Assembly: GCA_017553685.1 (NCBI GenBank)
Contig: JAFZKH010000004.1
Span: forward strand, 1 to 64,000
From: Bacilli bacterium
GTDB lineage: Bacteria > Bacillota_I > Bacilli_A > RF39 > UBA660
DNA length: 64,000 nucleotides
Direction of reading: 5' to 3'
This document shows positions 1 to 64,000 of this stretch, piece after piece (positions within the stretch are counted from its first letter, which is position 1; the number at the start of each line of letters is the position of its first letter). The position numbers were made by a program, and so were the translations under genes. The notes under the pieces were generated by a model that was not told the origin of the DNA, did not search any database, and worked only from the letters and a program-made list of their open reading frames with translations.

Positions 1-1965
1 ATTATCAAATAAGTAAGTTAAATTATTATAAGTTCCACCACCATCATGGTCATATCTTAAGAAGTTATAACCTCTTCTTTCTGATTCACTTAAAACTTTT
101 AATGTTCCAAAGTTTTCAGTAAATGTAACTAATGAGGTATTAGATTCATAAGCTCCACCATTTGGATCAATAGTTAATGTTGATTTGTTAATCTCATAAT
201 GTGCAGTGTAAGTTCTCTTTCCAGTTGAACCTACTGGAATAGTTACTGTTTCAGTAACATCTGATAAACCAGTTCCAGCCCATCCTAGGAATGTAAATCC
301 TTCTTTAGTAGGATTATGTAATGTAAATGTATCTTTAACTGTATAACTTGTAGGATTAGTTTCTGATAAAGTTCCGTCGTCCAAATCATATTCAATGTCA
401 TAGTTATTAACTTGATATGTAGTATATAATTCAGTATCTCCAGTTATTGGATCATCATCATAACAACTATCATATAAAGAGAAACATTTAAATGTATATC
501 CATTATATTCAGGATGATCTACTAAATCTACAGATTCTCCTTCTGGAACTTCTACTATAGCAAGTACTGTTTCTAGATCATTATTTGGATTCTTATCAAT
601 AAATGTTACATTATATTTTTTGTTTTCTATTTTTCCATATAATGCTAAATCTTTAGTAACACTATTACTAAAGTTATATTTATTAGTATAATTTCTATCT
701 GTATACCAACCTGCAAAGTTTTCTACATGTGGATCAATATTTTCTATTTTTTCAGAATTGATTACATATAATTCTTTATAAATATTATTGTTTAAATAAT
801 AAACAACATACTTATAATCATCACCATGTGCTATTGCAGTATTAATATATGTTTTAGCTTCATCTGTTTTTACAATATCAAGAACTAGCTTTGCACTAGT
901 TTTTCCAAAGGCTTCTAATTCAGTGCCTTCTAAAGGTGTATAGAATAAATTATTACCTTCTTTAGTCCATCCTGGGTTCTTAGTTTCATCAAATGATAAA
1001 CCATCTGGAATAACATCTTGAATTGTAGATATTGTTCCTTTTACTTCTCCATCATTCTTCAAATAAATATTATAGTAAATAGAACCTTCTATTGTTTTAG
1101 CATTCTTAATACTCTTTAGTACTTTAGTTTCATCATTATAATTAAATACTTCTTTCTTACCGTTAACAACTAAATCTAATTTACTAATAGTTTTAGATAT
1201 ATTTAATGTAAATGGTTCTACTTCTTTAATAACAAGATTTAGAACTCTTCTATTTTGATCAGTTGTCTCTTCAGTATATCTAACTAGTTTATATTTAGTT
1301 TCAGCTATTCTTACTTCATAAACATCAAGATCTCCTAAACTAAATACATATTTACCATCTTCTTTAGTATAAGTTCTTTTTACTTCATTACCATTCTTAA
1401 AAAGACTTAATTCTACTCCAGTATATAAAGTACCATCTTCATCTAATACAGTACCTTCTACTGACTTACCAGTAATAGTTACTGGATCTACATTTATTTT
1501 TGATTTAGATTCATCTTCACTATTAATAGTAAAGTTTGGTTTAAATGTAACTCCATATGGTGCATTTTCTACAATAACAGTTATATTAACTTTATTCTTT
1601 GTAGTAGTAACTGTTATAGTTTTACCATCATCAGATACCTCTGAATCACTAGTCTTTTTGAATCTCGCATATTTATTTTCATTATTTGATAGTGTACCTG
1701 TTATAACAGCAGTATCAGAAGAATCTTTATTAACTTCTATTTTATATTTAATCTCATCATAATTATTAGATGTAATTTCTTCTTGAACACCATCTATAAC
1801 AGATGCAGATAAAGTTTTAGTATTAGTTAATACTTTAGAAATTTTAATATTTTTAACATTAGGTTTTAATATTGTTAATAACCCAATCACAAAAAACAAT
1901 AATACTACTATTATTGCTCCTATTATTATCTTTTTAGCTTTTAATTTTTTTAGAGATTCTTTCAT
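1..1965 (-). CDS. large N-terminally anchored surface protein with InlB-type repeats (3' end outside window)
   Basis: The reading frame starts at ATG 1965 and runs off the window edge, so only the first 655 residues are visible. A Lys-rich cytoplasmic start is followed by a membrane segment at about residues 13-34. After it come an extracellular beta-rich region, an SdrD_B/Cna-B-like module at about 165-220 (VEGTVLDEDG then GKYVFSLGDL), and from about 400 several InlB/Flg_new-type repeats marked by GYTF, FLGWAG, YTAHYE and DPNGG. Such repeats are known from Listeria internalins and other Firmicute surface proteins. No sortase signal can be judged because the C-terminus is missing. It resembles the 1484-residue protein at 24044-28498 in build. 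A surface adhesin or scaffold role is inferred. Confidence 0.8.
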   Translation of the reverse strand, partial: MKESLKKLKAKKIIIGAIIVVLLFFVIGLLTILKPNVKNIKISKVLTNTKTLSASVIDGVQEEITSNNYDEIKYKIEVNKDSSDTAVITGTLSNNENKYARFKKTSDSEVSDDGKTITVTTTKNKVNITVIVENAPYGVTFKPNFTINSEDESKSKINVDPVTITGKSVEGTVLDEDGTLYTGVELSLFKNGNEVKRTYTKEDGKYVFSLGDLDVYEVRIAETKYKLVRYTEETTDQNRRVLNLVIKEVEPFTLNISKTISKLDLVVNGKKEVFNYNDETKVLKSIKNAKTIEGSIYYNIYLKNDGEVKGTISTIQDVIPDGLSFDETKNPGWTKEGNNLFYTPLEGTELEAFGKTSAKLVLDIVKTDEAKTYINTAIAHGDDYKYVVYYLNNNIYKELYVINSEKIENIDPHVENFAGWYTDRNYTNKYNFSNSVTKDLALYGKIENKKYNVTFIDKNPNNDLETVLAIVEVPEGESVDLVDHPEYNGYTFKCFSLYDSCYDDDPITGDTELYTTYQVNNYDIEYDLDDGTLSETNPTSYTVKDTFTLHNPTKEGFTFLGWAGTGLSDVTETVTIPVGSTGKRTYTAHYEINKSTLTIDPNGGAYESNTSLVTFTENFGTLKVLSESERRGYNFLRYDHDGGGTYNNLTYLFDN

Positions 1966-1994
1966 ACTATACACCATCCATTATACTTATAATA

Positions 1995-2023
1995 ATTATA
2001 TCATTTTTATATTATATAAACAA
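1995..2023 (-). promoter_or_regulatory. sigma-A type promoter of the surface protein gene
   Basis: On the minus strand TTGTTT (2023-2018) is separated by 17 bases from TATAAT (2000-1995), giving a start near 1988, about 23 bases before the ATG at 1965. Confidence 0.6.
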
Positions 2024-2053
2024 CAAAAAAAGACCTTTTTAAGGTCTTTTTTT
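2024..2053 (-). terminator. intrinsic terminator
   Basis: An AAAGACCTT/AAGGTCTTT stem is flanked by A and T runs. It begins at the stop codon of the 2052-2330 gene. Confidence 0.85.
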
Positions 2054-2330
2054 ATTCATTTTTTGTATTATTTGTTCCATTAAAAAAGTCTTTAATTTTA
2101 TTTATTTGAGTATCTACTTTATTATTTACTTCATTAGTTTTATCCATGAATTCTTTATATGGTCTAATAGTTTCTTCTACTTTCCTATATACAATAAATC
2201 CAAAGACTATTATAGCAATAACTAGTAATGTAATACCTGCTATTTTTACTATAAGAATAGACTTTCTTCTTTTCTCTATTCTTTCTAATTTTTCTAATCT
2301 TTTTTCTAATTCTAAAACTTTTTCTTCCAT
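2052..2330 (-). CDS. small coiled-coil membrane protein, unknown function
   Basis: A 92-residue protein. Residues 1-24 are a charged heptad-like stretch (LELEKRLEKLERIEKRRK), followed by one strongly hydrophobic segment at about 25-48 and a charged, Asn-rich tail. No catalytic motif is seen and I do not recognise the family. It sits directly downstream of the AlkD-like gene (gap of two bases), so the two are probably co-transcribed, and the unit ends at the hairpin over its stop codon. The short N-terminal coiled coil suggests oligomerisation at the membrane, which is inference only. Confidence 0.7.
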   Translation of the reverse strand: MEEKVLELEKRLEKLERIEKRRKSILIVKIAGITLLVIAIIVFGFIVYRKVEETIRPYKEFMDKTNEVNNKVDTQINKIKDFFNGTNNTKNE

Positions 2331-2332
2331 AA

Positions 2333-3007
2333 TTACCTCTTTAAACTTCTTAAGATATTTTTATGTTCATCAGTTACCCTATAACTTTCTATAGCTTTCT
2401 GAATAGTTTTATTATGAGTCCAAGTATCTAATTTATTATTTTCTATATAGAAAATAGTACTATCATATTGTTTAGCTAAAGCTGTTGCAAAGAACCATGC
2501 TATCATCATATTAACATAATATTCATTAGATCTAATCTTAGATACTAATTCTAAATATTCAGGTTTAAAATTATCATCTAAGTATACTCTCATAAGCATA
2601 CCTACACCAAATCTAATAGTATATGTTTCCTTAGATTTAATCCACTTCTTTATTTCATTTATTAACTTATCAGGATTCTTAATAAATGCTTTAGGTGATG
2701 GTTGATCACATGTTGCCCAGTTATCTATATATGGTAAGAATTTATTAAATTCATTTAAACACTCATCATAGTCTTTTATCTCTGAAATAATAAATGCATG
2801 TAATTGATTCTCATCAAAATACTTATGAGGCAAATCATTTATAAACTCTTTATAAATACCCTCTTTATATAACTTCTTACCTAGTTTTCTAAGTTCAGGT
2901 GTTCTAATTCCTATAATAGTTTCAGGATCAACATTTGGAATAATACCTACTTGCATCTCTCTATATTTTTTATCTTGTAATTTAAATAATTCATTTTCTA
3001 TATTCAT
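2333..3007 (-). CDS. AlkD-like DNA alkylation repair protein
   Basis: A 224-residue all-helical protein of the AlkD/DNA_alkylation family, which uses HEAT-like repeats to excise alkylated purines. The family's usual opening is visible (IIGIRTPELRKLGKKLYK at about 31-48). So are the conserved helices with NWATCDQPSPK at about 97-107, TIRFGVGMLMR near 130 and MMIAWFFATALAKQ near 165. The NWATCD block corresponds to the region where AlkD has its aromatic and Asp residues for base release. Length matches the family. It is the first gene of a likely two-gene unit with the small membrane protein. Activity on a specific lesion cannot be told from sequence. Confidence 0.85.
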   Translation of the reverse strand: MNIENELFKLQDKKYREMQVGIIPNVDPETIIGIRTPELRKLGKKLYKEGIYKEFINDLPHKYFDENQLHAFIISEIKDYDECLNEFNKFLPYIDNWATCDQPSPKAFIKNPDKLINEIKKWIKSKETYTIRFGVGMLMRVYLDDNFKPEYLELVSKIRSNEYYVNMMIAWFFATALAKQYDSTIFYIENNKLDTWTHNKTIQKAIESYRVTDEHKNILRSLKR

Positions 3008-3017
3008 TGGTTACCTA

Positions 3018-4079
3018 CTAACTATTTTTTTTAATAATTATTTCATCTACTTTATCAATTCTATCATTATATTCATTTATTTCATCTACTGATAATTCAT
3101 CAAAATCATCATCACTAATCTTATATTGCTTTTTTAATTCTATTATTTTTAAAGCACTTTCTTCTATTTCACTACTATACTTTTTATACATTTTATAAAA
3201 AGTATTAATAACTTTTTCTTCTTTCTTTTGTGGATAATTAAACATAATAATATCATTACCTGCTTCTAAAGCAAGTTTAGCTGTTCTAACCCATCCATAT
3301 CTATATCTAACAGATCTCATTTTTATATCATCTGTTATAGTTATACCATTATAACTTTCTTTTATTTCATTTTGAATTTTTCTAGATAAACTAACTGGTA
3401 ATCTATCTTTATTCTTTACTTTTAAATGACTTAATAAAACTCCTGGAACTCCTTCCCCCATAAGTACATTAAATGGTTTTATATCTTCTTCATCTATATA
3501 CTTAATTGATGGAAGTAATATATGTGTATCTACTCTTACTTTTCTTAAACCAGGATAATGTTTAATAATAGGAACTACATTATTATCTTTATGTGATTCT
3601 ATTATAATTCTAGTATTATTAATAACTTCTTTAGCAGTTCTACCAAAACATCTATTTCCAATAGATTTAGATATATTTTCATCATATATATCTAATACAG
3701 GTTCTAAGTTCATATTAACACCAGATCTATGTAAGATTTCTGCTGTTATATCTCCTACTTCTTTTATTACATCTTCTGAACATATTGAAGAAGCTAAAGC
3801 ATTTTTAATTCTATGAAATTCACCAGGTAATCTATTAACAATACCATTTTCTTGATCAATGCAAATAAATAGAGGTATTCTATTAACTCTATTTAATTCT
3901 TTTAGTTTTTTAATTAAAGAAATAAAATCATAATAACTATTATAGTTATTTCTATATAGAATGAATCCTCCAACTTTATATTTTTGAATTAATTCTACTA
4001 TATGTTCATCTACTTCTGTACCATCAAAACCAACTAATAATTTTTGACCAATTAATTCTTTCTTTGTATATTTTTCCAT
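3018..4079 (-). CDS. glycoside hydrolase family 3 (NagZ-like beta-N-acetylhexosaminidase)
   Basis: GH3 N-terminal-domain enzyme of about 353 residues, the single-domain length typical of NagZ, which trims GlcNAc from anhydro-muropeptides. Seen are GFDG near the start, IDQENGIVNRLPG, the loop KHYPGLRKVRVDTH carrying the expected Asp/His dyad (DTH), and ITDDIKMRSV with the predicted nucleophile Asp. The loop reads KHYPGLR where most NagZ proteins have KHFPGHG, so the loop is divergent although the dyad is kept. There is no signal peptide, so it is probably cytoplasmic and works in cell-wall recycling. In-frame TTG 4094 and ATG 4088 lie just upstream. I prefer ATG 4079 because GGAA lies about nine bases before it. 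Confidence 0.82.
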   Translation of the reverse strand: MEKYTKKELIGQKLLVGFDGTEVDEHIVELIQKYKVGGFILYRNNYNSYYDFISLIKKLKELNRVNRIPLFICIDQENGIVNRLPGEFHRIKNALASSICSEDVIKEVGDITAEILHRSGVNMNLEPVLDIYDENISKSIGNRCFGRTAKEVINNTRIIIESHKDNNVVPIIKHYPGLRKVRVDTHILLPSIKYIDEEDIKPFNVLMGEGVPGVLLSHLKVKNKDRLPVSLSRKIQNEIKESYNGITITDDIKMRSVRYRYGWVRTAKLALEAGNDIIMFNYPQKKEEKVINTFYKMYKKYSSEIEESALKIIELKKQYKISDDDFDELSVDEINEYNDRIDKVDEIIIKKNS

Positions 4080-4140
4080 TTTTATCATTTCCAATCAAAC
4101 ATATTTTATCAAATAATAATTAAAATTTAAATAACTATTT

Positions 4141-4728
4141 TTAATTAATAATACCAAGTGCTATAGTTAATATTCCAAGAACTATATGACTTAGTGAAAC
4201 TCCAACTAAATTATAATCTTTTCTATATAATATATACCATATAATACCTATTATAAATGTTAATAATAATGTTAACCAATCTCTATATATTATATGAACA
4301 AAAGAATAACATATACTAGATATAATTATCCATATATATTTATTTTTCATTACTTTTTCAAAATAACCAAATACTCCTCTATATAGAAACTCCTGTAAAG
4401 GACAAGATACTAATATATAAAATATATAAAAATATATAGTTTCTGTTGGTTTATATTTATCTATATGAAAATACTTAAATACTATTATTGCTACTACAAA
4501 TAATAATATAAGAATTATATTTCTTTTAATTGATTTAAATAAATTATTCTTAGTTAATCCCAAGTCTTTATTCTTAACTCCAAATAACTTCATTAGAATA
4601 AATACTAATAAACCTATACCTGTTAATAAATAGAATTTAATATCATATAGATAACTATTAAATAATATTAATATAGGAAACAAAATATATATTAATAAAA
4701 TAATTAATAATAGTATTTTATTCTTCAT
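4141..4728 (-). CDS. CPBP family membrane protease (CAAX/Abi type)
   Basis: A 195-residue multi-pass membrane protein with about six hydrophobic segments. The CPBP signature is present: QEFLYRGVFGYFE at about 112-124 (family motif EExxxR), FVHIIYRD with the second-motif His at about 143-150, and LSHIVLGIL near the end. The first Glu of the EExxxR motif is Gln here, which could reduce or alter activity. The family includes intramembrane metalloproteases for prenylated proteins and bacteriocin-immunity proteins; the substrate is unknown. It is preceded by the Ppx/GppA-like gene (13-base gap) and probably belongs to the same transcript. Confidence 0.8.
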   Translation of the reverse strand: MKNKILLLIILLIYILFPILILFNSYLYDIKFYLLTGIGLLVFILMKLFGVKNKDLGLTKNNLFKSIKRNIILILLFVVAIIVFKYFHIDKYKPTETIYFYIFYILVSCPLQEFLYRGVFGYFEKVMKNKYIWIIISSICYSFVHIIYRDWLTLLLTFIIGIIWYILYRKDYNLVGVSLSHIVLGILTIALGIIN

Positions 4729-4740
4729 ATTATACCCTTT

Positions 4741-5634
4741 CTATTCATTTAATAATTTATTCTTTAAACCATCTTCCATATTAATTCTAGTAGGAATTAT
4801 ATATTTAGCATCTACTTTATGAGATATTAAATTAGTAATTACTTTCATTGCTCTAGAACCATCAAACCAAGATGGATTATCACTATTATTTCTAATTCTA
4901 TCTAAAGATGTAATTAATGCATCTCTATCATATTCATCACTCATATCTATAGTAAGCATTTTACCTTGATCTTTACTATCATATAAATTGTTATCTAATA
5001 ATTTATATTCAGCATTATTATACCAATAGAAATGATCTCCACCTGCTAATATAAGTACATCAGATTTAATTAAATCATCACTTATTAAATCACTAACATA
5101 TTCATATACTTCATCAAATGAACATGTAGGAATATCTTCTTTTAAACTTTCAAATTTATTAGTAACGTCTACTACTCCAAAGGAATAATATTTCTTATCT
5201 ATAATTTCTTTATTATTAACAAAGATAAGTTCAATAGAACCTCCTCCACCAATAAATATGCAAATATTACCTTTATAATCTATGTTTCCATAACATCCTA
5301 AAGCAGTATAATATGCTTCATCTTCTTGAGATACTACTTCTATATTTAACTTACATAAATTATATACTTTATCATTTACTTCTTTTAATTCTTCATTAGT
5401 TATATTTCTAAATATACTACAACCATATATATGAACATTATCTGTATACTCTAATGCTTTAGTAATGACATTTATTAACTCATCTATATCTTTATCTAGT
5501 ATTTTACTATTATTCTTATAATTAGCTTTAAACTGTATAGTGGTATTCTTATCATAAATAATATTACCATCTTCATATACATGAGTCTTTGTATTATAAC
5601 TACCTATTTCTATTATTGCAAATCTATTATTCAT
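4741..5634 (-). CDS. Ppx/GppA-like phosphatase of the ASKHA fold
   Basis: A 297-residue sugar-kinase/actin-fold protein resembling exopolyphosphatase/GppA. The first phosphate loop reads AIIEIGSYNTKTHVYE (family: DIGSNS), the second phosphate loop IFIGGGGSIELI at about 130-141 (family: DIGGGSTE), and VLILAGGDHFYW lies further on. These proteins remove phosphate from polyphosphate or pppGpp. At about 300 residues it matches the short Ppx type without an HD domain. ATG 5634 is chosen because AGGTG at 5641-5645 is its ribosome site; an upstream GTG would overlap that site. No ppk or relA lies nearby, so the substrate is open. Confidence 0.75.
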   Translation of the reverse strand: MNNRFAIIEIGSYNTKTHVYEDGNIIYDKNTTIQFKANYKNNSKILDKDIDELINVITKALEYTDNVHIYGCSIFRNITNEELKEVNDKVYNLCKLNIEVVSQEDEAYYTALGCYGNIDYKGNICIFIGGGGSIELIFVNNKEIIDKKYYSFGVVDVTNKFESLKEDIPTCSFDEVYEYVSDLISDDLIKSDVLILAGGDHFYWYNNAEYKLLDNNLYDSKDQGKMLTIDMSDEYDRDALITSLDRIRNNSDNPSWFDGSRAMKVITNLISHKVDAKYIIPTRINMEDGLKNKLLNE

Positions 5635-5661
5635 ATATATCACCTATAATAATTATACCAT

Positions 5662-5692
5662 AAAAAAAGATATCTTATAGATATCTTATTTT
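5662..5692 (-). terminator. intrinsic terminator
   Basis: An AAGATATC/GATATCTT stem with flanking A/T runs spans the TAA stop of the 5686-6279 gene. Confidence 0.8.
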
Positions 5693-6279
5693 TTAACTGC
5701 AAAAGCCCAAATAGTATTATGCCCTTTATTTACTTTCATTTTTTTAAAACTTAAATTCATATCTAATACAAGAATAGCTAAGACAATTATTAAAATAAAT
5801 ATAGGAACCTTTTTAGATTTTTTTCTTATTTTCTTTTGTAAAGGTATAAATGCAAATCCCATAAATAAAGATATAGCAAGTGCAAACCCTATTGATGTCG
5901 GAAGAGATGTATACCTAGTAAAATGAAGTGGAATACTAGTATAATCCCAATAATAGAATCCACATACCCATTGTACAAAAAATCCAAGTGCTATTTCTCC
6001 TACTGAAACAAGTACAAATATAATAGCCATATAAATAGCATACTTTATAGGTGAATTAATCTTATACTTATTTAGTATTTTATCAGGTACACCAATTACA
6101 TGATATATAGCCACAACAAATAAACCATATCCAAGAAGAAATGGTAAAAACATATTACGATTATCTACTAAAGAATGTCTAAATAACATCCATATGTTTT
6201 CAAAACAAAATCCAAAGAATGATATTAATATAATCATAATAAGATCTTCTTTAAATTTTATCTTTTTTATGTGCTTCAC
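5686..6279 (-). CDS. CmpB-type putative ABC-transporter membrane protein (PF06541-like)
   Basis: A 197-residue integral membrane protein with five to six hydrophobic segments. The family pattern is clear: FGFCFENIWMLFRH near 23-36, a VDNRNMFLPFLLGYGLF block near 38-54, then VQWVCGFYYWDYTSIPLHF near 103-121. These correspond to the NRG-FLYGPFLPIYG and WDYS-FN blocks of the CmpB-like family, annotated as putative ABC-transporter type IV but without a proven function. The start is GTG 6279 with GGTTGGTG just upstream, and an extended -10 TGCTATAAT lies near 6310. It is a paralogue of the truncated gene at 63544-64000. Confidence 0.75.
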   Translation of the reverse strand: MKHIKKIKFKEDLIMIILISFFGFCFENIWMLFRHSLVDNRNMFLPFLLGYGLFVVAIYHVIGVPDKILNKYKINSPIKYAIYMAIIFVLVSVGEIALGFFVQWVCGFYYWDYTSIPLHFTRYTSLPTSIGFALAISLFMGFAFIPLQKKIRKKSKKVPIFILIIVLAILVLDMNLSFKKMKVNKGHNTIWAFAVKK

Positions 6280-6384
6280 ACTATCACCAACCTATTAACC
6301 TATTTTAATTATAGCATGCATTACTATTCTATTTACAATGCCTTATATACACTTTACATGTCTATAATATATAAATTTACATAT

Positions 6385-6413
6385 AAAAAAGATATCAATT
6401 GATATCTTTATTT
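6385..6413 (-). terminator. intrinsic terminator
   Basis: A perfect AAAGATATCAATTGATATCTTT palindrome with A/T tails lies 12 bases beyond the stop at 6425. Confidence 0.8.
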
Positions 6414-6424
6414 TCTAATATATA

Positions 6425-6976
6425 TTATAAATGCTTTATTAATTCTTCAAATTCTGTATATCCACTTTCTGAATTTAAATGTCCACCATTTGATATACAG
6501 TATTGTTCAGTAGAAATAGTATCTGCAAATTCTTTTTCAAAATCATATTTTACATATGGATCATTATCTGAATAATAACAGATTATATCGTTACAATAAT
6601 TCTTTATTTCAGCTAAATTATTTGTATACATTGATTCATTAACGGAATCATATTCTTCATCAATTCCTAGATAATTATTAAATCCACATACTAATACTAG
6701 TCTCTTAACTTTAACTTTATTATTAATTAAAAATTTGCATATAAATATAGGTGCTATAGAATGAGCAAATATAGTTGTATTCTCATTTATTAAACCTGCA
6801 TCTAAATATACCTTTAATAATTTCTCCCAATTCTCATAATTTTGATATCCAACACCTGTTGGAAAATCAGGAGTATATACTTCTAACCCTCTATTTTCTA
6901 TTTCTTTTCTTAAATATGGTACCCAATTAACAAATGGACTACCAAAACTTCCATGTATTATAAAATAATTATTCAT
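6425..6976 (-). CDS. RBBP9/YdeN-type alpha/beta hydrolase
   Basis: A 183-residue serine hydrolase of the RBBP9/YdeN family. FIIHGSFGSP at 5-14 is the oxyanion HG segment, TIFAHSIAPIF at about 86-96 carries the nucleophile Ser in an A-H-S-I-A elbow (family GHSLG), YYSDNDPYV near 134-142 supplies the Asp, and NGGHLNSESG near 163-172 the His. All three catalytic residues are present, but the two elbow glycines are Ala. The family is cytoplasmic and its substrates are mostly unknown. The gene heads a run with the small membrane protein and rlmD-type gene downstream of different promoters, so its operon membership is unclear. Confidence 0.82.
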   Translation of the reverse strand: MNNYFIIHGSFGSPFVNWVPYLRKEIENRGLEVYTPDFPTGVGYQNYENWEKLLKVYLDAGLINENTTIFAHSIAPIFICKFLINNKVKVKRLVLVCGFNNYLGIDEEYDSVNESMYTNNLAEIKNYCNDIICYYSDNDPYVKYDFEKEFADTISTEQYCISNGGHLNSESGYTEFEELIKHL

Positions 6977-7012
6977 CTTAATTCTTCCTTTCTAATAAAA
7001 ATTTAAAAGTTT

Positions 7013-7303
7013 TCATTTGTCATTTTTATATTTATTATATCTTACAAGTCTTACTATTGATAAAGTTACAGATAGTAATACTAGTGAACCAAATACTATT
7101 ATTAATAATATACCATTATAATCTTTAATTGCCTTTACAACTAATAAACCTAATATTATTGGTAAAGTTATATATATAATTAATGCTATTATAGTTTTTA
7201 ATTTATTGTTTACAGTGCCACCTTGTTTTATCATTATAAATAAAAATAATAATAAGAAAATAGCTACAACAGTTATTAATGAATACAAAATTATTTTATT
7301 CAT
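7013..7303 (-). CDS. small three-helix membrane protein, unknown function
   Basis: A 96-residue protein with hydrophobic segments at about 3-25, 35-57 and 65-86 and a short basic tail. No motif is recognised. AGAAAGGAAG lies before the ATG. It starts one base before the rlmD-type gene's end, so the two are certainly adjacent on one transcript, but no functional link can be read from this. Confidence 0.65.
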   Translation of the reverse strand: MNKIILYSLITVVAIFLLLFLFIMIKQGGTVNNKLKTIIALIIYITLPIILGLLVVKAIKDYNGILLIIVFGSLVLLSVTLSIVRLVRYNKYKNDK

Positions 7304-7304
7304 A

Positions 7305-8510
7305 TTAATTCTTCCTTTCTAATATACATACTGTTTCCACATGAGATGTTTGTGGAAACATATCAAATAGATTTATACTTTTTATTTCATATTTATCTTT
7401 AAGCATATTTATATCTCTAGCAAGTGTTACTGGATTACATGAAATATATATAATACTTCTTGGGTCTATTTCCATTATAGATTTTAAACTCTTATTATCA
7501 CTACCACTTCTTGGAGGATCCATAATAATAGTATTTATATCTAATTCTTTTAATTCATCTATTTTATCTTCTACTTTGCCTTCTATAAAGTATACATTGG
7601 ATATATTATTTAGTTTAATGTTCTCATTAGCATCCCTAATAGATGAATTACTAACTTCTATACCATATACTTTGTTAAAGTGTTTTGACATTAGTATTGA
7701 TATAGTACCTGTTCCAGAATATAAATCTAATGCATTACCATTTCCATTTAAATTACTAATTACATATTTATATAATTCTCTAAAAGTTAACGAATTAACC
7801 TGAAAGAATGAATTTGGTGAAACATAGAATTTATAGTTCTCTATTGTTTCTATTAAACTCTTTTTGCCGGATATACATTCATCTTTTATATATATACTGC
7901 ATGAAGGAAATATATTTAATAATTCTTCTTTATATATAGAATTCATATTATCAAATGAAATCATTATTTCATTTGATATAGATCTAATCATTATCTCAGA
8001 TATATTATGATTCTTATTTTGAATAAAATTTCTTAATTTAGTTATTACTTCATTTATTGAATTATCTAATAATAAACAAGTATCTATATCTACGATAGAA
8101 TGACTCTTTTCTTCATAGTAACCAATACTATTACCATTTACTTTTAAAGTTACTTTATTTCTATAGTTTAATTCATTAAATGAATATATAACTGGATTTA
8201 TATCTATATCACATATCTTTTTAAATACACCCTTTACTTTATCTTGTTTAAATTCTAATTGTTTATTATATGATAAATGCATTAGGAAGCATCCACCGCA
8301 TTTATCATAATATGGACATTTAGGAATAACTCTATCAGATGAAGAAGTAATTATATTATTTAGTTTACCTATATAATAATTACCTTTATCTTCGATAATA
8401 TCTATATCTACTTCTTCATTAGGAAGTGCTCCTTTTATAAACACTAGTTTACCGTCAATGGATGCTATTCCTTCTCCTTCATTATTTAATCTTAATACTT
8501 TTACTACCAT
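7305..8510 (-). CDS. rlmD: 23S rRNA (uracil-C5)-methyltransferase, RlmD/RumA family
   Basis: A 401-residue TrmA/RumA-family enzyme that makes 5-methyluridine in 23S rRNA with SAM. A TRAM domain occupies about residues 1-55 (EGEGIASIDGK and the PNEEVDIDI strand). Iron-sulfur cysteines follow in PKCPYYDKCGGCFLMHLS near 62-79. The Rossmann methyltransferase half contains NALDLYSGTGTISILM, the DPPRSG motif near 333 and the catalytic ISCNP near 353. It is slightly shorter than E. coli RumA but complete. Members of this family in Firmicutes modify U747 and/or U1939 (RlmCD), so the exact target is not certain. AAGAGGTATTT precedes the ATG. Confidence 0.88.
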   Translation of the reverse strand: MVVKVLRLNNEGEGIASIDGKLVFIKGALPNEEVDIDIIEDKGNYYIGKLNNIITSSSDRVIPKCPYYDKCGGCFLMHLSYNKQLEFKQDKVKGVFKKICDIDINPVIYSFNELNYRNKVTLKVNGNSIGYYEEKSHSIVDIDTCLLLDNSINEVITKLRNFIQNKNHNISEIMIRSISNEIMISFDNMNSIYKEELLNIFPSCSIYIKDECISGKKSLIETIENYKFYVSPNSFFQVNSLTFRELYKYVISNLNGNGNALDLYSGTGTISILMSKHFNKVYGIEVSNSSIRDANENIKLNNISNVYFIEGKVEDKIDELKELDINTIIMDPPRSGSDNKSLKSIMEIDPRSIIYISCNPVTLARDINMLKDKYEIKSINLFDMFPQTSHVETVCILERKN

Positions 8511-8519
8511 AAATACCTC

Positions 8520-9266
8520 TTATAATAAGTATAAATATACTGCAAAGAAATGGAATAATGTTCCTACTATGCAGAACATATGAAATACTGAATGCATATA
8601 TTTCTTTTTAGAACCTACTCCATAAAGAATAGAACCTATTGTATATACTACTCCTCCTAAAAGAAGAAATAATACTCCATTAAATCCCATAGTATTCATT
8701 AATTTTGATACTCCAAATAATATAGACCATCCATTTATTAAATGGCAAATTACTTCCACTACTTGGAACTTATCTATACCAATAGATGTAAATACAATAC
8801 CTAATATAGTTACACCTGCGACTATACCAAATAAAGTCCATCCAAGAGGACCTCCTACACCTAAAAGTGCTACAGGTATATAAGTACCAAATACAAGTAA
8901 ATATACATTACAATGATCTAATACTCTAAGAACTTTTTTACCTTCTAAAGAAGGAGATAAAGCATGATATATACAAGATAATGTATATAAAATAATCATA
9001 GTAGATCCAAATAAAGAAACTGTTGTTTCTGCTAAAGGGCCTTTAGCTTTTACAGCCATTAATACTAAATAAGCTACTGCTGCTAAAGCACCTATGCCAT
9101 GAGATATAGAATTAAATAATTCTTCTCCTAAAGAATATTTAGGAATCTTAATATTTAATTTCTTTTTTTCTTTTTCAGTTTTATATTTTTCTATTAAATC
9201 TATTATTTCTTTTGCTTCATTATTTTTAATATTATATTTCTTTTCTAATAATCTTTCTATTGTCAT
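8520..9266 (-). CDS. hemolysin III / PAQR family membrane protein
   Basis: A 248-residue protein with a charged N-terminal 45 residues and seven hydrophobic segments. Family signatures are present: EELFNSISHGIGALAAVAY, SCIYHALSPS near 107-116, LDHCNVYLLVFGTYIPVAL and the C-terminal HSVFHMFCIVGTLFHFF. The conserved Ser, His and Asp residues of the CREST/PAQR superfamily metal site are kept (SxxxH, D near 126, HxxxH at the end). Bacterial members (YqfA, TrhA) affect membrane homeostasis, and haemolysis is a historical label. It lies nine bases beyond the rlmD-type gene's start and ends the ogg-hly pair. Confidence 0.88.
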   Translation of the reverse strand: MTIERLLEKKYNIKNNEAKEIIDLIEKYKTEKEKKKLNIKIPKYSLGEELFNSISHGIGALAAVAYLVLMAVKAKGPLAETTVSLFGSTMIILYTLSCIYHALSPSLEGKKVLRVLDHCNVYLLVFGTYIPVALLGVGGPLGWTLFGIVAGVTILGIVFTSIGIDKFQVVEVICHLINGWSILFGVSKLMNTMGFNGVLFLLLGGVVYTIGSILYGVGSKKKYMHSVFHMFCIVGTLFHFFAVYLYLL

Positions 9267-9267
9267 A

Positions 9268-10089
9268 TTATGCCTCTTTATTTCTACTATAGTTAAATAT
9301 ATATTGAAGTACTATTCCACAGTAACCTCCATATTTATTAACTACATAATTATTAATATTATCTATACCTTCAATATTATATTTATCCTTATAATATTTT
9401 TTAACCCATGTATCCACAGGAAAAACATCTCTTTTTTTATAACTAAATAGAAGTATACAAGATGCTACTTTAATACCTATACCTTTATAACTAGTTAAGT
9501 AATCTAATGCTTCTTTTGTAGTCATATTATCTATTAAATCTACATCTAATTCACTATGAATTAAATCATAGATATACTTATCTCTAAAACCACATTTAAC
9601 CTCTCTTAGATCTTTTGGAGTAGCATTCATAAGCATTTCTCTATCTGGAAATAAATAATACTCTTTACCATTAAATAATACTTTTTTACCATATCTTTTA
9701 GATATATGATCTAAAGCACTTTTTATATTTGAAACACTATTATTAGTAGATAACATATAACTAATAATGGATTCAAATTTAGGTTCATTTATAATTTTTA
9801 ATCCCTTAGAGAACTCTATTATATCTTTAATTGAATTATCTCTCTTTAATATTTCTTTATTTATTGATTCATAATCTTCATTTAAATCAAAATACTCTAA
9901 AATAACTTCTTTTAAGTTATCTTCATTAGATGATTTAACTATTAACTCATTACCTTCTATTTTAACATTAATAACTCTATCAGGTAATATTACTGTATAA
10001 GAATTATCTTCTTCTATGTCATATCTAAATATTTGACCACATGTAATAGTACTATCTAAATCAAAATAATTATCAAGTTTAATAGTCAT
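9268..10089 (-). CDS. 8-oxoguanine DNA glycosylase/AP lyase, OGG1 family
   Basis: A 273-residue HhH-GPD glycosylase of the OGG1 type. The N-terminal OGG_N-like beta domain includes STITCGQIFRY near 12-22. The helix-hairpin-helix reads YKGIGIKVASCILLFS near 205, with the catalytic Lys after GIGI, followed by RDVFPVDTWVKKYY, which supplies the catalytic Asp in PVD. Family members excise 8-oxoG and cleave the abasic site. ATG 10089 is chosen because AGGTGA sits six bases upstream; an upstream GTG lies inside that site. It is the first gene of a unit with the hemolysin III gene, separated by one base. Confidence 0.87.
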   Translation of the reverse strand: MTIKLDNYFDLDSTITCGQIFRYDIEEDNSYTVILPDRVINVKIEGNELIVKSSNEDNLKEVILEYFDLNEDYESINKEILKRDNSIKDIIEFSKGLKIINEPKFESIISYMLSTNNSVSNIKSALDHISKRYGKKVLFNGKEYYLFPDREMLMNATPKDLREVKCGFRDKYIYDLIHSELDVDLIDNMTTKEALDYLTSYKGIGIKVASCILLFSYKKRDVFPVDTWVKKYYKDKYNIEGIDNINNYVVNKYGGYCGIVLQYIFNYSRNKEA

Positions 10090-10115
10090 AGAAATCACCT
10101 AAGAATATTTTACCA

Positions 10116-10143
10116 TAAAAAAAGAATAGTTAACTATTCTTTC
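10116..10143 (-). terminator. intrinsic terminator
   Basis: A perfect AAAGAATAGTT/AACTATTCTTT stem includes the stop codon of the receiver gene at 10130. Confidence 0.85.
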
Positions 10144-10540
10144 TTAATTCAATAGCTTTTGTTACTACATCTTCTATTTGTTTAACTGAGAATGGTTTTA
10201 ATAATATAGCAGCAACATTATAAGTTCTAACTTTACCAATTATTTCTGGTGCTTCTTCACCAGTAATAATACATACAGGAATCTTTTCTAATATACCTTT
10301 ACCTTGGAAATAATCTAATACTCCAAATCCATCTACATTAGGCATATTAAGATCTAATAATATAGCTACTATTGTTCCTTCAGGCATAACATCTACCATA
10401 TCCATAGCTTGTTTACCATCAGAAGCCATCATAACTTTATATTTATCTTTATAAACATGTTCTATTAAATTTCTAGTTATATTAGAGTCATCTACTACTA
10501 ATATAGTTTTTTCACTAATAATTGGATTAAATGTTTCCAT
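10130..10540 (-). CDS. stand-alone receiver-domain response regulator (CheY-like)
   Basis: A 136-residue single receiver domain without an output domain. The acidic pair is D17-D18 (LVVDDSN), the phospho-acceptor is D63 in LLDLNMPNVDG, the switch Thr lies in CIITGEEAPE and the conserved Lys in LLKPFSV. It is co-transcribed with an Hpt protein two bases upstream, so the two can pass phosphate to each other. No kinase is encoded in this operon; the nearest histidine kinase is at 43017. The output is unknown. Confidence 0.88.
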   Translation of the reverse strand: METFNPIISEKTILVVDDSNITRNLIEHVYKDKYKVMMASDGKQAMDMVDVMPEGTIVAILLDLNMPNVDGFGVLDYFQGKGILEKIPVCIITGEEAPEIIGKVRTYNVAAILLKPFSVKQIEDVVTKAIELRKNS

Positions 10541-10542
10541 AA

Positions 10543-10899
10543 TTACCTCCCTAAATATTTCTTTCCTACTTCTTCAAATTTATTTATTTCTGCTATAAAA
10601 GTACCAAAATTAGATGTTATAAAATCTTTATTACTTTCTTTACCAGCCATTTCATTAGCAAGCGCTATATCTATTAAAGAAACAAATCCTAAGTACTTAG
10701 CATCGCTTTTAATTGAATGTGATAAAATTCCATAGTTTTCAAAATCATCATTATTTCTAAATTCTAATAATTTATTTTTATTTTCATCAATTGTATCTAA
10801 GAATTGACCTAGTGTTTCATTATAGAATTCCATATCTCCGAGTAATTCTAATCCTCTATTAATATCTACACCATTATTTGTTAATATACTTGTATCCAT
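10543..10899 (-). CDS. stand-alone Hpt phosphotransfer protein
   Basis: A 118-residue helical protein carrying the Hpt motif ILSHSIKSDAKYLGF, with predicted phospho-His H61. The family motif is AHxLKGxAxxxG; here the Gly after Lys is Ser. There is no kinase domain, so it should act as an intermediate between an unlinked hybrid kinase and a receiver. The receiver gene begins two bases downstream. GGAGGG lies before the ATG. An AT-rich promoter region lies at 10900-10975, without an obvious consensus -35. Confidence 0.82.
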   Translation of the reverse strand: MDTSILTNNGVDINRGLELLGDMEFYNETLGQFLDTIDENKNKLLEFRNNDDFENYGILSHSIKSDAKYLGFVSLIDIALANEMAGKESNKDFITSNFGTFIAEINKFEEVGKKYLGR

Positions 10900-10975
10900 A
10901 TAACCCTCCGTTACTATATTTATTTTAACATATTTATATATAATAGTTAAAACTATTTACAAATAATATACAAAA

Positions 10976-11006
10976 GAAAAAGAAGAGTTATACTCTTCTT
11001 TTTTTC
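10976..11006 (-). terminator. intrinsic terminator
   Basis: An AAGAAGAGT/ACTCTTCTT stem with A/T runs includes the end of the 10988-11686 gene. Confidence 0.8.
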
Positions 11007-11686
11007 TTTAAAGTTTTAACTAAAACTTTAGCAGATTCTATATCATTCTTAGTAATATCAGTTTTACCTACATTTTCAAATAAGCCTCTTGCATCTGCAT
11101 CAACTGTTGTAGCTAGTCCAGCCATTAACATAGCACCACCTATCAAAAAATATGCACTATAGTATGAGTATTCTTGACTAGGATCCTCATATTCTTTATC
11201 AGTTTTATTATAAATAGTATAGTATGCATATACATCGTCTAAATCTAAATAAGTATTATCTACTTCATATCCCATATCACTAGGTTCACCTAGCATAGCT
11301 TCTAAACTATCACTATTTGCATTTAAGAAAATAGTTTCATCAATCTTATCATTATAATAAGTATTATATGTTTTAATATATCCTTCATCTGATTCTAAAC
11401 AACTATTATATAATTTTACTGAATTAGAATGTACATCAGGTGTTAATTCACTGGATATTTCATTACCATTATTATCTAATACTTTCTTTTCATAATAATA
11501 TCTTCTAGTTGCTTCTTTACCAATGTTTAAAAAGTATCCTCCAACAGCAGCTACTGCAGTTGCAGGTGCTATAAAAAATATCATTTTTAATGCTATCTTT
11601 TTTGTTTTAGCTATAGCACTTTTTGTACTAATTTGAAATAAATCCTTTCTAGCTTCTTTTAGTTCTTTTTTAATTTCTTTTCCCAT
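10988..11686 (-). CDS. unknown two-segment membrane protein under a Mn2+ riboswitch
   Basis: A 232-residue protein of no family I recognise. A basic N-terminus (about 1-33) precedes a hydrophobic segment at about 34-55. A loop of roughly 120 residues is rich in Asp, Glu and Tyr (for example DLDDVYAYYTIYNK), then a second hydrophobic segment near 178-198, and a basic tail ending KTLKKKRRV. Both termini are probably cytoplasmic and the acidic loop outside. GGAGGAGG places the start at ATG 11686. It is the only gene between the riboswitch at 11719-11842 and its terminator, so its expression should follow Mn2+. It lacks the helices of MntP, TerC/YoaB or P-type ATPases usually found behind this riboswitch. 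A metal or envelope-stress role is inference. Confidence 0.75.
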   Translation of the reverse strand: MGKEIKKELKEARKDLFQISTKSAIAKTKKIALKMIFFIAPATAVAAVGGYFLNIGKEATRRYYYEKKVLDNNGNEISSELTPDVHSNSVKLYNSCLESDEGYIKTYNTYYNDKIDETIFLNANSDSLEAMLGEPSDMGYEVDNTYLDLDDVYAYYTIYNKTDKEYEDPSQEYSYYSAYFLIGGAMLMAGLATTVDADARGLFENVGKTDITKNDIESAKVLVKTLKKKRRV

Positions 11687-11718
11687 ATTTCCTCCTCCAA
11701 CCAATTATGTAGGTATAG

Positions 11719-11842
11719 AAAAAAAGACCCACATAATTAAATATTATGTGAAAGTCTTGTTCTTTATATATATTTTGTTTCCGAATTTTACTTGTGCTGA
11801 CGAAAACAAATTACTTCATAGAAGTAGAACTACTCCCTTTCA
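11719..11842 (-). ncRNA. yybP-ykoY type Mn2+ riboswitch with terminator
   Basis: On the minus strand the leader opens with GAAAGGGAGTAG (11841-11830) and closes with AACAAGACTTTC (11761-11750); these pair as P1 (GAAAG/CTTTC) and a second short helix (GTTC/GAAC). The other arm is a stem TTTGTTTTC/GGAAACAAA enclosing CGTCA and CGG. This is the GGGGAGUAG / CGUCA-CCGG / CAAGAC pattern of the Mn2+-sensing yybP-ykoY class. The 3' P1 strand doubles as the 5' arm of a GAC..GTC terminator with a T run (11756-11719). Ligand-stabilised P1 should therefore prevent termination (an ON switch). Confidence 0.8.
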
Positions 11843-11851
11843 ACAATTATG

Positions 11852-11880
11852 ATTATATCATATTTGTAAACTTTTGTAAA
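11852..11880 (-). promoter_or_regulatory. promoter of the riboswitch transcript
   Basis: On the minus strand TTTACA (11880-11875), a 17-base spacer and TATAAT (11857-11852) precede the riboswitch by about ten bases. Confidence 0.8.
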
Positions 11881-11884
11881 GATA

Positions 11885-11915
11885 ATAAAACCTTAACACA
11901 TATATGTTAAGGTTT
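11885..11915 (-). terminator. terminator of the tRNA-Arg transcript
   Basis: An AAACCTTAACA/TGTTAAGGTTT stem followed by TATTAT lies nine bases beyond the tRNA CCA end. Confidence 0.8.
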
Positions 11916-11923
11916 AATTCATA

Positions 11924-12000
11924 TGGCGTCCCCGACTAGAATCGAACTAGCGACCTATTGCTTAGGAGGCAATTGCTCTATCCTACTGAGCTACGAGGAC
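11924..12000 (-). tRNA. tRNA-Arg(CCT)
   Basis: A 77-base cloverleaf with encoded CCA. The acceptor stem is GTCCTCG/CGGGGAC, the anticodon stem ATTGC/GCAAT, and the loop CTCCTAA gives anticodon CCT for AGG. The T-loop is TTCGATT. The 5' end lies only 3 bases from the Fic gene terminator. A -10-like TATAAT on the minus strand (12023-12018) is inside that hairpin, so the tRNA may have its own promoter overlapping the terminator or be fed by read-through. Confidence 0.95.
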
Positions 12001-12002
12001 AT

Positions 12003-12035
12003 AAAAAAACTATACTAATTATAGCATAGTTTTTT
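12003..12035 (-). terminator. intrinsic terminator overlapping the Fic stop codon
   Basis: An AAACTATGCTATAAT/ATTAGTATAGTTT stem with a T run contains the last codons of the Fic gene (stop at 12019). Confidence 0.75.
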
Positions 12036-13347
12036 TACTTTTTTTATCTTCTTGTCTAAATATTCTTAAAACATTTGAACCTTCTTGTTTTTTAGGTTCC
12101 TCAGTAGTTTCTTTAATTACTGTACCAAATGTTTTTTTAACTGGACTCTTACCTGCTTTTAATAAAGCTTTAATATTAGAAACATAATCTCTTTCAGCTT
12201 CTTTTACAAGTAAATAATCATTTATAGACATTAATTTATCTTGTTTAGGTTTTACTACAGGAGTATGAGTTCTATGTACTTTTTCAGGATGGAATAATGC
12301 ATTAAGATTAGATCCTTCTTGTTCCCATACCTCTTGTTTTTTCTTTTGTTTTCTATATTGATGTATAGCTCTTTCAAATGGATTAACTATTAATTCTTCG
12401 ATAGAATCACATAATTTATTCTTATAGAAATTAACTAAGAAATCATAATCACATTCTACTATAGCTTTATTCATAGCTTCATGATATTTAACTCTTTCAA
12501 TAGTTTTAACATATACAGGAGGTAAACCTGCTCTCATAAGTAAATAGTTAACTAGTCCTCTTATAGCTCTACCATTTCCATCTGGGAATGGATGAATTCT
12601 AACTAGTTCTGCATTATATTTCATTAATTTAATTAAGAACTCATTTATTAATGTAGTATTCTTTCCATTAATAGAAACTATAAATGTTCTATTTTCTACT
12701 GGACAGTTACGAATAGTATCAGCATCTCTACATAACTCATCAAATACTCTATCTGCTTGTCTCATCATTCTAGGAATATACATAGGTTCTTCTAATTCTA
12801 CTCCAGAGAATGGTAAATATGCCATTTCTCTTCTATAAGATCTAGCGTTTTCACCATCATCAAAAAATGAGAATAACTTTTCATGTAAGTCTGTTAATAA
12901 CATACTACCATTAGAAGACTTTTCTTCATCTGAAATAATATATTTATACATTTCTTCAAGCCCAAGCATTTCATTCTTACCATGAATAGATAAATCGTTA
13001 ACACCCTCTAATAAACTTTCATTTCTAACATAACTTTCTAAGAAGTTTTCTTCTAAGAATATGAACATATTATTAAAATAGTCTAATACGAAAAATTTCT
13101 TTAATAAGTTCATAGTATAATCATTAATCATATCAGCAACATCTAATGTTTCATATATTCTAGTATTTCTTTTATGAAGTTCTGTTAATAACCATTTTTT
13201 TTGCATTAAATAATGATTACATGTTTCAAGTAGACCATTAAAGTCTAAACCCATTCTATGTTCTTCTTTATAGAAATCAATATATCTTTTTAATTCTTCT
13301 AGACTATATCTACGATATATTTTTACATCATCATCAAAACAATCCAT
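12019..13347 (-). CDS. Fic/DOC family protein
   Basis: A 442-residue protein with a canonical Fic core IHPFPDGNGRAIRG (motif HPFxxGNGRxxR) at about residues 252-265. Fic enzymes usually AMPylate Tyr, Thr or Ser of a target protein. A helix upstream reads ESLLEGVND, close to the inhibitory (S/T)xxxE(G/N) motif but with Glu at the Ser/Thr position, so auto-inhibition is possible but not certain. A helical N-terminal region of about 120 residues and a basic C-terminal tail (KKQEVWEQ onward) are extra. No antitoxin-like partner lies next to it. It forms a single-gene unit between two hairpins. The target is unknown. Confidence 0.87.
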   Translation of the reverse strand: MDCFDDDVKIYRRYSLEELKRYIDFYKEEHRMGLDFNGLLETCNHYLMQKKWLLTELHKRNTRIYETLDVADMINDYTMNLLKKFFVLDYFNNMFIFLEENFLESYVRNESLLEGVNDLSIHGKNEMLGLEEMYKYIISDEEKSSNGSMLLTDLHEKLFSFFDDGENARSYRREMAYLPFSGVELEEPMYIPRMMRQADRVFDELCRDADTIRNCPVENRTFIVSINGKNTTLINEFLIKLMKYNAELVRIHPFPDGNGRAIRGLVNYLLMRAGLPPVYVKTIERVKYHEAMNKAIVECDYDFLVNFYKNKLCDSIEELIVNPFERAIHQYRKQKKKQEVWEQEGSNLNALFHPEKVHRTHTPVVKPKQDKLMSINDYLLVKEAERDYVSNIKALLKAGKSPVKKTFGTVIKETTEEPKKQEGSNVLRIFRQEDKKSKKTML

Positions 13348-13405
13348 ATATATCCCCTCTTTTTTTAAGTTTCTATATTATATTAAATATAATAAATTCT
13401 GTCAA

Positions 13406-13434
13406 ATAAAAAGCCATATATAAATATGGCTTTA
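13406..13434 (-). terminator. intrinsic terminator
   Basis: An AAAGCCATAT/ATATGGCTTT stem with a T tail lies 3 bases past the stop at 13437. Confidence 0.85.
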
Positions 13435-13436
13435 AA

Positions 13437-15800
13437 TTATTTATATTGACAAGTATATCCTTCATTTTGAATTGCATCAAAGATTTCTTCTTTAGTTGTA
13501 ACTTCTTTATCAAAACTATTCTTTAAAGCAGTATAATAATCATCTTTTATTCTACCAAGAATAATATACTTATTTCCTTCATCATATGTTCTTAAAGTTA
13601 TCTTTCCAAACTGTTCTTTATACTTTTGTTTTAATACTATAATAAGTCCTGAAGTAACAGTTTTAGCAATCTTAAATGCTGGATTATCTTCATCCATTTC
13701 AACAGTACCTTTAACATATAAATCATTAACTTCATCATTATTATCAAATGACACTAAAATTTGATATGTAGATTTAATATATTCTTCATTTTCAACCTTA
13801 GAACAAACTATTTTAGATGTAGTTGCATTTTTATCATTTATACCTTTTTTCTTTTGATCATTAGTCTTTAGACCTAAACCTTTTGCAGTAATAAGATACT
13901 CTTTTTGTATGTCTAAAATTTCCTCAGTATCTTTTACAAGAAATTCATATTTTTGTGAGATTTTACTAGTTGTACTAACAACTGCTAATACTACTTCATC
14001 ATAATATCCAAAATCATCAACATTAAATATCATTTTTTCATTTGATGAATATACTTTCTTATACTTTCCATTTTCTTTAACAAAGAATAATATTGTAGCA
14101 TTATCAAACTTTGAAGATGTTAAAGAATCTGGTCCTAATTGTATATATGTTTTATCTGTATAAGAACTAGTATTAAAATAATAATAATTAATTGCTGCTG
14201 GTTCTACACTTCTATTAAGGAAATAACTACTTTTATTATAAGCTGTAGGTGCTTTTAAATTATAATGATTAGCAGGATATACAGGTTCACCATTTAAAGT
14301 TGGAATTAAAGCTTTATTATCATAATCACGAGTAAGGTTCTTTTCACCCATTCTTACCATTACTTTACCAAATGCACCAGATGAATTATCTTCTAAGTAT
14401 TCAAGGGTATTTTCATACTTTCCAGATTGATGTAATATTTTTTCACCATTAGGGACTATATTTGCATAGTTATATGCAAATATATATGCAGGATAACCAA
14501 TACTAGCAAGGCCATGTTCCTGAGTATATATTTTATCAATACTTGTTTCTGTACCCTCAATATACCATACAGCATGACTATTTAATATAGGTACATTTTT
14601 AGTTATTTTAGAAGCCTTTAAACCAGATAGATCTGCTGTTGTTTCAAGAGTAAATAAACCTGATTTACAATTACCATAAGAATTATTACCACAAATATAA
14701 TGTTGATAATGATGGAATAATTCATGTCCTACTACAACCTTAGTATTATTTAAATTATCAAATGCAGTTGAAGAAACAACAACATATGGGAAAGCATATG
14801 TTGCTCTAGCAGTATCTAATTCCATATTATCATAACGAATATCAACTGCTTTAGCTAATAATTGATCACTAAAATACATAGTTTGACAATACCAAGCAGT
14901 AAGACCTGTAATATCTTTATCAGTATCTATTATATATATTGGCATAGCAGTATCTAAATATTTAGTATCTATACCATTTTTAGTTAATAATAGTGATACT
15001 GTTGGTTTATTCAATTTAGTGAATAAATCATATGTATCAATAACAGGATTAGAAACTTGTTCATATTTAAAATCATATCCATATTCACTTTTATAATATG
15101 AAACTACATCTTCTAAATAATTTGCTATTTTCTTAGCTTTAGTATTACTAATAGCATTTCTTCCATCAGTAGAATAATAAACAAGGAAATTACCATTTTT
15201 AGATAATTTAACATGGTCTAATTTATTTATACTACCACCATTTGTTTTCTTAACATTTTGAACTTCATATTTATATGTAGAATCATCTTCATATGAAACA
15301 TCTTCTTTAACATCCCATATAACATCATCCATCATATAAATATCAAATAAATATTTTATTGTTTCATCTGATAAATCATTTCCCATTTCATTTGCTTTTT
15401 GAAACAAATAATTTATATCATTAAAATCATTATCTAAATCAGAATATGATTCATTAATTAATACTGGTTCTTTAATAGAATAAGCAAGTTGTTTAATATA
15501 TTCATCTTTAGTTATTCTTCCATTATTTAAGTCGTCTTCTAATTTACCAGTTAAAGATTTATTATTAGTAATAATTGTTTCATCAACAAAAGGATCTTCA
15601 AAGTAAATAAACTTCTTATATAAGAATATTCCACCTACTATAAGACCTGCTATTAATAATATAATTATTAAAGCAATTAAACATCCTTTACCCTTTTTCT
15701 TTTTTGGTTTAGTATTTACTTCAAAAGTATTACCACAATTAGTGCAAAATTGTGCACTATCATTATTCTCAAAACCACAATTAGTACAATATTTATTCAT
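13437..15800 (-). CDS. zinc-ribbon / membrane-anchored zincin-like ectoprotein
   Basis: A 787-residue protein. Residues 1-26 form a zinc ribbon with two CxxC pairs (YCTNCG and FCTNCG), then a Lys-rich stretch, a membrane helix at about 40-63 and a long outside region. Near residue 360 lies VVVGHELFHHYQHYICG, an HExxH zincin motif (HELFH). About 25 residues on comes LETTADLSG, where Glu could be a third zinc ligand of the gluzincin type. The C-terminal 250 residues are beta-rich, possibly for binding. I know no named family with this order. It is last in the deoD-nudix operon, nine bases from the Nudix gene. An ectopeptidase role is inferred. Confidence 0.78.
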   Translation of the reverse strand: MNKYCTNCGFENNDSAQFCTNCGNTFEVNTKPKKKKGKGCLIALIIILLIAGLIVGGIFLYKKFIYFEDPFVDETIITNNKSLTGKLEDDLNNGRITKDEYIKQLAYSIKEPVLINESYSDLDNDFNDINYLFQKANEMGNDLSDETIKYLFDIYMMDDVIWDVKEDVSYEDDSTYKYEVQNVKKTNGGSINKLDHVKLSKNGNFLVYYSTDGRNAISNTKAKKIANYLEDVVSYYKSEYGYDFKYEQVSNPVIDTYDLFTKLNKPTVSLLLTKNGIDTKYLDTAMPIYIIDTDKDITGLTAWYCQTMYFSDQLLAKAVDIRYDNMELDTARATYAFPYVVVSSTAFDNLNNTKVVVGHELFHHYQHYICGNNSYGNCKSGLFTLETTADLSGLKASKITKNVPILNSHAVWYIEGTETSIDKIYTQEHGLASIGYPAYIFAYNYANIVPNGEKILHQSGKYENTLEYLEDNSSGAFGKVMVRMGEKNLTRDYDNKALIPTLNGEPVYPANHYNLKAPTAYNKSSYFLNRSVEPAAINYYYFNTSSYTDKTYIQLGPDSLTSSKFDNATILFFVKENGKYKKVYSSNEKMIFNVDDFGYYDEVVLAVVSTTSKISQKYEFLVKDTEEILDIQKEYLITAKGLGLKTNDQKKKGINDKNATTSKIVCSKVENEEYIKSTYQILVSFDNNDEVNDLYVKGTVEMDEDNPAFKIAKTVTSGLIIVLKQKYKEQFGKITLRTYDEGNKYIILGRIKDDYYTALKNSFDKEVTTKEEIFDAIQNEGYTCQYK

Positions 15801-15808
15801 TTAAACTC

Positions 15809-16513
15809 CTATAACTTAATAATACAGTATACTACAATACCTACCAATACCATTAATAATACTGCTACTACATAATCTATTATTTTTAAACTATTATCTA
15901 GTTCCATACCTTCTTTAACATTATCATCTTCATTAATAGAATCCATAGATTTAGAAAAGTTTTCACCATTTACTTGTCTTTTTATTATATTTCTATCATC
16001 TATTTTTAAAGTATTAACTAAATAATCTAATAAAAATTCATAATATGATTTTTCTTTTGGTACAAAATCATCAGTATATATTAGATTTTTAAAATCATAT
16101 AAACTAACATATTTAACTTCACTTACTTCTTCTTTTTGTAACGTAAACTTTGTACTATTTTTTATTCTTCCTATAAAAGTATGAGCTAATGCATTTTTAT
16201 TAGTAGATATATTTATTAACTTAATACTATTCTTATCTAAAGATACTCCTATTTCCTCTTTTGTTTCTCTTATAGCAGCATCTAATTCATTTTCTCCTAC
16301 TTCAACATGTCCTGATGCAGAAAATTCCCATTTACCTGGACAATAAATAACATTATCTGCTCTCTTTTGAATTAGTATTTCATTATTTTCATTTAGTAAT
16401 AATACTCTTACGGTTTTATAATAAAAATCAAGTTCTTCATTACTAAACATAGTAACAGGTCTAGTTCCTAAGTATTCTCCATCTTTTGTATATACATCTA
16501 ATACTTTTTCCAT
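15809..16513 (-). CDS. Nudix hydrolase with C-terminal membrane anchor
   Basis: A 234-residue protein. The Nudix box is complete, beginning GHVEVGENELDAAIRETKEE and followed by IGV (GX5EX7REUXEEXGU). The N-terminal VYTKDGEYLGTR and EILIQKRAD resemble the IPP-isomerase-like/YfcD Nudix subgroup. After a linker of about 40 residues the last 25 residues are a hydrophobic segment (IIDYVVAVLLMVLVGIVVY), unusual for a Nudix protein and predicting a tail anchor with the enzyme on the cytoplasmic face. ATG 16513 is chosen because AGGTGA lies just upstream within the end of deoD. The substrate is unknown. Confidence 0.82.
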   Translation of the reverse strand: MEKVLDVYTKDGEYLGTRPVTMFSNEELDFYYKTVRVLLLNENNEILIQKRADNVIYCPGKWEFSASGHVEVGENELDAAIRETKEEIGVSLDKNSIKLINISTNKNALAHTFIGRIKNSTKFTLQKEEVSEVKYVSLYDFKNLIYTDDFVPKEKSYYEFLLDYLVNTLKIDDRNIIKRQVNGENFSKSMDSINEDDNVKEGMELDNSLKIIDYVVAVLLMVLVGIVVYCIIKL

Positions 16514-16514
16514 A

Positions 16515-17231
16515 TTAATCACCTACTTTAATAATTGCATTTAAAGCAAGTTCAGTCATTATAGTTAAACCTGTTTCTCTTTCTTCTGGAGTTACAAGTA
16601 TATCTTCTTTTAATTGATTATCTACTACTGTAAGTATGCAAGCTGCATTAACATTAAATCTTTTAGCATTATAAAATATTACAAAGGATTCCATTTCTGC
16701 TACACCACAATCAAATTTTTCTCTAGCCATTTTAGCCATTATAGCTTCACCATAAAAATTATCTGATGTAAGTATTCTTGTCTTCTTTAAATTAATGTTT
16801 TCTTCTTTTGCTTCTTCTTCAATTACTTTATTTAATTCATCATTAGGATACATAATCTTAGTAGTATCCTTAGTCTCTTCATAAACATAATTAGACATAG
16901 AAAAACTACTAGTACCTAAAACTGTTTCTCTTACATCTATACCTTCAGAAATAGTTCCACATGTACCAATTCTAATAACATTTTTTACATCATATTCTGT
17001 GAATAATTCATAAGTATAAATACCTGCTGATGGTATACCCATACCATGAGATAAAACAGATATTCTCTTACCTTTATAGTATCCAGTAAAGCCTAACATA
17101 TTCCTTGTGTTACAAACTTCTTTATAGTCTTCTAAATAAGTTTCTGCTATATGTTTTGCTCTTAATGGATCTCCACACATTAAAATATTTTCTGCAATAT
17201 CTTCTTTATTTGCATTTATATGTAATGACAT
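16515..17231 (-). CDS. deoD: purine-nucleoside phosphorylase, DeoD type
   Basis: A 238-residue hexameric-type PNP that splits purine nucleosides with phosphate in the salvage pathway. Visible are MSLHINANKEDIAENILMCG (N-terminal signature with the phosphate-site Gly), DPLRAKHIAETYL, GYYKGKRISVLSHGMGIPS, RIGTCGTI, and AEMESFVIFYNAK with the substrate-binding Met-Glu. Length matches the family. Strong GGAGG before ATG. The Nudix gene starts one base beyond its stop, so both share a transcript. No other nucleoside catabolism gene is adjacent. Confidence 0.95.
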   Translation of the reverse strand: MSLHINANKEDIAENILMCGDPLRAKHIAETYLEDYKEVCNTRNMLGFTGYYKGKRISVLSHGMGIPSAGIYTYELFTEYDVKNVIRIGTCGTISEGIDVRETVLGTSSFSMSNYVYEETKDTTKIMYPNDELNKVIEEEAKEENINLKKTRILTSDNFYGEAIMAKMAREKFDCGVAEMESFVIFYNAKRFNVNAACILTVVDNQLKEDILVTPEERETGLTIMTELALNAIIKVGD

Positions 17232-17242
17232 AATTACCTCCT

Positions 17243-17270
17243 AAAAAAAGCTAGTTTACTCTAGCTTTTA
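17243..17270 (-). terminator. intrinsic terminator
   Basis: An AAAGCTAG/CTAGCTTT stem with A/T runs lies over the sortase stop codon at 17251. Confidence 0.85.
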
Positions 17271-17847
17271 CTACTATTCTTGCTTTACCACCATCTTCAC
17301 AAGTAACTAAAGTAACATGATAACTATCAAATGTATTTAAATAACTTGTATCCTCAGGATTAACATTTCTAAGTACTTCATAAACAATGTAATCCATTTG
17401 AACACCTGAAGTATCAGTTATTTTAATAACGTCACCTGATCTTAAATTTCTTATATTATAAAAGAATATTGTACTTCCTCTAAAGTTATGACCTGATAAA
17501 ACAAATCCACCTTCATTATTTACTTCAGTTCCATATGTTTTAACAATACCAACATTCATTGCTTTAGAAGTTTGTTCCTTTATAATAACAGAACTAAATC
17601 TTATTTTAGGTATTTCTATTTTACCTACTATAGTAAATCCTGAATAACTAATACTACTAGATGTTTGAGTAGGTTCATCAGGTTTCTTTTGTTCTATTTT
17701 TATTTCATCTTCAAAAACATCTAAAGCCTTCTTTTCTACAGAAGCTAGTTTTCTTTCTTTAAAAGAATCAAATATCATAAGAAAAGAAACAAAATATAAA
17801 GCAAATATTAAAGCAAATATTACTATATTCATTACTTTCTTAAACAT
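17251..17847 (-). CDS. sortase (class D/E-like)
   Basis: A 198-residue transpeptidase. One membrane anchor lies at about 7-28, then a linker, then a sortase barrel. GFVLSGHNFRGSTIFFYN carries the catalytic His (about 120), HVTLVTCEDGGKARIVVKAR the catalytic Cys (TLVTC) and the Arg. The class cannot be fixed by eye; it is short and lacks class B insertions. It overlaps no substrate gene, although LPXTG-like candidates exist elsewhere. It follows the small lipoprotein gene by eight bases, probably in one unit with pgk further up. It could be the housekeeping sortase of the cell, in contrast to the dedicated one at 38396. Confidence 0.87.
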   Translation of the reverse strand: MFKKVMNIVIFALIFALYFVSFLMIFDSFKERKLASVEKKALDVFEDEIKIEQKKPDEPTQTSSSISYSGFTIVGKIEIPKIRFSSVIIKEQTSKAMNVGIVKTYGTEVNNEGGFVLSGHNFRGSTIFFYNIRNLRSGDVIKITDTSGVQMDYIVYEVLRNVNPEDTSYLNTFDSYHVTLVTCEDGGKARIVVKARVN

Positions 17848-17855
17848 AATAACTC

Positions 17856-18299
17856 CTAATAACCTAGTTCTTTAAATGCTTTCTTTATATCTGTTTTATA
17901 TTTAGATTGTTCAGTAGAACCTGAAATAATAATATTATTAACTTGAACTAGTTTTACATATCCACCTTTTGAATTAGTAACTACTATATAATCATCAGTA
18001 GATTTATAACTATATCCTTTTTGTTTTTTATAATTATCTTCCATATATTTTTTAGCAGTTTTTTCATCTTCAAATTCCATGAATAAGAATAAAGATCCCT
18101 CTTTAGATGCAGAAATATATCTTTCATATATTCCTTCATAAGATAATGATTTATCTGTTACAGAATAACTTAAATCATCACTCATTTTAGAGATAAATCT
18201 CTTATAAGTTATAGGACTAACATCCTTTTTACATGCACATAATAATAAAACCGATACAACAATTAATAATGTACATAAAATTCTTTTCATTCTTTTCAT
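17856..18299 (-). CDS. small lipoprotein, unknown function
   Basis: A 147-residue protein with a lipoprotein signal peptide: basic start MKRMKRIL, hydrophobic core, and lipobox LLLCAC near residue 20, so the mature protein should be lipidated outside. The remainder is a compact alpha/beta domain with SYSVTDKSLSYEGIYERYI and FMEFEDEKTAKKYM, no known active site. ATG 18299 is preferred over an upstream in-frame start because GAGGAG lies nine bases before it. Neighbours are pgk (52-base gap) and the sortase. Confidence 0.78.
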   Translation of the reverse strand: MKRMKRILCTLLIVVSVLLLCACKKDVSPITYKRFISKMSDDLSYSVTDKSLSYEGIYERYISASKEGSLFLFMEFEDEKTAKKYMEDNYKKQKGYSYKSTDDYIVVTNSKGGYVKLVQVNNIIISGSTEQSKYKTDIKKAFKELGY

Positions 18300-18351
18300 A
18301 ATACATACTCCTCTATTATATTTATATAATAACATATTTTTTTAATAATAT

Positions 18352-19485
18352 CTACTTAATTATACCAATTAATGTACCTGATGAAAGAAATGTTAAAGTA
18401 GCTCCTCCACCAGTAGATTTAAATGCATTATTAACACCATATTTATTAAACATATATGTTGTTTCTCCTCCACCAGCATATATCTTACTATCTAAGTTTT
18501 TAAGTATTTCACATAAAGATTTAGAACCATATTCATATTCTGAATCTTCAAATAATCCAACAGGTCCATTTATAAATATAGTTTTAGATTTTTCTAAATA
18601 TGATTTAAATAATTCTATTGTTTCAGGTCCAATATCTAAACATTCATCATTATCATCTATTTCATTTATTAATCTATATTGTTTACCGTTATTTCTAACA
18701 TATGCATCTTTAATTAAAACTATTTTTTCAGGATACTTTTCAAGTAAACTTATACAATAATCATAACTTTCTTCTTCAGTAAAAGCTTTACCTGTTTTAT
18801 ATCCTTTAGCAGCTAAAAATGTATATACCATTAATCCTGAGATTAACATATAATCACATTTATCTATTAAACTATCTATTAATTCTATTTTATCTGATAC
18901 TTTTTTACCACCCATACAAACTGTATATGGTCTTTCATAACCATTTAATAATTTAGATAAATTATCTACTTCTTCACATACTAAGAATCCATTACAAGAA
19001 GGAAGTATTTTAGATATACCTGTAAGTGATGAACATTCTCTATGAGATACTCCAAAACCTTCATTAATAAAGATATCTCCGAATGATGCAAAATACTTTG
19101 ATAATTCAGGATCTTCATTAGATTCTTTTTTATTATCTAAATCAAAGTATCTAACATTTTCTAGCATTACTAAACTATTATCATTTACTTCTTTATTAAC
19201 ATCATCTTCGTATGTAATAAATTTAACTTCCTTATTTAGTAGTTCTGATAATCTATCACATACTACTTTTAAACTATTATTTTTTAAATCTTCTGGAGAT
19301 TTAATTCTTCCTAAATGAGATAAAATAACTACTTTACTAGCATTTTCTATACAATAATTAATAGTTTTTAAAGACTTTACTATTCTTGTATCATCTTTTA
19401 TTATTCCATTCTCTATAGGAACATTATAATCACATCTTATAATTACTCTTTTACCCTTAATATTCATGTCTTCTAATCTTTTCAT
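18352..19485 (-). CDS. pgk: phosphoglycerate kinase
   Basis: A 377-residue glycolytic kinase that transfers phosphate from 1,3-bisphosphoglycerate to ADP. Substrate-site motifs are RCDYNVPIENG (20-30), LSHLGRIKSPEDL, and REC with SSLTGI; the nucleotide side has GGKKVSDKI, NGPVGLFED and STGGGATLTFLSSG. It is about 15 residues shorter than usual. Two positions differ from the common pattern: GGGDS is GGGET, and GGGASLEF is GGGATLTF, so the ATP loop is divergent while the main Lys and Glu stay. gap lies upstream across two surface-protein genes and a terminator, and no tpi, pgm or eno is in the window. Confidence 0.93.
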   Translation of the reverse strand: MKRLEDMNIKGKRVIIRCDYNVPIENGIIKDDTRIVKSLKTINYCIENASKVVILSHLGRIKSPEDLKNNSLKVVCDRLSELLNKEVKFITYEDDVNKEVNDNSLVMLENVRYFDLDNKKESNEDPELSKYFASFGDIFINEGFGVSHRECSSLTGISKILPSCNGFLVCEEVDNLSKLLNGYERPYTVCMGGKKVSDKIELIDSLIDKCDYMLISGLMVYTFLAAKGYKTGKAFTEEESYDYCISLLEKYPEKIVLIKDAYVRNNGKQYRLINEIDDNDECLDIGPETIELFKSYLEKSKTIFINGPVGLFEDSEYEYGSKSLCEILKNLDSKIYAGGGETTYMFNKYGVNNAFKSTGGGATLTFLSSGTLIGIIK

Positions 19486-19512
19486 ATATTATCACCTATC
19501 TAAATTATATCA

Positions 19513-19541
19513 CAAAAAAAGGAAGCATTTGCTTCCTTATT
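19513..19541 (-). terminator. intrinsic terminator
   Basis: An AAGGAAGCA/TGCTTCCTT stem with an A run on one side and TTATTTT on the other ends the gap-containing unit. Confidence 0.85.
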
Positions 19542-20844
19542 TTACAACTATGTAAACAGCTTTTTGAATATTATTATTTGATGTAATAATTATTCTAGTT
19601 TCTCCTCTAGAAACACCTCTAACATTACCATTTCCATCTACTGATGCTATACCAGCATTATTAGATTTATAAGTTAATGTTTTATTAGTAGCATTACTAG
19701 GTAAAACAGATGCATTTAATGATGCAGTTTGACCTACATATAATGTTAATGAATCTACAGAACTAATACTTGTTACATTAACAGTTATATTAACTTCTGG
19801 TCTAGTAGTACCACCACTTGAACCACTTGATGATGATCCACCATTATTTCCTCCACCACTATTACCACCTGGATTTGGAGTTGGTTGTGGTTGTGGTGTT
19901 GGTTGTGGTGCAGGAGTACAATCAACAATACTATATGTTCTAGATGCTGTAGTTATATTACCAGATGAATCTTTACTAGAATAATCAATAGTATAAGTTC
20001 CAACTTTATTAATATTACCTTTATCAGTTACTACAACACCTGCTGTTATATTACCATCTATATCATCATATGATGTATATCCATAAACACCATTAGCACT
20101 TAAATCAGGTTTTTGACCTAAACAAATCTTTTGGAATGAATTTGGATTAGTAAATGTTATAACTGGAGGATTTACATCTTTATTTTCTACTTCACCCTCT
20201 ATAACAACTACTTTTCTTTCTTTAGTAGCAGTATTTCCTGCTTTATCAGATACTGAATAAACAAGTTTATATTCACCTAGTTTAGATGTATCTACAGTAC
20301 CCTCAACTTTTATATTCTTAGTTATATTTTTATCTACATTATCTGTAGCAGTTGCTCCAGGATCTACAAATTCAGAATCTTTAGCAACAGTCATTGGATC
20401 AGCTCCTAGTAACTTAATCTCTGGAGCTTTAGTATCATTTTCTGTTTGTGTTACAGTTTTATTTTCAATACCAGTTTCTGTAGAACCATAGCCATCAGTT
20501 ACATATAGTTTTTTACATTTAATATATGTTTTATAAGATACATTATTATTAATATTTTTTGCAATTACATATCCATCACAATCATCCATATTAGAGTTAA
20601 AAACATATTTGTTTTTTAAAGCACTTATTGGTATTTTTCTATATTCATTTTCTTCTGTTAATTCTATTTCCTCATTAGAAATATAGTTAGGAGCAGCATT
20701 ATTAATTTGGCTCTCTAATACTCTATATTTCTTTGTCATAGAACTTCTATGAATAAAAATTGAAAGTATAACTATTGCTATAATTGCTACTATAACTGCA
20801 ATTATAATAATCCTAGTTTTCGTCCAAAATTTTTCTTCTTCCAT
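19537..20844 (-). CDS. N-terminally anchored surface protein with Ig-like domains
   Basis: A 435-residue protein. A membrane segment at about 11-31 is followed by a short Cys-containing domain (DDCDGYVIAKN...YIKCK near 80-110). Then come two immunoglobulin-like DUF5011/HYR-type modules (PEIKLLGAD..DKAGNTATKER and PPVITFTNP..DSSGNITTASR), a Pro/Gln and Gly/Ser spacer near 310-350, and a C-terminal Big_2-like domain (SLTLYVGQTASLNASVLPSN). No sorting signal is present, so the N-terminal helix must hold it. The Cys-containing domain is shared with the 157-residue protein immediately upstream. A cell-surface binding or spacer role is inferred. Confidence 0.85.
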   Translation of the reverse strand: MEEEKFWTKTRIIIIAVIVAIIAIVILSIFIHRSSMTKKYRVLESQINNAAPNYISNEEIELTEENEYRKIPISALKNKYVFNSNMDDCDGYVIAKNINNNVSYKTYIKCKKLYVTDGYGSTETGIENKTVTQTENDTKAPEIKLLGADPMTVAKDSEFVDPGATATDNVDKNITKNIKVEGTVDTSKLGEYKLVYSVSDKAGNTATKERKVVVIEGEVENKDVNPPVITFTNPNSFQKICLGQKPDLSANGVYGYTSYDDIDGNITAGVVVTDKGNINKVGTYTIDYSSKDSSGNITTASRTYSIVDCTPAPQPTPQPQPTPNPGGNSGGGNNGGSSSSGSSGGTTRPEVNITVNVTSISSVDSLTLYVGQTASLNASVLPSNATNKTLTYKSNNAGIASVDGNGNVRGVSRGETRIIITSNNNIQKAVYIVVK

Positions 20845-20852
20845 ATTACCTC

Positions 20853-21326
20853 CTACTGACTAATATAATTAGTTGTTTTATATTTATTACCACACTTTAT
20901 ATAAGCCTTTCTAGTAATATTATATTCCCCAGTATTATAATCTTTTTGACTAGTAGACTCTACATAACCATCACATTTATCTACTAATTTACTATCTGTA
21001 TTAACAAAATTTCCATTAATTAATTCTTTAGCAGTTATTACATCTGTAGAACCATCTTTTATTTCAATATGTTTTACATTATAGTATACATTTGCAGAAT
21101 TAACTAATATTTGTTCATATTCTTTATATGCATTATCTTTTGTTGCTATTTTAACTTTTATTACTATAAATACTACTAGAACAGCTATTACTACAAGTCC
21201 TGCTAATATAAGATGTAATCTTGTTATTTTCTTTTCTCTAAACTTTTTAGATTTAGATTCAGTAGTAACATTACTTCCATCTTTAGAACCCTTAATTAGT
21301 AACATTATTCTATCTTTAAAATTCAT
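20853..21326 (-). CDS. small N-terminally anchored protein with CDGYV domain
   Basis: A 157-residue protein with a charged 35-residue N-terminus, a membrane helix at about 37-58 and an outside domain. It ends with KCDGYVESTSQ followed by RKAYIKCGNKYKT. This CDGYV...YIKC pair, probably disulfide-linked, is also in the 435-residue protein encoded eight bases downstream, so the two look like paralogues, this one without the Ig-like part. The start overlaps the gap stop (ATGA), so translation is coupled to gap. No function is recognised. Confidence 0.72.
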   Translation of the reverse strand: MNFKDRIMLLIKGSKDGSNVTTESKSKKFREKKITRLHLILAGLVVIAVLVVFIVIKVKIATKDNAYKEYEQILVNSANVYYNVKHIEIKDGSTDVITAKELINGNFVNTDSKLVDKCDGYVESTSQKDYNTGEYNITRKAYIKCGNKYKTTNYISQ

Positions 21327-22324
21327 AGTCTTTCCCCTATGTATTCAAGTACTCTTATTAATTGTGAAGTATATCCATTTTCATTATCATACCATGCACA
21401 TACTTTTACTAATCTTTCAGTATCACTTTCAATTATTTCAGTAAGTGTTGCATCAAATATTGATCCTACTGCTCTACCTACTATATCAGATGAAACTATT
21501 TCTTCATCACTATATGCAAATGATTGATTAGCACTCTTTTTCATTAATTCATTTATTTCTTCTTTAGTAGGTTTCTTTTCTAATACTAAAGTAAGTTCTG
21601 CTATAGAACCAGATACTGTTGGAACTCTAAATGCACTTCCATTTAATTTCCCATCTAATTCTGGTATAACAATACCAATTGCTTTAGCAGCTCCAGTAGA
21701 TGTTGGAACTATATTAGAAGCAGCAGCTCTAGATCTTCTTAAATCACCTTTTTTATTAGGTAAATCTAATAAACTTTGATCATTTGTATAAGCATGAACT
21801 GTATTCATATAACCTACTTTAATAGTATAGTTATCATTTAATACTTTTAATACAGGTGCAATAGCATTTGTAGTACAAGAAGCAGCTGAATATATATTTT
21901 CATCTTTATTATATATATCTTCATTAACACCATATACTATTGTATTAATATCTTTATCTGATGGAGCTGATATTAAAACTTTTTTAGCTCCAGCAATTAT
22001 ATGTTTATTAGCTTTTTCTCTTGTTTTAAATATACCTGTACATTCAAGAACTATATCTACATTTAATTCTTTCCATGGTAAATTTTCTGGATCTGGTTCT
22101 TTACAAATCTTTATCTTCTTACCATTAACAGTAATACTTTCCTCATCATAACTAACTTCTCCATCAAATACTCCTTGTGCAGTATCATATTTTAATAAAT
22201 ATGCTAATGTCTTAGGATCAGTTAAATCATTAATAGCTACTATTTCAATTGTACTAGTAGTCATAATCCTCCTAAGTGCTAGTCTTCCTATTCTTCCAAA
22301 CCCATTTATTGCTACTCTAATCAT
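21323..22324 (-). CDS. gap: glyceraldehyde-3-phosphate dehydrogenase
   Basis: A 333-residue NAD-dependent enzyme, full length for the family. The Rossmann start is MIRVAINGFGRIGRLALRR. The catalytic stretch YSAASCTTNAIAPVLK holds the nucleophile Cys, with its His in the AYTNDQSLLD-adjacent segment. WYDNENGYTSQLIRV is the C-terminal signature. ATG with GGAGG. It follows the uridine-kinase-like gene by nine bases and overlaps the small surface protein gene by four, so glycolysis and surface genes share one transcript. Confidence 0.96.
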   Translation of the reverse strand: MIRVAINGFGRIGRLALRRIMTTSTIEIVAINDLTDPKTLAYLLKYDTAQGVFDGEVSYDEESITVNGKKIKICKEPDPENLPWKELNVDIVLECTGIFKTREKANKHIIAGAKKVLISAPSDKDINTIVYGVNEDIYNKDENIYSAASCTTNAIAPVLKVLNDNYTIKVGYMNTVHAYTNDQSLLDLPNKKGDLRRSRAAASNIVPTSTGAAKAIGIVIPELDGKLNGSAFRVPTVSGSIAELTLVLEKKPTKEEINELMKKSANQSFAYSDEEIVSSDIVGRAVGSIFDATLTEIIESDTERLVKVCAWYDNENGYTSQLIRVLEYIGERL

Positions 22325-22333
22325 ATTAACCTC

Positions 22334-23965
22334 CTATTTAAATATACTATTTCCAATAAATTCTCTAATAATCGAATCTCTAGGTATGTTTTCACTAGAT
22401 ATTGGTAGTACTAACTTAAGTAAGTTAAGTAATCTAACAACATCTTTATAATTTTCATCACTTTCATCTACTGCATATAATAATGGTTCAGCATATGTTT
22501 TTAATATACTAAGTTCATATACTAAAGTTGTATTAAATACAGCATCTGCTTCTTCCCCATATGGGAAAACATTCTTTTCTTCACCTTCTCTAACAGATGG
22601 CCAATTATATAATGTTTCAGAGGCATTATATCCTCTTGTTTCATTATCTCTAACCATTCTTCTAAGAAGTCTTACATCAGTCATTTTAATTCTATTGTGA
22701 TTATCTAATGTAAGAATTGGAAGTGGAGATACATATACTTTATATTTATATCTACTACTAATATTCTTAGTAAGTTCATCATTTAATGCATGAAGTCCTT
22801 CTATTAAAAGAATATCGTTTTCTTCTAATTCCATTGGTTCAGTAATGTACTCTGGTTCACCAGTAATAAAGTTATATGTAGGACATTTAACCTTTTCACC
22901 ACTTAATAATTTTTCTAGATGTTTATTAAATAATTTAGTATCAACTGCTCCTAAACATTCAAAATCATATGATCCATCTTCTCTTTTAGGAGTATCTTTT
23001 CTAGCTATAAAATAATCATCTATAGACATAGTTTTTGGATTTAAACCAAATGTTTTTAAGAATAAGCCTAACTTCTTAGATGTTGTTGTTTTACCTGATG
23101 AAGATGGTCCTGATATTAAAACAATTTTAGATTTTCTATTATTAATATCTTTTGCAATCTCATATAAATCATTATTTTGATGTAATTCAGAAAGCATAAT
23201 AATATCATTAATCTTATTATCAATAATAGACTTATTTAAATCACTAACAGTATTAATTCCAATATTAGAACAAAATTCATAATACTCTTCAAACTCATCA
23301 AACATTTTCTTTCTATGTTTATAAGTTAATTTAGGATTATAAATATTTCTAAATAATAGAACAAAACTATTATTATCTAAATAATGTAATTTAAAATCAT
23401 TTAGGTATCCTGTAGATATTGGTAAATTATAAAAATAATAATCATATACATTATCTAATTTATATAAATTAATATTAGTATTAGTATTATATTTTAATAA
23501 TTCTACTTTATCTAAAATACCTCTATCAGAATAATACTTAATGGCTTCTTTTCTATTTATTAATAACTTATCAATAGGAATATCAACATCTATTATCCTA
23601 TTCATTTCTCTTGTTACTAATTCTAGATCTTTTTCAGTAATATCATTACATTTAATATAAACACCTTTATCTAATGCATGTATTACTTTTATATCTTTGT
23701 TAAATTTATCATTAAATATTTTAACTAAAATAAATACTAGACCTAGTTCATATACTTTATTACCTGTTGAAGAATTTCTATCATAGAATTTAACATCACA
23801 AGATGTCATAACAGGTGTAGATAATTCTGATAGAATACCATTTATTTCACCTATTATTATTTTATCTTTAAAATTCTTTTGAAATCTTTTAGATATTTCT
23901 AGTAATGTTGTTCCTTTACTAAAAGCATATTTTTCACCATCAATTTTTACTTGAATGCTAAGCAT
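22334..23965 (-). CDS. TGS-domain nucleoside (uridine) kinase / PRK family
   Basis: A 543-residue protein. Residues 1-65 look like a TGS domain (MLSIQVKIDGEKYAFSKGTT), followed by a ThrRS second-additional-domain-like region to about 200. The kinase half has the P-loop VLISGPSSSGKTTTSKKLG near 292, MSIDDYFIARKDTPKRE, and DILLIEGLHALND. This build is annotated in Firmicutes as uridine kinase or phosphoribulokinase-family protein with threonyl-tRNA synthetase-like N-terminus. The kinase most likely phosphorylates a nucleoside; the N-terminal half may sense RNA or nucleotides (inference). It heads the gap operon with AAAAGG upstream. Confidence 0.85.
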   Translation of the reverse strand: MLSIQVKIDGEKYAFSKGTTLLEISKRFQKNFKDKIIIGEINGILSELSTPVMTSCDVKFYDRNSSTGNKVYELGLVFILVKIFNDKFNKDIKVIHALDKGVYIKCNDITEKDLELVTREMNRIIDVDIPIDKLLINRKEAIKYYSDRGILDKVELLKYNTNTNINLYKLDNVYDYYFYNLPISTGYLNDFKLHYLDNNSFVLLFRNIYNPKLTYKHRKKMFDEFEEYYEFCSNIGINTVSDLNKSIIDNKINDIIMLSELHQNNDLYEIAKDINNRKSKIVLISGPSSSGKTTTSKKLGLFLKTFGLNPKTMSIDDYFIARKDTPKREDGSYDFECLGAVDTKLFNKHLEKLLSGEKVKCPTYNFITGEPEYITEPMELEENDILLIEGLHALNDELTKNISSRYKYKVYVSPLPILTLDNHNRIKMTDVRLLRRMVRDNETRGYNASETLYNWPSVREGEEKNVFPYGEEADAVFNTTLVYELSILKTYAEPLLYAVDESDENYKDVVRLLNLLKLVLPISSENIPRDSIIREFIGNSIFK

Positions 23966-24013
23966 ACTATCACTACCTTTTTACCCTATAATCATTTTAT
24001 CATATTATTGTCA

Positions 24014-24043
24014 AAATAAAAAGGTGTTATAAACACCTTTTTG
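24014..24043 (-). terminator. intrinsic terminator
   Basis: An AAAAAGGTGTT/AACACCTTTTT stem lies one base beyond the stop at 24044. Confidence 0.85.
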
Positions 24044-27000
24044 TTAATTAAGTATATATTTACTGTTAACTGTAATTACATATCTAAATGCTTTATTTAC
24101 AGGACTAATACTTGTAATTCCTACTGATGAAGAATTTACATCAACATATCTAATATAATTAGTAAAATCATTAGTTACATTACCATAAGTATTATATTCT
24201 GTAGGTATATTTACAGCAGTTTGTAAATAATAATCTTTATTACCTAGTAACCACGATACATCAGATAAATTCATAGCAAGTATACCATTAAATTCTTCTT
24301 CTGTTAATAATCTAACTTTAGAAGTTACATATTGATTTGATGTACATGGTTCATGATCTTTTAATGCTCCACCATGAGAACCATTAACTAGTCCAGAAGC
24401 ATCATCACAAACTATATTATCTTCAAATATAGATTTAGCACTTTCTATTTGTGAAGTTGTATTAATATTTAATGAACTAAATTTATATACACTTGTATCA
24501 CTAAATCCACCATTATTAGTAGCAGAATCAGCATCTAATAATAATGTTAATGTTTGATTATCTCCATTAGGAGTAGCATTTATAACATGCCAATTTAAAT
24601 TAGCATATTCTACTTCTTCACCAACAACATATATATTTTCACTATTATAAATTGCATCCTTTGAGATAGGAGTAGGATCTTCTTCTTTAATATCTAGAGT
24701 TACTGTATTAAGGAATGAACCTGCTTCTTCTCTACTAGGCATATTAAGAGCAATTTGTGCAAATATAGCTTCACCAGGTCTAATAATTCTATTTTGGAAT
24801 GAAGTGTTTTGTAATCTATCATCTACCATTACCCATCCAGCATTATATGGATCACTTGAATCAAATACAAGTCCATATGGGATATCTTCATATATGTTTT
24901 CTACATATCCTGCTACTTGAGAATTATTAATTATTTCAAATCCATAATATACTTTTAAACTAGCTTTTAAACTATTTCTAACACTAAGTAATACTTTAGA
25001 TTCATTATTATAAGTTTTAGTATCAGTAATACCATTATAGTTTAAATCTACTTTAGTAATATATTTTTTAATAATCATACCAAATGGTTTTCTATTAATT
25101 AATCCAAGGTCTAAATTCTTAGCCTCATTATTAGTAATTAAATCTATACCATCGTGTGAATATGGATCATGTTTATTAGTTATTTCTGCAATACCATCAG
25201 ATATCTTATAAGCATCTGAATCTTTGTCAGTATCTTCAGTAGCATATCTTAATGCTAAATCATAAGAATCACTATCATAGTTAAATCTAAGTTTATAGAA
25301 TCCTTTATCTAAGTTATCAAATGTATATATACCACTATCTAATGTTGTCTTTTCTGAAACTAATTCAAGTTCTGCATCATCTACTATTTTATATAGTGTT
25401 ACAGGTACATTTGCTAATGCAATATCATTACCATTTTGTACACCATCTTCATCTACATCTATAAATACTTTACCAGTTATTTTTCTATTAATAACTTCAT
25501 ATTTAATAGTATTAGATTTAATAGGCATATATGTTTGAGAACCACCTACTACTTTAATAGCATAACTATCAGAATAATTATTACCTGTAGTTCTAATAGT
25601 TACTTTAATTGGACTCATAGAACTATGTGCAGGTACATTAATATTTGTTATTTTTAATGCAGTTATTTGTTTATAAATACCTTCATTAAATAATTCCATA
25701 CATTCAGTATATTCATTTTCTGTATCATTAACTTCTTCATTAACTGTTTGTGAATTATCATAAGTACAATATACTTTTGCACTACCAAGATTTTCTCCAT
25801 CTAAATGAACTGTATATTTACCACTAAATGAAGAACCTTTATCATCTCCAGTAAATGGTAATACATTTAATACTATATAATCATTTATATCAGCGTTTGT
25901 ATTATTATATGCATTAATTGTATAACTAAATTCTGAATCTTTTTCTATACTTGTTGGAGTATCATTAGCAATTGATAAAACCATATTGTTAATACCATTA
26001 CCATATAATGTTAAAGCACTCCAATCAGAAGCAGCTACTTCATTATTAATATTAGTTACACTAGCAAGTGAACTAACAACTATTTCATTAGCATTACCAG
26101 ATAAATCAGATGATAATATAGCATCAAAATAAATATCTGTTACTGCTTCATTTGGTTTAGTACATGGAACAATAAATTTAAGTGTAGTTCCATTAGGAGT
26201 TGGTATAACCTCTATTGGATTAACATTATAATCATTTGGAAGATATGTTAATGTTTTTGGTATATCAACTATTACAGTTAATTCTTTAATAAACCAAGTA
26301 TCATCTGCACCAGCATTTAATGCCATATCTTTTAAGTTAGTAGCAACTTTAAAGTGAATAGTTTCATTATCCACAGCATTAAAGTTAGTTTTCATTTTGC
26401 CATCTTTATTCTTATTAGTAACCATTACATTTTGTTTTAATTCAATATTAACTATTTTTAAACTATCACCATTATTATTTGGATTAGTAATTATATCACT
26501 AGGATTATCATTATTAATTACTCTTGGTGAATAATATGTAATAGCATTATCATAATCAGATGACATAGCTAATGCATTTACTTGATATTCTCTTGTTATA
26601 TCATTTACATTTCTAATTTTAAGTTTAGTCTTTATAACTACTTTTACATCACTTGGAAGTTTAATACCATCCTTAGTTTGAACAATCATTTTAGATAATA
26701 CTATTTCTTCATCATTAACTGAAGCATCACTTAGTTTATTATAAACAGTAGGACTATTTTCAGTAATACATGGTCCACCATATAAATTCATAATTTGATT
26801 AGTATTATAATTTGATAAATTATTACTAATAGTATTACATCCATTTTGAATAGTAGTTCTATCTTCTTCTTTAATTCTAGTATCTAATGTAGATGCTGTA
26901 TAATTAGTATTTTTAAAATCTCCATTAATAAACTTAACTTCAAAATCATCAGCAGTTACATTATCACATTCAGTCTTTCCACAATATAGTTTAATTTCAA

Positions 27001-28498
27001 TATCTTTATCACCATAAGGCATAAATCTATATGCATATGGATCAATCTTAATTACTTCTTTTAATCCTTGATTTGAATTAGAAGAAGAATAATTAAATGT
27101 TGTAATATATAATATTTCAGATCCTTTAGATTTAGAACCACCAGTTATTTTTGTGGTTCCATCTAATTCATATAAATCAGAAACTAAATTATAATCTTGA
27201 TTAACATATGCAGTATTTACTGATGAAGCATTAGTACCATCAATAGTAGTAGTTCCACTAACTAAATCTATATTTGTACCATTAATACTTAAATTAACAT
27301 TTATATCACTATTACCATCAGATGATGATCTTGGTGAGAATAAAGTTATTGCATAAGTACCTATATATGATTTATTAGTAGCACTTCCATCTGCATTACT
27401 TCCAGGATATCCATAAGTAGAACCATAATTACTAATAGTTAAAGTAAATGAATTATTAGTAATATTACTAGCAATTATACTTCCTGGTTTTCTAGTATTT
27501 GTAGTAGTAGGAGTTCCACCACTATATGGTAAACTTACTTTTACAGGATTAATAACACCTGTTTTAGAATCATTATATAATCTAACAAATTCAGGTTTAA
27601 TAATAATATTTTCAGAACCAGATTGATTAAATGATCCATTTAATACTATTGGTCCAGATGGCATTGATTTACCTTTTTTATTTGTTTCAGAATAGAATCC
27701 TAAAACAAAATTCATATATCTACCATCTTTAGAATCTAGAGTTCCTTTTTGTGAATCTCCAGATACAAGTACTATTCCTAAATCAGCAGATTCAACACTT
27801 GATACTACAGTAGGCATATAGTTATAAAAATTAGCTGCTGTAGAATAATTGTTTGATTGTAATGCATCAAATCTATAATTATGTTTAGTTCCAGTATTAC
27901 CTAAAGTAACAATATAATCAGAATCAGTATTAGTAGATTCTTCTATTTCAAATCTAGGATCTATTATTGTTCCATTAGGAGCACCAAGTACATAAATTGT
28001 AATTGAAGCAGTAGTTTTACTACCATTAATTTCATTAATATTTTTAATTTCATAAGTGTATGATGTAGCACCAGAACTACCCTTTTCTTCAAAAGCAACA
28101 TATTTAGCTACATCTTCTGGAATAGTAGCAGTTATATTAATCACTTTATTTGAATAAGCAGTTAATCCTGTAGTATTAAGTAATTCATCTTTATTCTTAA
28201 TGCCTAAATCAAAAGTATATGTAATTTTATCAAATGATCTAACTATAGCATTATCTTCATTTGAATCATTACCTGCAATATAACCACTTGTAACATGATA
28301 ATTTGAAGTTTCATTATAGTTTAAACCATCATTTGAAAAACTTTCAGTTCCTGTTTTAATACCTGTTATTTCTGCATAACTTATACCTATTTTATTATCA
28401 TCACTATTAGCTTTTATTGTATAAATAAAGAATACAATACTAGATAGTAAAAGGACAAAAGCAAATGCAAATAATATAAATTTCTTTTTAGATTTCAT
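24044..28498 (-). CDS. giant N-terminally anchored adhesin-like surface protein
   Basis: A 1484-residue protein. Residues 1-5 are basic and a hydrophobic helix at about 6-28 is either an uncleaved anchor or signal peptide. The body is a string of beta-sandwich modules rich in Asn, Thr and Ser with DUF11-like repeats. One clear SdrD_B module lies near 1010-1090 (GKVFIDVDEDGVQNGNDIAL, then GIYTFDNLDKGFYKLRF). The C-terminal 200 residues carry NLNWHVINATPNGD and VRLLTEEEFNGILAM, resembling DUF6273-type domains. There is no LPXTG-like C-terminus. It is a single-gene unit between terminators. Role as adhesin is inferred from architecture only. Confidence 0.83.
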   Translation of the reverse strand: MKSKKKFILFAFAFVLLLSSIVFFIYTIKANSDDNKIGISYAEITGIKTGTESFSNDGLNYNETSNYHVTSGYIAGNDSNEDNAIVRSFDKITYTFDLGIKNKDELLNTTGLTAYSNKVINITATIPEDVAKYVAFEEKGSSGATSYTYEIKNINEINGSKTTASITIYVLGAPNGTIIDPRFEIEESTNTDSDYIVTLGNTGTKHNYRFDALQSNNYSTAANFYNYMPTVVSSVESADLGIVLVSGDSQKGTLDSKDGRYMNFVLGFYSETNKKGKSMPSGPIVLNGSFNQSGSENIIIKPEFVRLYNDSKTGVINPVKVSLPYSGGTPTTTNTRKPGSIIASNITNNSFTLTISNYGSTYGYPGSNADGSATNKSYIGTYAITLFSPRSSSDGNSDINVNLSINGTNIDLVSGTTTIDGTNASSVNTAYVNQDYNLVSDLYELDGTTKITGGSKSKGSEILYITTFNYSSSNSNQGLKEVIKIDPYAYRFMPYGDKDIEIKLYCGKTECDNVTADDFEVKFINGDFKNTNYTASTLDTRIKEEDRTTIQNGCNTISNNLSNYNTNQIMNLYGGPCITENSPTVYNKLSDASVNDEEIVLSKMIVQTKDGIKLPSDVKVVIKTKLKIRNVNDITREYQVNALAMSSDYDNAITYYSPRVINNDNPSDIITNPNNNGDSLKIVNIELKQNVMVTNKNKDGKMKTNFNAVDNETIHFKVATNLKDMALNAGADDTWFIKELTVIVDIPKTLTYLPNDYNVNPIEVIPTPNGTTLKFIVPCTKPNEAVTDIYFDAILSSDLSGNANEIVVSSLASVTNINNEVAASDWSALTLYGNGINNMVLSIANDTPTSIEKDSEFSYTINAYNNTNADINDYIVLNVLPFTGDDKGSSFSGKYTVHLDGENLGSAKVYCTYDNSQTVNEEVNDTENEYTECMELFNEGIYKQITALKITNINVPAHSSMSPIKVTIRTTGNNYSDSYAIKVVGGSQTYMPIKSNTIKYEVINRKITGKVFIDVDEDGVQNGNDIALANVPVTLYKIVDDAELELVSEKTTLDSGIYTFDNLDKGFYKLRFNYDSDSYDLALRYATEDTDKDSDAYKISDGIAEITNKHDPYSHDGIDLITNNEAKNLDLGLINRKPFGMIIKKYITKVDLNYNGITDTKTYNNESKVLLSVRNSLKASLKVYYGFEIINNSQVAGYVENIYEDIPYGLVFDSSDPYNAGWVMVDDRLQNTSFQNRIIRPGEAIFAQIALNMPSREEAGSFLNTVTLDIKEEDPTPISKDAIYNSENIYVVGEEVEYANLNWHVINATPNGDNQTLTLLLDADSATNNGGFSDTSVYKFSSLNINTTSQIESAKSIFEDNIVCDDASGLVNGSHGGALKDHEPCTSNQYVTSKVRLLTEEEFNGILAMNLSDVSWLLGNKDYYLQTAVNIPTEYNTYGNVTNDFTNYIRYVDVNSSSVGITSISPVNKAFRYVITVNSKYILN

Positions 28499-28536
28499 AC
28501 ACTCACCTATTTTCTATTATACTATTAAAATTATAT

Positions 28537-28577
28537 CAAAAAAGAATGCTTAATTCAATATATTTAAGCATTCTTAT
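28537..28577 (-). terminator. intrinsic terminator
   Basis: An AAGAATGCTTAA/TTAAGCATTCTT stem with an A run begins in the end of the RNase R gene (stop at 28564). Confidence 0.85.
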
Positions 28578-30564
28578 TCTTATATCGTAATATTTTAGCA
28601 TTATAACTCTTTTCATCATCAGGAGACCTATTAATTTTAATAATTAATTCTGTTCCTACTTCAATAGATGAATCATCACTATATACTCTAAACATTCCCT
28701 TTTCAGGAACATGAACATATATTTTACTTCCATTTCTTTCAACAACAGTTCCTTGAGATGTATCATGTAATTCTCTTTCATGTTCCTTACAACCAGAACA
28801 TGTTTTTTCTAGTTTTTCTATTTTTCTATATTTTTCATTGAATTCATTACAAATTTCTTCAAGTTTATTTTCTAGCCTATTCATGTTCTCTAAAGAAGCA
28901 TCAAATTCTTTATGATACATATCAAATAATATTAAGTTTTCTAAGTTTACAAAGGATCTTGTAGGAGAATTAACATGTGTAAATCTTTGAACTCCATACT
29001 TAAAGTGTCCCTTATTTTTAGATGAATAATAGCAACAATCTCTAGAAAGAATATCTGCTACTGCGGATTCATAAGGACTTGTATGAGGCAATTGATAATA
29101 TGTTAGTATTCTATCAATTATAGTTCTTTTAACATAGTTAAAGTTGTTAACAGTATGCCATTCTTTTTTCTTAAATTCATCAGCTTTTTTATTAATTTCT
29201 GCTTTAGTAGGATATCTAAATGTTTTATAAATAAATGGTAATGTTAGGAAATGATTTGCTACTCTTTCATTAGCATAATCAATAATATTTACAAGTACAC
29301 TATGCATACTATCAGATGAAGAACAGTTTTCTCCTATAAATGGTTCCTTTTTTACAAAACCGTTTATTACTTTTAATAAAACCATATCTCTAATATATTC
29401 AGGATTATATCCTTTTTTAGTAGAATCATAACCTGCTTCAAACATTTCATCAGCATCTCTAGTACATAAATTATCTTTAATATTTACTACACTATCAAAG
29501 AAATCATATGAAACACAATTACCATCTTTATCAAATTCAAGAGTAATTGTTTTTGCAAGTCTATCCTTTCCTTTAACAAATGAACATATACCATGAGATA
29601 ACTTTTCTGGAAGTATATTTCTAGCATATCTAGCACCATGCATATATATTTTTTTAGCTCTTTTTCTTGCTTCTTTATATAAATGTGAACCTGGTTTAAC
29701 ATAATGTGCAGTATCTATTATATGAAAATAAAGCATATATCTTCCATTACCTATTTCCTCTACAGATAAAGCATCATCATATGTATCCATTCTTCTTGCA
29801 CAATCTAAAGTAAATGCTTTTAATCCTCTAAGATCTATTCTATTAACCATATCTTCTGGATATACTTCTTTTGGAACACGTTCTGCTTCCATTAAAGCTT
29901 CATTAGAAAAACTAACATCATATCCATTAGCAGCTAATATTATTTTACCTTGAATATTATATTCACTAGCTTTTCCAATTACCTCTTTAAATGTACATTC
30001 ATAAATATCCTCTTCAGCATTATATTCAGCATTAGCACTAAATACTTCATCGCCTTCTAAATGTATATTTTCAAAATCTTTAAATCTAAATTCTTCTAAA
30101 CAGGGAAAACTAATAGGCCATGGTTTAATATCACCATTAATTTTCAAACAACTGAAAACTATTGGATTATTCTTTTTTTCAGTAATTAGTTTTATTTCTT
30201 TAGACTTATTATGATATAAAACAGTATCTCCAACATAAGCACCTGCTTGATGTAATTTTTTACCTTTAATAGATTCTCTCTTTTCCGCAAATTGAATAGC
30301 GAAATCATTATAACCATTTAGTATAACTTCACCAAGTTCATAATCATTAGACTTAAGTCTATACATATTCTTTTTTCCATCTTTTGATATTGTACCATCT
30401 AAAATCATTCTATTTAAGGCATCTCTAATATGCCCTTTTTGTTTGTTAGAAGTAACCCCAAGATACGAAAAAAGAGCGCTCTCATGTGCGGCTCTATCCT
30501 TGCTTTGTAATAAACAACTAATTATTTTATCTTTGTATTTTTTAGAAGTATTGCTTTTTCCCAT
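28564..30564 (-). CDS. divergent RNase R / RNB family exoribonuclease
   Basis: A 666-residue protein with a winged-helix N-terminus (about 1-75), OB-like domains, an RNB core and a C-terminal S1-like domain (GTVVERNGSKIYVHVPE). The RNB opening reads FTLDCARRMDTYDDAL, where active enzymes have TIDxxxARDFDDA, so the Asp cluster is kept but with one residue inserted. The later THxTSPIRRY motif reads THVNSPTRSFVNL, replacing the conserved Arg-Arg-Tyr. A Cys/His pair (CSGCKEH) lies before S1. The enzyme could have altered activity or act as an RNA-binding factor. It is shorter than B. subtilis RNase R (about 780). Confidence 0.8.
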   Translation of the reverse strand: MGKSNTSKKYKDKIISCLLQSKDRAAHESALFSYLGVTSNKQKGHIRDALNRMILDGTISKDGKKNMYRLKSNDYELGEVILNGYNDFAIQFAEKRESIKGKKLHQAGAYVGDTVLYHNKSKEIKLITEKKNNPIVFSCLKINGDIKPWPISFPCLEEFRFKDFENIHLEGDEVFSANAEYNAEEDIYECTFKEVIGKASEYNIQGKIILAANGYDVSFSNEALMEAERVPKEVYPEDMVNRIDLRGLKAFTLDCARRMDTYDDALSVEEIGNGRYMLYFHIIDTAHYVKPGSHLYKEARKRAKKIYMHGARYARNILPEKLSHGICSFVKGKDRLAKTITLEFDKDGNCVSYDFFDSVVNIKDNLCTRDADEMFEAGYDSTKKGYNPEYIRDMVLLKVINGFVKKEPFIGENCSSSDSMHSVLVNIIDYANERVANHFLTLPFIYKTFRYPTKAEINKKADEFKKKEWHTVNNFNYVKRTIIDRILTYYQLPHTSPYESAVADILSRDCCYYSSKNKGHFKYGVQRFTHVNSPTRSFVNLENLILFDMYHKEFDASLENMNRLENKLEEICNEFNEKYRKIEKLEKTCSGCKEHERELHDTSQGTVVERNGSKIYVHVPEKGMFRVYSDDSSIEVGTELIIKINRSPDDEKSYNAKILRYKNKNA

Positions 30565-30605
30565 AACCCTGCTCCTGTATTATCTTAATTTCATTATAAA
30601 ACTCC

Positions 30606-30643
30606 AAAAAAAAAATTACAATATTAAATTGTAACTTTTTTAT
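30606..30643 (-). terminator. terminator of the infC-rpmI-rplT operon
   Basis: An AAGTTACAATTTAA/TTGTAATTTTT stem with a long T tail ends at the rplT stop codon (30643). Confidence 0.8.
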
Positions 30644-31194
30644 TATTTTAAAACTTCTAATAATTCAGCTTTTTTCATTGAAGTATAACCTTCAATTTTC
30701 TTTGCTTTTGCTAAATCTTTTAATTCAGCTACAGTTAGTTTAGATAAATCTACTTTTTCTTCTTTTTTAGTTTCTTTCTTTGTTGTTTCTTTCTTTTCTT
30801 CTTTCTTTGGTGCTTCTTTTGTAGTTTTAGTTACTTTTCCGTTTAATGCATCTTTAGCTTCTTTAACTAATGCTGAGAAAGCTTTAGTATCAGAAACAGC
30901 TAATTCAGCAAGCATTTTTCTATTAATAGAAATACCTGCTTTATTAAGACCATCTATGAATTTAGAATAACTAATTTCGTTATTTCTACATTCAGCATTA
31001 ATACGAGTAATCCAAAGTTTACGAAAATCTCTTTTCTTTTGTCTTCTATCTCTATAAGCATATACTCCAGAATGCATTAATTGTTCTTTAGCAGTTTTAT
31101 ATAATCTATGTTTAGAACCAAAATATCCTTTAGCATTCTTAAGAATCTTTTTATGTCTAGCTTTAGTAATTTTTGCTGTCTTAACTCTTGCCAT
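30643..31194 (-). CDS. rplT: ribosomal protein L20 with C-terminal Rho_N/SAP-like extension
   Basis: Residues 1-118 are a standard bL20 ([39 protein letters not shown]). L20 usually ends near residue 118, but here a Lys/Glu-rich linker (120-148) is followed by [20 protein letters not shown] and [13 protein letters not shown]. This tail matches the helix-extended-loop-helix Rho_N/SAP-type fold that binds RNA or DNA. L20 assembles the 50S subunit and represses its own operon by binding the infC leader. The extra domain could add RNA contacts. The gene is third in infC-rpmI-rplT, ten bases from rpmI. Confidence 0.95.
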
Positions 31195-31204
31195 GATTTA
31201 CCTC

Positions 31205-31411
31205 CTACTTTAATGTGTCAATTATTCTCTTTAATCTCTTTGAATCAGAGCCTGATAATTGACCTGCCTCTCTTAAGTGTCTCATTCTCTTTGATGAATA
31301 TCCAGTTGTTAAGTGGTTAGCTCCAGCTCTCTTAAAAGTAACAGAACCACTATTTCTTACTTTAAACTTTTTAGCTGATGCCTTATGTGTTTTAATTTTA
31401 TTCTTAGCCAT
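31205..31411 (-). CDS. rpmI: ribosomal protein L35
   Basis: A 68-residue bL35 with the signatures MAKNKIKTHKASAKKFKV and HLTTGYSSKRMRHLR. Usual length is about 64-66. It lies between infC and rplT in the standard order, with GAAGGAATTAAATT before the ATG and a start 18 bases beyond the infC stop. It is controlled together with them through the leader at 31966-32088. Confidence 0.97.
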   Translation of the reverse strand: MAKNKIKTHKASAKKFKVRNSGSVTFKRAGANHLTTGYSSKRMRHLREAGQLSGSDSKRLKRIIDTLK

Positions 31412-31429
31412 AATTTAATTCCTTCCTTC

Positions 31430-31951
31430 TTATTTGTTTGGTGAAATCATTACGTACATAGTTCTAAATTCCATAGTAGGTTCATTAGTATTTGTACCAT
31501 AATCTTTCACTGCTTCAATGAATCTATCTAATACATCTTTACCAAGTTCTGGGTGAGCCATTTCTCTACCCTTAAATCTAACTACTGCTTTAATCTTATG
31601 TCCTTTTTCTAAGAACTTAACAGTTTGATTAACTCTTGTATTGAAATCATGAATATCTATCTTAACAGATAATCTAATTTCTTTTGTTTCAGCAGATGTA
31701 CTCTTTTGTTTCTTTAAAGCCTCTTTTTGTTTTTTATTTCTTTCATATTTAAACTTATTGTAATCCATAAGTTTACATACTGGTTTATCACTATTTCCAT
31801 TCATTTGAACTAGATCAAATCCAGCTGCGTTAGCTAGTGTAAGAGCATCTTGTAAACTCTTAACTCCAAGTTGTTCCCCACTAGGACCAATGACCATAAC
31901 TTCCTTAGCAGTTATTCTTTCATTGATTAATAAATCATCATTCTTTGCTAT
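31430..31951 (-). CDS. infC: translation initiation factor IF-3, with an AUA start
   Basis: A 173-residue IF-3 that keeps subunits apart and checks the start codon. The N-terminal domain (NDDLLINERITAKEV), RNA-binding linker (LMDYNKFKYERNKKQKE) and C-terminal domain (VRFKGREMAHPELGKDVLDR) are complete. The strong site GGAGG (31965-31961) is nine bases before ATA at 31951-31949. This start gives exactly the B. subtilis-like length and the expected IAKND opening. An upstream ATG (31984) lies inside the attenuator hairpin before the SD and is unlikely. infC genes often use AUU/AUA/AUC so IF-3 can repress its own translation. Confidence 0.93.
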   Translation of the reverse strand: MAKNDDLLINERITAKEVMVIGPSGEQLGVKSLQDALTLANAAGFDLVQMNGNSDKPVCKLMDYNKFKYERNKKQKEALKKQKSTSAETKEIRLSVKIDIHDFNTRVNQTVKFLEKGHKIKAVVRFKGREMAHPELGKDVLDRFIEAVKDYGTNTNEPTMEFRTMYVMISPNK

Positions 31952-31965
31952 GACAAAGCACCTCC

Positions 31966-32088
31966 AATAAAAAAGTAGATACATCTGTATCTACCTAAAA
32001 AGCACTATAATTAATATTATTGGCCTTTTACCTATCGCTTTAAGCAATCAGGTGAGATACAAATCTTCTTTCCTTTTTTCAAAACTAC
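31966..32088 (-). ncRNA. L20-type leader (attenuator) of infC-rpmI-rplT
   Basis: About 120 bases between the promoter and infC. A stem ACCTGATTGC/GCGATAGGT lies centrally (32055-32027), followed by AGGTAAAAGGCC and a strong GTAGATAC/GTATCTAC stem with T6 (31994-31966) as terminator. The position and layout match the Firmicute L20 leader family, in which L20 binding favours the terminator. The exact Rfam match was not checked. Confidence 0.72.
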
Positions 32089-32094
32089 GTGAAT

Positions 32095-32123
32095 ATTATA
32101 TATTAATTATATATATTTGTAAA
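32095..32123 (-). promoter_or_regulatory. promoter of infC operon
   Basis: On the minus strand TTTACA (32123-32118), 17-base spacer and TATAAT (32100-32095). Confidence 0.85.
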
Positions 32124-32131
32124 GACTTTTT

Positions 32132-32839
32132 TTACTTTTTTCTTACATAAGATAAAAGTCTAAATATTTCTAAAATTGATGATAATAAGCCTGCTATATA
32201 AGTAAATCCTGCAGCATGTAGCATCTTCTTAACACCCTTTGTTTCACTTTCATCTATTAATCCTAGTCTAATTAATTCTTTTCTAGCTCTTCTTGATGCA
32301 TCAAATTCAACTGGAATAGTAACTAATTGGAAGAATATTGCAAAAAACATTAAAGCCACTCCAATATATACTAAACCTGTAATAGATGCTAAGAATCCTA
32401 TAGCTAATGCTATATAACCAATAGTATTTCCAATACTAGCTATTTTAGCAACACCATTTCTAACTCTTATTGGTCCATATCCTTCTTTATATTGAAGTGC
32501 ATGTCCACATTCATGAGCAGCTACTGCAATAGCAGCTATAGTTTTTTCATCATATACTGAATTAGATAATCTAATCTCTCTTGTACTATTATTATAGTAA
32601 TCTGTAAGAGATCCTCCTATTTGTCCTATTTTAATATCATCTAAACCATTATTAGATAGTATTCTTTTTGCTACTTCATATCCGGTAACACCTTTTTCAT
32701 TTTCTATAGCAGAATACTTTCTATTAACTATTCTTAAAATAATACTTGCAAGTGCAGTAATTGCTAATGCTACATAAAAACATAGCATTCCTGTACTATT
32801 ATAAACTAACCCTGAATAATAAGAACTTTCTACTCCCAT
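32132..32839 (-). CDS. YugP-type membrane zinc metallopeptidase
   Basis: A 235-residue Zn_peptidase_2 family protein. Hydrophobic segments lie at about 15-38, 118-145 and 150-175, and VAAHECGHALQYKEG near 110-124 contains the zinc motif HExGH. EFDASRRARKELIRLGL near 182-198 is the family's second conserved block. Function is unproven, though a membrane protease role is assumed. The start at 32839 lies inside the 3' end of cysS (ten-base overlap), with GAAGGGAC upstream, so it is translated from the cysS transcript. Confidence 0.85.
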   Translation of the reverse strand: MGVESSYYSGLVYNSTGMLCFYVALAITALASIILRIVNRKYSAIENEKGVTGYEVAKRILSNNGLDDIKIGQIGGSLTDYYNNSTREIRLSNSVYDEKTIAAIAVAAHECGHALQYKEGYGPIRVRNGVAKIASIGNTIGYIALAIGFLASITGLVYIGVALMFFAIFFQLVTIPVEFDASRRARKELIRLGLIDESETKGVKKMLHAAGFTYIAGLLSSILEIFRLLSYVRKK

Positions 32840-34221
32840 ATTATTATAGTCCCTTCTCTAGTATCTTTAATTGTTACTCCAAGAGATTCTATTTCTCCTC
32901 TAATTCTATCAGCATTTTCATAATCTTTATTTAATTTATAATTATTTCTTTCTTCAATAAGCTTATTAACTTTTTCTTCTAGTTCTTTATCTACTTCTAC
33001 TTTTTTAATAAGATCTAATGATAATACTTTATCAAAAGATTCAACTAATTTTAATTTAGTAGAATTAGATATTTCATTATCCTTTAATACATCATATAAA
33101 ACAGTTAATGCATTAGCAGTATTTAAATCATTACTAATTGCTTCCTTGAATTTATCATTATATTTATTAAAATCATCTTCATTATAATTGTTATCATCAA
33201 CTATATTACTGATTCTAGTTTTTAATTTATTATATGTATCTTCATTTTGATCTAATGCATCATATGTAAATACTAATTGTTTTCTATAATGAGAATTTAA
33301 ACACATAAATCTATAACTAAGAGGATTATATCCTTTAGATTTTAGTAAATCTAAAGTAAGAAATTCACCATTAGATTTACTCATCTTACCAGATTCATCA
33401 TTTAAGTGTTCACCATGTACCCAGTAATTACACCATTTATGTCCTAAATAACTTTCACTTTGTGCTATTTCATTAGTATGATGTGGAAAAATATTATCTA
33501 CACCACCACAGTGAATATCAAGATGTTCTCCTAAATTTTGAATACTTATTCCAGAACATTCAATATGCCATCCTGGATATCCATATCCCCATGGAGACTC
33601 CCATTTAAGTTCTTGATCTTCAAATTTAGATTTAGTAAACCATAATACAAAATCTGCTTGATTTCTCTTTGATGAATCTTCTTCTACACCTTCTCTAACG
33701 CCTACTACCATTTCATCTTCTTTATGATTAGTAAGTTTATAATAATCATCTAGTTTTGATGTATCAAAGTATACATTTCCACCAGATATATATGCATATC
33801 CATCATCTAATAATTTTTGTATCATTACAAAATAGAAATCTATATTATCTGTTGCCTTAGAAACTATTTCAGGCCATTTAATATTTAAACTGTTTGTATC
33901 ATTTTTAAAACATTCTGTATAATAGTCTGCTATTTCAAGAACAGTTTTATGTTCTCTTTTAGCACCCTTAAGCATCTTATCTTCACCAGAATCTGAATCA
34001 GAAGTTAAATGACCAACATCAGTTATATTCATACATCTTTTAACATTGTATCCTACATAGTTTAATGTTTTTTCAAAAATATCTTCGAATATATAAGTTC
34101 TAAGATTACCAATATGTGCATAATGATATACTGTAGGTCCACAAGTATACATAGTTACATTATTACCATTATATGGAATAAAGTCCTCTACTTTTCTTGT
34201 CAATGTATTATATATTTTCAT
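32830..34221 (-). CDS. cysS: cysteinyl-tRNA synthetase
   Basis: A 463-residue class I enzyme. The zinc Cys and HIGN motif lie in YTCGPTVYHYAHIGNLRTY, the second zinc site in HIECSG with HTNE, and KMSKSNGEFLTL is the KMSKS loop. Full length for the bacterial type. ATG 34221 follows GAAGGTGAC; an upstream in-frame start would extend by ten residues without an SD. No T-box is present in the short upstream region, so charging does not obviously control it. It is followed by the YugP-type gene. Confidence 0.95.
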   Translation of the reverse strand: MKIYNTLTRKVEDFIPYNGNNVTMYTCGPTVYHYAHIGNLRTYIFEDIFEKTLNYVGYNVKRCMNITDVGHLTSDSDSGEDKMLKGAKREHKTVLEIADYYTECFKNDTNSLNIKWPEIVSKATDNIDFYFVMIQKLLDDGYAYISGGNVYFDTSKLDDYYKLTNHKEDEMVVGVREGVEEDSSKRNQADFVLWFTKSKFEDQELKWESPWGYGYPGWHIECSGISIQNLGEHLDIHCGGVDNIFPHHTNEIAQSESYLGHKWCNYWVHGEHLNDESGKMSKSNGEFLTLDLLKSKGYNPLSYRFMCLNSHYRKQLVFTYDALDQNEDTYNKLKTRISNIVDDNNYNEDDFNKYNDKFKEAISNDLNTANALTVLYDVLKDNEISNSTKLKLVESFDKVLSLDLIKKVEVDKELEEKVNKLIEERNNYKLNKDYENADRIRGEIESLGVTIKDTREGTIIIWE

Positions 34222-34259
34222 AAATGTCACCTTCTTTAATAATTTTATCATAATTAAAC

Positions 34260-34289
34260 AAAAAAAAGAACACTTAAGTGTTCTTTTAA
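34260..34289 (-). terminator. intrinsic terminator
   Basis: A perfect AAAGAACACTTAAGTGTTCTTT stem lies seven bases beyond the carrier stop at 34296. Confidence 0.9.
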
Positions 34290-34295
34290 AATCTA

Positions 34296-35786
34296 TTATT
34301 TCTTAGACTTTTTAGATTCCTTTGCTTCTTCTTTTGCTTCTTTTTTTACTTCTTTAATTAATTTTTTATTATGATCTAATAATGCAAGAATTACTAAACC
34401 AATAATTATTATTGAAACAATAATAGCAAATAAACCGAATCCTTTAGTAGCAATTGATAAAATTACAAGAGCAACTAAAAGTACGATTAAGAAGAATTTC
34501 CAAATATACTTCATCCAATCTTTGTAAGATACATCTGTATATCTTAAACCAAAGAATACAAGAATACTTGTTGGTGAGATTAATAGTACTAAACTATAAA
34601 TGGCTTGGAATATAATAGCTAAAGCTGCTTCATATCCAGTTGATGAAGTAGTATAGCTTACTCCTGATAATGCAAATTGTGATGCATATGTATAATCAGG
34701 ATAGAATAATCCAGTCACACCTGATATAACTGATGAAGTAAATAGATTAATTTTTTCACTAAATGCAGTTACAAATGTATAGTAAACTCCAGAAGTATAT
34801 AGGTTAATAAATACTATACCAGCTAGTAATAGAATTACTATATATGGAATAGATTTTCTAAATGCTATGCCAAATGCATTAATTACTTCATTAAATTTAA
34901 CTCTATAAATAATAGCAATTACTATAGTAACTACAAATAATAATAATGCTAAATTATGAAGTTCAAATGCACCAAATTCAACTATTTCATTTCCAACAAT
35001 TGAATTGAAAATAGAAACGTTAGCAACTTTTGCACTTTGAAGTGTTTCTAGGAATTTACTAAATCCATCGAATCCAAAATATTCACCCCAAGGAACAAAT
35101 CCAAGAACAACTAATACTAGAAGAATTCCCATTATAATTTTTAATGGTAATGTTTTTGAAACGTTTTCTTTACTAAGATCAACCTTTTCTGGTTTTTTAT
35201 TAAATACTAAAATAAATGCAAGTAATGCAAGTAATAAAACTAGTGTTAACACTATTTTATATAGTAAATTGTCAGTAACAGTTAAATTTAGTATTTGGTT
35301 ATTATAATATGTATGTAATGATCCGGCATTACCAATAATAGTAGCGCCTATAGTAGCAGCAATAGCTGCTCCTCTACCATATCCAAGTTTTCTTATTACA
35401 GAAATAAAGAATGGTAGTATAAATAAAGCTACATATATTTGACCAGTAACAGCTGATAATATTCCAAGAATAAATACTACAAGTGCTATAAATAAAGTTT
35501 TTCTCTTTGAAAATCTTCTAGCAACTGAAGTAACTAATCCGTCATATTTTTCAGTCTTATCTAATATAGCATAGAAAAATCCAACAGTTAAAATATATAC
35601 TATAGTTGTAATGAATACACTTAATGATGTTAAACCATTAAAGAATGTATCAGTTAAAGCAACTGGCATAATAGTATCTTTTGAAACTTCTCCATAACTA
35701 ATAATAGTACCTGGAACAAAATAACTAATAATAACTGTAAATAATATTACAATTCCTAAAATTTTAAATAAATTATATTTTTTCAT
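34296..35786 (-). CDS. YfcC-like membrane carrier
   Basis: A 496-residue protein with about twelve hydrophobic segments and a charged, Lys/Glu-rich tail (KEAKEEAKESKKSKK). The opening (ILGIVILFTVIISYFVPG), GFFYAILDKT and the GNAGSLHTYYNNQI region recall the YfcC/anaerobic C4-dicarboxylate or basic amino-acid carrier superfamily, but it is divergent and the substrate is not clear. The leader 35787-35850 contains a strong SD AGGAGG (35857 region) with a three-codon mini-frame GTG-AAT-AAC-TAA, then the real SD GGAGGAG at the gene. It is a single-gene unit. Confidence 0.65.
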   Translation of the reverse strand: MKKYNLFKILGIVILFTVIISYFVPGTIISYGEVSKDTIMPVALTDTFFNGLTSLSVFITTIVYILTVGFFYAILDKTEKYDGLVTSVARRFSKRKTLFIALVVFILGILSAVTGQIYVALFILPFFISVIRKLGYGRGAAIAATIGATIIGNAGSLHTYYNNQILNLTVTDNLLYKIVLTLVLLLALLAFILVFNKKPEKVDLSKENVSKTLPLKIIMGILLVLVVLGFVPWGEYFGFDGFSKFLETLQSAKVANVSIFNSIVGNEIVEFGAFELHNLALLLFVVTIVIAIIYRVKFNEVINAFGIAFRKSIPYIVILLLAGIVFINLYTSGVYYTFVTAFSEKINLFTSSVISGVTGLFYPDYTYASQFALSGVSYTTSSTGYEAALAIIFQAIYSLVLLISPTSILVFFGLRYTDVSYKDWMKYIWKFFLIVLLVALVILSIATKGFGLFAIIVSIIIIGLVILALLDHNKKLIKEVKKEAKEEAKESKKSKK

Positions 35787-35877
35787 AATTATCTCCTCCT
35801 ATTTTATGAACTCTAGTATTACCTTCTTAGTTATTCACCTTTATCCTCCTATTAGAAATTATAACACTATTAAAAAA

Positions 35878-35911
35878 TAAAAAAAAGTAATTTTTAAAAA
35901 TTACTTTTTCT
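35878..35911 (-). terminator. intrinsic terminator
   Basis: An AAAAAGTAATTTTT/AAAAATTACTTTTT stem lies two bases beyond the lysS stop at 35913. Confidence 0.85.
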
Positions 35912-35912
35912 T

Positions 35913-37373
35913 TTATTTATTATTTGGTCTCATCATTGGGAATAATACTACATCTCTAACACTAGCAGCATTATATAGTAGCATCATTAATCTATCTATA
36001 CCAACACCAAGTCCACTTATTGGTGGCATACCTTGTTCCATTGCAAGTAAATAGTCTTCATCTAAATCCATAGTTTCATCATCACCTTGAGCTTTAGCTT
36101 TTAATTGATCTTCAAAGTTAGATCTTTGAACTTCTGGATTAACAAGTTCTGAATATGCATTACATATTTCTGCACCTGCAATAATTACTTGGAATACATC
36201 AACAACTTTATCATTATCATCATTTCTTCTAGCAAGTGGTTTTAATACTGCTGGATAATTCCACATAATTGTTGGTTCAAATATATTTGCTCTAACTAAT
36301 CTCTTATAACAGAAATCTATTAATTGAGCTAATGAATTACATTCTTCAAGATCAGCTTTAGTAAACTTACCTGATTCAATTATTTTAGTTCTTAATTCTT
36401 CAGGATCTTCTATATTAATGAAATCAAATCCAAGTTCTTTAGTTAATGCTTCAACATAGTTTACTCTATCCCATTCTTTTCCTAAATCTATAGTTCTATC
36501 TCCTACTTGAATTTCAGTAGTACCCTTTAAGAATTCAGCAGTACTTCTCATGAAGTCTTGGAAGAATTTAATATTATCTTCAAAATTCCAATAACAAGCA
36601 TACCATTCAATTTGAGTAAATTCTTGTAAATGTTGAGGATCCATTCCTTCATTTCTAAAACATTTAGCAACTTCATATACTCTTTCATACCCTGCAGCAT
36701 TACATTCCTTTAAATAACACTCTGGTGCTATTCTTAAATTACAATCAATATCTAATGCGTTATGATGTGTAAAGAATGGTTTAGCTGATGCTCCAGAAAC
36801 TGCAGTTTGAACAATTGGAGTTTCAACTTCTAAGAATCCATTTTCTGCCATGAATCTTCTTAAGAAATAATAGAACTTACTTCTACCTAAAAATAATTCT
36901 CTAGAATCTTCATTCATAATTAAATCTACATATCTTTCACGATACTTAGTTTCAGTATCTTGAAGTCCATGGAATTTTTCAGGAAGTGGTCTTAGTGCCT
37001 TACCTAGGAATGTGAAATCATGTACTTCTAATGATTTTTCACCAGTTTGTGTAGTAATAATTTCACCCTTAGCTCCTATAAAATCTCCAGAGTCAAAAAT
37101 CTTTTTAAACTCTTCATATTTTTCTTCACCAAGTACATCTTGTCTAATTTGTAATTGAATATTAGCTTCTATATTTTTTATTTTAACGAAAGATAATTTA
37201 CCCATCTTTCTCATGAAACCTATTCTACCAGCTATAGAAACATCTTTTGTTCCATCTGCAAGTTCTCTTGCTTCTTTAATAGTATGAGTAGTTTCATATT
37301 TATCTGGATAAGGTCTTTCTACTAATTTTAATTTTTCTCTTCTAACAATCTCTTGTTCAGATAATTCTCTCAT
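35913..37373 (-). CDS. lysS: lysyl-tRNA synthetase, class II
   Basis: A 486-residue class II enzyme. The OB-fold anticodon domain includes VSIAGRIGFMRKMGKLSFV, motif 1 lies near VETPIVQ, motif 2 is FRNEGMDPQHLQEFTQIEWY and motif 3 GLGVGIDRLMMLLYN. ATG 37373 fits GAGG eight bases upstream; an earlier GTG overlaps the SD. Length and all motifs fit. It lies downstream of dusB, with a 25-base gap and possible co-transcription. Confidence 0.96.
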   Translation of the reverse strand: MRELSEQEIVRREKLKLVERPYPDKYETTHTIKEARELADGTKDVSIAGRIGFMRKMGKLSFVKIKNIEANIQLQIRQDVLGEEKYEEFKKIFDSGDFIGAKGEIITTQTGEKSLEVHDFTFLGKALRPLPEKFHGLQDTETKYRERYVDLIMNEDSRELFLGRSKFYYFLRRFMAENGFLEVETPIVQTAVSGASAKPFFTHHNALDIDCNLRIAPECYLKECNAAGYERVYEVAKCFRNEGMDPQHLQEFTQIEWYACYWNFEDNIKFFQDFMRSTAEFLKGTTEIQVGDRTIDLGKEWDRVNYVEALTKELGFDFINIEDPEELRTKIIESGKFTKADLEECNSLAQLIDFCYKRLVRANIFEPTIMWNYPAVLKPLARRNDDNDKVVDVFQVIIAGAEICNAYSELVNPEVQRSNFEDQLKAKAQGDDETMDLDEDYLLAMEQGMPPISGLGVGIDRLMMLLYNAASVRDVVLFPMMRPNNK

Positions 37374-37398
37374 TTTTTCCACCTCTTTAATAAATAAA

Positions 37399-38373
37399 TT
37401 ATAACATACTTTCTTTATAATTTATAAGTATTTTTTCAAGTTCTTCCTTTGTTTTACTTTGAAATATAGCATTTTTTACAGATGAAGAACCTTTCATGCC
37501 TTTTAAATACCATGCAGCATGTGTTCTCATTTGTAAAATTGCTTGATTCTCAGGTTTTATTTCAAGTAAATAATTCATATGTTTTAAACATAAATCTATT
37601 TTGTCTATATCAGAAATGCTATCTAATTTTTTACCTGTTTTATAATAATAATCTAGTTCTTTAAATATAAATGGATTACCAAGAGCACCTCTTCCTATCA
37701 TTACTGCATCACATCCAGTTTCTTTTTGCATACGAATAGCATCATCAACTGTCTTAATATCTCCATTACCAATAACAGGAATACTTACTGCTTCTTTTAC
37801 ATCTTTAATGATAGACCAATCAGCTAATCCTTCATAGCCTTGTGCTCTAGTTCTTGGATGAATAGTTATTGCAGATGCTCCTGCTTCTTCAATAATTTTT
37901 GCTACTTCTACAGCATTAATACTATTTTTATCCCACCCACTTCTTATCTTAACTGTAACAGGACAAGGAACTGAATCTACTACTGCTTTAACTATTTCTT
38001 TTATCTTTTCAGGATTCTTTAATAAAGCAGATCCAGCTTGTGCTCTAACAGCTACTTTAGGTACAGGACAACCCATATTAATATCTATAATATCTGGTTT
38101 CATTATTTCATATACTTTTTTAGCAGCTATAACAAAACTTTCTTTATCAGAGCCAAATATTTGTTGTGCTATAGGTCTTTCTTTTTCATCCATTTTAAGC
38201 ATAGAAAAAGTTTTTTTATCACCATACATAATAGCTTTATCAGAAACCATTTCTGCAAAAACTATACCTGCTCCCATTTCTCTACATAACTTTCTAAATG
38301 CACTATCACATACACCAGCCATTGGAGCTAAACAAATATTATTCTCTATGTTTACATTTCCAATTTTAAACAT
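37399..38373 (-). CDS. dusB: tRNA-dihydrouridine synthase, DusB family
   Basis: A 324-residue FMN enzyme that reduces uridines in the tRNA D-loop. The TIM-barrel start is [20 protein letters not shown], the catalytic segment [20 protein letters not shown] contains the active Cys, and [25 protein letters not shown] and GNGDIK mark FMN and RNA sites, with [12 protein letters not shown] at the phosphate site. ATG 38373 follows GGTGAAAGAA; upstream extension would run into the sortase gene. In Firmicutes dusB often precedes lysS, as here. Confidence 0.93.
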
Positions 38374-38395
38374 TTCTTTCACCGGTAATATAATA

Positions 38396-38875
38396 CTATT
38401 TTTTACTGCAAAATACAACTAATCTTTTTTGATTATCATTTGTACAAGTTATTAGTTTTAATCCTTCTTTATTAAAAGTAGAACTATCATCAATACTTAC
38501 TATTTTTATATTATCCACAGTATATATATATTCTTGTTTAAAATTACTAAGTATAATTTCATCACCAATATTTAAATTATATAATTTATGAAATACATAT
38601 TTATTATTATGACCTGAAAGAATTATATTAGAACCTCCTATTGGATCAGATAAATTATGCATAGAAACTAGATTCTCATTTATAGCTTTATCTCCCTTTT
38701 TAATTACATTTTTATAATTAAATTTAGGTATATAAATATATCCTTCATATATAGAAGATCCTTTAGATAATAATATGTTATCTACTCTTTTTTCTATCCT
38801 ATATTTATTATACGAGGGAATAAATAATATAAATAATGATAAAACAAGTAATATTTTAATGATTCTTTTTAACAT
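38396..38875 (-). CDS. small sortase dedicated to the adjacent thioester adhesin
   Basis: A 159-residue sortase. The N-terminal anchor is at about 5-20, then [17 protein letters not shown] supplies the catalytic His, [17 protein letters not shown] supplies Cys (LITC) and Arg. It is short (about 160 residues), close to minimal class-D/E type, and starts inside the end of the adhesin gene (20-base overlap, AGGA upstream). This fixed pairing suggests it attaches that adhesin to the wall or to itself as a pilus subunit. Substrate specificity is inferred. Confidence 0.87.
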
Positions 38876-40535
38876 AGATTAATCCTAAAACATCTAGTAT
38901 AAGTAATATATAAGGCCATACTTCTTTTGAAGTACTAGTAATTGGCATAATAGTTTTATCATTATTTATAGTAAGAGTTCCTGTGCAATAATTATCATTA
39001 ACTTCAAACTTAACTAATTTATTATTTAATTTATATCCATTTTCTACACTTGTTTCCTTAATATAATATATTCCATAGTTTAATTCTAATTTGGCTTCAC
39101 CATTAATAGTATTACCTTTATATATTACGTTCATATTACTATCATATACTTCATAAGAAGTATTAATCCTATTATCTAATTCATCTGATGATATAAATGT
39201 TATTTCACATAGTATTTTTTTATTTACTATATCCACATGTTTAATAACTATACTCTCTTTATCATTATTATATTTTAAAGATACATTATATACTTTATTA
39301 TCTAATTCATATCCATAATTAGTTTTAACTTCCTTTAGAGTATAATTACCTAAAGGTAATTCTTTAGAATAATCATATTCGTTTTTAGAAGTAATTATTT
39401 CATCAACCTTATTATTATTTTCATCATATATTTCAAATTTAACATTTTCTAAAAAAACTCCATCTTCATTAGTTTTTCTTATTTCTACTTTACCTTTAGT
39501 TTTTTCATTATAGAAATCTATTTCTTTATTAGAGGAATCTTCCTCAATAGAAAACTTTAACTCATTTGAATTAATATAATATCCATTTGAGGCATTTATT
39601 TCCTTAATAGAATAATCTCCCGGACCTAATCTTAATTCTATATATCCATCTTTAAATTCATATTCTTTATCATTAATGAGTATTTTATTACCGGAATCAT
39701 TTATCAACTCATTAGTTTCTTTATCTCTTTTATTAATTCTTACTTTTACTTTTTCTACTTTAATAATAAATTTACCACTAGGTACATCAGGCATTTTAAA
39801 TGTAGCTAAATCTTGTGTTGAACTATCTTCTCTATCATATACTATAGTTCTATCATAACCATTTTTAATAGGATTTAAATATACCTCATAAGTACCTAAT
39901 TTATCTAATTTAAAAGTAATAGAATTCTTATCTCTAGTAAAAGATAAATCACTTGATATTTCATATAGTTCTAAAATACCATTACTATCTGTAAATGTAT
40001 AATTATCTGTTGTATATAAAGTATTAACAGAATTATTTAATGATGGCATTCTTTTATATAAAGATACCATTCTAAGTATTTCATTCTTTTCTTTAGAAAT
40101 ATCTATTACTGGAGTACTAGAATTATTACCTGTATGCCATACTATATCTTCATCTTTAGAAAGTCTCCATATTAATTCTTGAGTAGCCATATAATATTCA
40201 ATACTATTATGATTTTTAAAACCATATCCATAATAAGCATATAATTCCATCTTTCTTTTTGCATCCTCTGAATAACCTGAAATACTCCAGTTATCATAAG
40301 AATTGTAATTATCAAAATTAATACTTGTTTCTGGTTGAATACAGTATGCTAACTTACCATTAGCATAATTAAATTTTAATTGTCCATATGAAAATACTTT
40401 TCCATTTCTATAATGAAATGACCATATATTATCTATATAGTTCTTAGATATACTAGTATCTAATGAAGCCGCTTTAACCCCTTTAAAACTAAAACATATA
40501 ATTATTAATAATATTAATTTTATTAATCTTTTCAT
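38856..40535 (-). CDS. thioester-domain, Cna-B surface adhesin with sortase tail
   Basis: A 559-residue secreted protein. A signal peptide covers about 1-22. A thioester domain follows: KLAYCIQPETS near 60 holds the Cys and YYMATQELIWRLS near 115 the Gln, matching the Cys-Gln thioester pattern of TQxA domains that bond covalently to host amines. From about 260 lie three or more Cna-B/SpaA-like modules (KVEIRKTNEDG, ENVKFEIYD, ISFISSD-like). The tail is TIMPITSTSKEVWPYILLIL then a KKNH end, an MPITS sorting-like motif with membrane helix. The sortase downstream overlaps its 3' end. A host-surface tether is inferred from known TED adhesins. Confidence 0.88.
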   Translation of the reverse strand: MKRLIKLILLIIICFSFKGVKAASLDTSISKNYIDNIWSFHYRNGKVFSYGQLKFNYANGKLAYCIQPETSINFDNYNSYDNWSISGYSEDAKRKMELYAYYGYGFKNHNSIEYYMATQELIWRLSKDEDIVWHTGNNSSTPVIDISKEKNEILRMVSLYKRMPSLNNSVNTLYTTDNYTFTDSNGILELYEISSDLSFTRDKNSITFKLDKLGTYEVYLNPIKNGYDRTIVYDREDSSTQDLATFKMPDVPSGKFIIKVEKVKVRINKRDKETNELINDSGNKILINDKEYEFKDGYIELRLGPGDYSIKEINASNGYYINSNELKFSIEEDSSNKEIDFYNEKTKGKVEIRKTNEDGVFLENVKFEIYDENNNKVDEIITSKNEYDYSKELPLGNYTLKEVKTNYGYELDNKVYNVSLKYNNDKESIVIKHVDIVNKKILCEITFISSDELDNRINTSYEVYDSNMNVIYKGNTINGEAKLELNYGIYYIKETSVENGYKLNNKLVKFEVNDNYCTGTLTINNDKTIMPITSTSKEVWPYILLILDVLGLIYVKKNH

Positions 40536-40581
40536 AATTCACCTCAAATATTATATTGACTAATAAAATTAATATTCCACT

Positions 40582-40611
40582 AAAAAAAGGATTATTTCTA
40601 ATCCTTTTATT
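40582..40611 (-). terminator. intrinsic terminator
   Basis: An AAAGGATTA/TAATCCTTT stem with an A run includes the stop of the 40607 gene. Confidence 0.85.
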
Positions 40612-41446
40612 CACTTGCAATACTGTTTGCAATATCTTTAGCTCTTCTCATTGATGTTAATATTAATTTCTTATCTTTATTTGGTTCAGAACCTTTAAAT
40701 GAAAATCCATATTTTTCTTCATATATTTTAATAAGTATATTTCCCATATATCCAAGTAATTCATATAATTCTTTTGTTCCATTTTCTCTTGAACCAAATT
40801 TAGAAAATACTCTATCTAATAATGAATTATTATATGCATCTATACACATTTTAGTTATAGTATCATCACCATGATAAATAGTTCTAGAAAAATCATTAGC
40901 TAATGAGTAACAATCTCTATAATCAGTTATTTTAGTACTTAATAATACTGGAGGTTCTGTATATTCAGTCATAAATAATTCTTCTTTATAAATGCCATCT
41001 ACTTCAGAACCATATTTTGCTTTAACCATAGCTTCAGCAGTTATTTGAGAAATTACTTCATCTAATAAAAACATTCCCCATTCAGGAAATCTAACCAAAG
41101 GATTCCCTTCAGATAAACTCTTATTTGCTGAACTAAATTCTTTTATATCACTCTTCCTGTATACATATAAATCTCTATGTATGTCATTACTAAAATGAGA
41201 TAATTCATGAAAAATTACTTCATCACCATAGTATTCACCTTTAGAAGAACATTTATCCTTATTTAAAAGAATGATTTGTCTACCACCATCCATGGTAGTT
41301 CTAGCATCCCCTCTTATAGTATTATCTTCAATTACTTCGATTTCTCTAATTCTACTAACAATATTCTCTGCAACCTTATGATCAAAGAAACCTGTTCTCA
41401 TACCAAGTAATATATATTCATCTAATAATTTGTTAAAATTTGTCAT
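40607..41446 (-). CDS. zincin-like protein, HELSH motif, unknown function
   Basis: A 279-residue protein without signal peptide or membrane helix. YYGDEVIFHELSHFSND near 80-96 is an HExxH zinc motif (HELSH). About 40 residues later WGMFLLDEVISQITAE provides Glu residues for a possible third ligand. No family name is recognised. It overlaps the promoterless region before queH: its ATG is two bases past the queH stop, so queH and this gene share a transcript. A cytosolic metallopeptidase is the simplest reading, though zincin-like inactive relatives exist. Confidence 0.7.
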   Translation of the reverse strand: MTNFNKLLDEYILLGMRTGFFDHKVAENIVSRIREIEVIEDNTIRGDARTTMDGGRQIILLNKDKCSSKGEYYGDEVIFHELSHFSNDIHRDLYVYRKSDIKEFSSANKSLSEGNPLVRFPEWGMFLLDEVISQITAEAMVKAKYGSEVDGIYKEELFMTEYTEPPVLLSTKITDYRDCYSLANDFSRTIYHGDDTITKMCIDAYNNSLLDRVFSKFGSRENGTKELYELLGYMGNILIKIYEEKYGFSFKGSEPNKDKKLILTSMRRAKDIANSIASE

Positions 41447-41448
41447 TA

Positions 41449-42030
41449 TTATTCCCCCTTAAGAAATCCTTCTTCTGGTATTGAAAGAGGATCCTTTGTT
41501 TTCTTTACATATCTATCTTCTTCTGAGAATATACATCCACAGTATTTTTGCATATATATTCCATATTCTTTAGCTTTAGCTTGTCCTATATAGAAACCTC
41601 TTCTAAAGTCTCTATATAAGAATTCTATACCAAATTCTTTACTTAGTTTTTCACAGTACATCTTAATAAAATCATGTTTTTGATAGATACTATATAAAAG
41701 GCTCGTACTAACAGCATCATATCCATTCTCTTTAGCATATTCAAATACTCTTCTTAAACGTACTGGATAACAATAATTAACACATCTTGCCGAAATATTA
41801 TCACTTACTTGTTTACAGAACTCATCAAGGCCATAGTTATCCTCTATTATTAGATTAAAATTCATAATATTAGATAACTCTTTTAAAGCATTTAATCTTG
41901 CTTCATATTCTTTATATGGATGTATATTTGGATTAAACCAATATATATCTGGTTCTATACCCTCTTCTCTTAAAGAATCTATACAGTATATAGAACAAGG
42001 TCCACAACAAGCATGCATTAATAATTTCAT
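41449..42030 (-). CDS. queH: epoxyqueuosine reductase QueH
   Basis: A 193-residue QueH (former DUF208) that performs the last queuosine step on tRNA. The motif MHACCGPCSIYCIDSLRE carries the CC and CxxxC iron-binding cysteines, WFNPNIHPYKEYEARL is the family block, and further cysteines near RCVNYCYPVRL and QKYCGCIFSEED complete the metal sites. ATG 42030 fits the AGGTGA SD; an earlier GTG overlaps it. The other queuosine genes are not in this window. Confidence 0.94.
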   Translation of the reverse strand: MKLLMHACCGPCSIYCIDSLREEGIEPDIYWFNPNIHPYKEYEARLNALKELSNIMNFNLIIEDNYGLDEFCKQVSDNISARCVNYCYPVRLRRVFEYAKENGYDAVSTSLLYSIYQKHDFIKMYCEKLSKEFGIEFLYRDFRRGFYIGQAKAKEYGIYMQKYCGCIFSEEDRYVKKTKDPLSIPEEGFLKGE

Positions 42031-42139
42031 AATAATCACCTTTAATAGGTATATTATATTATTTGATATATAAAATGTAAATAATTTATTTCTTAATAAT
42101 TCTTAATAATTTCTTTATTTCAAATTAATATTTGTTTTA

Positions 42140-42304
42140 TATAATGAAATTGTAATAAGGAGGATGATAGATAATTTTAAGATAGAAAAACAATTTAAAA
42201 ATAACAATTAATTAGAGTTTTCCCTACTCTAATATACTAATAAATTAATAAATACTAAACCCCTATTAAACTTTTAGAAAAACCAAGTAATTGGTTTTTT
42301 CTTT
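42140..42304 (+). ncRNA. candidate small RNA or leader upstream of the two-component genes
   Basis: This is the 300-base gene-free stretch between queH and the response regulator. A -10 TATAAT (42140-42145, poor -35) precedes a transcript from about 42152. It holds an AAGGAGG directly touching an ATG of a 15-codon frame (42164-42211), a hairpin TTAGAG-TTTTCCCTA-CTCTAA (42212-42232) with a C-rich loop, a single-stranded CCCCTA, and an AAAAACCAA/TTGGTTTTT terminator (42276-42304). It reads as a small regulatory RNA or an attenuated leader of the regulator gene. Confidence 0.5.
42276..42304 (+). terminator. intrinsic terminator on the plus strand
   Basis: An AAAAACCAAGTAATTGGTTTTT stem followed by TCTTTT, 37 bases before the response regulator ATG. 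Confidence 0.82.
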
Positions 42305-42340
42305 TAAATAAATGTTATAATTTATGTAAGGAGATATATT

Positions 42341-43024
42341 ATGGAAAGAATATTAATAGTAGATGATAATATAGATATTGCAGAGTTAGAAAGTTATATT
42401 CTTAAAAGTGAAGGATATGAAACTGTTATTACTCATTCTGGAGAAGAAGCTCTAGAAGTAATAAATAAAGAAAAGTTTGATCTAATACTTATGGATATAA
42501 TGATGGATGGAATATCTGGTATTGAATTATGTGCTAAAGTAAGAGATAAAGTTGATTGTTCTATTATATTTGTAACTGCTAAAGCTAATTTAGTAGATAA
42601 AATGATAGGATTTGAAATTGGCGCTGATGATTATATAACTAAACCATTTGAAAACCAAGAATTAGTATCTAGAGTTAAAGCACATTTAAGAAAAGATAAA
42701 AGAAATAAAAGTATACCTAAAGGAAATATTATTAAGATTGGAGATATTCAAATTAATAAAGAAAACTATGAAGTATTAAAGAAAGATAAAAAGATTAAGT
42801 TATCTACAAAAGAATTTGAAATACTTCTTTATCTTATGGAGAATGCAGGATTAGTTTTATCTAAAGAACAAATATATGAAAATGTATGGAAAAGTTCTTA
42901 TGGTGATATAGGTTCTGTAGCAGTCCATATAAAGAATCTTAGAGATAAAATTGATAAGGAGGAAAAGTATATTATAACTGTATGGGGATTCGGTTATAAA
43001 TTTACTAAAGAAATAAATGAGTAA
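42341..43024 (+). CDS. OmpR/VanR-type response regulator
   Basis: A 227-residue regulator. The receiver has IVDDNIDIAEL with the acidic pair, phospho-acceptor Asp in LILMDIMMDG, Thr in IFVTAKAN and Lys in YITKPFENQE. The C-terminal winged helix has KLSTKEFEILLYLMENAG and the recognition helix region SVAVHIKNLRDKI, ending GFGYKFTKE. AAGGAG before ATG. It forms an operon with the kinase at 43017 by an eight-base overlap. A -10 TATAAT (42316-42321) would leave almost no leader, so read-through of the upstream terminator is also possible. Confidence 0.93.
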   Translation: MERILIVDDNIDIAELESYILKSEGYETVITHSGEEALEVINKEKFDLILMDIMMDGISGIELCAKVRDKVDCSIIFVTAKANLVDKMIGFEIGADDYITKPFENQELVSRVKAHLRKDKRNKSIPKGNIIKIGDIQINKENYEVLKKDKKIKLSTKEFEILLYLMENAGLVLSKEQIYENVWKSSYGDIGSVAVHIKNLRDKIDKEEKYIITVWGFGYKFTKEINE

Positions 43025-44321
43025 TATTAATACTAAAAAGAGTTTCTTAATCTTCTTTATTATAGTTTTAATTACTAATGCAATATTCCTTGGTATATGG
43101 TTTAAATTTGGTGTACAGTCCTCTATTAAAGAAGGATATACATCATTAGAAAAAGAAATAAAAGAAGATATTCTTTCTAATATAGAAAAGAACTTTATTG
43201 GAGAAGTAGATGCTATTCCTCTATTTGATAAGATAGCTAGAAAATATAATTTACTATTAATAGTTAAAGATGATAGTAATAACATAATATATAACAATAC
43301 AAGAGATACAAGTGATAATGAATATCTAATGCCATTTATTGTTACTATAAATAATGAAAAATATTTACTTAGTGTTGGTAAAATGAATGAATTTAATGTT
43401 GTATCTATTACTAAAAAATTTATGATATTTGAAATAGTATTTACATTAGTAATAATAATGCTTGCGTTAATAGTGTCTAATGAAATATTACTTAAACCTA
43501 TAGAAGACACTATTAAAGATATTAAAAATTATAAATTTGGTATAAAACCAAAGAAAAGAAAAGTATTAACAGAAATTGGATATATTCAAAATGAGTTCGT
43601 AGATTTAACAGAGAATCTAGAAAAAGAACATGAAGAGCAAAATAGAATTATATCTGCTATATCACATGATATTAAAACTCCTTTAACATCTATTATTGGT
43701 TATAGTGATCTATTAACTAATAAGAAATTAAATGTAACAGAAAGAAAAAAATTAGAAGAAAAAATATATATGAAAGCACAAGATATGAAAGCAATAGTAT
43801 CTGACTTTGATGATTATTTACTTTCTAATAAAGATAGAACTTATACATTTACAGAAATAAATATAAGAGATTATTTAAATAAATTAAAATTAGAATATAA
43901 AGATGATTTAAAAGATAAAGGTATAAGATTTGAAGTACTAGATAGATCTAGAGCAAGAACATTTAAAATAGATATTGGTAAAATAAATAGAGTTTTTGCT
44001 AACTTAGTTTCTAATAGTATTAGGCATATAGATAAAAATGGTAAAATAACTATTACTTGTAAAAGTGATAAAGAATATATTTACTTTGAATTTAAAGATA
44101 ATGGTTCTGGTGTATCAGATGAAAATATAAGTAAAATATTTGATCCATTATTTACTACTAATAAAGCAAGAAAAATTAATGGACTAGGACTATCTATCAG
44201 TAAAGAGATAATAGAAATGCATGGTGGAAAGATATATGCAATCTCAAAAGATAATGAAAAGAAACCTGGTGAAAAAGAAGGTTTAACTATTAATTTTTCT
44301 ATTAAGCAAAATATAAATTAA
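43017..44321 (+). CDS. membrane sensor histidine kinase
   Basis: A 434-residue kinase. Transmembrane helices at about 11-30 and 142-163 bracket a sensor loop of about 110 residues. The phospho-acceptor helix reads ISAISHDIKTPLTSIIGY (H at about 218), N-box FANLVSNSIRHI, G1 FKDNGSGV and G2 GLGLSISKEII. No extra PAS domain is seen. It is translationally coupled to the regulator (overlap ATGAGTAA). Close to VanS-like kinases in organisation. The signal is unknown. Confidence 0.93.
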   Translation: MSNINTKKSFLIFFIIVLITNAIFLGIWFKFGVQSSIKEGYTSLEKEIKEDILSNIEKNFIGEVDAIPLFDKIARKYNLLLIVKDDSNNIIYNNTRDTSDNEYLMPFIVTINNEKYLLSVGKMNEFNVVSITKKFMIFEIVFTLVIIMLALIVSNEILLKPIEDTIKDIKNYKFGIKPKKRKVLTEIGYIQNEFVDLTENLEKEHEEQNRIISAISHDIKTPLTSIIGYSDLLTNKKLNVTERKKLEEKIYMKAQDMKAIVSDFDDYLLSNKDRTYTFTEINIRDYLNKLKLEYKDDLKDKGIRFEVLDRSRARTFKIDIGKINRVFANLVSNSIRHIDKNGKITITCKSDKEYIYFEFKDNGSGVSDENISKIFDPLFTTNKARKINGLGLSISKEIIEMHGGKIYAISKDNEKKPGEKEGLTINFSIKQNIN

Positions 44322-44324
44322 CTA

Positions 44325-44353
44325 TTGACATATAATATAAAAACAAGTATACT
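44325..44353 (+). promoter_or_regulatory. consensus promoter of tRNA-Gly
   Basis: TTGACA (44325-44330), 17-base spacer, TATACT (44348-44353), about 20 bases before the mature tRNA. Confidence 0.9.
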
Positions 44354-44373
44354 TAAGTAGTAACTTGTTTGAT

Positions 44374-44447
44374 GCAGGTGTAGTTTAATGGTAGAACTTC
44401 AGCCCTCCAAGCTGACTACGGGAGTTCGATTCTCCTCACCTGCTCCA
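44374..44447 (+). tRNA. tRNA-Gly(TCC), with C33
   Basis: A 74-base cloverleaf with encoded CCA. The acceptor is GCAGGTG/CACCTGC, anticodon stem TCAGC/GCTGA, loop CCTCCAA with anticodon TCC, T-loop TTCGATT. The body closely follows Bacillus tRNA-Gly(TCC), but position 33 is C (44405) where tRNAs almost always have U. All stems pair, so it is otherwise intact. Confidence 0.94.
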
Positions 44448-44456
44448 TGAAAAAAT

Positions 44457-44484
44457 AAAACTCGCATTAAGCGAGTTTTTTATT
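44457..44484. terminator. bidirectional terminator between tRNA-Gly and the radical SAM gene
   Basis: A AAAACTCGC/GCGAGTTTT stem with T runs on both sides serves the plus-strand tRNA and the minus-strand gene ending at 44493. Confidence 0.88.
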
Positions 44485-44492
44485 ATAAAAAA

Positions 44493-45227
44493 TTATTTTA
44501 AAGCATCATAATTTATCAATTTAATTATAAAACTATCTTTAAGCATCTCTTTTGTTATATTATAATTTTGACAAAAATCATTTACATCTTTTTCTGTCAT
44601 TCCAGTAAATGTAAAATAATAATTTAATGAACTATTCTTTATCACATCTAAATTTTTTATTAGCATATCCTCTTTAAATGGTACACCAGTATTTTTTAGA
44701 TATTCATTTTTATTTGCACCCTTTATTGAAATTGCATATATTGAATTTGGCATACTAATACTTTCTATAATTTCTTTGGTGTAGTAACATTCTTGCAAAA
44801 GTAAATCGCTATGAAAAATAGTTTGAGGCTTTTTATCAAGTAACTTACAAATCAAAGTATTCCAGTCACTTATATAAATTGCAGGACTTCCACCCATTAA
44901 ATGGAAAACATTTACACCAGTTTTTAAATATGATTTCACTAATTCATCTGTTGTTTTTAAAACAGGAGTAGCATTTATTCCATCTGGTGTAACATAGCAA
45001 TAAGGGCATCTCATAACACAACCTTTTAACTGTACTACAAATCGTTTACGATAATCTTCAATATTATAATTAAATCTAGATGCAATAATATTTGGTAGTT
45101 TATCATATCCTCCTTCAGATTTATAAACATCACATAATCTATATAATCCATCATCCACTAAATCTTTTGGGTTTACATCTCTTAATTGTTTTTCACATAT
45201 TTTTTCTATTTTCCATTTCAAATCCAT
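44493..45227 (-). CDS. radical SAM protein, unknown substrate
   Basis: A 244-residue protein. VQLKGCVMRCPYCYVTPDG near 68-86 has the iron-sulfur CxxxCxxC motif, and FHLMGGSPAI near 110-119 is the GGE-like SAM-binding strand (GGS here). The C-terminal half is TIM-barrel-like. It is short, without SPASM cysteines. Some radical SAM enzymes of this size modify RiPPs or act as activases, but no precursor peptide or partner lies next to it. ATG 45227 fits AGGTG upstream. It sits alone beside tRNA-Gly, a position often used for gene insertion, but there is no integrase. Confidence 0.82.
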   Translation of the reverse strand: MDLKWKIEKICEKQLRDVNPKDLVDDGLYRLCDVYKSEGGYDKLPNIIASRFNYNIEDYRKRFVVQLKGCVMRCPYCYVTPDGINATPVLKTTDELVKSYLKTGVNVFHLMGGSPAIYISDWNTLICKLLDKKPQTIFHSDLLLQECYYTKEIIESISMPNSIYAISIKGANKNEYLKNTGVPFKEDMLIKNLDVIKNSSLNYYFTFTGMTEKDVNDFCQNYNITKEMLKDSFIIKLINYDALK

Positions 45228-45341
45228 AAATAACACCTATACTATATAAAATGACTCTTAACAAAAAGAATCATTTAAATTTTTAATATTATTATTTTAA
45301 CATCTTTTTATTTTTTTTCACCATTTTTTTACTTTTTTATG

Positions 45342-45376
45342 CAAAAAAAAGAAGACTATTAATTAGTCTTCTTTTT
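45342..45376 (-). terminator. intrinsic terminator
   Basis: An AAAGAAGACTAATTAATAGTCTTCTTT-type stem spans the stop at 45363. Confidence 0.82.
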
Positions 45377-46847
45377 CTTGTATTTGTAAATCATTAATTT
45401 TATTTCTTAAATCATTATTTTCTTCTTCAAGTCTATTTATTTCAGATTCATATTCTTCTATTTGATTTTGATATTCTTTTTGTTCAGCATAATATTTATC
45501 AATATTATATTTTAAAATATCAATATTTTGTTTACTTGCATATACAGTAACTTTATCAATTGTTTGATCAAAACCAATTACTTTTTTATTATTAAGATTC
45601 TTAATGACTTCTCTTGCAACTTTCATAGGTTCATGACAATCTGCATGAGCATGTAAACCAGTATTAATATCATATTCTTCTACTTCACAATATTTATTAA
45701 CAGTATAATCTATTTTTATATTATTAATATCTGATTCTACATATTCAACATCACAATTTTCTAATGCAACATAGTTTAATTCATTATTCATATCATGTTC
45801 TACAGTAACTATTTTAAACATAGAAGAATTATCTAATTCAACATCAAATTTTAATCCACCTACAAATGATAAACCAAAACCAATTCCAAATAAAGCTAGT
45901 CCTATTAAGAAACTCCAAATCATCATCTTCTTATTAGATTTTCTATTAAATACAAAATTAAGTATTAATAATAGAATATCTCCTACTATAACTGAGGCTG
46001 CTAATATAGCAACTACTACTCCTACAAAGAATAAACCTGTTTTAACTACTAAGAACGATAATATAAATGCACAGAATATTCCAATTAGGATTAATGCTAA
46101 ATAGAAACCAAAACAAAGTGCAAAGAATTTAATAATACCTACTATTACTTTTAGAAGCCCTTTAATGAATCTATATTCACTATGTTTAGGATCTCTAATA
46201 ACTATTTTTCTATCTTTTTTATCTAGTTTTACACTCTTACCTTCTTCTGTAGTTTCTTCAGAAGATTCTTCTTCAGGTGTTTCTTTATCCATAGATTCAT
46301 AATAATCAAGATATCTAGTCTTAAATATATGTGTCATTATAACTAAAGATAAAATAATACAGAATATAGTAAATATAGATGTAATAATTCTATATAAAAT
46401 AGATACTACTTTAACAGGAATAAAACTAAATATATTTGTAAATAATGAACCTAAAACATTTACTATAATTATAGATAATATAAATAATATAAATGCTATT
46501 AAGATTTGTTCAAATATACATTTAACTTTACTCTTAAAAGTCATACTACTAAACATATTAATTGTATTAGTAATATATTTTAGAAAACCATCTACAAAAG
46601 AATTAATTTTCTTTTTACTTTCTTCCTCCCCTTTTACTTCTTTAATATCATTATGTAATAGATCATCAATATTAACATTAAACATATTACATATTGTTAT
46701 TATTTTATCCATTTCTGGATAAGCTTGACCAGATTCCCATTTTGAAATAGCTTGTCTTGATACTCCTAACTTATCTGCAAGTTCTTCTTGTGAAAGGTTT
46801 TGTTCCTTTCTAATCTTTTTCAAATTTTCTGAAAATTGATTATTCAT
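45363..46847 (-). CDS. XRE-family regulator fused to a multi-pass membrane domain
   Basis: A 494-residue protein. The N-terminal HTH (residues 5-62) reads LKKIRKEQNLSQEELADKLG, then VSRQAISKWESGQAYPEMDK. After a linker come hydrophobic segments near 110-135, 150-175, 235-265, 270-300 and 315-335, an outside domain near 345-440, and a C-terminal coiled coil (QIEEYESEINRLEEENNDLR). This HTH_3 plus membrane layout is known for one-component membrane sensors in Firmicutes. A CaaCC inverted repeat in its promoter (46901-46913) may be its own operator. The ligand is unknown. Confidence 0.82.
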   Translation of the reverse strand: MNNQFSENLKKIRKEQNLSQEELADKLGVSRQAISKWESGQAYPEMDKIITICNMFNVNIDDLLHNDIKEVKGEEESKKKINSFVDGFLKYITNTINMFSSMTFKSKVKCIFEQILIAFILFILSIIIVNVLGSLFTNIFSFIPVKVVSILYRIITSIFTIFCIILSLVIMTHIFKTRYLDYYESMDKETPEEESSEETTEEGKSVKLDKKDRKIVIRDPKHSEYRFIKGLLKVIVGIIKFFALCFGFYLALILIGIFCAFILSFLVVKTGLFFVGVVVAILAASVIVGDILLLILNFVFNRKSNKKMMIWSFLIGLALFGIGFGLSFVGGLKFDVELDNSSMFKIVTVEHDMNNELNYVALENCDVEYVESDINNIKIDYTVNKYCEVEEYDINTGLHAHADCHEPMKVAREVIKNLNNKKVIGFDQTIDKVTVYASKQNIDILKYNIDKYYAEQKEYQNQIEEYESEINRLEEENNDLRNKINDLQIQEKED

Positions 46848-46900
46848 ACTTTCTCCTCCTTACACTATAATTTTATAATTTCTACCAGTTGCATCACTAC

Positions 46901-46913
46901 CAACTTTCGGTTG
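46901..46913 (-). promoter_or_regulatory. candidate operator in the XRE gene promoter
   Basis: A CAACTTTCGGTTG inverted repeat (CAAC..GTTG) lies just downstream of a TATTAT -10-like sequence on the minus strand, with GCAACC/GCAACT half-like copies nearby. It is a likely autoregulatory site. Confidence 0.45.
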
Positions 46914-46982
46914 TTTTTTGTATAATATTGGTTGCATTTTACTTATTTTACCATATTTTTAATGCTACTTTGTCATTTTTAC

Positions 46983-47018
46983 ATAAAAAAGAGATTAAAT
47001 CATTAATCTCTTTTTTTA
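46983..47018 (-). terminator. intrinsic terminator
   Basis: An AAAGAGATTAATGATTTAATCTCTTTT-type stem lies over the stop at 47003. Confidence 0.85.
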
Positions 47019-48199
47019 TTATTTCCTAAAGTTTTTATTAAAGCATTTTCGTAGTCAAAATTATCTCTATCAATCTTTTTTACCTTTTCCATATTTCTGA
47101 CATATTGAAGTGTATAATATGCAGTTAATACAGCAAGTGAAGTTGGTAAAGGTCCTAGATCTTCTACATAGTCAACTGTAGTATCCCATGTATTAAAATC
47201 TTCAAATGTATCAACTAATGACTTATTCATTTCATTCATTCTTGTGTGTATAGTTACAATTGTACATGCCATACATATAAGAGTTAAAAATGCATATTTA
47301 TTTTTCTTTTTTGTTGCATCATAAATTAATCTATTTCTCCTATTAATTTCATAGATTGTTTTTACTCTTTCAAAATCAACTAAGTCTTCTAGTGATTGAG
47401 ATGTAATAGGCATATCACGAATTGGTATATCTAACGCAACAGGAGTACCATCATCTTCATATAAACTAACTAATGGTTCATTGTTATCTTTTTTAGTTTC
47501 TATAGGAGTTACAGCGGCTGTTACCTTTTCTTCTTTTTTAGGTTCTTCTATAGAATCAACTGGTTCTGTTGGTTCTTTCTCATTTATAGTATCTTCAGTT
47601 TTCTCTTCTTCTTGTGAATAGAATTGATCTAATACTTGCTCTGTTTCTTTAAGAGTTTGTTTTGTTTTATATGGATTTTCTCTTACAGCAAATTTAAATA
47701 AAACTTGTTCATCAAATTTAATACTTAATGTTTCAAATCCATTATCGTGGCAATTATTTATAAGAATAGTTTTAATAGTATCAACAGGTATTTCTATTTC
47801 TTCATTATCATTAGTTAATGCTATAAAAGGAGTACCAGTAGTTATTGACTCTTTAAGTTTTCTTATATCAATAAATACTATTCTTTTTCCTTCAGTTTTA
47901 TAGTAATAATCATTTATTATTTCTCTTACTCTATCATATCCCATTGAACTAGAATAAACTACATCAAGTGGTTCTTCACTTTGTTCAATTATTCTTTGGA
48001 TATTCTTAGGAGACAATTCAAAACTAACTAAACCTACATTACCATGAGTAATATATAATGGTCCTATACCTGCTCCTTTATTAAATTTATCTTCTAAAAC
48101 TATATTACTTGTTGAATCAATATTAATACGTATAGCCTTATAATAGTCTTTAATAAGTTCAATAAGTGATTCAAATTTATTTTCTTCTATATTTTCCAT
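47003..48199 (-). CDS. unknown protein with C-terminal membrane segments
   Basis: A 398-residue protein. The N-terminal 180 residues are an alpha/beta domain without recognised motif. A Glu/Lys-rich acidic stretch follows near 190-250 (EKTEDTINEKEPTEP). Two hydrophobic segments near 305-322 and 350-372 lie before a basic tail. ATG 48199 is chosen because GAGG is six bases upstream; an ATG at 48211 overlaps the previous stop (TAATG) without a clear SD. It is second in an operon with the 299-residue protein. No function is proposed. Confidence 0.65.
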   Translation of the reverse strand: MENIEENKFESLIELIKDYYKAIRINIDSTSNIVLEDKFNKGAGIGPLYITHGNVGLVSFELSPKNIQRIIEQSEEPLDVVYSSSMGYDRVREIINDYYYKTEGKRIVFIDIRKLKESITTGTPFIALTNDNEEIEIPVDTIKTILINNCHDNGFETLSIKFDEQVLFKFAVRENPYKTKQTLKETEQVLDQFYSQEEEKTEDTINEKEPTEPVDSIEEPKKEEKVTAAVTPIETKKDNNEPLVSLYEDDGTPVALDIPIRDMPITSQSLEDLVDFERVKTIYEINRRNRLIYDATKKKNKYAFLTLICMACTIVTIHTRMNEMNKSLVDTFEDFNTWDTTVDYVEDLGPLPTSLAVLTAYYTLQYVRNMEKVKKIDRDNFDYENALIKTLGNNKKRD

Positions 48200-48210
48200 T
48201 TTATTCCTCA

Positions 48211-49110
48211 TTATTTTGAAGGATTAAATGATAATACCTTTTCTGAATCATATTCAGCAAATGATATTTCGTTTTCAAATTCTTCTAAATTCATTCTTTG
48301 GTTTGAAATAAGACTTCTATAGTCATTTAAATATTCCTTTAAATCACGTATTGGATCTTTAGTATCTTCACTATTATTTATTGAATACATTTGTCCAATG
48401 ACAGATCTTGTAAGAATATCATCTGGACTTGCTCCTAAGCTTACAAATAAAGAATCACTCTCTAAAGTTGGAGTCTCTATTAAATCAAGTGTTGATGGAT
48501 AGAAAGTGCTTTGAATGTGCTTATTAAAGCAATGTTCTAAAACACATGCTACTAAATAAGTATAAATATTACTATTTTCTACAGGAATACTTATATCTAA
48601 ACCTTTAATAACCATATTTCCTTCATCATCATAGATATCAAGGCATATTCCTCTACGAGAAACATAATTCTTATCAAATCTATGATTTTCAACATAGTAT
48701 AAACTTACACATGGTTTATAATTACTTCCTTCAGTGATTTTAACTAAATGAGCTAAAGCTTTACTAAATATTTTCATCCAATCATCACATCTAGAAATAA
48801 TATCATTACCGGAAACCTTATCTGAAGTCTTATAAACTATCTTTTTTAATTTATTAATATCTTCTTCAGATAATTTATTTGAATACTTATTAATAATACC
48901 TATTAAATTATTAATATCTAAAAACTCAGTATGTCCACTTAATAAAAGTTTATCTCCATCACGAGTAAGTGTCATTAATGGTGTCATATAAGTTTCTTCT
49001 AACGCAATACCAACTTTATCTTTCTTTTCTCTTTTTTTTCTTTTATCTAATACTACCCTTTGTTCTGATTCATGACAAACATCTTCAGGTATATAAATTA
49101 AATGTGCCAT
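48211..49110 (-). CDS. unknown soluble protein
   Basis: A 299-residue protein starting MAHLIYIPEDVCHESEQR. No membrane helix or known motif is seen. A basic stretch KRKKREKKDKV lies near 24-35, and the body is mixed alpha/beta. It is the first gene of an operon with the 398-residue protein. The promoter has a TATAAT at 49152-49147 followed directly by a perfect palindrome (49131-49146), so a repressor probably controls the pair. Confidence 0.65.
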   Translation of the reverse strand: MAHLIYIPEDVCHESEQRVVLDKRKKREKKDKVGIALEETYMTPLMTLTRDGDKLLLSGHTEFLDINNLIGIINKYSNKLSEEDINKLKKIVYKTSDKVSGNDIISRCDDWMKIFSKALAHLVKITEGSNYKPCVSLYYVENHRFDKNYVSRRGICLDIYDDEGNMVIKGLDISIPVENSNIYTYLVACVLEHCFNKHIQSTFYPSTLDLIETPTLESDSLFVSLGASPDDILTRSVIGQMYSINNSEDTKDPIRDLKEYLNDYRSLISNQRMNLEEFENEISFAEYDSEKVLSFNPSK

Positions 49111-49130
49111 AGTTACAAACCTCCCTAACT

Positions 49131-49146
49131 AAATGCAATTGCATTT
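49131..49146 (-). promoter_or_regulatory. perfect 16-base palindromic operator
   Basis: AAATGCAATTGCATTT sits just downstream of the -10 TATAAT (49152-49147) of the 48211-49110 gene, where a repressor would block the start site. The -35 is poor (GTTTAC). Confidence 0.65.
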
Positions 49147-49174
49147 ATTATATCATATAGGTTTTATAAGTAAA

Positions 49175-49206
49175 CAAAAAAAGATGATATAATCATCTTT
49201 TTTTAT
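49175..49206 (-). terminator. intrinsic terminator
   Basis: An AAAGATGAT/ATCATCTTT stem with T runs, about 70 bases beyond the DUF5684-like stop. Confidence 0.85.
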
Positions 49207-49254
49207 TGATTAATAATACTAAAGTTCTTTAGAATTTAGGAACTTTATTAATCA
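49207..49254 (-). repeat. long imperfect inverted repeat in the 3' UTR
   Basis: Arms TGATTAAT (49207-49214) and ATTAATCA (49247-49254) plus inner AAAGTTC (49221-49227) and GAACTTT (49240-49246) form a 15-pair stem with a six-base bulge. It lies between the DUF5684-like gene and its terminator, perhaps an RNA-stability or processing element. Confidence 0.6.
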
Positions 49255-49272
49255 GTAGTTTGCTCTCAATAA

Positions 49273-49668
49273 TTATTTTGTAAATTTATCTTTTGAGAAA
49301 CCTAAGATAATAAATGCTACCTCAGGAACGAAAATCATTAAGAATGCAAACCATGTTGGCTTACTGAACTTTTTATTTAAAGATAAGCAAGCTTTAACAT
49401 AGAAAATAATGTTAGCAACTGGAATTAAGCACCAGAAACCTTTTTGATCACCTAATTCATATAATGTCCAAACATTATAAACTGGAATTAGTGAAATCCA
49501 TCCAGCTTTACCAGCTTTAACAAATACTTTCCACATTCCGATTACAAGAAGTACATAAAGAGCAATAGCTAGAATGTAATAAACAACTAAAATTGCTCCT
49601 GCAGTAGCAGCTGCAGCTGATGCTGCTGTAGTATCAACGTAACCATAATTATAACCATTTGTATACAT
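49273..49668 (-). CDS. DUF5684-like small membrane protein
   Basis: A 131-residue protein with a Tyr/Ala-rich start, a hydrophobic segment at about 17-45, and KAGKAGWISLIPVYNVWTLY near 51-70 followed by WCLIPVANIIFYVK. This is the AGKxGWxxxIPxYN pattern of DUF5684, found next to signal-peptidase-like or alone in Firmicutes. Two or three more helices follow. AAAGGAG lies before the ATG. It is a single-gene unit with a structured 3' UTR. No function is known. Confidence 0.75.
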   Translation of the reverse strand: MYTNGYNYGYVDTTAASAAAATAGAILVVYYILAIALYVLLVIGMWKVFVKAGKAGWISLIPVYNVWTLYELGDQKGFWCLIPVANIIFYVKACLSLNKKFSKPTWFAFLMIFVPEVAFIILGFSKDKFTK

Positions 49669-49720
49669 ATTCCTAAACTCCTTTCTATATATAAGTATAT
49701 ATTAAATAGAAAAAATATTC

Positions 49721-49752
49721 AATAAAAAAGAATAGATTTATCTATTCTTTTC
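49721..49752 (-). terminator. terminator of the zur-znuCB-trxAB operon
   Basis: An AAAGAATAGAT/ATCTATTCTTT stem spans the trxB stop at 49738. Confidence 0.85.
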
Positions 49753-50613
49753 TATATATTTTATTGCTTCTGTTGCTGCTATAGCTCCATCAGATGCAGC
49801 AGTAACTAATTGTCTTAAATCTTTCTTGCAACAATCTCCTGCAGCAAATATTCCATCTAAATTTGTATGAGTATTATTTGAGATAATATAACCTCTATCA
49901 TCTAGTTCTATTACAGATTCAAATTCTTCACTAGATGTTTCATATCCTATAGATACAAATAATCCATCTACTTTAATATTTTTAGAATCATTAGAACTCT
50001 TTATATCAATACTTTCTATATTATCTTTTGAATTAATTTTATCCACAGAATAATTAGTTATTACTTCTATATTCTTTTTATTCACTTCTTCTTCTAGATT
50101 TTTTCTAGATATTAAATATACTTTAGAAGCAATATCTGATAAATAAATAGCATCTTCTATAGCAGATTTTCCTCCACCTACTACTGCTACTACTTTATCT
50201 TTATAGAAGTTACCATCACAAGTAGCACAGTAAGATACTCCTTTACCTACTAATTCTTTTTCACCAGGAATATTTAGACTTCTTCTATCAAGACCTGTTG
50301 CAATAATAATTGCTTTACAACTATATTCATGTTTATCTGTTATTACTTTTTTATTAATACCATTTTGAATACTTTCAGCATTTTCAAAAACTAGTTCCGC
50401 TCCTAAAGAAGTTGCTTGAACATATAAGTTAGTAGCTAAATCTACACCAGATATATCTAGAAATCCTGGATAATTCTTTACATGAGGAGCACTTATTATT
50501 CTTCCACCATAGTTTTGTTTTTCTATTATTAAAACCTTTTTATTAGCTCTAGATGCATATATGGCAGCAGTTAATCCTGCTATACCTGCTCCTATAATAA
50601 CAATATCATACAT
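49738..50613 (-). CDS. trxB: thioredoxin reductase
   Basis: A 291-residue NADPH/FAD enzyme. FAD site IIGAGIAGLTAAIYASRANK, redox motif SYCATCDGNFYKDK (CATC), NADPH site VVGGGKSAIEDAIYLS, and DGIFAAGDCCKKDLRQL are all present. About 20 residues shorter than the E. coli enzyme but complete. It lies three bases beyond the trxA stop and closes the metal-uptake operon, so it is probably co-expressed with trxA from that transcript. Confidence 0.94.
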   Translation of the reverse strand: MYDIVIIGAGIAGLTAAIYASRANKKVLIIEKQNYGGRIISAPHVKNYPGFLDISGVDLATNLYVQATSLGAELVFENAESIQNGINKKVITDKHEYSCKAIIIATGLDRRSLNIPGEKELVGKGVSYCATCDGNFYKDKVVAVVGGGKSAIEDAIYLSDIASKVYLISRKNLEEEVNKKNIEVITNYSVDKINSKDNIESIDIKSSNDSKNIKVDGLFVSIGYETSSEEFESVIELDDRGYIISNNTHTNLDGIFAAGDCCKKDLRQLVTAASDGAIAATEAIKYIEKNR

Positions 50614-50616
50614 AGG

Positions 50617-50919
50617 TTATTCCTCGAATAAACTTTCTATTTCATTTATAGGAATTAATCCTACACTTCTTTTAACTTCTTTACCATTTTCAAATAGAAT
50701 TAAACAAGGAATTGAAGATATATTATATTTAATAGCTATATCTCTATCATTATCAACATCAATAGCTACTATTTTCTTTCCATTAGCAGCCACTTGATCC
50801 AATACAGGTTTAAGCATTCTACAAGGACCACACCAAGTAGCATTAAAGTCTACTAACACTTTTCCTTCATAGTTTAAAACTTCTTTTTCAAATATTTCGT
50901 TATTACCTTCTATTACCAT
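50617..50919 (-). CDS. trxA: thioredoxin
   Basis: A 100-residue thioredoxin with active site NATWCGPCRMLKP (WCGPC) and the cis-Pro segment NISSIPCLILFENG. ATG 50919 fits GGAGGG upstream; an earlier in-frame ATG overlaps the SD. It lies between znuB (16-base gap) and trxB, so the two redox genes form the tail of the Zur-like operon. Confidence 0.93.
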   Translation of the reverse strand: MVIEGNNEIFEKEVLNYEGKVLVDFNATWCGPCRMLKPVLDQVAANGKKIVAIDVDNDRDIAIKYNISSIPCLILFENGKEVKRSVGLIPINEIESLFEE

Positions 50920-50935
50920 AATACCCTCCATATAA

Positions 50936-51745
50936 TTATTTTATCATACTTATTATTTTTACTACTATAAATAATATAATATTTACAATTACTACTGTAG
51001 CTCCTGTTGGAGTACTAAATACATATGATAATATTAAACCTATTATAAATGTTAGTATTGAAATAATAACACTAGATATTACAACACTCTTAAACTTTTT
51101 AAATAATTGCATAGATATTAATGCTGGGAATATTATTAAACTAGATATTAAAAGTGATCCCATTAATCTCATACCTACAACTACTACTAAAGAACATAGT
51201 ATTGCAAATATAGCATTATATACATTAGTTTTAATACCTATTGATTTAGAGAATGTCTCATCAAATGTAATAGCAAATATCTTATTATAAAATACTAAAT
51301 ATAAGAATAATACTACTACTGTAAGAATAATACTAACTATTACATCAATTGTATCTACTCCCAAAATAGATCCAAATAAATAATTATTAATATCAATATT
51401 AACTCCTTTAGTAATAGATATTAAGAAAGTACCTATTGCAAGTGATGATGCACTAACAAGTGCAATCATAGAATCACCATGTACTTTATTATTTGTATTT
51501 AATCTAAGTATTAAAAATGATACTATTACTACAATAGGAATAGAAAAATAAAGTGGTGCTACATGCAGAATAGTAGCTAATGCAAAAGTCATAAATGCTA
51601 CATGTGATAAACCATCACCTATCATAGAATTCTTTCTAAGAACAGTAGATACTCCAATTAAAGATGCACATAAAGAAATAAGTACACCTACAATTAAAGC
51701 TTTAATCATAAATGAATATGAAAACATTTCTATTATATTACTCAT
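50936..51745 (-). CDS. metal (Zn/Mn) ABC transporter permease
   Basis: A 269-residue permease of the ZnuB/MntB/TroC family with about eight helices. GVLISLCASLIGVSTVLRKN near 20-38, MIGDGLSHVAFMTFALATIL and MRLMGSLLISSLIIFPAL are the family blocks. It forms a complex with the ATPase encoded upstream (eight-base overlap). No substrate-binding protein gene (ZnuA/TroA) is present nearby, so that subunit must be elsewhere or absent. Confidence 0.9.
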   Translation of the reverse strand: MSNIIEMFSYSFMIKALIVGVLISLCASLIGVSTVLRKNSMIGDGLSHVAFMTFALATILHVAPLYFSIPIVVIVSFLILRLNTNNKVHGDSMIALVSASSLAIGTFLISITKGVNIDINNYLFGSILGVDTIDVIVSIILTVVVLFLYLVFYNKIFAITFDETFSKSIGIKTNVYNAIFAILCSLVVVVGMRLMGSLLISSLIIFPALISMQLFKKFKSVVISSVIISILTFIIGLILSYVFSTPTGATVVIVNIILFIVVKIISMIK

Positions 51746-52409
51746 GATGTACTCTCCTTACAAATTCCTCTGTAGAACTAGATATAACTGTTCCATCAGT
51801 AATTTGAATTATTTTATTACCTATTAAATTATCATGATCTAAATCATGAGTAATCATAATAATAGTTATATTATGTTTTGTATTTAATTCTGTAATTATC
51901 TTGTATAAATCTTTTTTAGATTCTATATCTAAATTATTAGATGGTTCATCTAATATTAATAATTTTTCAGTAGAACATAAAGATCTAGCAAGTAATACTT
52001 TTTGTCTTTGTCCACCAGATAATTCTTGAAAAGATTTATCCTTCAAATTACTAATACCTAGTAATTTTAAATTATCTAATGCTAGTTTCTTTTCTTTTTT
52101 AGTATAGAATAAAGTCTTATTTAAAGTACCTGATAAAACTATTTCATATACTGATGCTGGAAAGTTAGAATCTACTTTTGTTTCTTGAGGCATATAACCT
52201 ATAAATTCTTGTTTTAAACTATTAAATGTAATAGAACCACTAACAGGTTTAACAAGTCCAAGTAATGCTTTGATTAAAGTAGTTTTACCTGCTCCATTAG
52301 ATCCTACTACTATAACAAATTCTCCATCATCAATAGAAAAATTAACTTTATCTAATACAGTATGTCCTTCATAACCAATTTTTAAATCTTTAACTTCTAT
52401 TAAACTCAT
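51738..52409 (-). CDS. metal ABC transporter ATP-binding protein
   Basis: A 223-residue ATPase. Walker A is VVGSNGAGKTTLIKALLG, the signature FQELSGGQRQKVLLARSL, Walker B KLLILDEPSNNLD and the H-loop MITHDLDHD. The family is ZnuC/MntA-like by its permease partner. It overlaps the regulator by four bases and the permease by eight, so the three are coupled and co-regulated. Confidence 0.93.
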   Translation of the reverse strand: MSLIEVKDLKIGYEGHTVLDKVNFSIDDGEFVIVVGSNGAGKTTLIKALLGLVKPVSGSITFNSLKQEFIGYMPQETKVDSNFPASVYEIVLSGTLNKTLFYTKKEKKLALDNLKLLGISNLKDKSFQELSGGQRQKVLLARSLCSTEKLLILDEPSNNLDIESKKDLYKIITELNTKHNITIIMITHDLDHDNLIGNKIIQITDGTVISSSTEEFVRRVHHE

Positions 52410-52795
52410 ACTCTAACCCCTTTTGTGCATTTCTTACATTCACCGTTAATAATAATGTGTTCTTTACTAATAATAAAACCATGTTCTTCTAAAATATGTT
52501 TAGATAATTTATCTGCATAATCACAATCTACATGGTAAAGCATTCCACATTTATTACACTTTAAATAAAAATGATTTTCCTTCTCACATTTACCAGTATA
52601 ATGATATATTGCAGTATTATCATTACCTACTTTTGTAATACATCCATCTTCTTCTAGTTTATTAACTAATCTATAGATTGTAGTTAATCCTACATCACTA
52701 CCTAATAAATTATGTATATCTTTAATTGTAAAATCTTTTTCTAATTTAGAAATCTTATCTAATATAATATCTTTTTGTTTAGTATTATATGTCAT
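52406..52795 (-). CDS. Fur-family metalloregulator (Zur-like)
   Basis: A 129-residue Fur-fold repressor. The winged helix contains FTIKDIHNLLGSDVGLTTIY with RLVNKLEEDG; the metal half has ENHFYLKCNKCGMLYHVDCD and GECKKC, giving the structural CxxC pairs and His ligands. Gene context (Zn/Mn uptake) favours Zur. ATG 52795 fits AGGTGAGA upstream; an upstream GTG overlaps the SD. A 7-3-7 palindrome between -10 and the start (52811-52827) is its probable autoregulatory operator. Confidence 0.88.
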   Translation of the reverse strand: MTYNTKQKDIILDKISKLEKDFTIKDIHNLLGSDVGLTTIYRLVNKLEEDGCITKVGNDNTAIYHYTGKCEKENHFYLKCNKCGMLYHVDCDYADKLSKHILEEHGFIISKEHIIINGECKKCTKGVRV

Positions 52796-52810
52796 TATTC
52801 TCACCTCAAT

Positions 52811-52827
52811 TTGAAAACAATTTTCAA
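52811..52827 (-). promoter_or_regulatory. candidate Zur operator
   Basis: TTGAAAACAATTTTCAA is a perfect 7-3-7 palindrome just downstream of a TATAAT (minus strand, near 52838-52833) in the promoter of the Fur-family gene. It differs from the B. subtilis Zur box but is placed to repress the whole operon. Confidence 0.7.
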
Positions 52828-52858
52828 TTTTATTATATCATTTTTTAAATAAAAATCA

Positions 52859-52889
52859 ATAAAAAAAAGACTATTGTAAGTCTTTATTT
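52859..52889 (-). terminator. intrinsic terminator
   Basis: An AAAGACT/AGTCTTT stem with flanking A run includes the stop at 52871. Confidence 0.8.
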
Positions 52890-53482
52890 ATATAAACTAA
52901 ACTCTTTGGTCCATCAGGAGTCTCCCCTGTATTAGGTTTAGTCTTTGAATTTTCTAATGCAATAATTTCTGGTAATTGTTTAAAGAACTCTTCGAATATA
53001 TTTGTTGTAGACCAAGTTCTATTTAATTTAATTGGAATATAAAATGAAGAATTAATATCACTTACATAACCAGGTCTTGGTTTTTGAGTTTTAAAATCTA
53101 AAACTACAGATTTAGGTGAGCAACTTATTACTATATAATTTGCAACTTCAGCAGATGCTTGATTTGAATATACTTCAATACTATCTTTTTCTACTGAACC
53201 ATATCTCATTCTATCTGCTTTTAAATTATTAAATAAACTAACAAATAAACTATATAGATCAGGATACTCAATACTTCCTACTTCTAATTTTAAAGAGAAT
53301 TCACCATCATATTCTATTTCTCTTTTCTTTTCTTTATTTTCATCATATTTATCACAATAATCCATAACTATATATAAATCATTGTCATTTCCATATTTAA
53401 AAGTTACTTCATTTAAACCATCACGAATTACACATTCTGGTGTTTGTTTAATTTCATTATTATGTTCTTTTATATTTTCCAT
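52871..53482 (-). CDS. unknown soluble protein
   Basis: A 203-residue protein without membrane helix. The first 100 residues form an alpha/beta region with acidic KYDENKEKKREIEYDGEF; SCSPKSVVLDFKTQKPRPG near 125-143 is the most distinct stretch. No motif is recognised. It sits alone, with GGGGAGG before its ATG and a hairpin over its stop, downstream of the ABC exporter genes on the same strand. Confidence 0.6.
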   Translation of the reverse strand: MENIKEHNNEIKQTPECVIRDGLNEVTFKYGNDNDLYIVMDYCDKYDENKEKKREIEYDGEFSLKLEVGSIEYPDLYSLFVSLFNNLKADRMRYGSVEKDSIEVYSNQASAEVANYIVISCSPKSVVLDFKTQKPRPGYVSDINSSFYIPIKLNRTWSTTNIFEEFFKQLPEIIALENSKTKPNTGETPDGPKSLVYINKDLQ

Positions 53483-53518
53483 AAAATCCTCCCCTGATTT
53501 TTATAATTATATCATATC

Positions 53519-55138
53519 TTAGGCTTCTAGACTACTAAATTTTTTAGTACCCCATTTATTTAATATTAAATATAATATTAGATCTACTAAAATAAATACT
53601 ACAGTGAATCCTAATAAAACTATTTTTGTATTAAATCCTATTATCATAAACATTATTAATAAAAATACTGTAAAAAACATAATACCCATTCCTGTAAAGA
53701 CTGCTACTAAGGAACTAGTACTTTGTTTTACTACTTCAGCACTATTTTCAGCATCTAATTTAGGATATTTTAAATTAACTAATATTCCTATTAAATGAGA
53801 TATTAAAGGCATTACAATAGCTATTATAAGTAATAATATAAATTCTATAATATCTACTTTAAATTTAATTAATAATGCTATTAAACCTACTATAAATACT
53901 GGTGTAGTAATAATCATACAAGCATATATCTTAGACATTAATATAGTTTTAGCTTTTATAGGAAGAGATTTTAATATATTTATATTTCTTCCTTCTAAAC
54001 TAATAACTGAGTTAGTAATAGATGTCATAAATGATGTAAATGACATTATTAATAAGATTATTAATGATATATGTTTCATCATTTCATCTGATGTTAAACC
54101 TGAATTAGGATTATTCTTAGTTAATACAAGTAAGAATAAATCTGGTTTAAATATCATAACTACTACTAATAAAAGAAATAGTATTAATCCAAAACCTGAA
54201 TTAATAATAAATACTGGTGTATTAAAGAATGTATTTAATTCTTTTTTTATTAAAGATGATCTAGGAGATCTAACTTTAATAATAGTATTTTTATTACTAC
54301 TCTTTTTAGTAGAACTCTTAACTCTAGTATTTATCTTAAAGTATACTTTACTAATTAATAAAATAGTTAATAAATATACTACTAAATTAATACCTATAAA
54401 TATTAATAAATCTATTATATTAAAGTTATTAACTAGTTTACCAAATACTCCAGCAGGATAATAATACTTAACTATTAAATCATTAAACCTACTAGCATTA
54501 TTAAGTAAGTATTCCATTACTTTACTACCACTCATAGAAGCCATAAATACACATGCTAATAGTATAAATGTAAATACTATTTCTACTATATTCTTATATT
54601 TGAATCTACTAGATATTGCTGTAGTTATTACTCCAATAATACTAGATAATGCTATAGGTATTATTGGTAACATTAATAACATTATTAAACTTATAACTAT
54701 ATATAAAACTAATGATCCTTTATTAAATGGAATATAAGCTATAATTACTGGTAATAGAAATACTGAATTATATAATAATTCAAATATATAAAATTTAAAT
54801 ATTCTAATAAATATTACAGTACTTCTTTTTATTGGAAGTGATAAAAGTAAATCATCATCTTTAGCATTAAATATTAAAGAAGATGTTTTATAGATACCTT
54901 CTATAAAAGTTAAAAAAGTTATAATAAAAGCAAATACAGATAAAAGTACATATGCATTACCATCTACATCTAATTCTTTAAATAATATAAATGATATACC
55001 ACCAATATAACCCATTAAATAAATAGCTAGAATAATAGGTAAAATTATACTAGACTTACCTTTTTTCTTACTACTTACTTTAAATAGATTCATATCAGAA
55101 GTCATACATGCTTTAATAAGAGACATTAACTTCTTCAT
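53519..55138 (-). CDS. ABC-2 type exporter permease
   Basis: A 539-residue membrane protein with about twelve hydrophobic segments in two halves. It resembles large ABC-2 permeases (YhaP/EcsB-like or lantibiotic-type). A soluble region near 285-310 (KKSSNKNTIIKVRSPRSS) lies between the halves. The ATPase gene upstream touches its start (sharing base 55138), so it is the membrane partner. The substrate is not predictable. No hairpin follows its stop. Confidence 0.82.
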   Translation of the reverse strand: MKKLMSLIKACMTSDMNLFKVSSKKKGKSSIILPIILAIYLMGYIGGISFILFKELDVDGNAYVLLSVFAFIITFLTFIEGIYKTSSLIFNAKDDDLLLSLPIKRSTVIFIRIFKFYIFELLYNSVFLLPVIIAYIPFNKGSLVLYIVISLIMLLMLPIIPIALSSIIGVITTAISSRFKYKNIVEIVFTFILLACVFMASMSGSKVMEYLLNNASRFNDLIVKYYYPAGVFGKLVNNFNIIDLLIFIGINLVVYLLTILLISKVYFKINTRVKSSTKKSSNKNTIIKVRSPRSSLIKKELNTFFNTPVFIINSGFGLILFLLLVVVMIFKPDLFLLVLTKNNPNSGLTSDEMMKHISLIILLIMSFTSFMTSITNSVISLEGRNINILKSLPIKAKTILMSKIYACMIITTPVFIVGLIALLIKFKVDIIEFILLLIIAIVMPLISHLIGILVNLKYPKLDAENSAEVVKQSTSSLVAVFTGMGIMFFTVFLLIMFMIIGFNTKIVLLGFTVVFILVDLILYLILNKWGTKKFSSLEA

Positions 55139-55845
55139 TATTTTTCCTCTAATTCCATAAATACTTTTTCTAGAGATTTATCTCCTTTTATTTCTTTCAT
55201 ACTTCCACTTTTTACTAATTTACCACTTTTTATAATAGCTACTCTAGAACATAGTTTTTCTGCTACATCTAATATATGTGTAGAATAGAAAACTATTTTA
55301 CCTTCTTTAACCATTTCATTTAGTATTTCTTTTATATCAAATACTGCTTTTGGATCTAATCCTACAAATGGTTCATCCATTATAAGAATCTTTGGATCAT
55401 GTGCTAAAGCAGATATTAAAACTGCTTTTTGTTTCATACCATGTGAATAACTATCAATAGTATCATTTAACTTATCTTCCATTTCAAATATCTTAGAGTA
55501 CTTCTTAATATTAGCTTCTCTAACATCTAATGGAGTTTCATACATATCACATATAAAGTTAATATAATCTATTGCTTTCATATGTTCATATGTTTCAGGA
55601 TTATCTGGAACATAAGCCATTAGTTTTTTACATTCAACAGGATTCTCTTTAATAGATTTACCATCTATTAAAATATCTCCTTCATCAAAATCATGTATAC
55701 CTACTATTGATTTTATTAATGTAGTTTTACCTGCACCATTATGTCCTATAAATGCAAATATATCTCCATCTTCTACAGTAAACGAAACATTATCTACTGC
55801 TATTTTCTTACCATATTTTTTAGTAACATTTTTAATTTCTATCAT
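55138..55845 (-). CDS. ABC transporter ATP-binding protein
   Basis: A 235-residue ATPase. Walker A FIGHNGAGKTTLIKSIVG, signature DSYSHGMKQKAVLISAL, Walker B KILIMDEPFVGLD and H-loop YSTHILDVAEK. The SYSHGM signature is typical of export ATPases paired with ABC-2 permeases (ABC-2/YhaQ type). ATG 55845 follows GGAGGTTGTT. It forms a two-gene operon with the permease. Confidence 0.92.
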   Translation of the reverse strand: MIEIKNVTKKYGKKIAVDNVSFTVEDGDIFAFIGHNGAGKTTLIKSIVGIHDFDEGDILIDGKSIKENPVECKKLMAYVPDNPETYEHMKAIDYINFICDMYETPLDVREANIKKYSKIFEMEDKLNDTIDSYSHGMKQKAVLISALAHDPKILIMDEPFVGLDPKAVFDIKEILNEMVKEGKIVFYSTHILDVAEKLCSRVAIIKSGKLVKSGSMKEIKGDKSLEKVFMELEEK

Positions 55846-55857
55846 AACAACCTCCAA

Positions 55858-55887
55858 GAAAAAAGACTACTTCCTAGTCTTTTTTAA
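55858..55887 (-). terminator. intrinsic terminator
   Basis: An AAAAGACTA/TAGTCTTTT stem lies over the stop of the 55867 gene. Confidence 0.85.
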
Positions 55888-56052
55888 TTTATCTAAATTT
55901 ACTATAAATAATAAAATATTAGCCATACCAGTACATCCTAAAGCAAAAGCTAATGATAGTTTCCAAATATTTAGAAAACTTAAAACAAGGAATGTAACTC
56001 CTCCTACAAAGAATACTATTGATATAATTGTTAATATTAAATTCTTATTCAT
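55867..56052 (-). CDS. small two-helix membrane protein
   Basis: A 61-residue protein with hydrophobic segments at about 5-26 and 33-52 and a basic end KLKKTRK. GGAGAATA precedes ATG and hairpins flank it on both sides, so it looks like a real single-gene unit. No family is recognised. Confidence 0.6.
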   Translation of the reverse strand: MNKNLILTIISIVFFVGGVTFLVLSFLNIWKLSLAFALGCTGMANILLFIVNLDKLKKTRK

Positions 56053-56085
56053 AATATATATTCTCCTATCAAGAATAATTATAAC

Positions 56086-56118
56086 ATAAAAAGACTAGAT
56101 TTCTCTAGTCTTTTTTAA
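56086..56118 (-). terminator. intrinsic terminator
   Basis: An AAAGACTAGA/TCTAGTCTTT stem spans the stop at 56115. Confidence 0.85.
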
Positions 56119-56810
56119 TTGTTCTTTGCTAATGTTTTTGTTTTAATAGGAGTTCCAAATGAAGTATATCCTTTTTCTTCTTTTATGCATTCTACAGGAA
56201 CAGTATTACGATAAATAATATATCCTCCTGCATATAAGTAAGCTCTACCTTCTACAGCATAATCTATTCCAATAATTTCATATCCAGGAACATTTGAATA
56301 TTGAACATTTTCACTATCTGGATTTGATATTGGTTTTAAAATTACATGTTCTCCAACTTCAAATCTTTTCTTGCCATTATTTTCATTATATGAATAATCT
56401 ATATTTTCTGGTCTTCCAAAATTTGTATAAACATATTCATTATCTTTTGTTTTACCAGTTGGAACGCAATATACATAATCTGTATTTTCATATAGGATAC
56501 ATCCTTGATATCCTTCCATAGATACACCAATAATTCTATATCCTTCTTGAGAAGGTAATTGAATAGTATCTTCAGTGTTATATGTAAAGAAACTTGAATC
56601 TGGTTTATCCATAGTAACAGATAATACATGTTCTCCAGGAGCAAATTCTCTTTCACCAGATACCTCTTCTATTCTTTGATCATTTCTAACAGATACTACA
56701 TCATTATATACTTTACCATCGCAACCTTTAACACAAGCATATAAAATTATAGTACCTACTAATATTCCTCCTTTTAAAATTACATATTCTTTTGAAACTT
56801 CTCTTCCCAT
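56115..56810 (-). CDS. unknown N-anchored exported protein under a Mn2+ riboswitch
   Basis: A 231-residue protein. A hydrophobic helix at about 10-27 ends at ILYACVKGC, which could be a lipobox-like or disulfide site. The outside part has two similar units: FAPGEHVLSV near 58-67 with GYRIIGVSMEG and YENTDYVYCVPTG, then FEVGEHVILKP near 150-160 with GYEIIGIDYAVEG, YRNTVPVECI. This internal duplication (about 95 residues each) is not a family I know. GGAGGTGATTATT places ATG at 56810; upstream frame lies in the riboswitch. Regulation by Mn2+ is predicted. Confidence 0.75.
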   Translation of the reverse strand: MGREVSKEYVILKGGILVGTIILYACVKGCDGKVYNDVVSVRNDQRIEEVSGEREFAPGEHVLSVTMDKPDSSFFTYNTEDTIQLPSQEGYRIIGVSMEGYQGCILYENTDYVYCVPTGKTKDNEYVYTNFGRPENIDYSYNENNGKKRFEVGEHVILKPISNPDSENVQYSNVPGYEIIGIDYAVEGRAYLYAGGYIIYRNTVPVECIKEEKGYTSFGTPIKTKTLAKNN

Positions 56811-56841
56811 AATAATCACCTCCACTACTATGTGAAGGCGG

Positions 56842-56953
56842 AAAAAAAGACCTTCACATAAATGTGAAAGTCTTGTCCAAATATACACTATTTTTATTGT
56901 ACGGATAACCGTCTTGACGTACAATAACATTTAAGGACTACTCCCTCTCAAAC
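56842..56953 (-). ncRNA. second yybP-ykoY type Mn2+ riboswitch with terminator
   Basis: On the minus strand GAGAGGGAGTAGTCC (56949-56935) pairs with GGACAAGACTTTC (56879-56867). GAGAG/CTTTC form P1, TCC/GGA form the next helix, and a TTATTGTAC/GTACAATAA stem encloses CGTCAAGACGGTTATC. Compared with the riboswitch at 11719-11842 the second helix has covaried (TTC/GAA versus TCC/GGA) while GGGAGTAG, CGTCA and ACAAGAC stay. The 3' P1 strand again begins a GACTTTCACAT terminator (56872-56842), predicting an ON switch. Confidence 0.82.
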
Positions 56954-56960
56954 TGTTATA

Positions 56961-56989
56961 ATTATACCATATTTTGGCGATTTTGTCAA
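56961..56989 (-). promoter_or_regulatory. consensus promoter of the second riboswitch
   Basis: On the minus strand TTGACA (56989-56984), 17-base spacer, TATAAT (56966-56961), both perfect. Confidence 0.9.
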
Positions 56990-56998
56990 TGTGAGTAG

Positions 56999-57751
56999 TT
57001 ACCCTCTAGGTTTAAATACAGTGTTACCTATAACTATTAAACCTGCTCCTAAAAGAAGTAATATTATAGAAGGTATTACAAATATTACTCTCATACCAAA
57101 TATAGCTATACCTATTATTAAAAAGATTGCTATACTCATATAATGAATACCTACTAAAGTAAATATAACTCTAAATGTTTTCTTAACACCTACTTTAGAT
57201 AAAGATCCTTCTCTAGAATTATTATATACATATATTTGTTTATCTATATAAGAACTAGTTTTAGGTTTAATCCTATCATTAAACTTTTTATCTTCAGCAT
57301 AATTTATTACTTCTTCAAATCTTGTGTCTCCAATTAATTCTCTTTTATATACTTTACTCCATACAGTTGGATTCCACATAGGAGGTTTATCAGTAACTAC
57401 TACATCATGTTTATTACTAACCCAACTTAAATAAATAATATCTTTATCTTCTTTAATTTTCTTTTTTATTTCGGATATATAGTCTGCAGTAACCATATCA
57501 TCAGCATCTATAAATGCAATATATTTTCCTTTAGCGTTTTCTATACCAACATTTCTTGGTTTACCTGCTCCACCACTATTAGACTCTAAATGTATTACTT
57601 TAGCTTTTAATTTATCTAACTCTTTTTCATTACATCCATCATCTACTATAATTACTTCTACTTCATTATCTAATTGAGGTTCTAATACAGTAAATAATCT
57701 CTTTATATGATCTAAAACATTATAATATGGAATAATAATTGTTAATTTCAT
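56999..57751 (-). CDS. GT2 family glycosyltransferase with C-terminal membrane helices
   Basis: A 250-residue enzyme. GT-A fold start LTIIIPYYNVLDHIKRL, VIIVDDGCNEKELDKL, and the metal-binding YIAFIDADDMVTADYI (DAD). GGAGKPRNVGIENAKG is the acceptor-side helix. Two hydrophobic segments near 195-245 form a membrane end instead of the usual second domain. It probably adds a sugar to a lipid or surface polymer. ATG 57751 fits AGGTGAACAAT. It stands alone between the riboswitch promoter region and a hairpin. Confidence 0.87.
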   Translation of the reverse strand: MKLTIIIPYYNVLDHIKRLFTVLEPQLDNEVEVIIVDDGCNEKELDKLKAKVIHLESNSGGAGKPRNVGIENAKGKYIAFIDADDMVTADYISEIKKKIKEDKDIIYLSWVSNKHDVVVTDKPPMWNPTVWSKVYKRELIGDTRFEEVINYAEDKKFNDRIKPKTSSYIDKQIYVYNNSREGSLSKVGVKKTFRVIFTLVGIHYMSIAIFLIIGIAIFGMRVIFVIPSIILLLLGAGLIVIGNTVFKPRG

Positions 57752-57777
57752 ATTGTTCACCTATCATAATTATAACA

Positions 57778-57809
57778 TAAAAAAGACTATTTAATTCTAG
57801 TCTTTTTCT
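57778..57809 (-). terminator. intrinsic terminator
   Basis: An AAAAAGACTA/TAGTCTTTTT stem includes the stop at 57797. Confidence 0.85.
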
Positions 57810-58525
57810 TCTAGTAATTCAGGATACCTTTTTAATTCTATATCATTCATATTTATTCTAAGTTCTTTTAATAAATCAAATAATAGTTCTGATTCTTTAT
57901 CTAGGTCATAATCATATTTCTTAATTTCTATTTCTATAAAGTAACCTAGGTTTTCTACATCATCAAATGAGAACTCATATTTATCTTTATACATATAAAT
58001 TGATCTATGTTTATTAACATGTACAGATTCTTTTAAATCTATACAGTTAAAAATTATTTTTAAATTATCTATATTATCTATAGATACTTCATATTCTTCG
58101 AGTAAGCCTTTACTGTTTAGTTTTTTATAATTAAGAATATAATTACTATTTTCTCTTCTTATTCTAAGCCATTCTTTATTCATATCTCTATGACTTAATT
58201 TATAATAAATAGCTTCTTGATATTCTTCATTTATAAATTTAGATTTATCTTTAATCATATTAAGTATTCTATTTTGTTCATGTTCACTAGATCTTATTTT
58301 TAATTCTAGTTCTATATTACTATTATTACCCTCATTTATAAATGATAAGAAATTTATATTTAATATTTTACATATATCTGAAAGCATATAGATATCTGGC
58401 TCTGTTCTATTACTTTCCCAACTAGATACTGTTTTATCCGATACAAATAATTTGTCTGCTAAAGCTTGTTGTGACATTTTATTTTTAATTCTAAGTTCTT
58501 TAATTCTTTCACCAATATTAATCAT
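57797..58525 (-). CDS. XRE helix-turn-helix fused to a CYTH triphosphate domain
   Basis: A 242-residue protein. Residues 3-62 are an HTH_3 domain (IKELRIKNKMSQQALADKLF then VSDKTVSSWESNRTEP). From 69 a CYTH domain starts with the ExExK motif E72-L-E74-L-K76. EWLRIRRENSNYILNYKK, EEYEVSIDN, HRSIYMYKDKYEFSFDDV and FIEIEIKKYD follow in CYTH order, with ELKRYPELL at the end. CYTH domains bind or cut triphosphates (cAMP synthesis, thiamine triphosphate, tripolyphosphate). A repressor that reads a triphosphate ligand is inferred. ATG 58525 follows GAGGT. It is the last gene of a cluster with four unknown genes. Confidence 0.82.
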   Translation of the reverse strand: MINIGERIKELRIKNKMSQQALADKLFVSDKTVSSWESNRTEPDIYMLSDICKILNINFLSFINEGNNSNIELELKIRSSEHEQNRILNMIKDKSKFINEEYQEAIYYKLSHRDMNKEWLRIRRENSNYILNYKKLNSKGLLEEYEVSIDNIDNLKIIFNCIDLKESVHVNKHRSIYMYKDKYEFSFDDVENLGYFIEIEIKKYDYDLDKESELLFDLLKELRINMNDIELKRYPELLEEKD

Positions 58526-58548
58526 AGGGACCTCTTTATACATTTATT

Positions 58549-59001
58549 TTAACATACATTTTTTGGTTTAAAACCTAATTTCTTTTCTTCTTTTTGAAGT
58601 TTTTCCATTGATTTAACAAATTCAGATATAACTTTATCTTCAGGGGCTCCTTTATTTTCATCTCTTAATATTTCATATATTTCCATTCCTTGACTTAATT
58701 CACATGTTATACCTGTATGTCTTCCTATTATGAATCTTTCAAATCTTCTTAAGTAGTCATATTGTATTTCTTCATCATTTGTATTTCTTCTTTTCCATAC
58801 AGTTTCACTTAATCCACATTTAATACATGCATTTACATTTTCACCTTTTACAGTAATTAACTCATGAGTACAAGTAGATATCTCATCAAATCTTTTCTTT
58901 CTATATTTTCTTTCTTCACTTTCAGTAAAAATTAAACCTTTTGGTGCAAGTCTTAAGAAATTTTGAACAGGAACTCCCTCTATTGTAGTAACTAATGCCA
59001 T
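58549..59001 (-). CDS. unknown protein with a zinc-site-like Cys/His stretch
   Basis: A 150-residue soluble protein. STCTHELITVKGENVNACIK then CG near 42-63 is a C-x-H...CxxC stretch that could bind one zinc. The last 70 residues are helical and charged. I do not recognise a family. GGAGG before ATG; its start lies nine bases beyond the upstream stop, so it belongs to the 57797-60198 cluster. Confidence 0.68.
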   Translation of the reverse strand: MALVTTIEGVPVQNFLRLAPKGLIFTESEERKYRKKRFDEISTCTHELITVKGENVNACIKCGLSETVWKRRNTNDEEIQYDYLRRFERFIIGRHTGITCELSQGMEIYEILRDENKGAPEDKVISEFVKSMEKLQKEEKKLGFKPKNVC

Positions 59002-59010
59002 AATAACCTC

Positions 59011-59343
59011 CTATACTGTATTACCTACTAATGATGTTTTAAAATCAAACATATTAGTAATTTTTATATCTTCTGAATTATATTCATATGTTTTATTAAA
59101 TCCTTCAAATTCTTCTAAGACTAACTCATCTTTTTTCTCACATGGATTAATATCTTTAGTAGAAGTCTCTATTTTGTTTTCTAATTCTCTTATAATGTTT
59201 AATCTATTAAAGAAGTTTTCTCTAACATAACATTCATCATCTTTACTTTTACATTTTGAAGTAAAACTCTTTAATAATTCATCATTAAGTTTAACTCTTT
59301 CTTTAATAGCCTCATTAAATGAATTTATACATTGTTTACACAT
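59011..59343 (-). CDS. unknown Cys-containing helical protein
   Basis: A 110-residue protein starting MCKQCINSFNEAIKERVKLN, with a CxxC pair at 2-5, further Cys at 31, 38 and 68, and two predicted helices. Its start overlaps the end of the 83-residue protein gene by 19 bases, so it is translationally coupled. No family is recognised. Confidence 0.62.
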   Translation of the reverse strand: MCKQCINSFNEAIKERVKLNDELLKSFTSKCKSKDDECYVRENFFNRLNIIRELENKIETSTKDINPCEKKDELVLEEFEGFNKTYEYNSEDIKITNMFDFKTSLVGNTV

Positions 59344-59576
59344 ACGAAGTGATCTTTGTCAATATCTGTTCTTTTCCATGTTTGATTGTCTGCTGTTATA
59401 TATGGACATGAAATAATATACTCTGTTGTATGTTCTCCTTCCCTATAATATTCTTTTCTACTGCCAACAACATAACATTTTGTGATCATATATCCATAAA
59501 CTGTACTAGAATCAGTTACTGGATCTATGTCTTTGATAGGTACAACTGCATACCTAATTGGATAATTATTTTTCAT
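59325..59576 (-). CDS. small unknown protein behind the first palindromic control region
   Basis: An 83-residue beta-rich protein (RYAVVPIKDIDPVTDSSTVY, KCYVVGSRKEYY, EYIISCPYITAD). Three Cys residues lie in the second half (KCYVV, SCPY, VCVNN). GGAGGGATAC before ATG. Its 5' region (59577-59641) is a near copy of that before the 192-residue gene. No known family. Confidence 0.65.
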   Translation of the reverse strand: MKNNYPIRYAVVPIKDIDPVTDSSTVYGYMITKCYVVGSRKEYYREGEHTTEYIISCPYITADNQTWKRTDIDKDHFVCVNNV

Positions 59577-59641
59577 TGTATCCCTCCTCCATCTTCATAA
59601 TAACATATATTAACTATCCTTATTCTCTACGATTTGTAGAG
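59577..59641 (-). repeat. duplicated control region, copy 1, with palindrome CTCTACAAATCGTAGAG
   Basis: About 65 bases before the 83-residue gene match those before the 192-residue gene (60196-60260): a palindrome TCTACAAAYYGTAGAGAA, then a TATGTTAyTATGArG stretch and TGGAGGGATAyM-ATG. In this copy the palindrome (59625-59641) also encodes the end of the 192-residue protein. Confidence 0.75.
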
Positions 59642-60198
59642 TCTTTATTTGCTAGTATTATTGCATTATTCTTCTTTGGAAATAATATATTTTCTATAGA
59701 ATCAAGTAAATTATATTCATTTCTTAACTCTATACATTTTTCAAAATTCATCTCTCTAGCTAGATTAGCCATTTTACTTTTCAAATTATTTAGATAATAA
59801 TAAATATTCTTTTTAGGTTCTTCACTTTTTTCTAAACCCATCATTTCAAGTGTTTTATTTACTACATTATCACATGTCATTACTTCTAAAACATCTAATG
59901 GTAAATGTGATCTATCATATATAAGATGATAAGGTGTTATTACATCCCTTATATTAACTCCTCTATCATCATCTCTATAAAATACTCCTCCGCAATCTCT
60001 AAAAAACTTAATTGTATCATCTCTACTTAATATAAAAATAAATTTTAATTCTCTCTTTTTTGCTTCCTCCAGAAGTATTTCTTCAAATTCAGATAACTGA
60101 TGAAATGTAACTTTCTTAATATTACTGTTATTGCCCATTAAAATAAGAAATAGATTAGTAGCCAAATCTTCTAATCCCAAAAAATATTTATTATCCAT
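59620..60198 (-). CDS. unknown protein with a UVR-like motif
   Basis: A 192-residue soluble protein. The first 130 residues are alpha/beta with LKFIFILSRDDTIKFFRDCG. Residues about 140-170 (LKSKMANLAREMNFEKCIEL, then RNEYNLLDSIENI) match the UVR motif seen in UvrB, UvrC, ClpC and McsA, where it mediates protein contacts. No nuclease or kinase motif is visible. It is the first gene of the cluster and is preceded by palindrome copy 2. A partner-binding adaptor role is inference. Confidence 0.7.
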   Translation of the reverse strand: MDNKYFLGLEDLATNLFLILMGNNSNIKKVTFHQLSEFEEILLEEAKKRELKFIFILSRDDTIKFFRDCGGVFYRDDDRGVNIRDVITPYHLIYDRSHLPLDVLEVMTCDNVVNKTLEMMGLEKSEEPKKNIYYYLNNLKSKMANLAREMNFEKCIELRNEYNLLDSIENILFPKKNNAIILANKDSTNRRE

Positions 60199-60260
60199 GA
60201 TATCCCTCCAACCTCATAGTAACATAAAGTCAAGGATAAATTTCTCTACAGTTTGTAGAA
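60196..60260 (-). repeat. duplicated control region, copy 2, with palindrome TCTACAAACTGTAGA
   Basis: Leader and promoter region of the 192-residue gene. The palindrome is at 60245-60259; downstream TATGTTACTATGAGG and GGAGGGATATC repeat the layout of copy 1. A TTGACT lies at about 60235-60230. The palindrome is a likely operator. Confidence 0.75.
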
Positions 60261-60291
60261 TAAAAAAAGACTAGATAAATCTAGTCTTATT
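60261..60291 (-). terminator. intrinsic terminator
   Basis: An AAGACTAGAT/ATCTAGTCTT stem with an A run spans the stop at 60287. Confidence 0.85.
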
Positions 60292-61495
60292 CTAATGTAG
60301 CATCAATTGTTTTAACACATTTACCAGTTGTATAATTCATTGAATAACCTTCACCAGCATTCTTACATCCATAAGTTCTTTGAGATAGATTATAACAACC
60401 ACTATTAGCAGTATTACCAAGTTCAGCACTTGTTCTATATGCTGATGTTCCTGGACATGAATAATTTACATTTGAACTTGTAGCAACTTCTACACGTTTA
60501 TAACAATGATTATTATACATTTGTCCACCAACTTCATTTGTACAACCACTTACATTACCAGTAAGTCTTGTAACTTCTTCATATCCACATAAATCATCTG
60601 CATGATCTCTTGATATATATGTTCCACCATTTTTACATGTTTTATTTGTAGGTTCAGAAGCCCAAGTATAACAAACTTTACTACCAGTACCATTTGATTC
60701 TTTACCTGTTTCACAATAATATTCTGGTGTCTTTTGAGATACACATTTATTATTATCTTTTAATTCAAATCCTTCAGGGCATGTATATTTTTTTTCTTTT
60801 TCTACAGGTTTAGTTGGTTCTGGCTTAGGTTCTTCTTTCTTTTCATATGTAGCATATAAATTTAATGTTCCAGTACAAGTAAGTAATGCTCCTTCTAAAA
60901 TTGGAGTACCATGTTCATCTGCCCAAGCCATAAATCTATAACCGTCTTTAGAGGCAGTTGGTAAACCTTCAACTGTATAAGCATTATCTTTACACTTAAC
61001 TACACTTTGTGAATCATTAGAGTTATTACCTGATACTTTTCCACCTTTACCATTAAAAATAATAGTCATGATCATTTCATCTTCTTTTAGTTCTTCCCAT
61101 TTAGCTTTGACTGTAATATCATCACTAAGTATTTTAGTCCAATAATCTGTTAATTCAGATCCTTTTTTAAAATATTCATCCTCTTTAACATCTACTATTA
61201 TCCAACCCTTAAATTCATTTCCTTCTTTAGTAGGTATTGGTAATTTTACAATATTACCTTTTACAAATGTAATCTTTTCTACTTCTGTTCCTCCATCAGA
61301 ATCAAAAGTAATTGTTATTTTCTTTTCTCCAAATCCATGAAGAAAATCTGGTTTAATAAATATAATTACTAAACATGATATTAGTCCTGCTAACAATAAA
61401 GAACAAATAACTATTAAAGTAATTAGTAAACCTTTTTTGCTTTTCTTAGCTGGTTCTTTTACTTCTTCAGTTTTAGTTTCTACTTCTTTTTCCAT
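60287..61495 (-). CDS. N-anchored Cys-rich surface protein with InlB-type repeats
   Basis: A 402-residue protein. An acidic/basic N-terminus is followed by a membrane helix at about 22-48. Two InlB/Flg_new-like repeats follow (ITITFDSDGGTEVEKITFVK near 58-77 with EFKGW, and MTIIFNGKGG near 143 with RFMAW and LYATYE), then a Pro/Lys spacer near 218-235. The last 165 residues contain at least 13 Cys residues in repeated units (CPEGFELKDNNKC, CKNGGTY, CYKRVEVA, CPGTSAYR, GCKNAGEG). Disulfide cross-linking outside is likely. No sorting signal. Function unknown. Confidence 0.78.
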   Translation of the reverse strand: MEKEVETKTEEVKEPAKKSKKGLLITLIVICSLLLAGLISCLVIIFIKPDFLHGFGEKKITITFDSDGGTEVEKITFVKGNIVKLPIPTKEGNEFKGWIIVDVKEDEYFKKGSELTDYWTKILSDDITVKAKWEELKEDEMIMTIIFNGKGGKVSGNNSNDSQSVVKCKDNAYTVEGLPTASKDGYRFMAWADEHGTPILEGALLTCTGTLNLYATYEKKEEPKPEPTKPVEKEKKYTCPEGFELKDNNKCVSQKTPEYYCETGKESNGTGSKVCYTWASEPTNKTCKNGGTYISRDHADDLCGYEEVTRLTGNVSGCTNEVGGQMYNNHCYKRVEVATSSNVNYSCPGTSAYRTSAELGNTANSGCYNLSQRTYGCKNAGEGYSMNYTTGKCVKTIDATLE

Positions 61496-61570
61496 AGTTT
61501 TCCCTTCCTATAATTACCCTATTATAATTATACTTTTATTATAATACTTATATTTATATATTTAAACATT

Positions 61571-61597
61571 TAAAAAGACTGGTTTACACTAGTCTAA
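61571..61597 (-). terminator. intrinsic terminator
   Basis: An AGACTAGTG/ (U)ACCAGTCT stem with a short T run lies over the stop at 61594. Confidence 0.7.
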
Positions 61598-62499
61598 CTC
61601 ATACTTCCTATTCCTGTTTGATATTTTGCTATTAGATCTCTCCAAGAACCATTATCTAGCCTATCAGCGTTATCCATATTTTGTATTAGTAAACTATATA
61701 ATTGTTCGTCAAAATCTTGATTATATGCTTTATTATATGCTACTCCAGCAGCAATAATTCTAGCAATTAATTCTTCTGAAGTATCTTTACCAAAATTCAT
61801 TAAATCTTCTCTGGTAATTATGCTTTGTTTTTCCTCTAAGTCTTTATAGAACTCTTCCAGTCTACTAAGATCATGTGAAAAATATGCATTTAATGCTAAA
61901 GAATTACTTGTTACAAATAATGTACCAATTGCTGTGTGAGAAGGATATTGTCCAGTAAATCTTCCTGTAATCAGTGATGCTAATGCTTCTGTTATTCCTT
62001 CATTAAAACCTTCAGCAGATAGATTTTTACCATCTACGTATTCCATATTTTTATCAATATATTTTACTTTGGTTCCAATTTTAATATATGATATACCATT
62101 TTCATTAAAAAAATGAATAGTAGTTGATGATAAAGCATGTAATAATTCATGAATAAATGCATGTGCATCATAACCTGGTCTTAAAGCAATACCAGGCATA
62201 ATACCTAATAAATTTTCACGTAGAAATGTTACTACCATTGGACATTCAAATGCAACAGCTGATAATGGAAATTTCTTTTTTCGATATATCTTATCATGCC
62301 CAAGAACTATACATGTATCTCCATCTGTTTTTTGAATTAGATACTTATCATTATCCATTAACATATCAGCTTTAACAGATTCATCTTGTATTACATTTTG
62401 TAAATAGGAAACAGTGGTATTATACCAGGTTTCAAATTCTGATCCTGCATATTGTTCAGCATCAATAAATTTTTCATTATTGTATTTTATAATTCTCAT
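61594..62499 (-). CDS. zincin-like protein, HELLH motif, unknown function
   Basis: A 301-residue soluble protein. GYDAHAFIHELLHALSSTTI near 128-147 carries HExxH (HELLH). SAEGFNEGITEALASLITGR about 45 residues later gives a conserved-looking EGxxE block for a possible third ligand. No signal peptide is seen. GGTGG before ATG and terminators on both sides show a single-gene unit. It is not clearly similar to the HELSH protein at 40607. A cytosolic metallopeptidase is the simplest reading. Confidence 0.7.
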   Translation of the reverse strand: MRIIKYNNEKFIDAEQYAGSEFETWYNTTVSYLQNVIQDESVKADMLMDNDKYLIQKTDGDTCIVLGHDKIYRKKKFPLSAVAFECPMVVTFLRENLLGIMPGIALRPGYDAHAFIHELLHALSSTTIHFFNENGISYIKIGTKVKYIDKNMEYVDGKNLSAEGFNEGITEALASLITGRFTGQYPSHTAIGTLFVTSNSLALNAYFSHDLSRLEEFYKDLEEKQSIITREDLMNFGKDTSEELIARIIAAGVAYNKAYNQDFDEQLYSLLIQNMDNADRLDNGSWRDLIAKYQTGIGSMS

Positions 62500-62523
62500 A
62501 TTACCACCCTATTATAATTATAA

Positions 62524-62551
62524 CAAAAAAAAGACTAGTTTACACTAGTCC
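62524..62551 (-). terminator. intrinsic terminator
   Basis: A GACTAGTG/TAAACTAGTC-type stem ending in TTTTTTT lies one base beyond the stop at 62552. Confidence 0.8.
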
Positions 62552-63457
62552 CTATTTTGTTAATGTCAATATACTGTCTTTTAAATCTTTTTTATAATGA
62601 GTACTTACACTTTCAAACTCTTTTAACTCTATATTATATTTTTTAAATAATTTCTTCATTAATTCAATATTATAAATAGGCTCACGTTCAGGATCAAATT
62701 TTGTATTAATACCTAAATGATATAAATATGATAAAAGAAGTTTACCACTATCATTTAATAAAGGATATGTAGAATTAGCCATTTTAATAATATTCTTCTT
62801 ATCCAACCATGTAGCTATATTAGATAACCAAATATTATCATATGATTTATTAACATCTATATTTAATACATCTTGACATAAAAACTCAGTATTAACATTC
62901 TTTATTCTTTCTTTAGTTTCATCATATGAAATATCACTACTTAAATATGGATTTGATTTTACTACAATATCTGGTATATGTTCATCTGTTTGAAATATAC
63001 TTTTTCTAATTACTATACCAATAAATCTTGAAAATAAAGTATCAAAATAATTAAATGATTCCTCATCTAATACTTTTAAAGTATCTCTTAATTTTCTATA
63101 TGTAGTTAAATCAAATGTTTCAGAATTATCACTTGAGAAATGATATGAAAAGAAATCTATATATTCCTCTCTAGATAAAGATAATAATGCTGCTACTTTT
63201 AAATAGTAGTAATATCTAGTATCAGGTACCACATCTAAAAGAGTTATATCTTTACATCCATATAAAGCAGCATTAATAGCTTGATCTCCTGAACTTCCTA
63301 CTGTTAATAAAGATTTATCTTTTAAATCAAATATATCTATATATCCACCTATATTTTCTGTAGTAAATGGATATATACAAGTTGTTCTTCTAGATGGTCC
63401 AATACCTCTATCATAATCAGCACAACTTTGAATACTCTCATCTAATATTTTGCTCAT
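62552..63457 (-). CDS. methyltransferase-like Rossmann protein (DUF3419-like)
   Basis: A 301-residue protein with a SAM-binding-like strand-loop KSLLTVGSSGDQAINAALYG near 48-67, followed by DITLLDVVPDTRYYYYLK, the second-strand acidic residue. Later VNKSYDNIWLSNIATWL and DSGKLLLSYLYHLG fit strands 4 and 5 of the fold. The layout resembles DUF3419/BtaA-type proteins, which transfer an aminocarboxypropyl group, but the match is only by eye. AAAGGGGAAATAC before ATG; single-gene unit. Confidence 0.7.
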   Translation of the reverse strand: MSKILDESIQSCADYDRGIGPSRRTTCIYPFTTENIGGYIDIFDLKDKSLLTVGSSGDQAINAALYGCKDITLLDVVPDTRYYYYLKVAALLSLSREEYIDFFSYHFSSDNSETFDLTTYRKLRDTLKVLDEESFNYFDTLFSRFIGIVIRKSIFQTDEHIPDIVVKSNPYLSSDISYDETKERIKNVNTEFLCQDVLNIDVNKSYDNIWLSNIATWLDKKNIIKMANSTYPLLNDSGKLLLSYLYHLGINTKFDPEREPIYNIELMKKLFKKYNIELKEFESVSTHYKKDLKDSILTLTK

Positions 63458-63515
63458 AGTATTTCCCCTTTTTTAGTGCTTATTAATATACATTAATAAC
63501 TATAAAAAGTCAAAT

Positions 63516-63546
63516 TAAAAAGAACTAGATAACCTAGTTCTTTTTA
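63516..63546 (-). terminator. intrinsic terminator
   Basis: An AAAGAACTAG/CTAGTTCTTT stem with A/T runs spans the stop at 63544. Confidence 0.85.
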
Positions 63547-64000
63547 TGGTCCTGTATATGTACTTCCTGTAAATATATGAATAATAATATCTGCGATAAA
63601 TAATACTATAAATAAATATTTAATTATTTGAGTAGGTATCTTTTTTATACCTAGAAACTTTTCTATAAGTGGAATAATAAGATATACTCCTATAATGCCT
63701 ACTAAACCAAATTTTAAACTTGTTTTAAGAGCTATTCTTCCTTGAAAATTCATAAACATTCCACTATAATCCCAAAGAGATCTCCAATCTGATTTCATAA
63801 AATCAATAATATATGTAGTTAATAATTCTACTAAAGTAGACATTATAACTATATATACATATATTATTAATGGCCTTATATTTATCTTCCATATTTTAAT
63901 AGGTTTCTTTTTTAATTTATTAAATAAGAAATAAATAATTAATCCACCTGCACCATATACTGGAAGCCATGGTCCAAATAGAACTCCTCTATTAACAAAT
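63544..64000 (-). CDS. CmpB-type membrane protein (5' end outside window)
   Basis: The frame is open to the window edge; the first visible residues read FVNRGVLFGPWLPVYGAGGL, the NRG-FGPWLPxYG block of the CmpB-like (PF06541) family. Three further hydrophobic segments follow, with DWRSLWDYSGMFMNFQGRIA matching the WDYS-FN block. An internal Met at 63843 is not the start. The usual family length suggests about 40-60 residues are missing. It is a paralogue of the 5686-6279 gene. Confidence 0.78.
   Translation of the reverse strand, partial: FVNRGVLFGPWLPVYGAGGLIIYFLFNKLKKKPIKIWKINIRPLIIYVYIVIMSTLVELLTTYIIDFMKSDWRSLWDYSGMFMNFQGRIALKTSLKFGLVGIIGVYLIIPLIEKFLGIKKIPTQIIKYLFIVLFIADIIIHIFTGSTYTGP

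Follow-up and report, generated by a model that had tools for sequence, protein, structure and literature searches.

The 64,000-nucleotide stretch of DNA analysed here (the window) contains a leader which, judging from its sequence and from its relatives, is probably a divergent Mn2+ riboswitch of the yybP-ykoY type, acting as a transcriptional ON switch for one gene, whose product is a surface-anchored protein containing two GEH units (rough probability 0.78). Formally, the leader is not a member of the Rfam family RF00080, whose gathering cut-off it does not reach and whose junction it has in reduced form. Nevertheless, it is homologous to that class, and its mode of action is very probably the same.

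The features are listed in Table 1. The original prediction had described a leader present in two copies, each in front of a different protein, and a perfect promoter; these points were borne out. The promoter of copy 2 is of the sigma-A type; it lies directly after the stop codon (56999) of the upstream gene and is kept in the sister species (G002). The ordered core of copy 2 consists of GGGAGUAG, CGUCA and CAAGA, and the GGGGAGUAG-like L1 loop has CAAGA on the opposite strand. The CUUUC stretch (56870-56866) is common to the 3' strand of P1.1 and to arm A of the intrinsic terminator, and the Shine-Dalgarno (SD) sequence and the ATG follow downstream of this terminator. Copy 2 has no P2 hairpin, its fourth arm can be closed just by a weak 5-bp A-U hairpin, and the four-way junction, with P2 and P4 besides P1 and P3, is reduced. 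Its subclass, in which GUCCUUAAAUGU follows L1, also includes the loci L008, L020, L026, L043, L088, L114 and others; in other members of the lineage both the P2 and the P4 arm are present. The covarying helix of the original prediction is P1, where the two copies differ on both strands. The proteins behind the two copies are unrelated to each other and their functions are not known, as had been claimed. Both begin alike, with MGKEIKKE (11686-11660) and MGREVSKE (56810-56785), and the leader may have travelled together with the first codons.

Table 1. Features of the two leader copies and their genes in the window.
Feature	Position	Strand	Remarks
Copy 1 gene	10988..11686	-	membrane protein of 232 aa, function unknown; unrelated to the GEH protein
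Copy 1 aptamer	11749..11842	-	same aptamer type; P2 hairpin UACUUC/GAAGUA; P1 GUUC/GAAC; R2 73.0 bits
Terminator after GEH gene	56089..56118	-	AAAAAGACTAG...CTAGTCTTTTT, directly after the gene; read from sequence; conserved in G002
GEH gene	56115..56810	-	231-aa N-anchored, predicted extracytoplasmic protein, two GEH units; monocistronic; ATG 56810 after SD
Elements C and D	56819..56839	-	C, GCCUUCACAU, 56839-56830, complements arm B; D, GUGGAGG, contains SD GGAGG (56823-56819) and complements C
Copy 2 terminator	56842..56872	-	arm A GACUUUCACAU 56872-56862; arm B AUGUGAAGGUC 56859-56849; U7 56848-56842; hairpin -12.7 kcal/mol
Copy 2 aptamer	56865..56950	-	divergent yybP-ykoY (Mn2+) type (predicted); R2 68.7 bits, E=6e-13 in whole genome; pair counts
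P1.1	56949-56945 / 56870-56866	-	GAGAG/CUUUC
L1	56945-56938	-	GGGAGUAG
P1	56938-56935 / 56878-56875	-	GUCC/GGAC
P3	56927-56918 / 56903-56894	-	UUAUUGUACG/CGUACAAUAA
L3	56917-56915	-	UCA; predicted Mn-sensing adenosine A56915, position by PMC6754395
CAAGA	56875-56871	-	
Copy 2 promoter	56961..56989	-	TTGACA 56989-56984, 17-nt spacer, TATAAT 56966-56961; exact match, read from sequence

The Rfam model failed throughout this lineage. RF00080 gave no match in the window, the short leader, 14 lineage loci, the genome from which the window comes or 193 genomes of the family, and on 231 bases around the leader there was none even at E values up to 10. A search for further RF00080 copies in the genome, as the original prediction had proposed, thus matched none. 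However, RF00080 also misses the leaders of P2A-type ATPases and CaCA exchangers in Ruminococcus bromii, Anaerococcus and Amedibacillus (L058, L052, L051), and its failure on copy 2 is therefore best read as an insensitivity of the model. Pattern searches in genomes of the family and of GTDB recovered many leaders built alike. From 39 lineage leaders we aligned P1.1, P1, P3 and P4 and built a covariance model, R1, which found 31 matches in 24 of 291 family genomes. The weakest of these, with 29 bits in G208, falls within a coding sequence and probably arose by chance. R1 matched all 82 outgroup and lineage loci; it rejected the ten or so strict-pattern matches in coding sequences (L011-L014, L016, L018, L019, L025, L027, L034), which were dismissed as chance. 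The Mn2+ assignment of the original prediction is thus supported by the core, by the covariation and by the ability of R1 to find mntP, while the fit to RF00080 fails.

Some observations were made on the way. RF02617 (SSRC10, 'Streptococcus sRNA 10') scores better than RF00080 on the leaders L113:4217-4304 (40.2 bits), L032, L029 and L058. Its consensus contains CGUCA and AGCgaGaC, and SSRC10 is therefore probably a fragment of a Mn2+ riboswitch that was catalogued as an sRNA. In 2.9 million viral contigs the sole match, L158:9945-10037, precedes a P-type ATPase and may represent host DNA within a provirus contig. Elsewhere in the window, the L20 leader (RF00558) at 31961-32076 scored 43.6 bits and did not reach its cut-off of 58.7.

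The genes behind the leader in relatives link it to metals as well as to proteins without known function. Six genomes from three genera (G000, G002, G008, G240, G247 with leader L054, and G339) have the GEH gene immediately downstream of the leader, and the leader of G008, which was outside the training set, scores 70.3 bits. With about 15 GEH genes and 31 leaders in some 240-290 genomes, we infer that these coincidences are not due to chance; most other GEH relatives are without the leader. In the same family, predicted P2A-type ATPases (L179, L188) and predicted CaCA exchangers (L178, L180, L181) follow the leader. Both classes of pump are the same as in Clostridia, which suggests that the link to metal persists within the lineage. 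SPFH/Band 7 proteins were found behind L259, in the same genus, and behind L171, an NfeD protein behind L031, with a gap, and nucleoside 2-deoxyribosyltransferase-like proteins behind L020 and L167. Leader L029:1495-1578 directly precedes a gene whose product has an S-adenosylmethionine decarboxylase domain (E 5e-18), and further orphan proteins follow the leader in the family. The names of the P2A ATPases, CaCA exchangers and SPFH proteins at L171, L178-L181, L188 and L259 come from reading their sequences beside the Clostridial ones.

Two recurrent associations stood out. In several genera, lipoproteins with a conserved C.I....HAHKY motif lie right behind the leader (L169, L172, L173, L175), and the residues of this motif are possible metal ligands. 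Membrane proteins of the SPFH/Band 7 and NfeD types occur repeatedly after leaders of the yybP-ykoY type, in both Clostridia and Bacilli (L038, L113, L171, L259, L068, L071, L031); our literature search returned no paper linking yybP-ykoY with SPFH proteins.

Since the downstream genes in the lineage are very diverse, the ligand could be another one. The leader would then be a yybP variant that has drifted to a different divalent metal or condition, and the orphan surface genes would belong to that signal. Reviewers of the class anticipate such variants, as some of the associated genes are hard to reconcile with Mn2+ (PMC7266159), and the miss by RF00080 as well as the reduced junction of copy 2 are consistent with this. 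However, no change is seen in the parts that coordinate Mn2+ through phosphates and the adenosine N7, namely the L1 loop and the UCA of L3. The N7 of an invariant L3 adenosine touches the Mn2+ in Lactococcus lactis (A41) and Xanthomonas oryzae (A48) (PMC6754395), and its counterpart in copy 2 is A56915. Together with the predicted Ca/Mn pumps behind the leader in the same family, this makes a change of ligand unlikely, and we favour Mn2+ as the ligand.

Could the leader have decayed from a riboswitch, retaining the fold but now serving as a constitutive or non-metal attenuator? The patchy distribution, with the leader in so few of the family genomes, would fit. The covariation argues against it: in the 39 leaders 92.5% of the cells are paired, with 95 double changes, and 14 of 20 pairs contain double changes. 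None of 500 shuffles was as good, and slid registers were much worse. P1 is paired in 100% of cells, with UA to CG swaps, compared with 92.8% in P1.1 and 91.5% in P3; double changes occur in two pairs of P1.1, three of P1 and seven of P3. The motifs GGGAGUAG, CGUCA and CAAGA, by which the leaders were sought, are not independent evidence here, and most of the helices lie outside them. Moreover, the overlap between terminator and P1.1 is kept in almost all leaders, and those of the sister species are about 93-95% identical, with the differences in loop positions or as G-U wobbles. We therefore consider decay very improbable.

Our second covariance model, R2, was trained without either copy from the window. 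It gave copy 1 73.0 bits and copy 2 68.7 bits, and the next best match in the genome had 18.6 bits. A tight pattern of the core had one exact match in the window and none in 100 shuffles, while a slightly looser one had exactly two matches in the 950-kb genome, both within the window, and none in the reversed control. Although RF00080 finds nothing, a chance resemblance in A+T-rich leader DNA, unrelated to yybP-ykoY, is already refuted by the held-out R2 score, and the empty controls also speak against it.

Before the SD of copy 2 lies element C, which is complementary to arm B of the terminator. The B:C duplex is better than in 200 of 200 shuffles (z -5.7), and that of copy 1 also beats all 200. 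Among 54 lineage leaders, some of which are closely related to each other and not all independent, the duplex is significant in 17, with fewer than one expected; a duplex counted as significant when no more than 2 of 200 dinucleotide-shuffled versions of the downstream stretch did as well or better. We propose that B:C is an added antiterminator. The C:D hairpin of copy 2 has -14.0 kcal/mol. In some relatives the computed access to the SD rises when B is free, from 0.02 to 0.37 in L023, from 0.13 to 0.71 in L048 and from 0.29 to 0.98 in L039. When copy 2 is folded together with its coding start, the SD is not clearly freed in the ON state and the folds are ambiguous. A clean dual switch of terminator and SD in copy 2 is at most possible, as the free-energy folds with and without the coding start disagree. 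The modelled link between element C and exposure of the SD is only suggestive.

The GEH protein has a single N-terminal hydrophobic helix and contains the GEH...GY.IIG unit twice, at about residues 52-135 and 146-224, in agreement with the original prediction of an N-anchored protein with an internal duplication. An HMM of the unit, which includes these two units, finds both domains with E=3e-61. In the beta unit of about 80 residues, the His of GEH is invariant and the motifs GY, Y.N and FG are conserved. A reading of the gene as a 271-aa ORF was rejected, because that ORF starts inside the leader; the ORF after the SD has 231 aa. Sequence searches of the GEH protein against Pfam, NCBIfam and PDB gave no usable relative, and a match to a DNA topoisomerase (E=0.02) was dropped as weak. 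AlphaFold2 models had a pLDDT of 74 for the whole protein and of 82 for one unit. The structural prediction of the unit, also proposed originally, led to no known fold: Foldseek returned no match in PDB for either model (E of at least 0.05, TM about 0.15-0.25). Relatives of the GEH protein are lipoproteins or membrane-anchored proteins with at least one unit each, scattered over genera of the family in 13 of 243 genomes. The dN/dS of the ectodomain against the sister species is 0.095, and the GEH gene is therefore functional. In the same comparison (L004) the anchor (the first ~33 codons, 56708-56810) is replaced, while the leader and the ectodomain are 88-95% identical. The gene is closed by its own terminator and is therefore a single-gene unit.

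In the genome from which the window comes, tblastn searches for the canonical Mn genes detected no TerC, MntP, CaCA or SPFH gene, with a positive control that worked, and no P-type ATPase was found; as the genome is 94.7% complete, these absences are not absolute. Its one CDF transporter gene is not preceded by the leader. At 49738-52804, some 4 kb away from copy 2, genes for a Fur-family regulator, an ABC metal importer (ZnuCB-like), a thioredoxin and a thioredoxin reductase stand in a row, as identified from their ORFs only.

We propose the following mechanism for copy 2. Transcription would start about 6-8 nt after the TATAAT. By homology to the riboswitches of L. lactis and X. oryzae, in excess Mn2+ L1 (GGGAGUAG) and the UCA of L3 would come together at the metal ion, and P1.1, a weak switch helix, would close. 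P1.1 would thereby take the CUUUC strand that the terminator needs, and the polymerase would read through, a direction likewise suggested by homology. Without metal, the hairpin A:B would form and transcription would terminate. The freed arm B could pair with element C, which would disfavour the terminator and may keep C off the SD; here the complementarity is observed and from it we infer the role. The GEH protein would then be made and remain anchored, with both of its beta units lying outside the cytoplasm. Its own part is less certain: it may belong to an envelope-side response to Mn2+ excess, binding the metal or supporting envelope proteins, which we regard as possible but tentative.

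The leader in front of surface proteins without known function and, in relatives, in front of metal pumps points to a manganese response that nobody has described. The idea of an uncharacterised regulon in this lineage is thus strengthened by the relatives, although the genome itself holds just two copies. More speculatively still, a lineage of uncultured Bacillota with tiny genomes may have taken the Mn2+ riboswitch away from metal exporters and placed it before new families of extracytoplasmic proteins (those with GEH units, HAHKY lipoproteins, SPFH proteins and others), which would make up an envelope-side response to Mn2+ excess. The GEH unit would then be a new exported metal-handling domain, and the added antiterminator would couple termination to access of the SD. 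How Mn2+ excess is handled in a 0.95-Mb genome apparently without P-type ATPases, MntP and TerC is a question raised by these data, and the genes that recur behind the leader give a testable entry to proteins of no known function. Because the Rfam Mn2+ model sees nothing in this family (0 of 193 genomes, whereas the model made here has matches in 24 of 291), riboswitch censuses overlook this branch.

Judged by sequence, the leader is homologous to the Mn2+ riboswitches: the core is common to both, the structure covaries, and the mntP leader is found by a lineage model. In E. coli, the mntP and alx riboswitches control Mn exporters. They share the core, and R1 finds them: the mntP leader of K-12 scored 22.6 bits (E=9e-4) and the alx leader 12.5 bits (E=0.19), each at the top of its stretch, the latter weakly. 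Both E. coli riboswitches act on translation (PMC11647493). The leaders of TerC, P2A ATPase, CaCA and SPFH genes in Clostridia and Rhodanobacter have the aptamer found by R1 and, in most cases, a terminator starting with GACUUU; the Rhodanobacter TerC leader scores 42 bits with R1, and RF00080 also matches there, sub-threshold (30.6 bits, cut-off 45). They differ from our lineage in mostly being without an antiterminator-like element C, which is significant in 1 of 11, compared with 17 of 54. The closest likeness in mechanism may be to the transcriptional yybP-ykoY riboswitch of L. lactis (RF00080), where Mn2+ stabilises P1.1 and the overlapping terminator is stopped (PMC11087558). Copy 2 shares with it the L1 loop GGGAGUAG, the CGUCA of L3 with the Mn-contacting adenosine, CAAGA, the helices P1.1, P1, P3 and P4, and the intrinsic terminator overlapping the 3' strand of P1.1. 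In contrast to the L. lactis type, copy 2 is without P2 (GUCCUUAAAUGU subclass), does not match RF00080, precedes a gene that is not a transporter and has an element complementary to a terminator arm before the SD.
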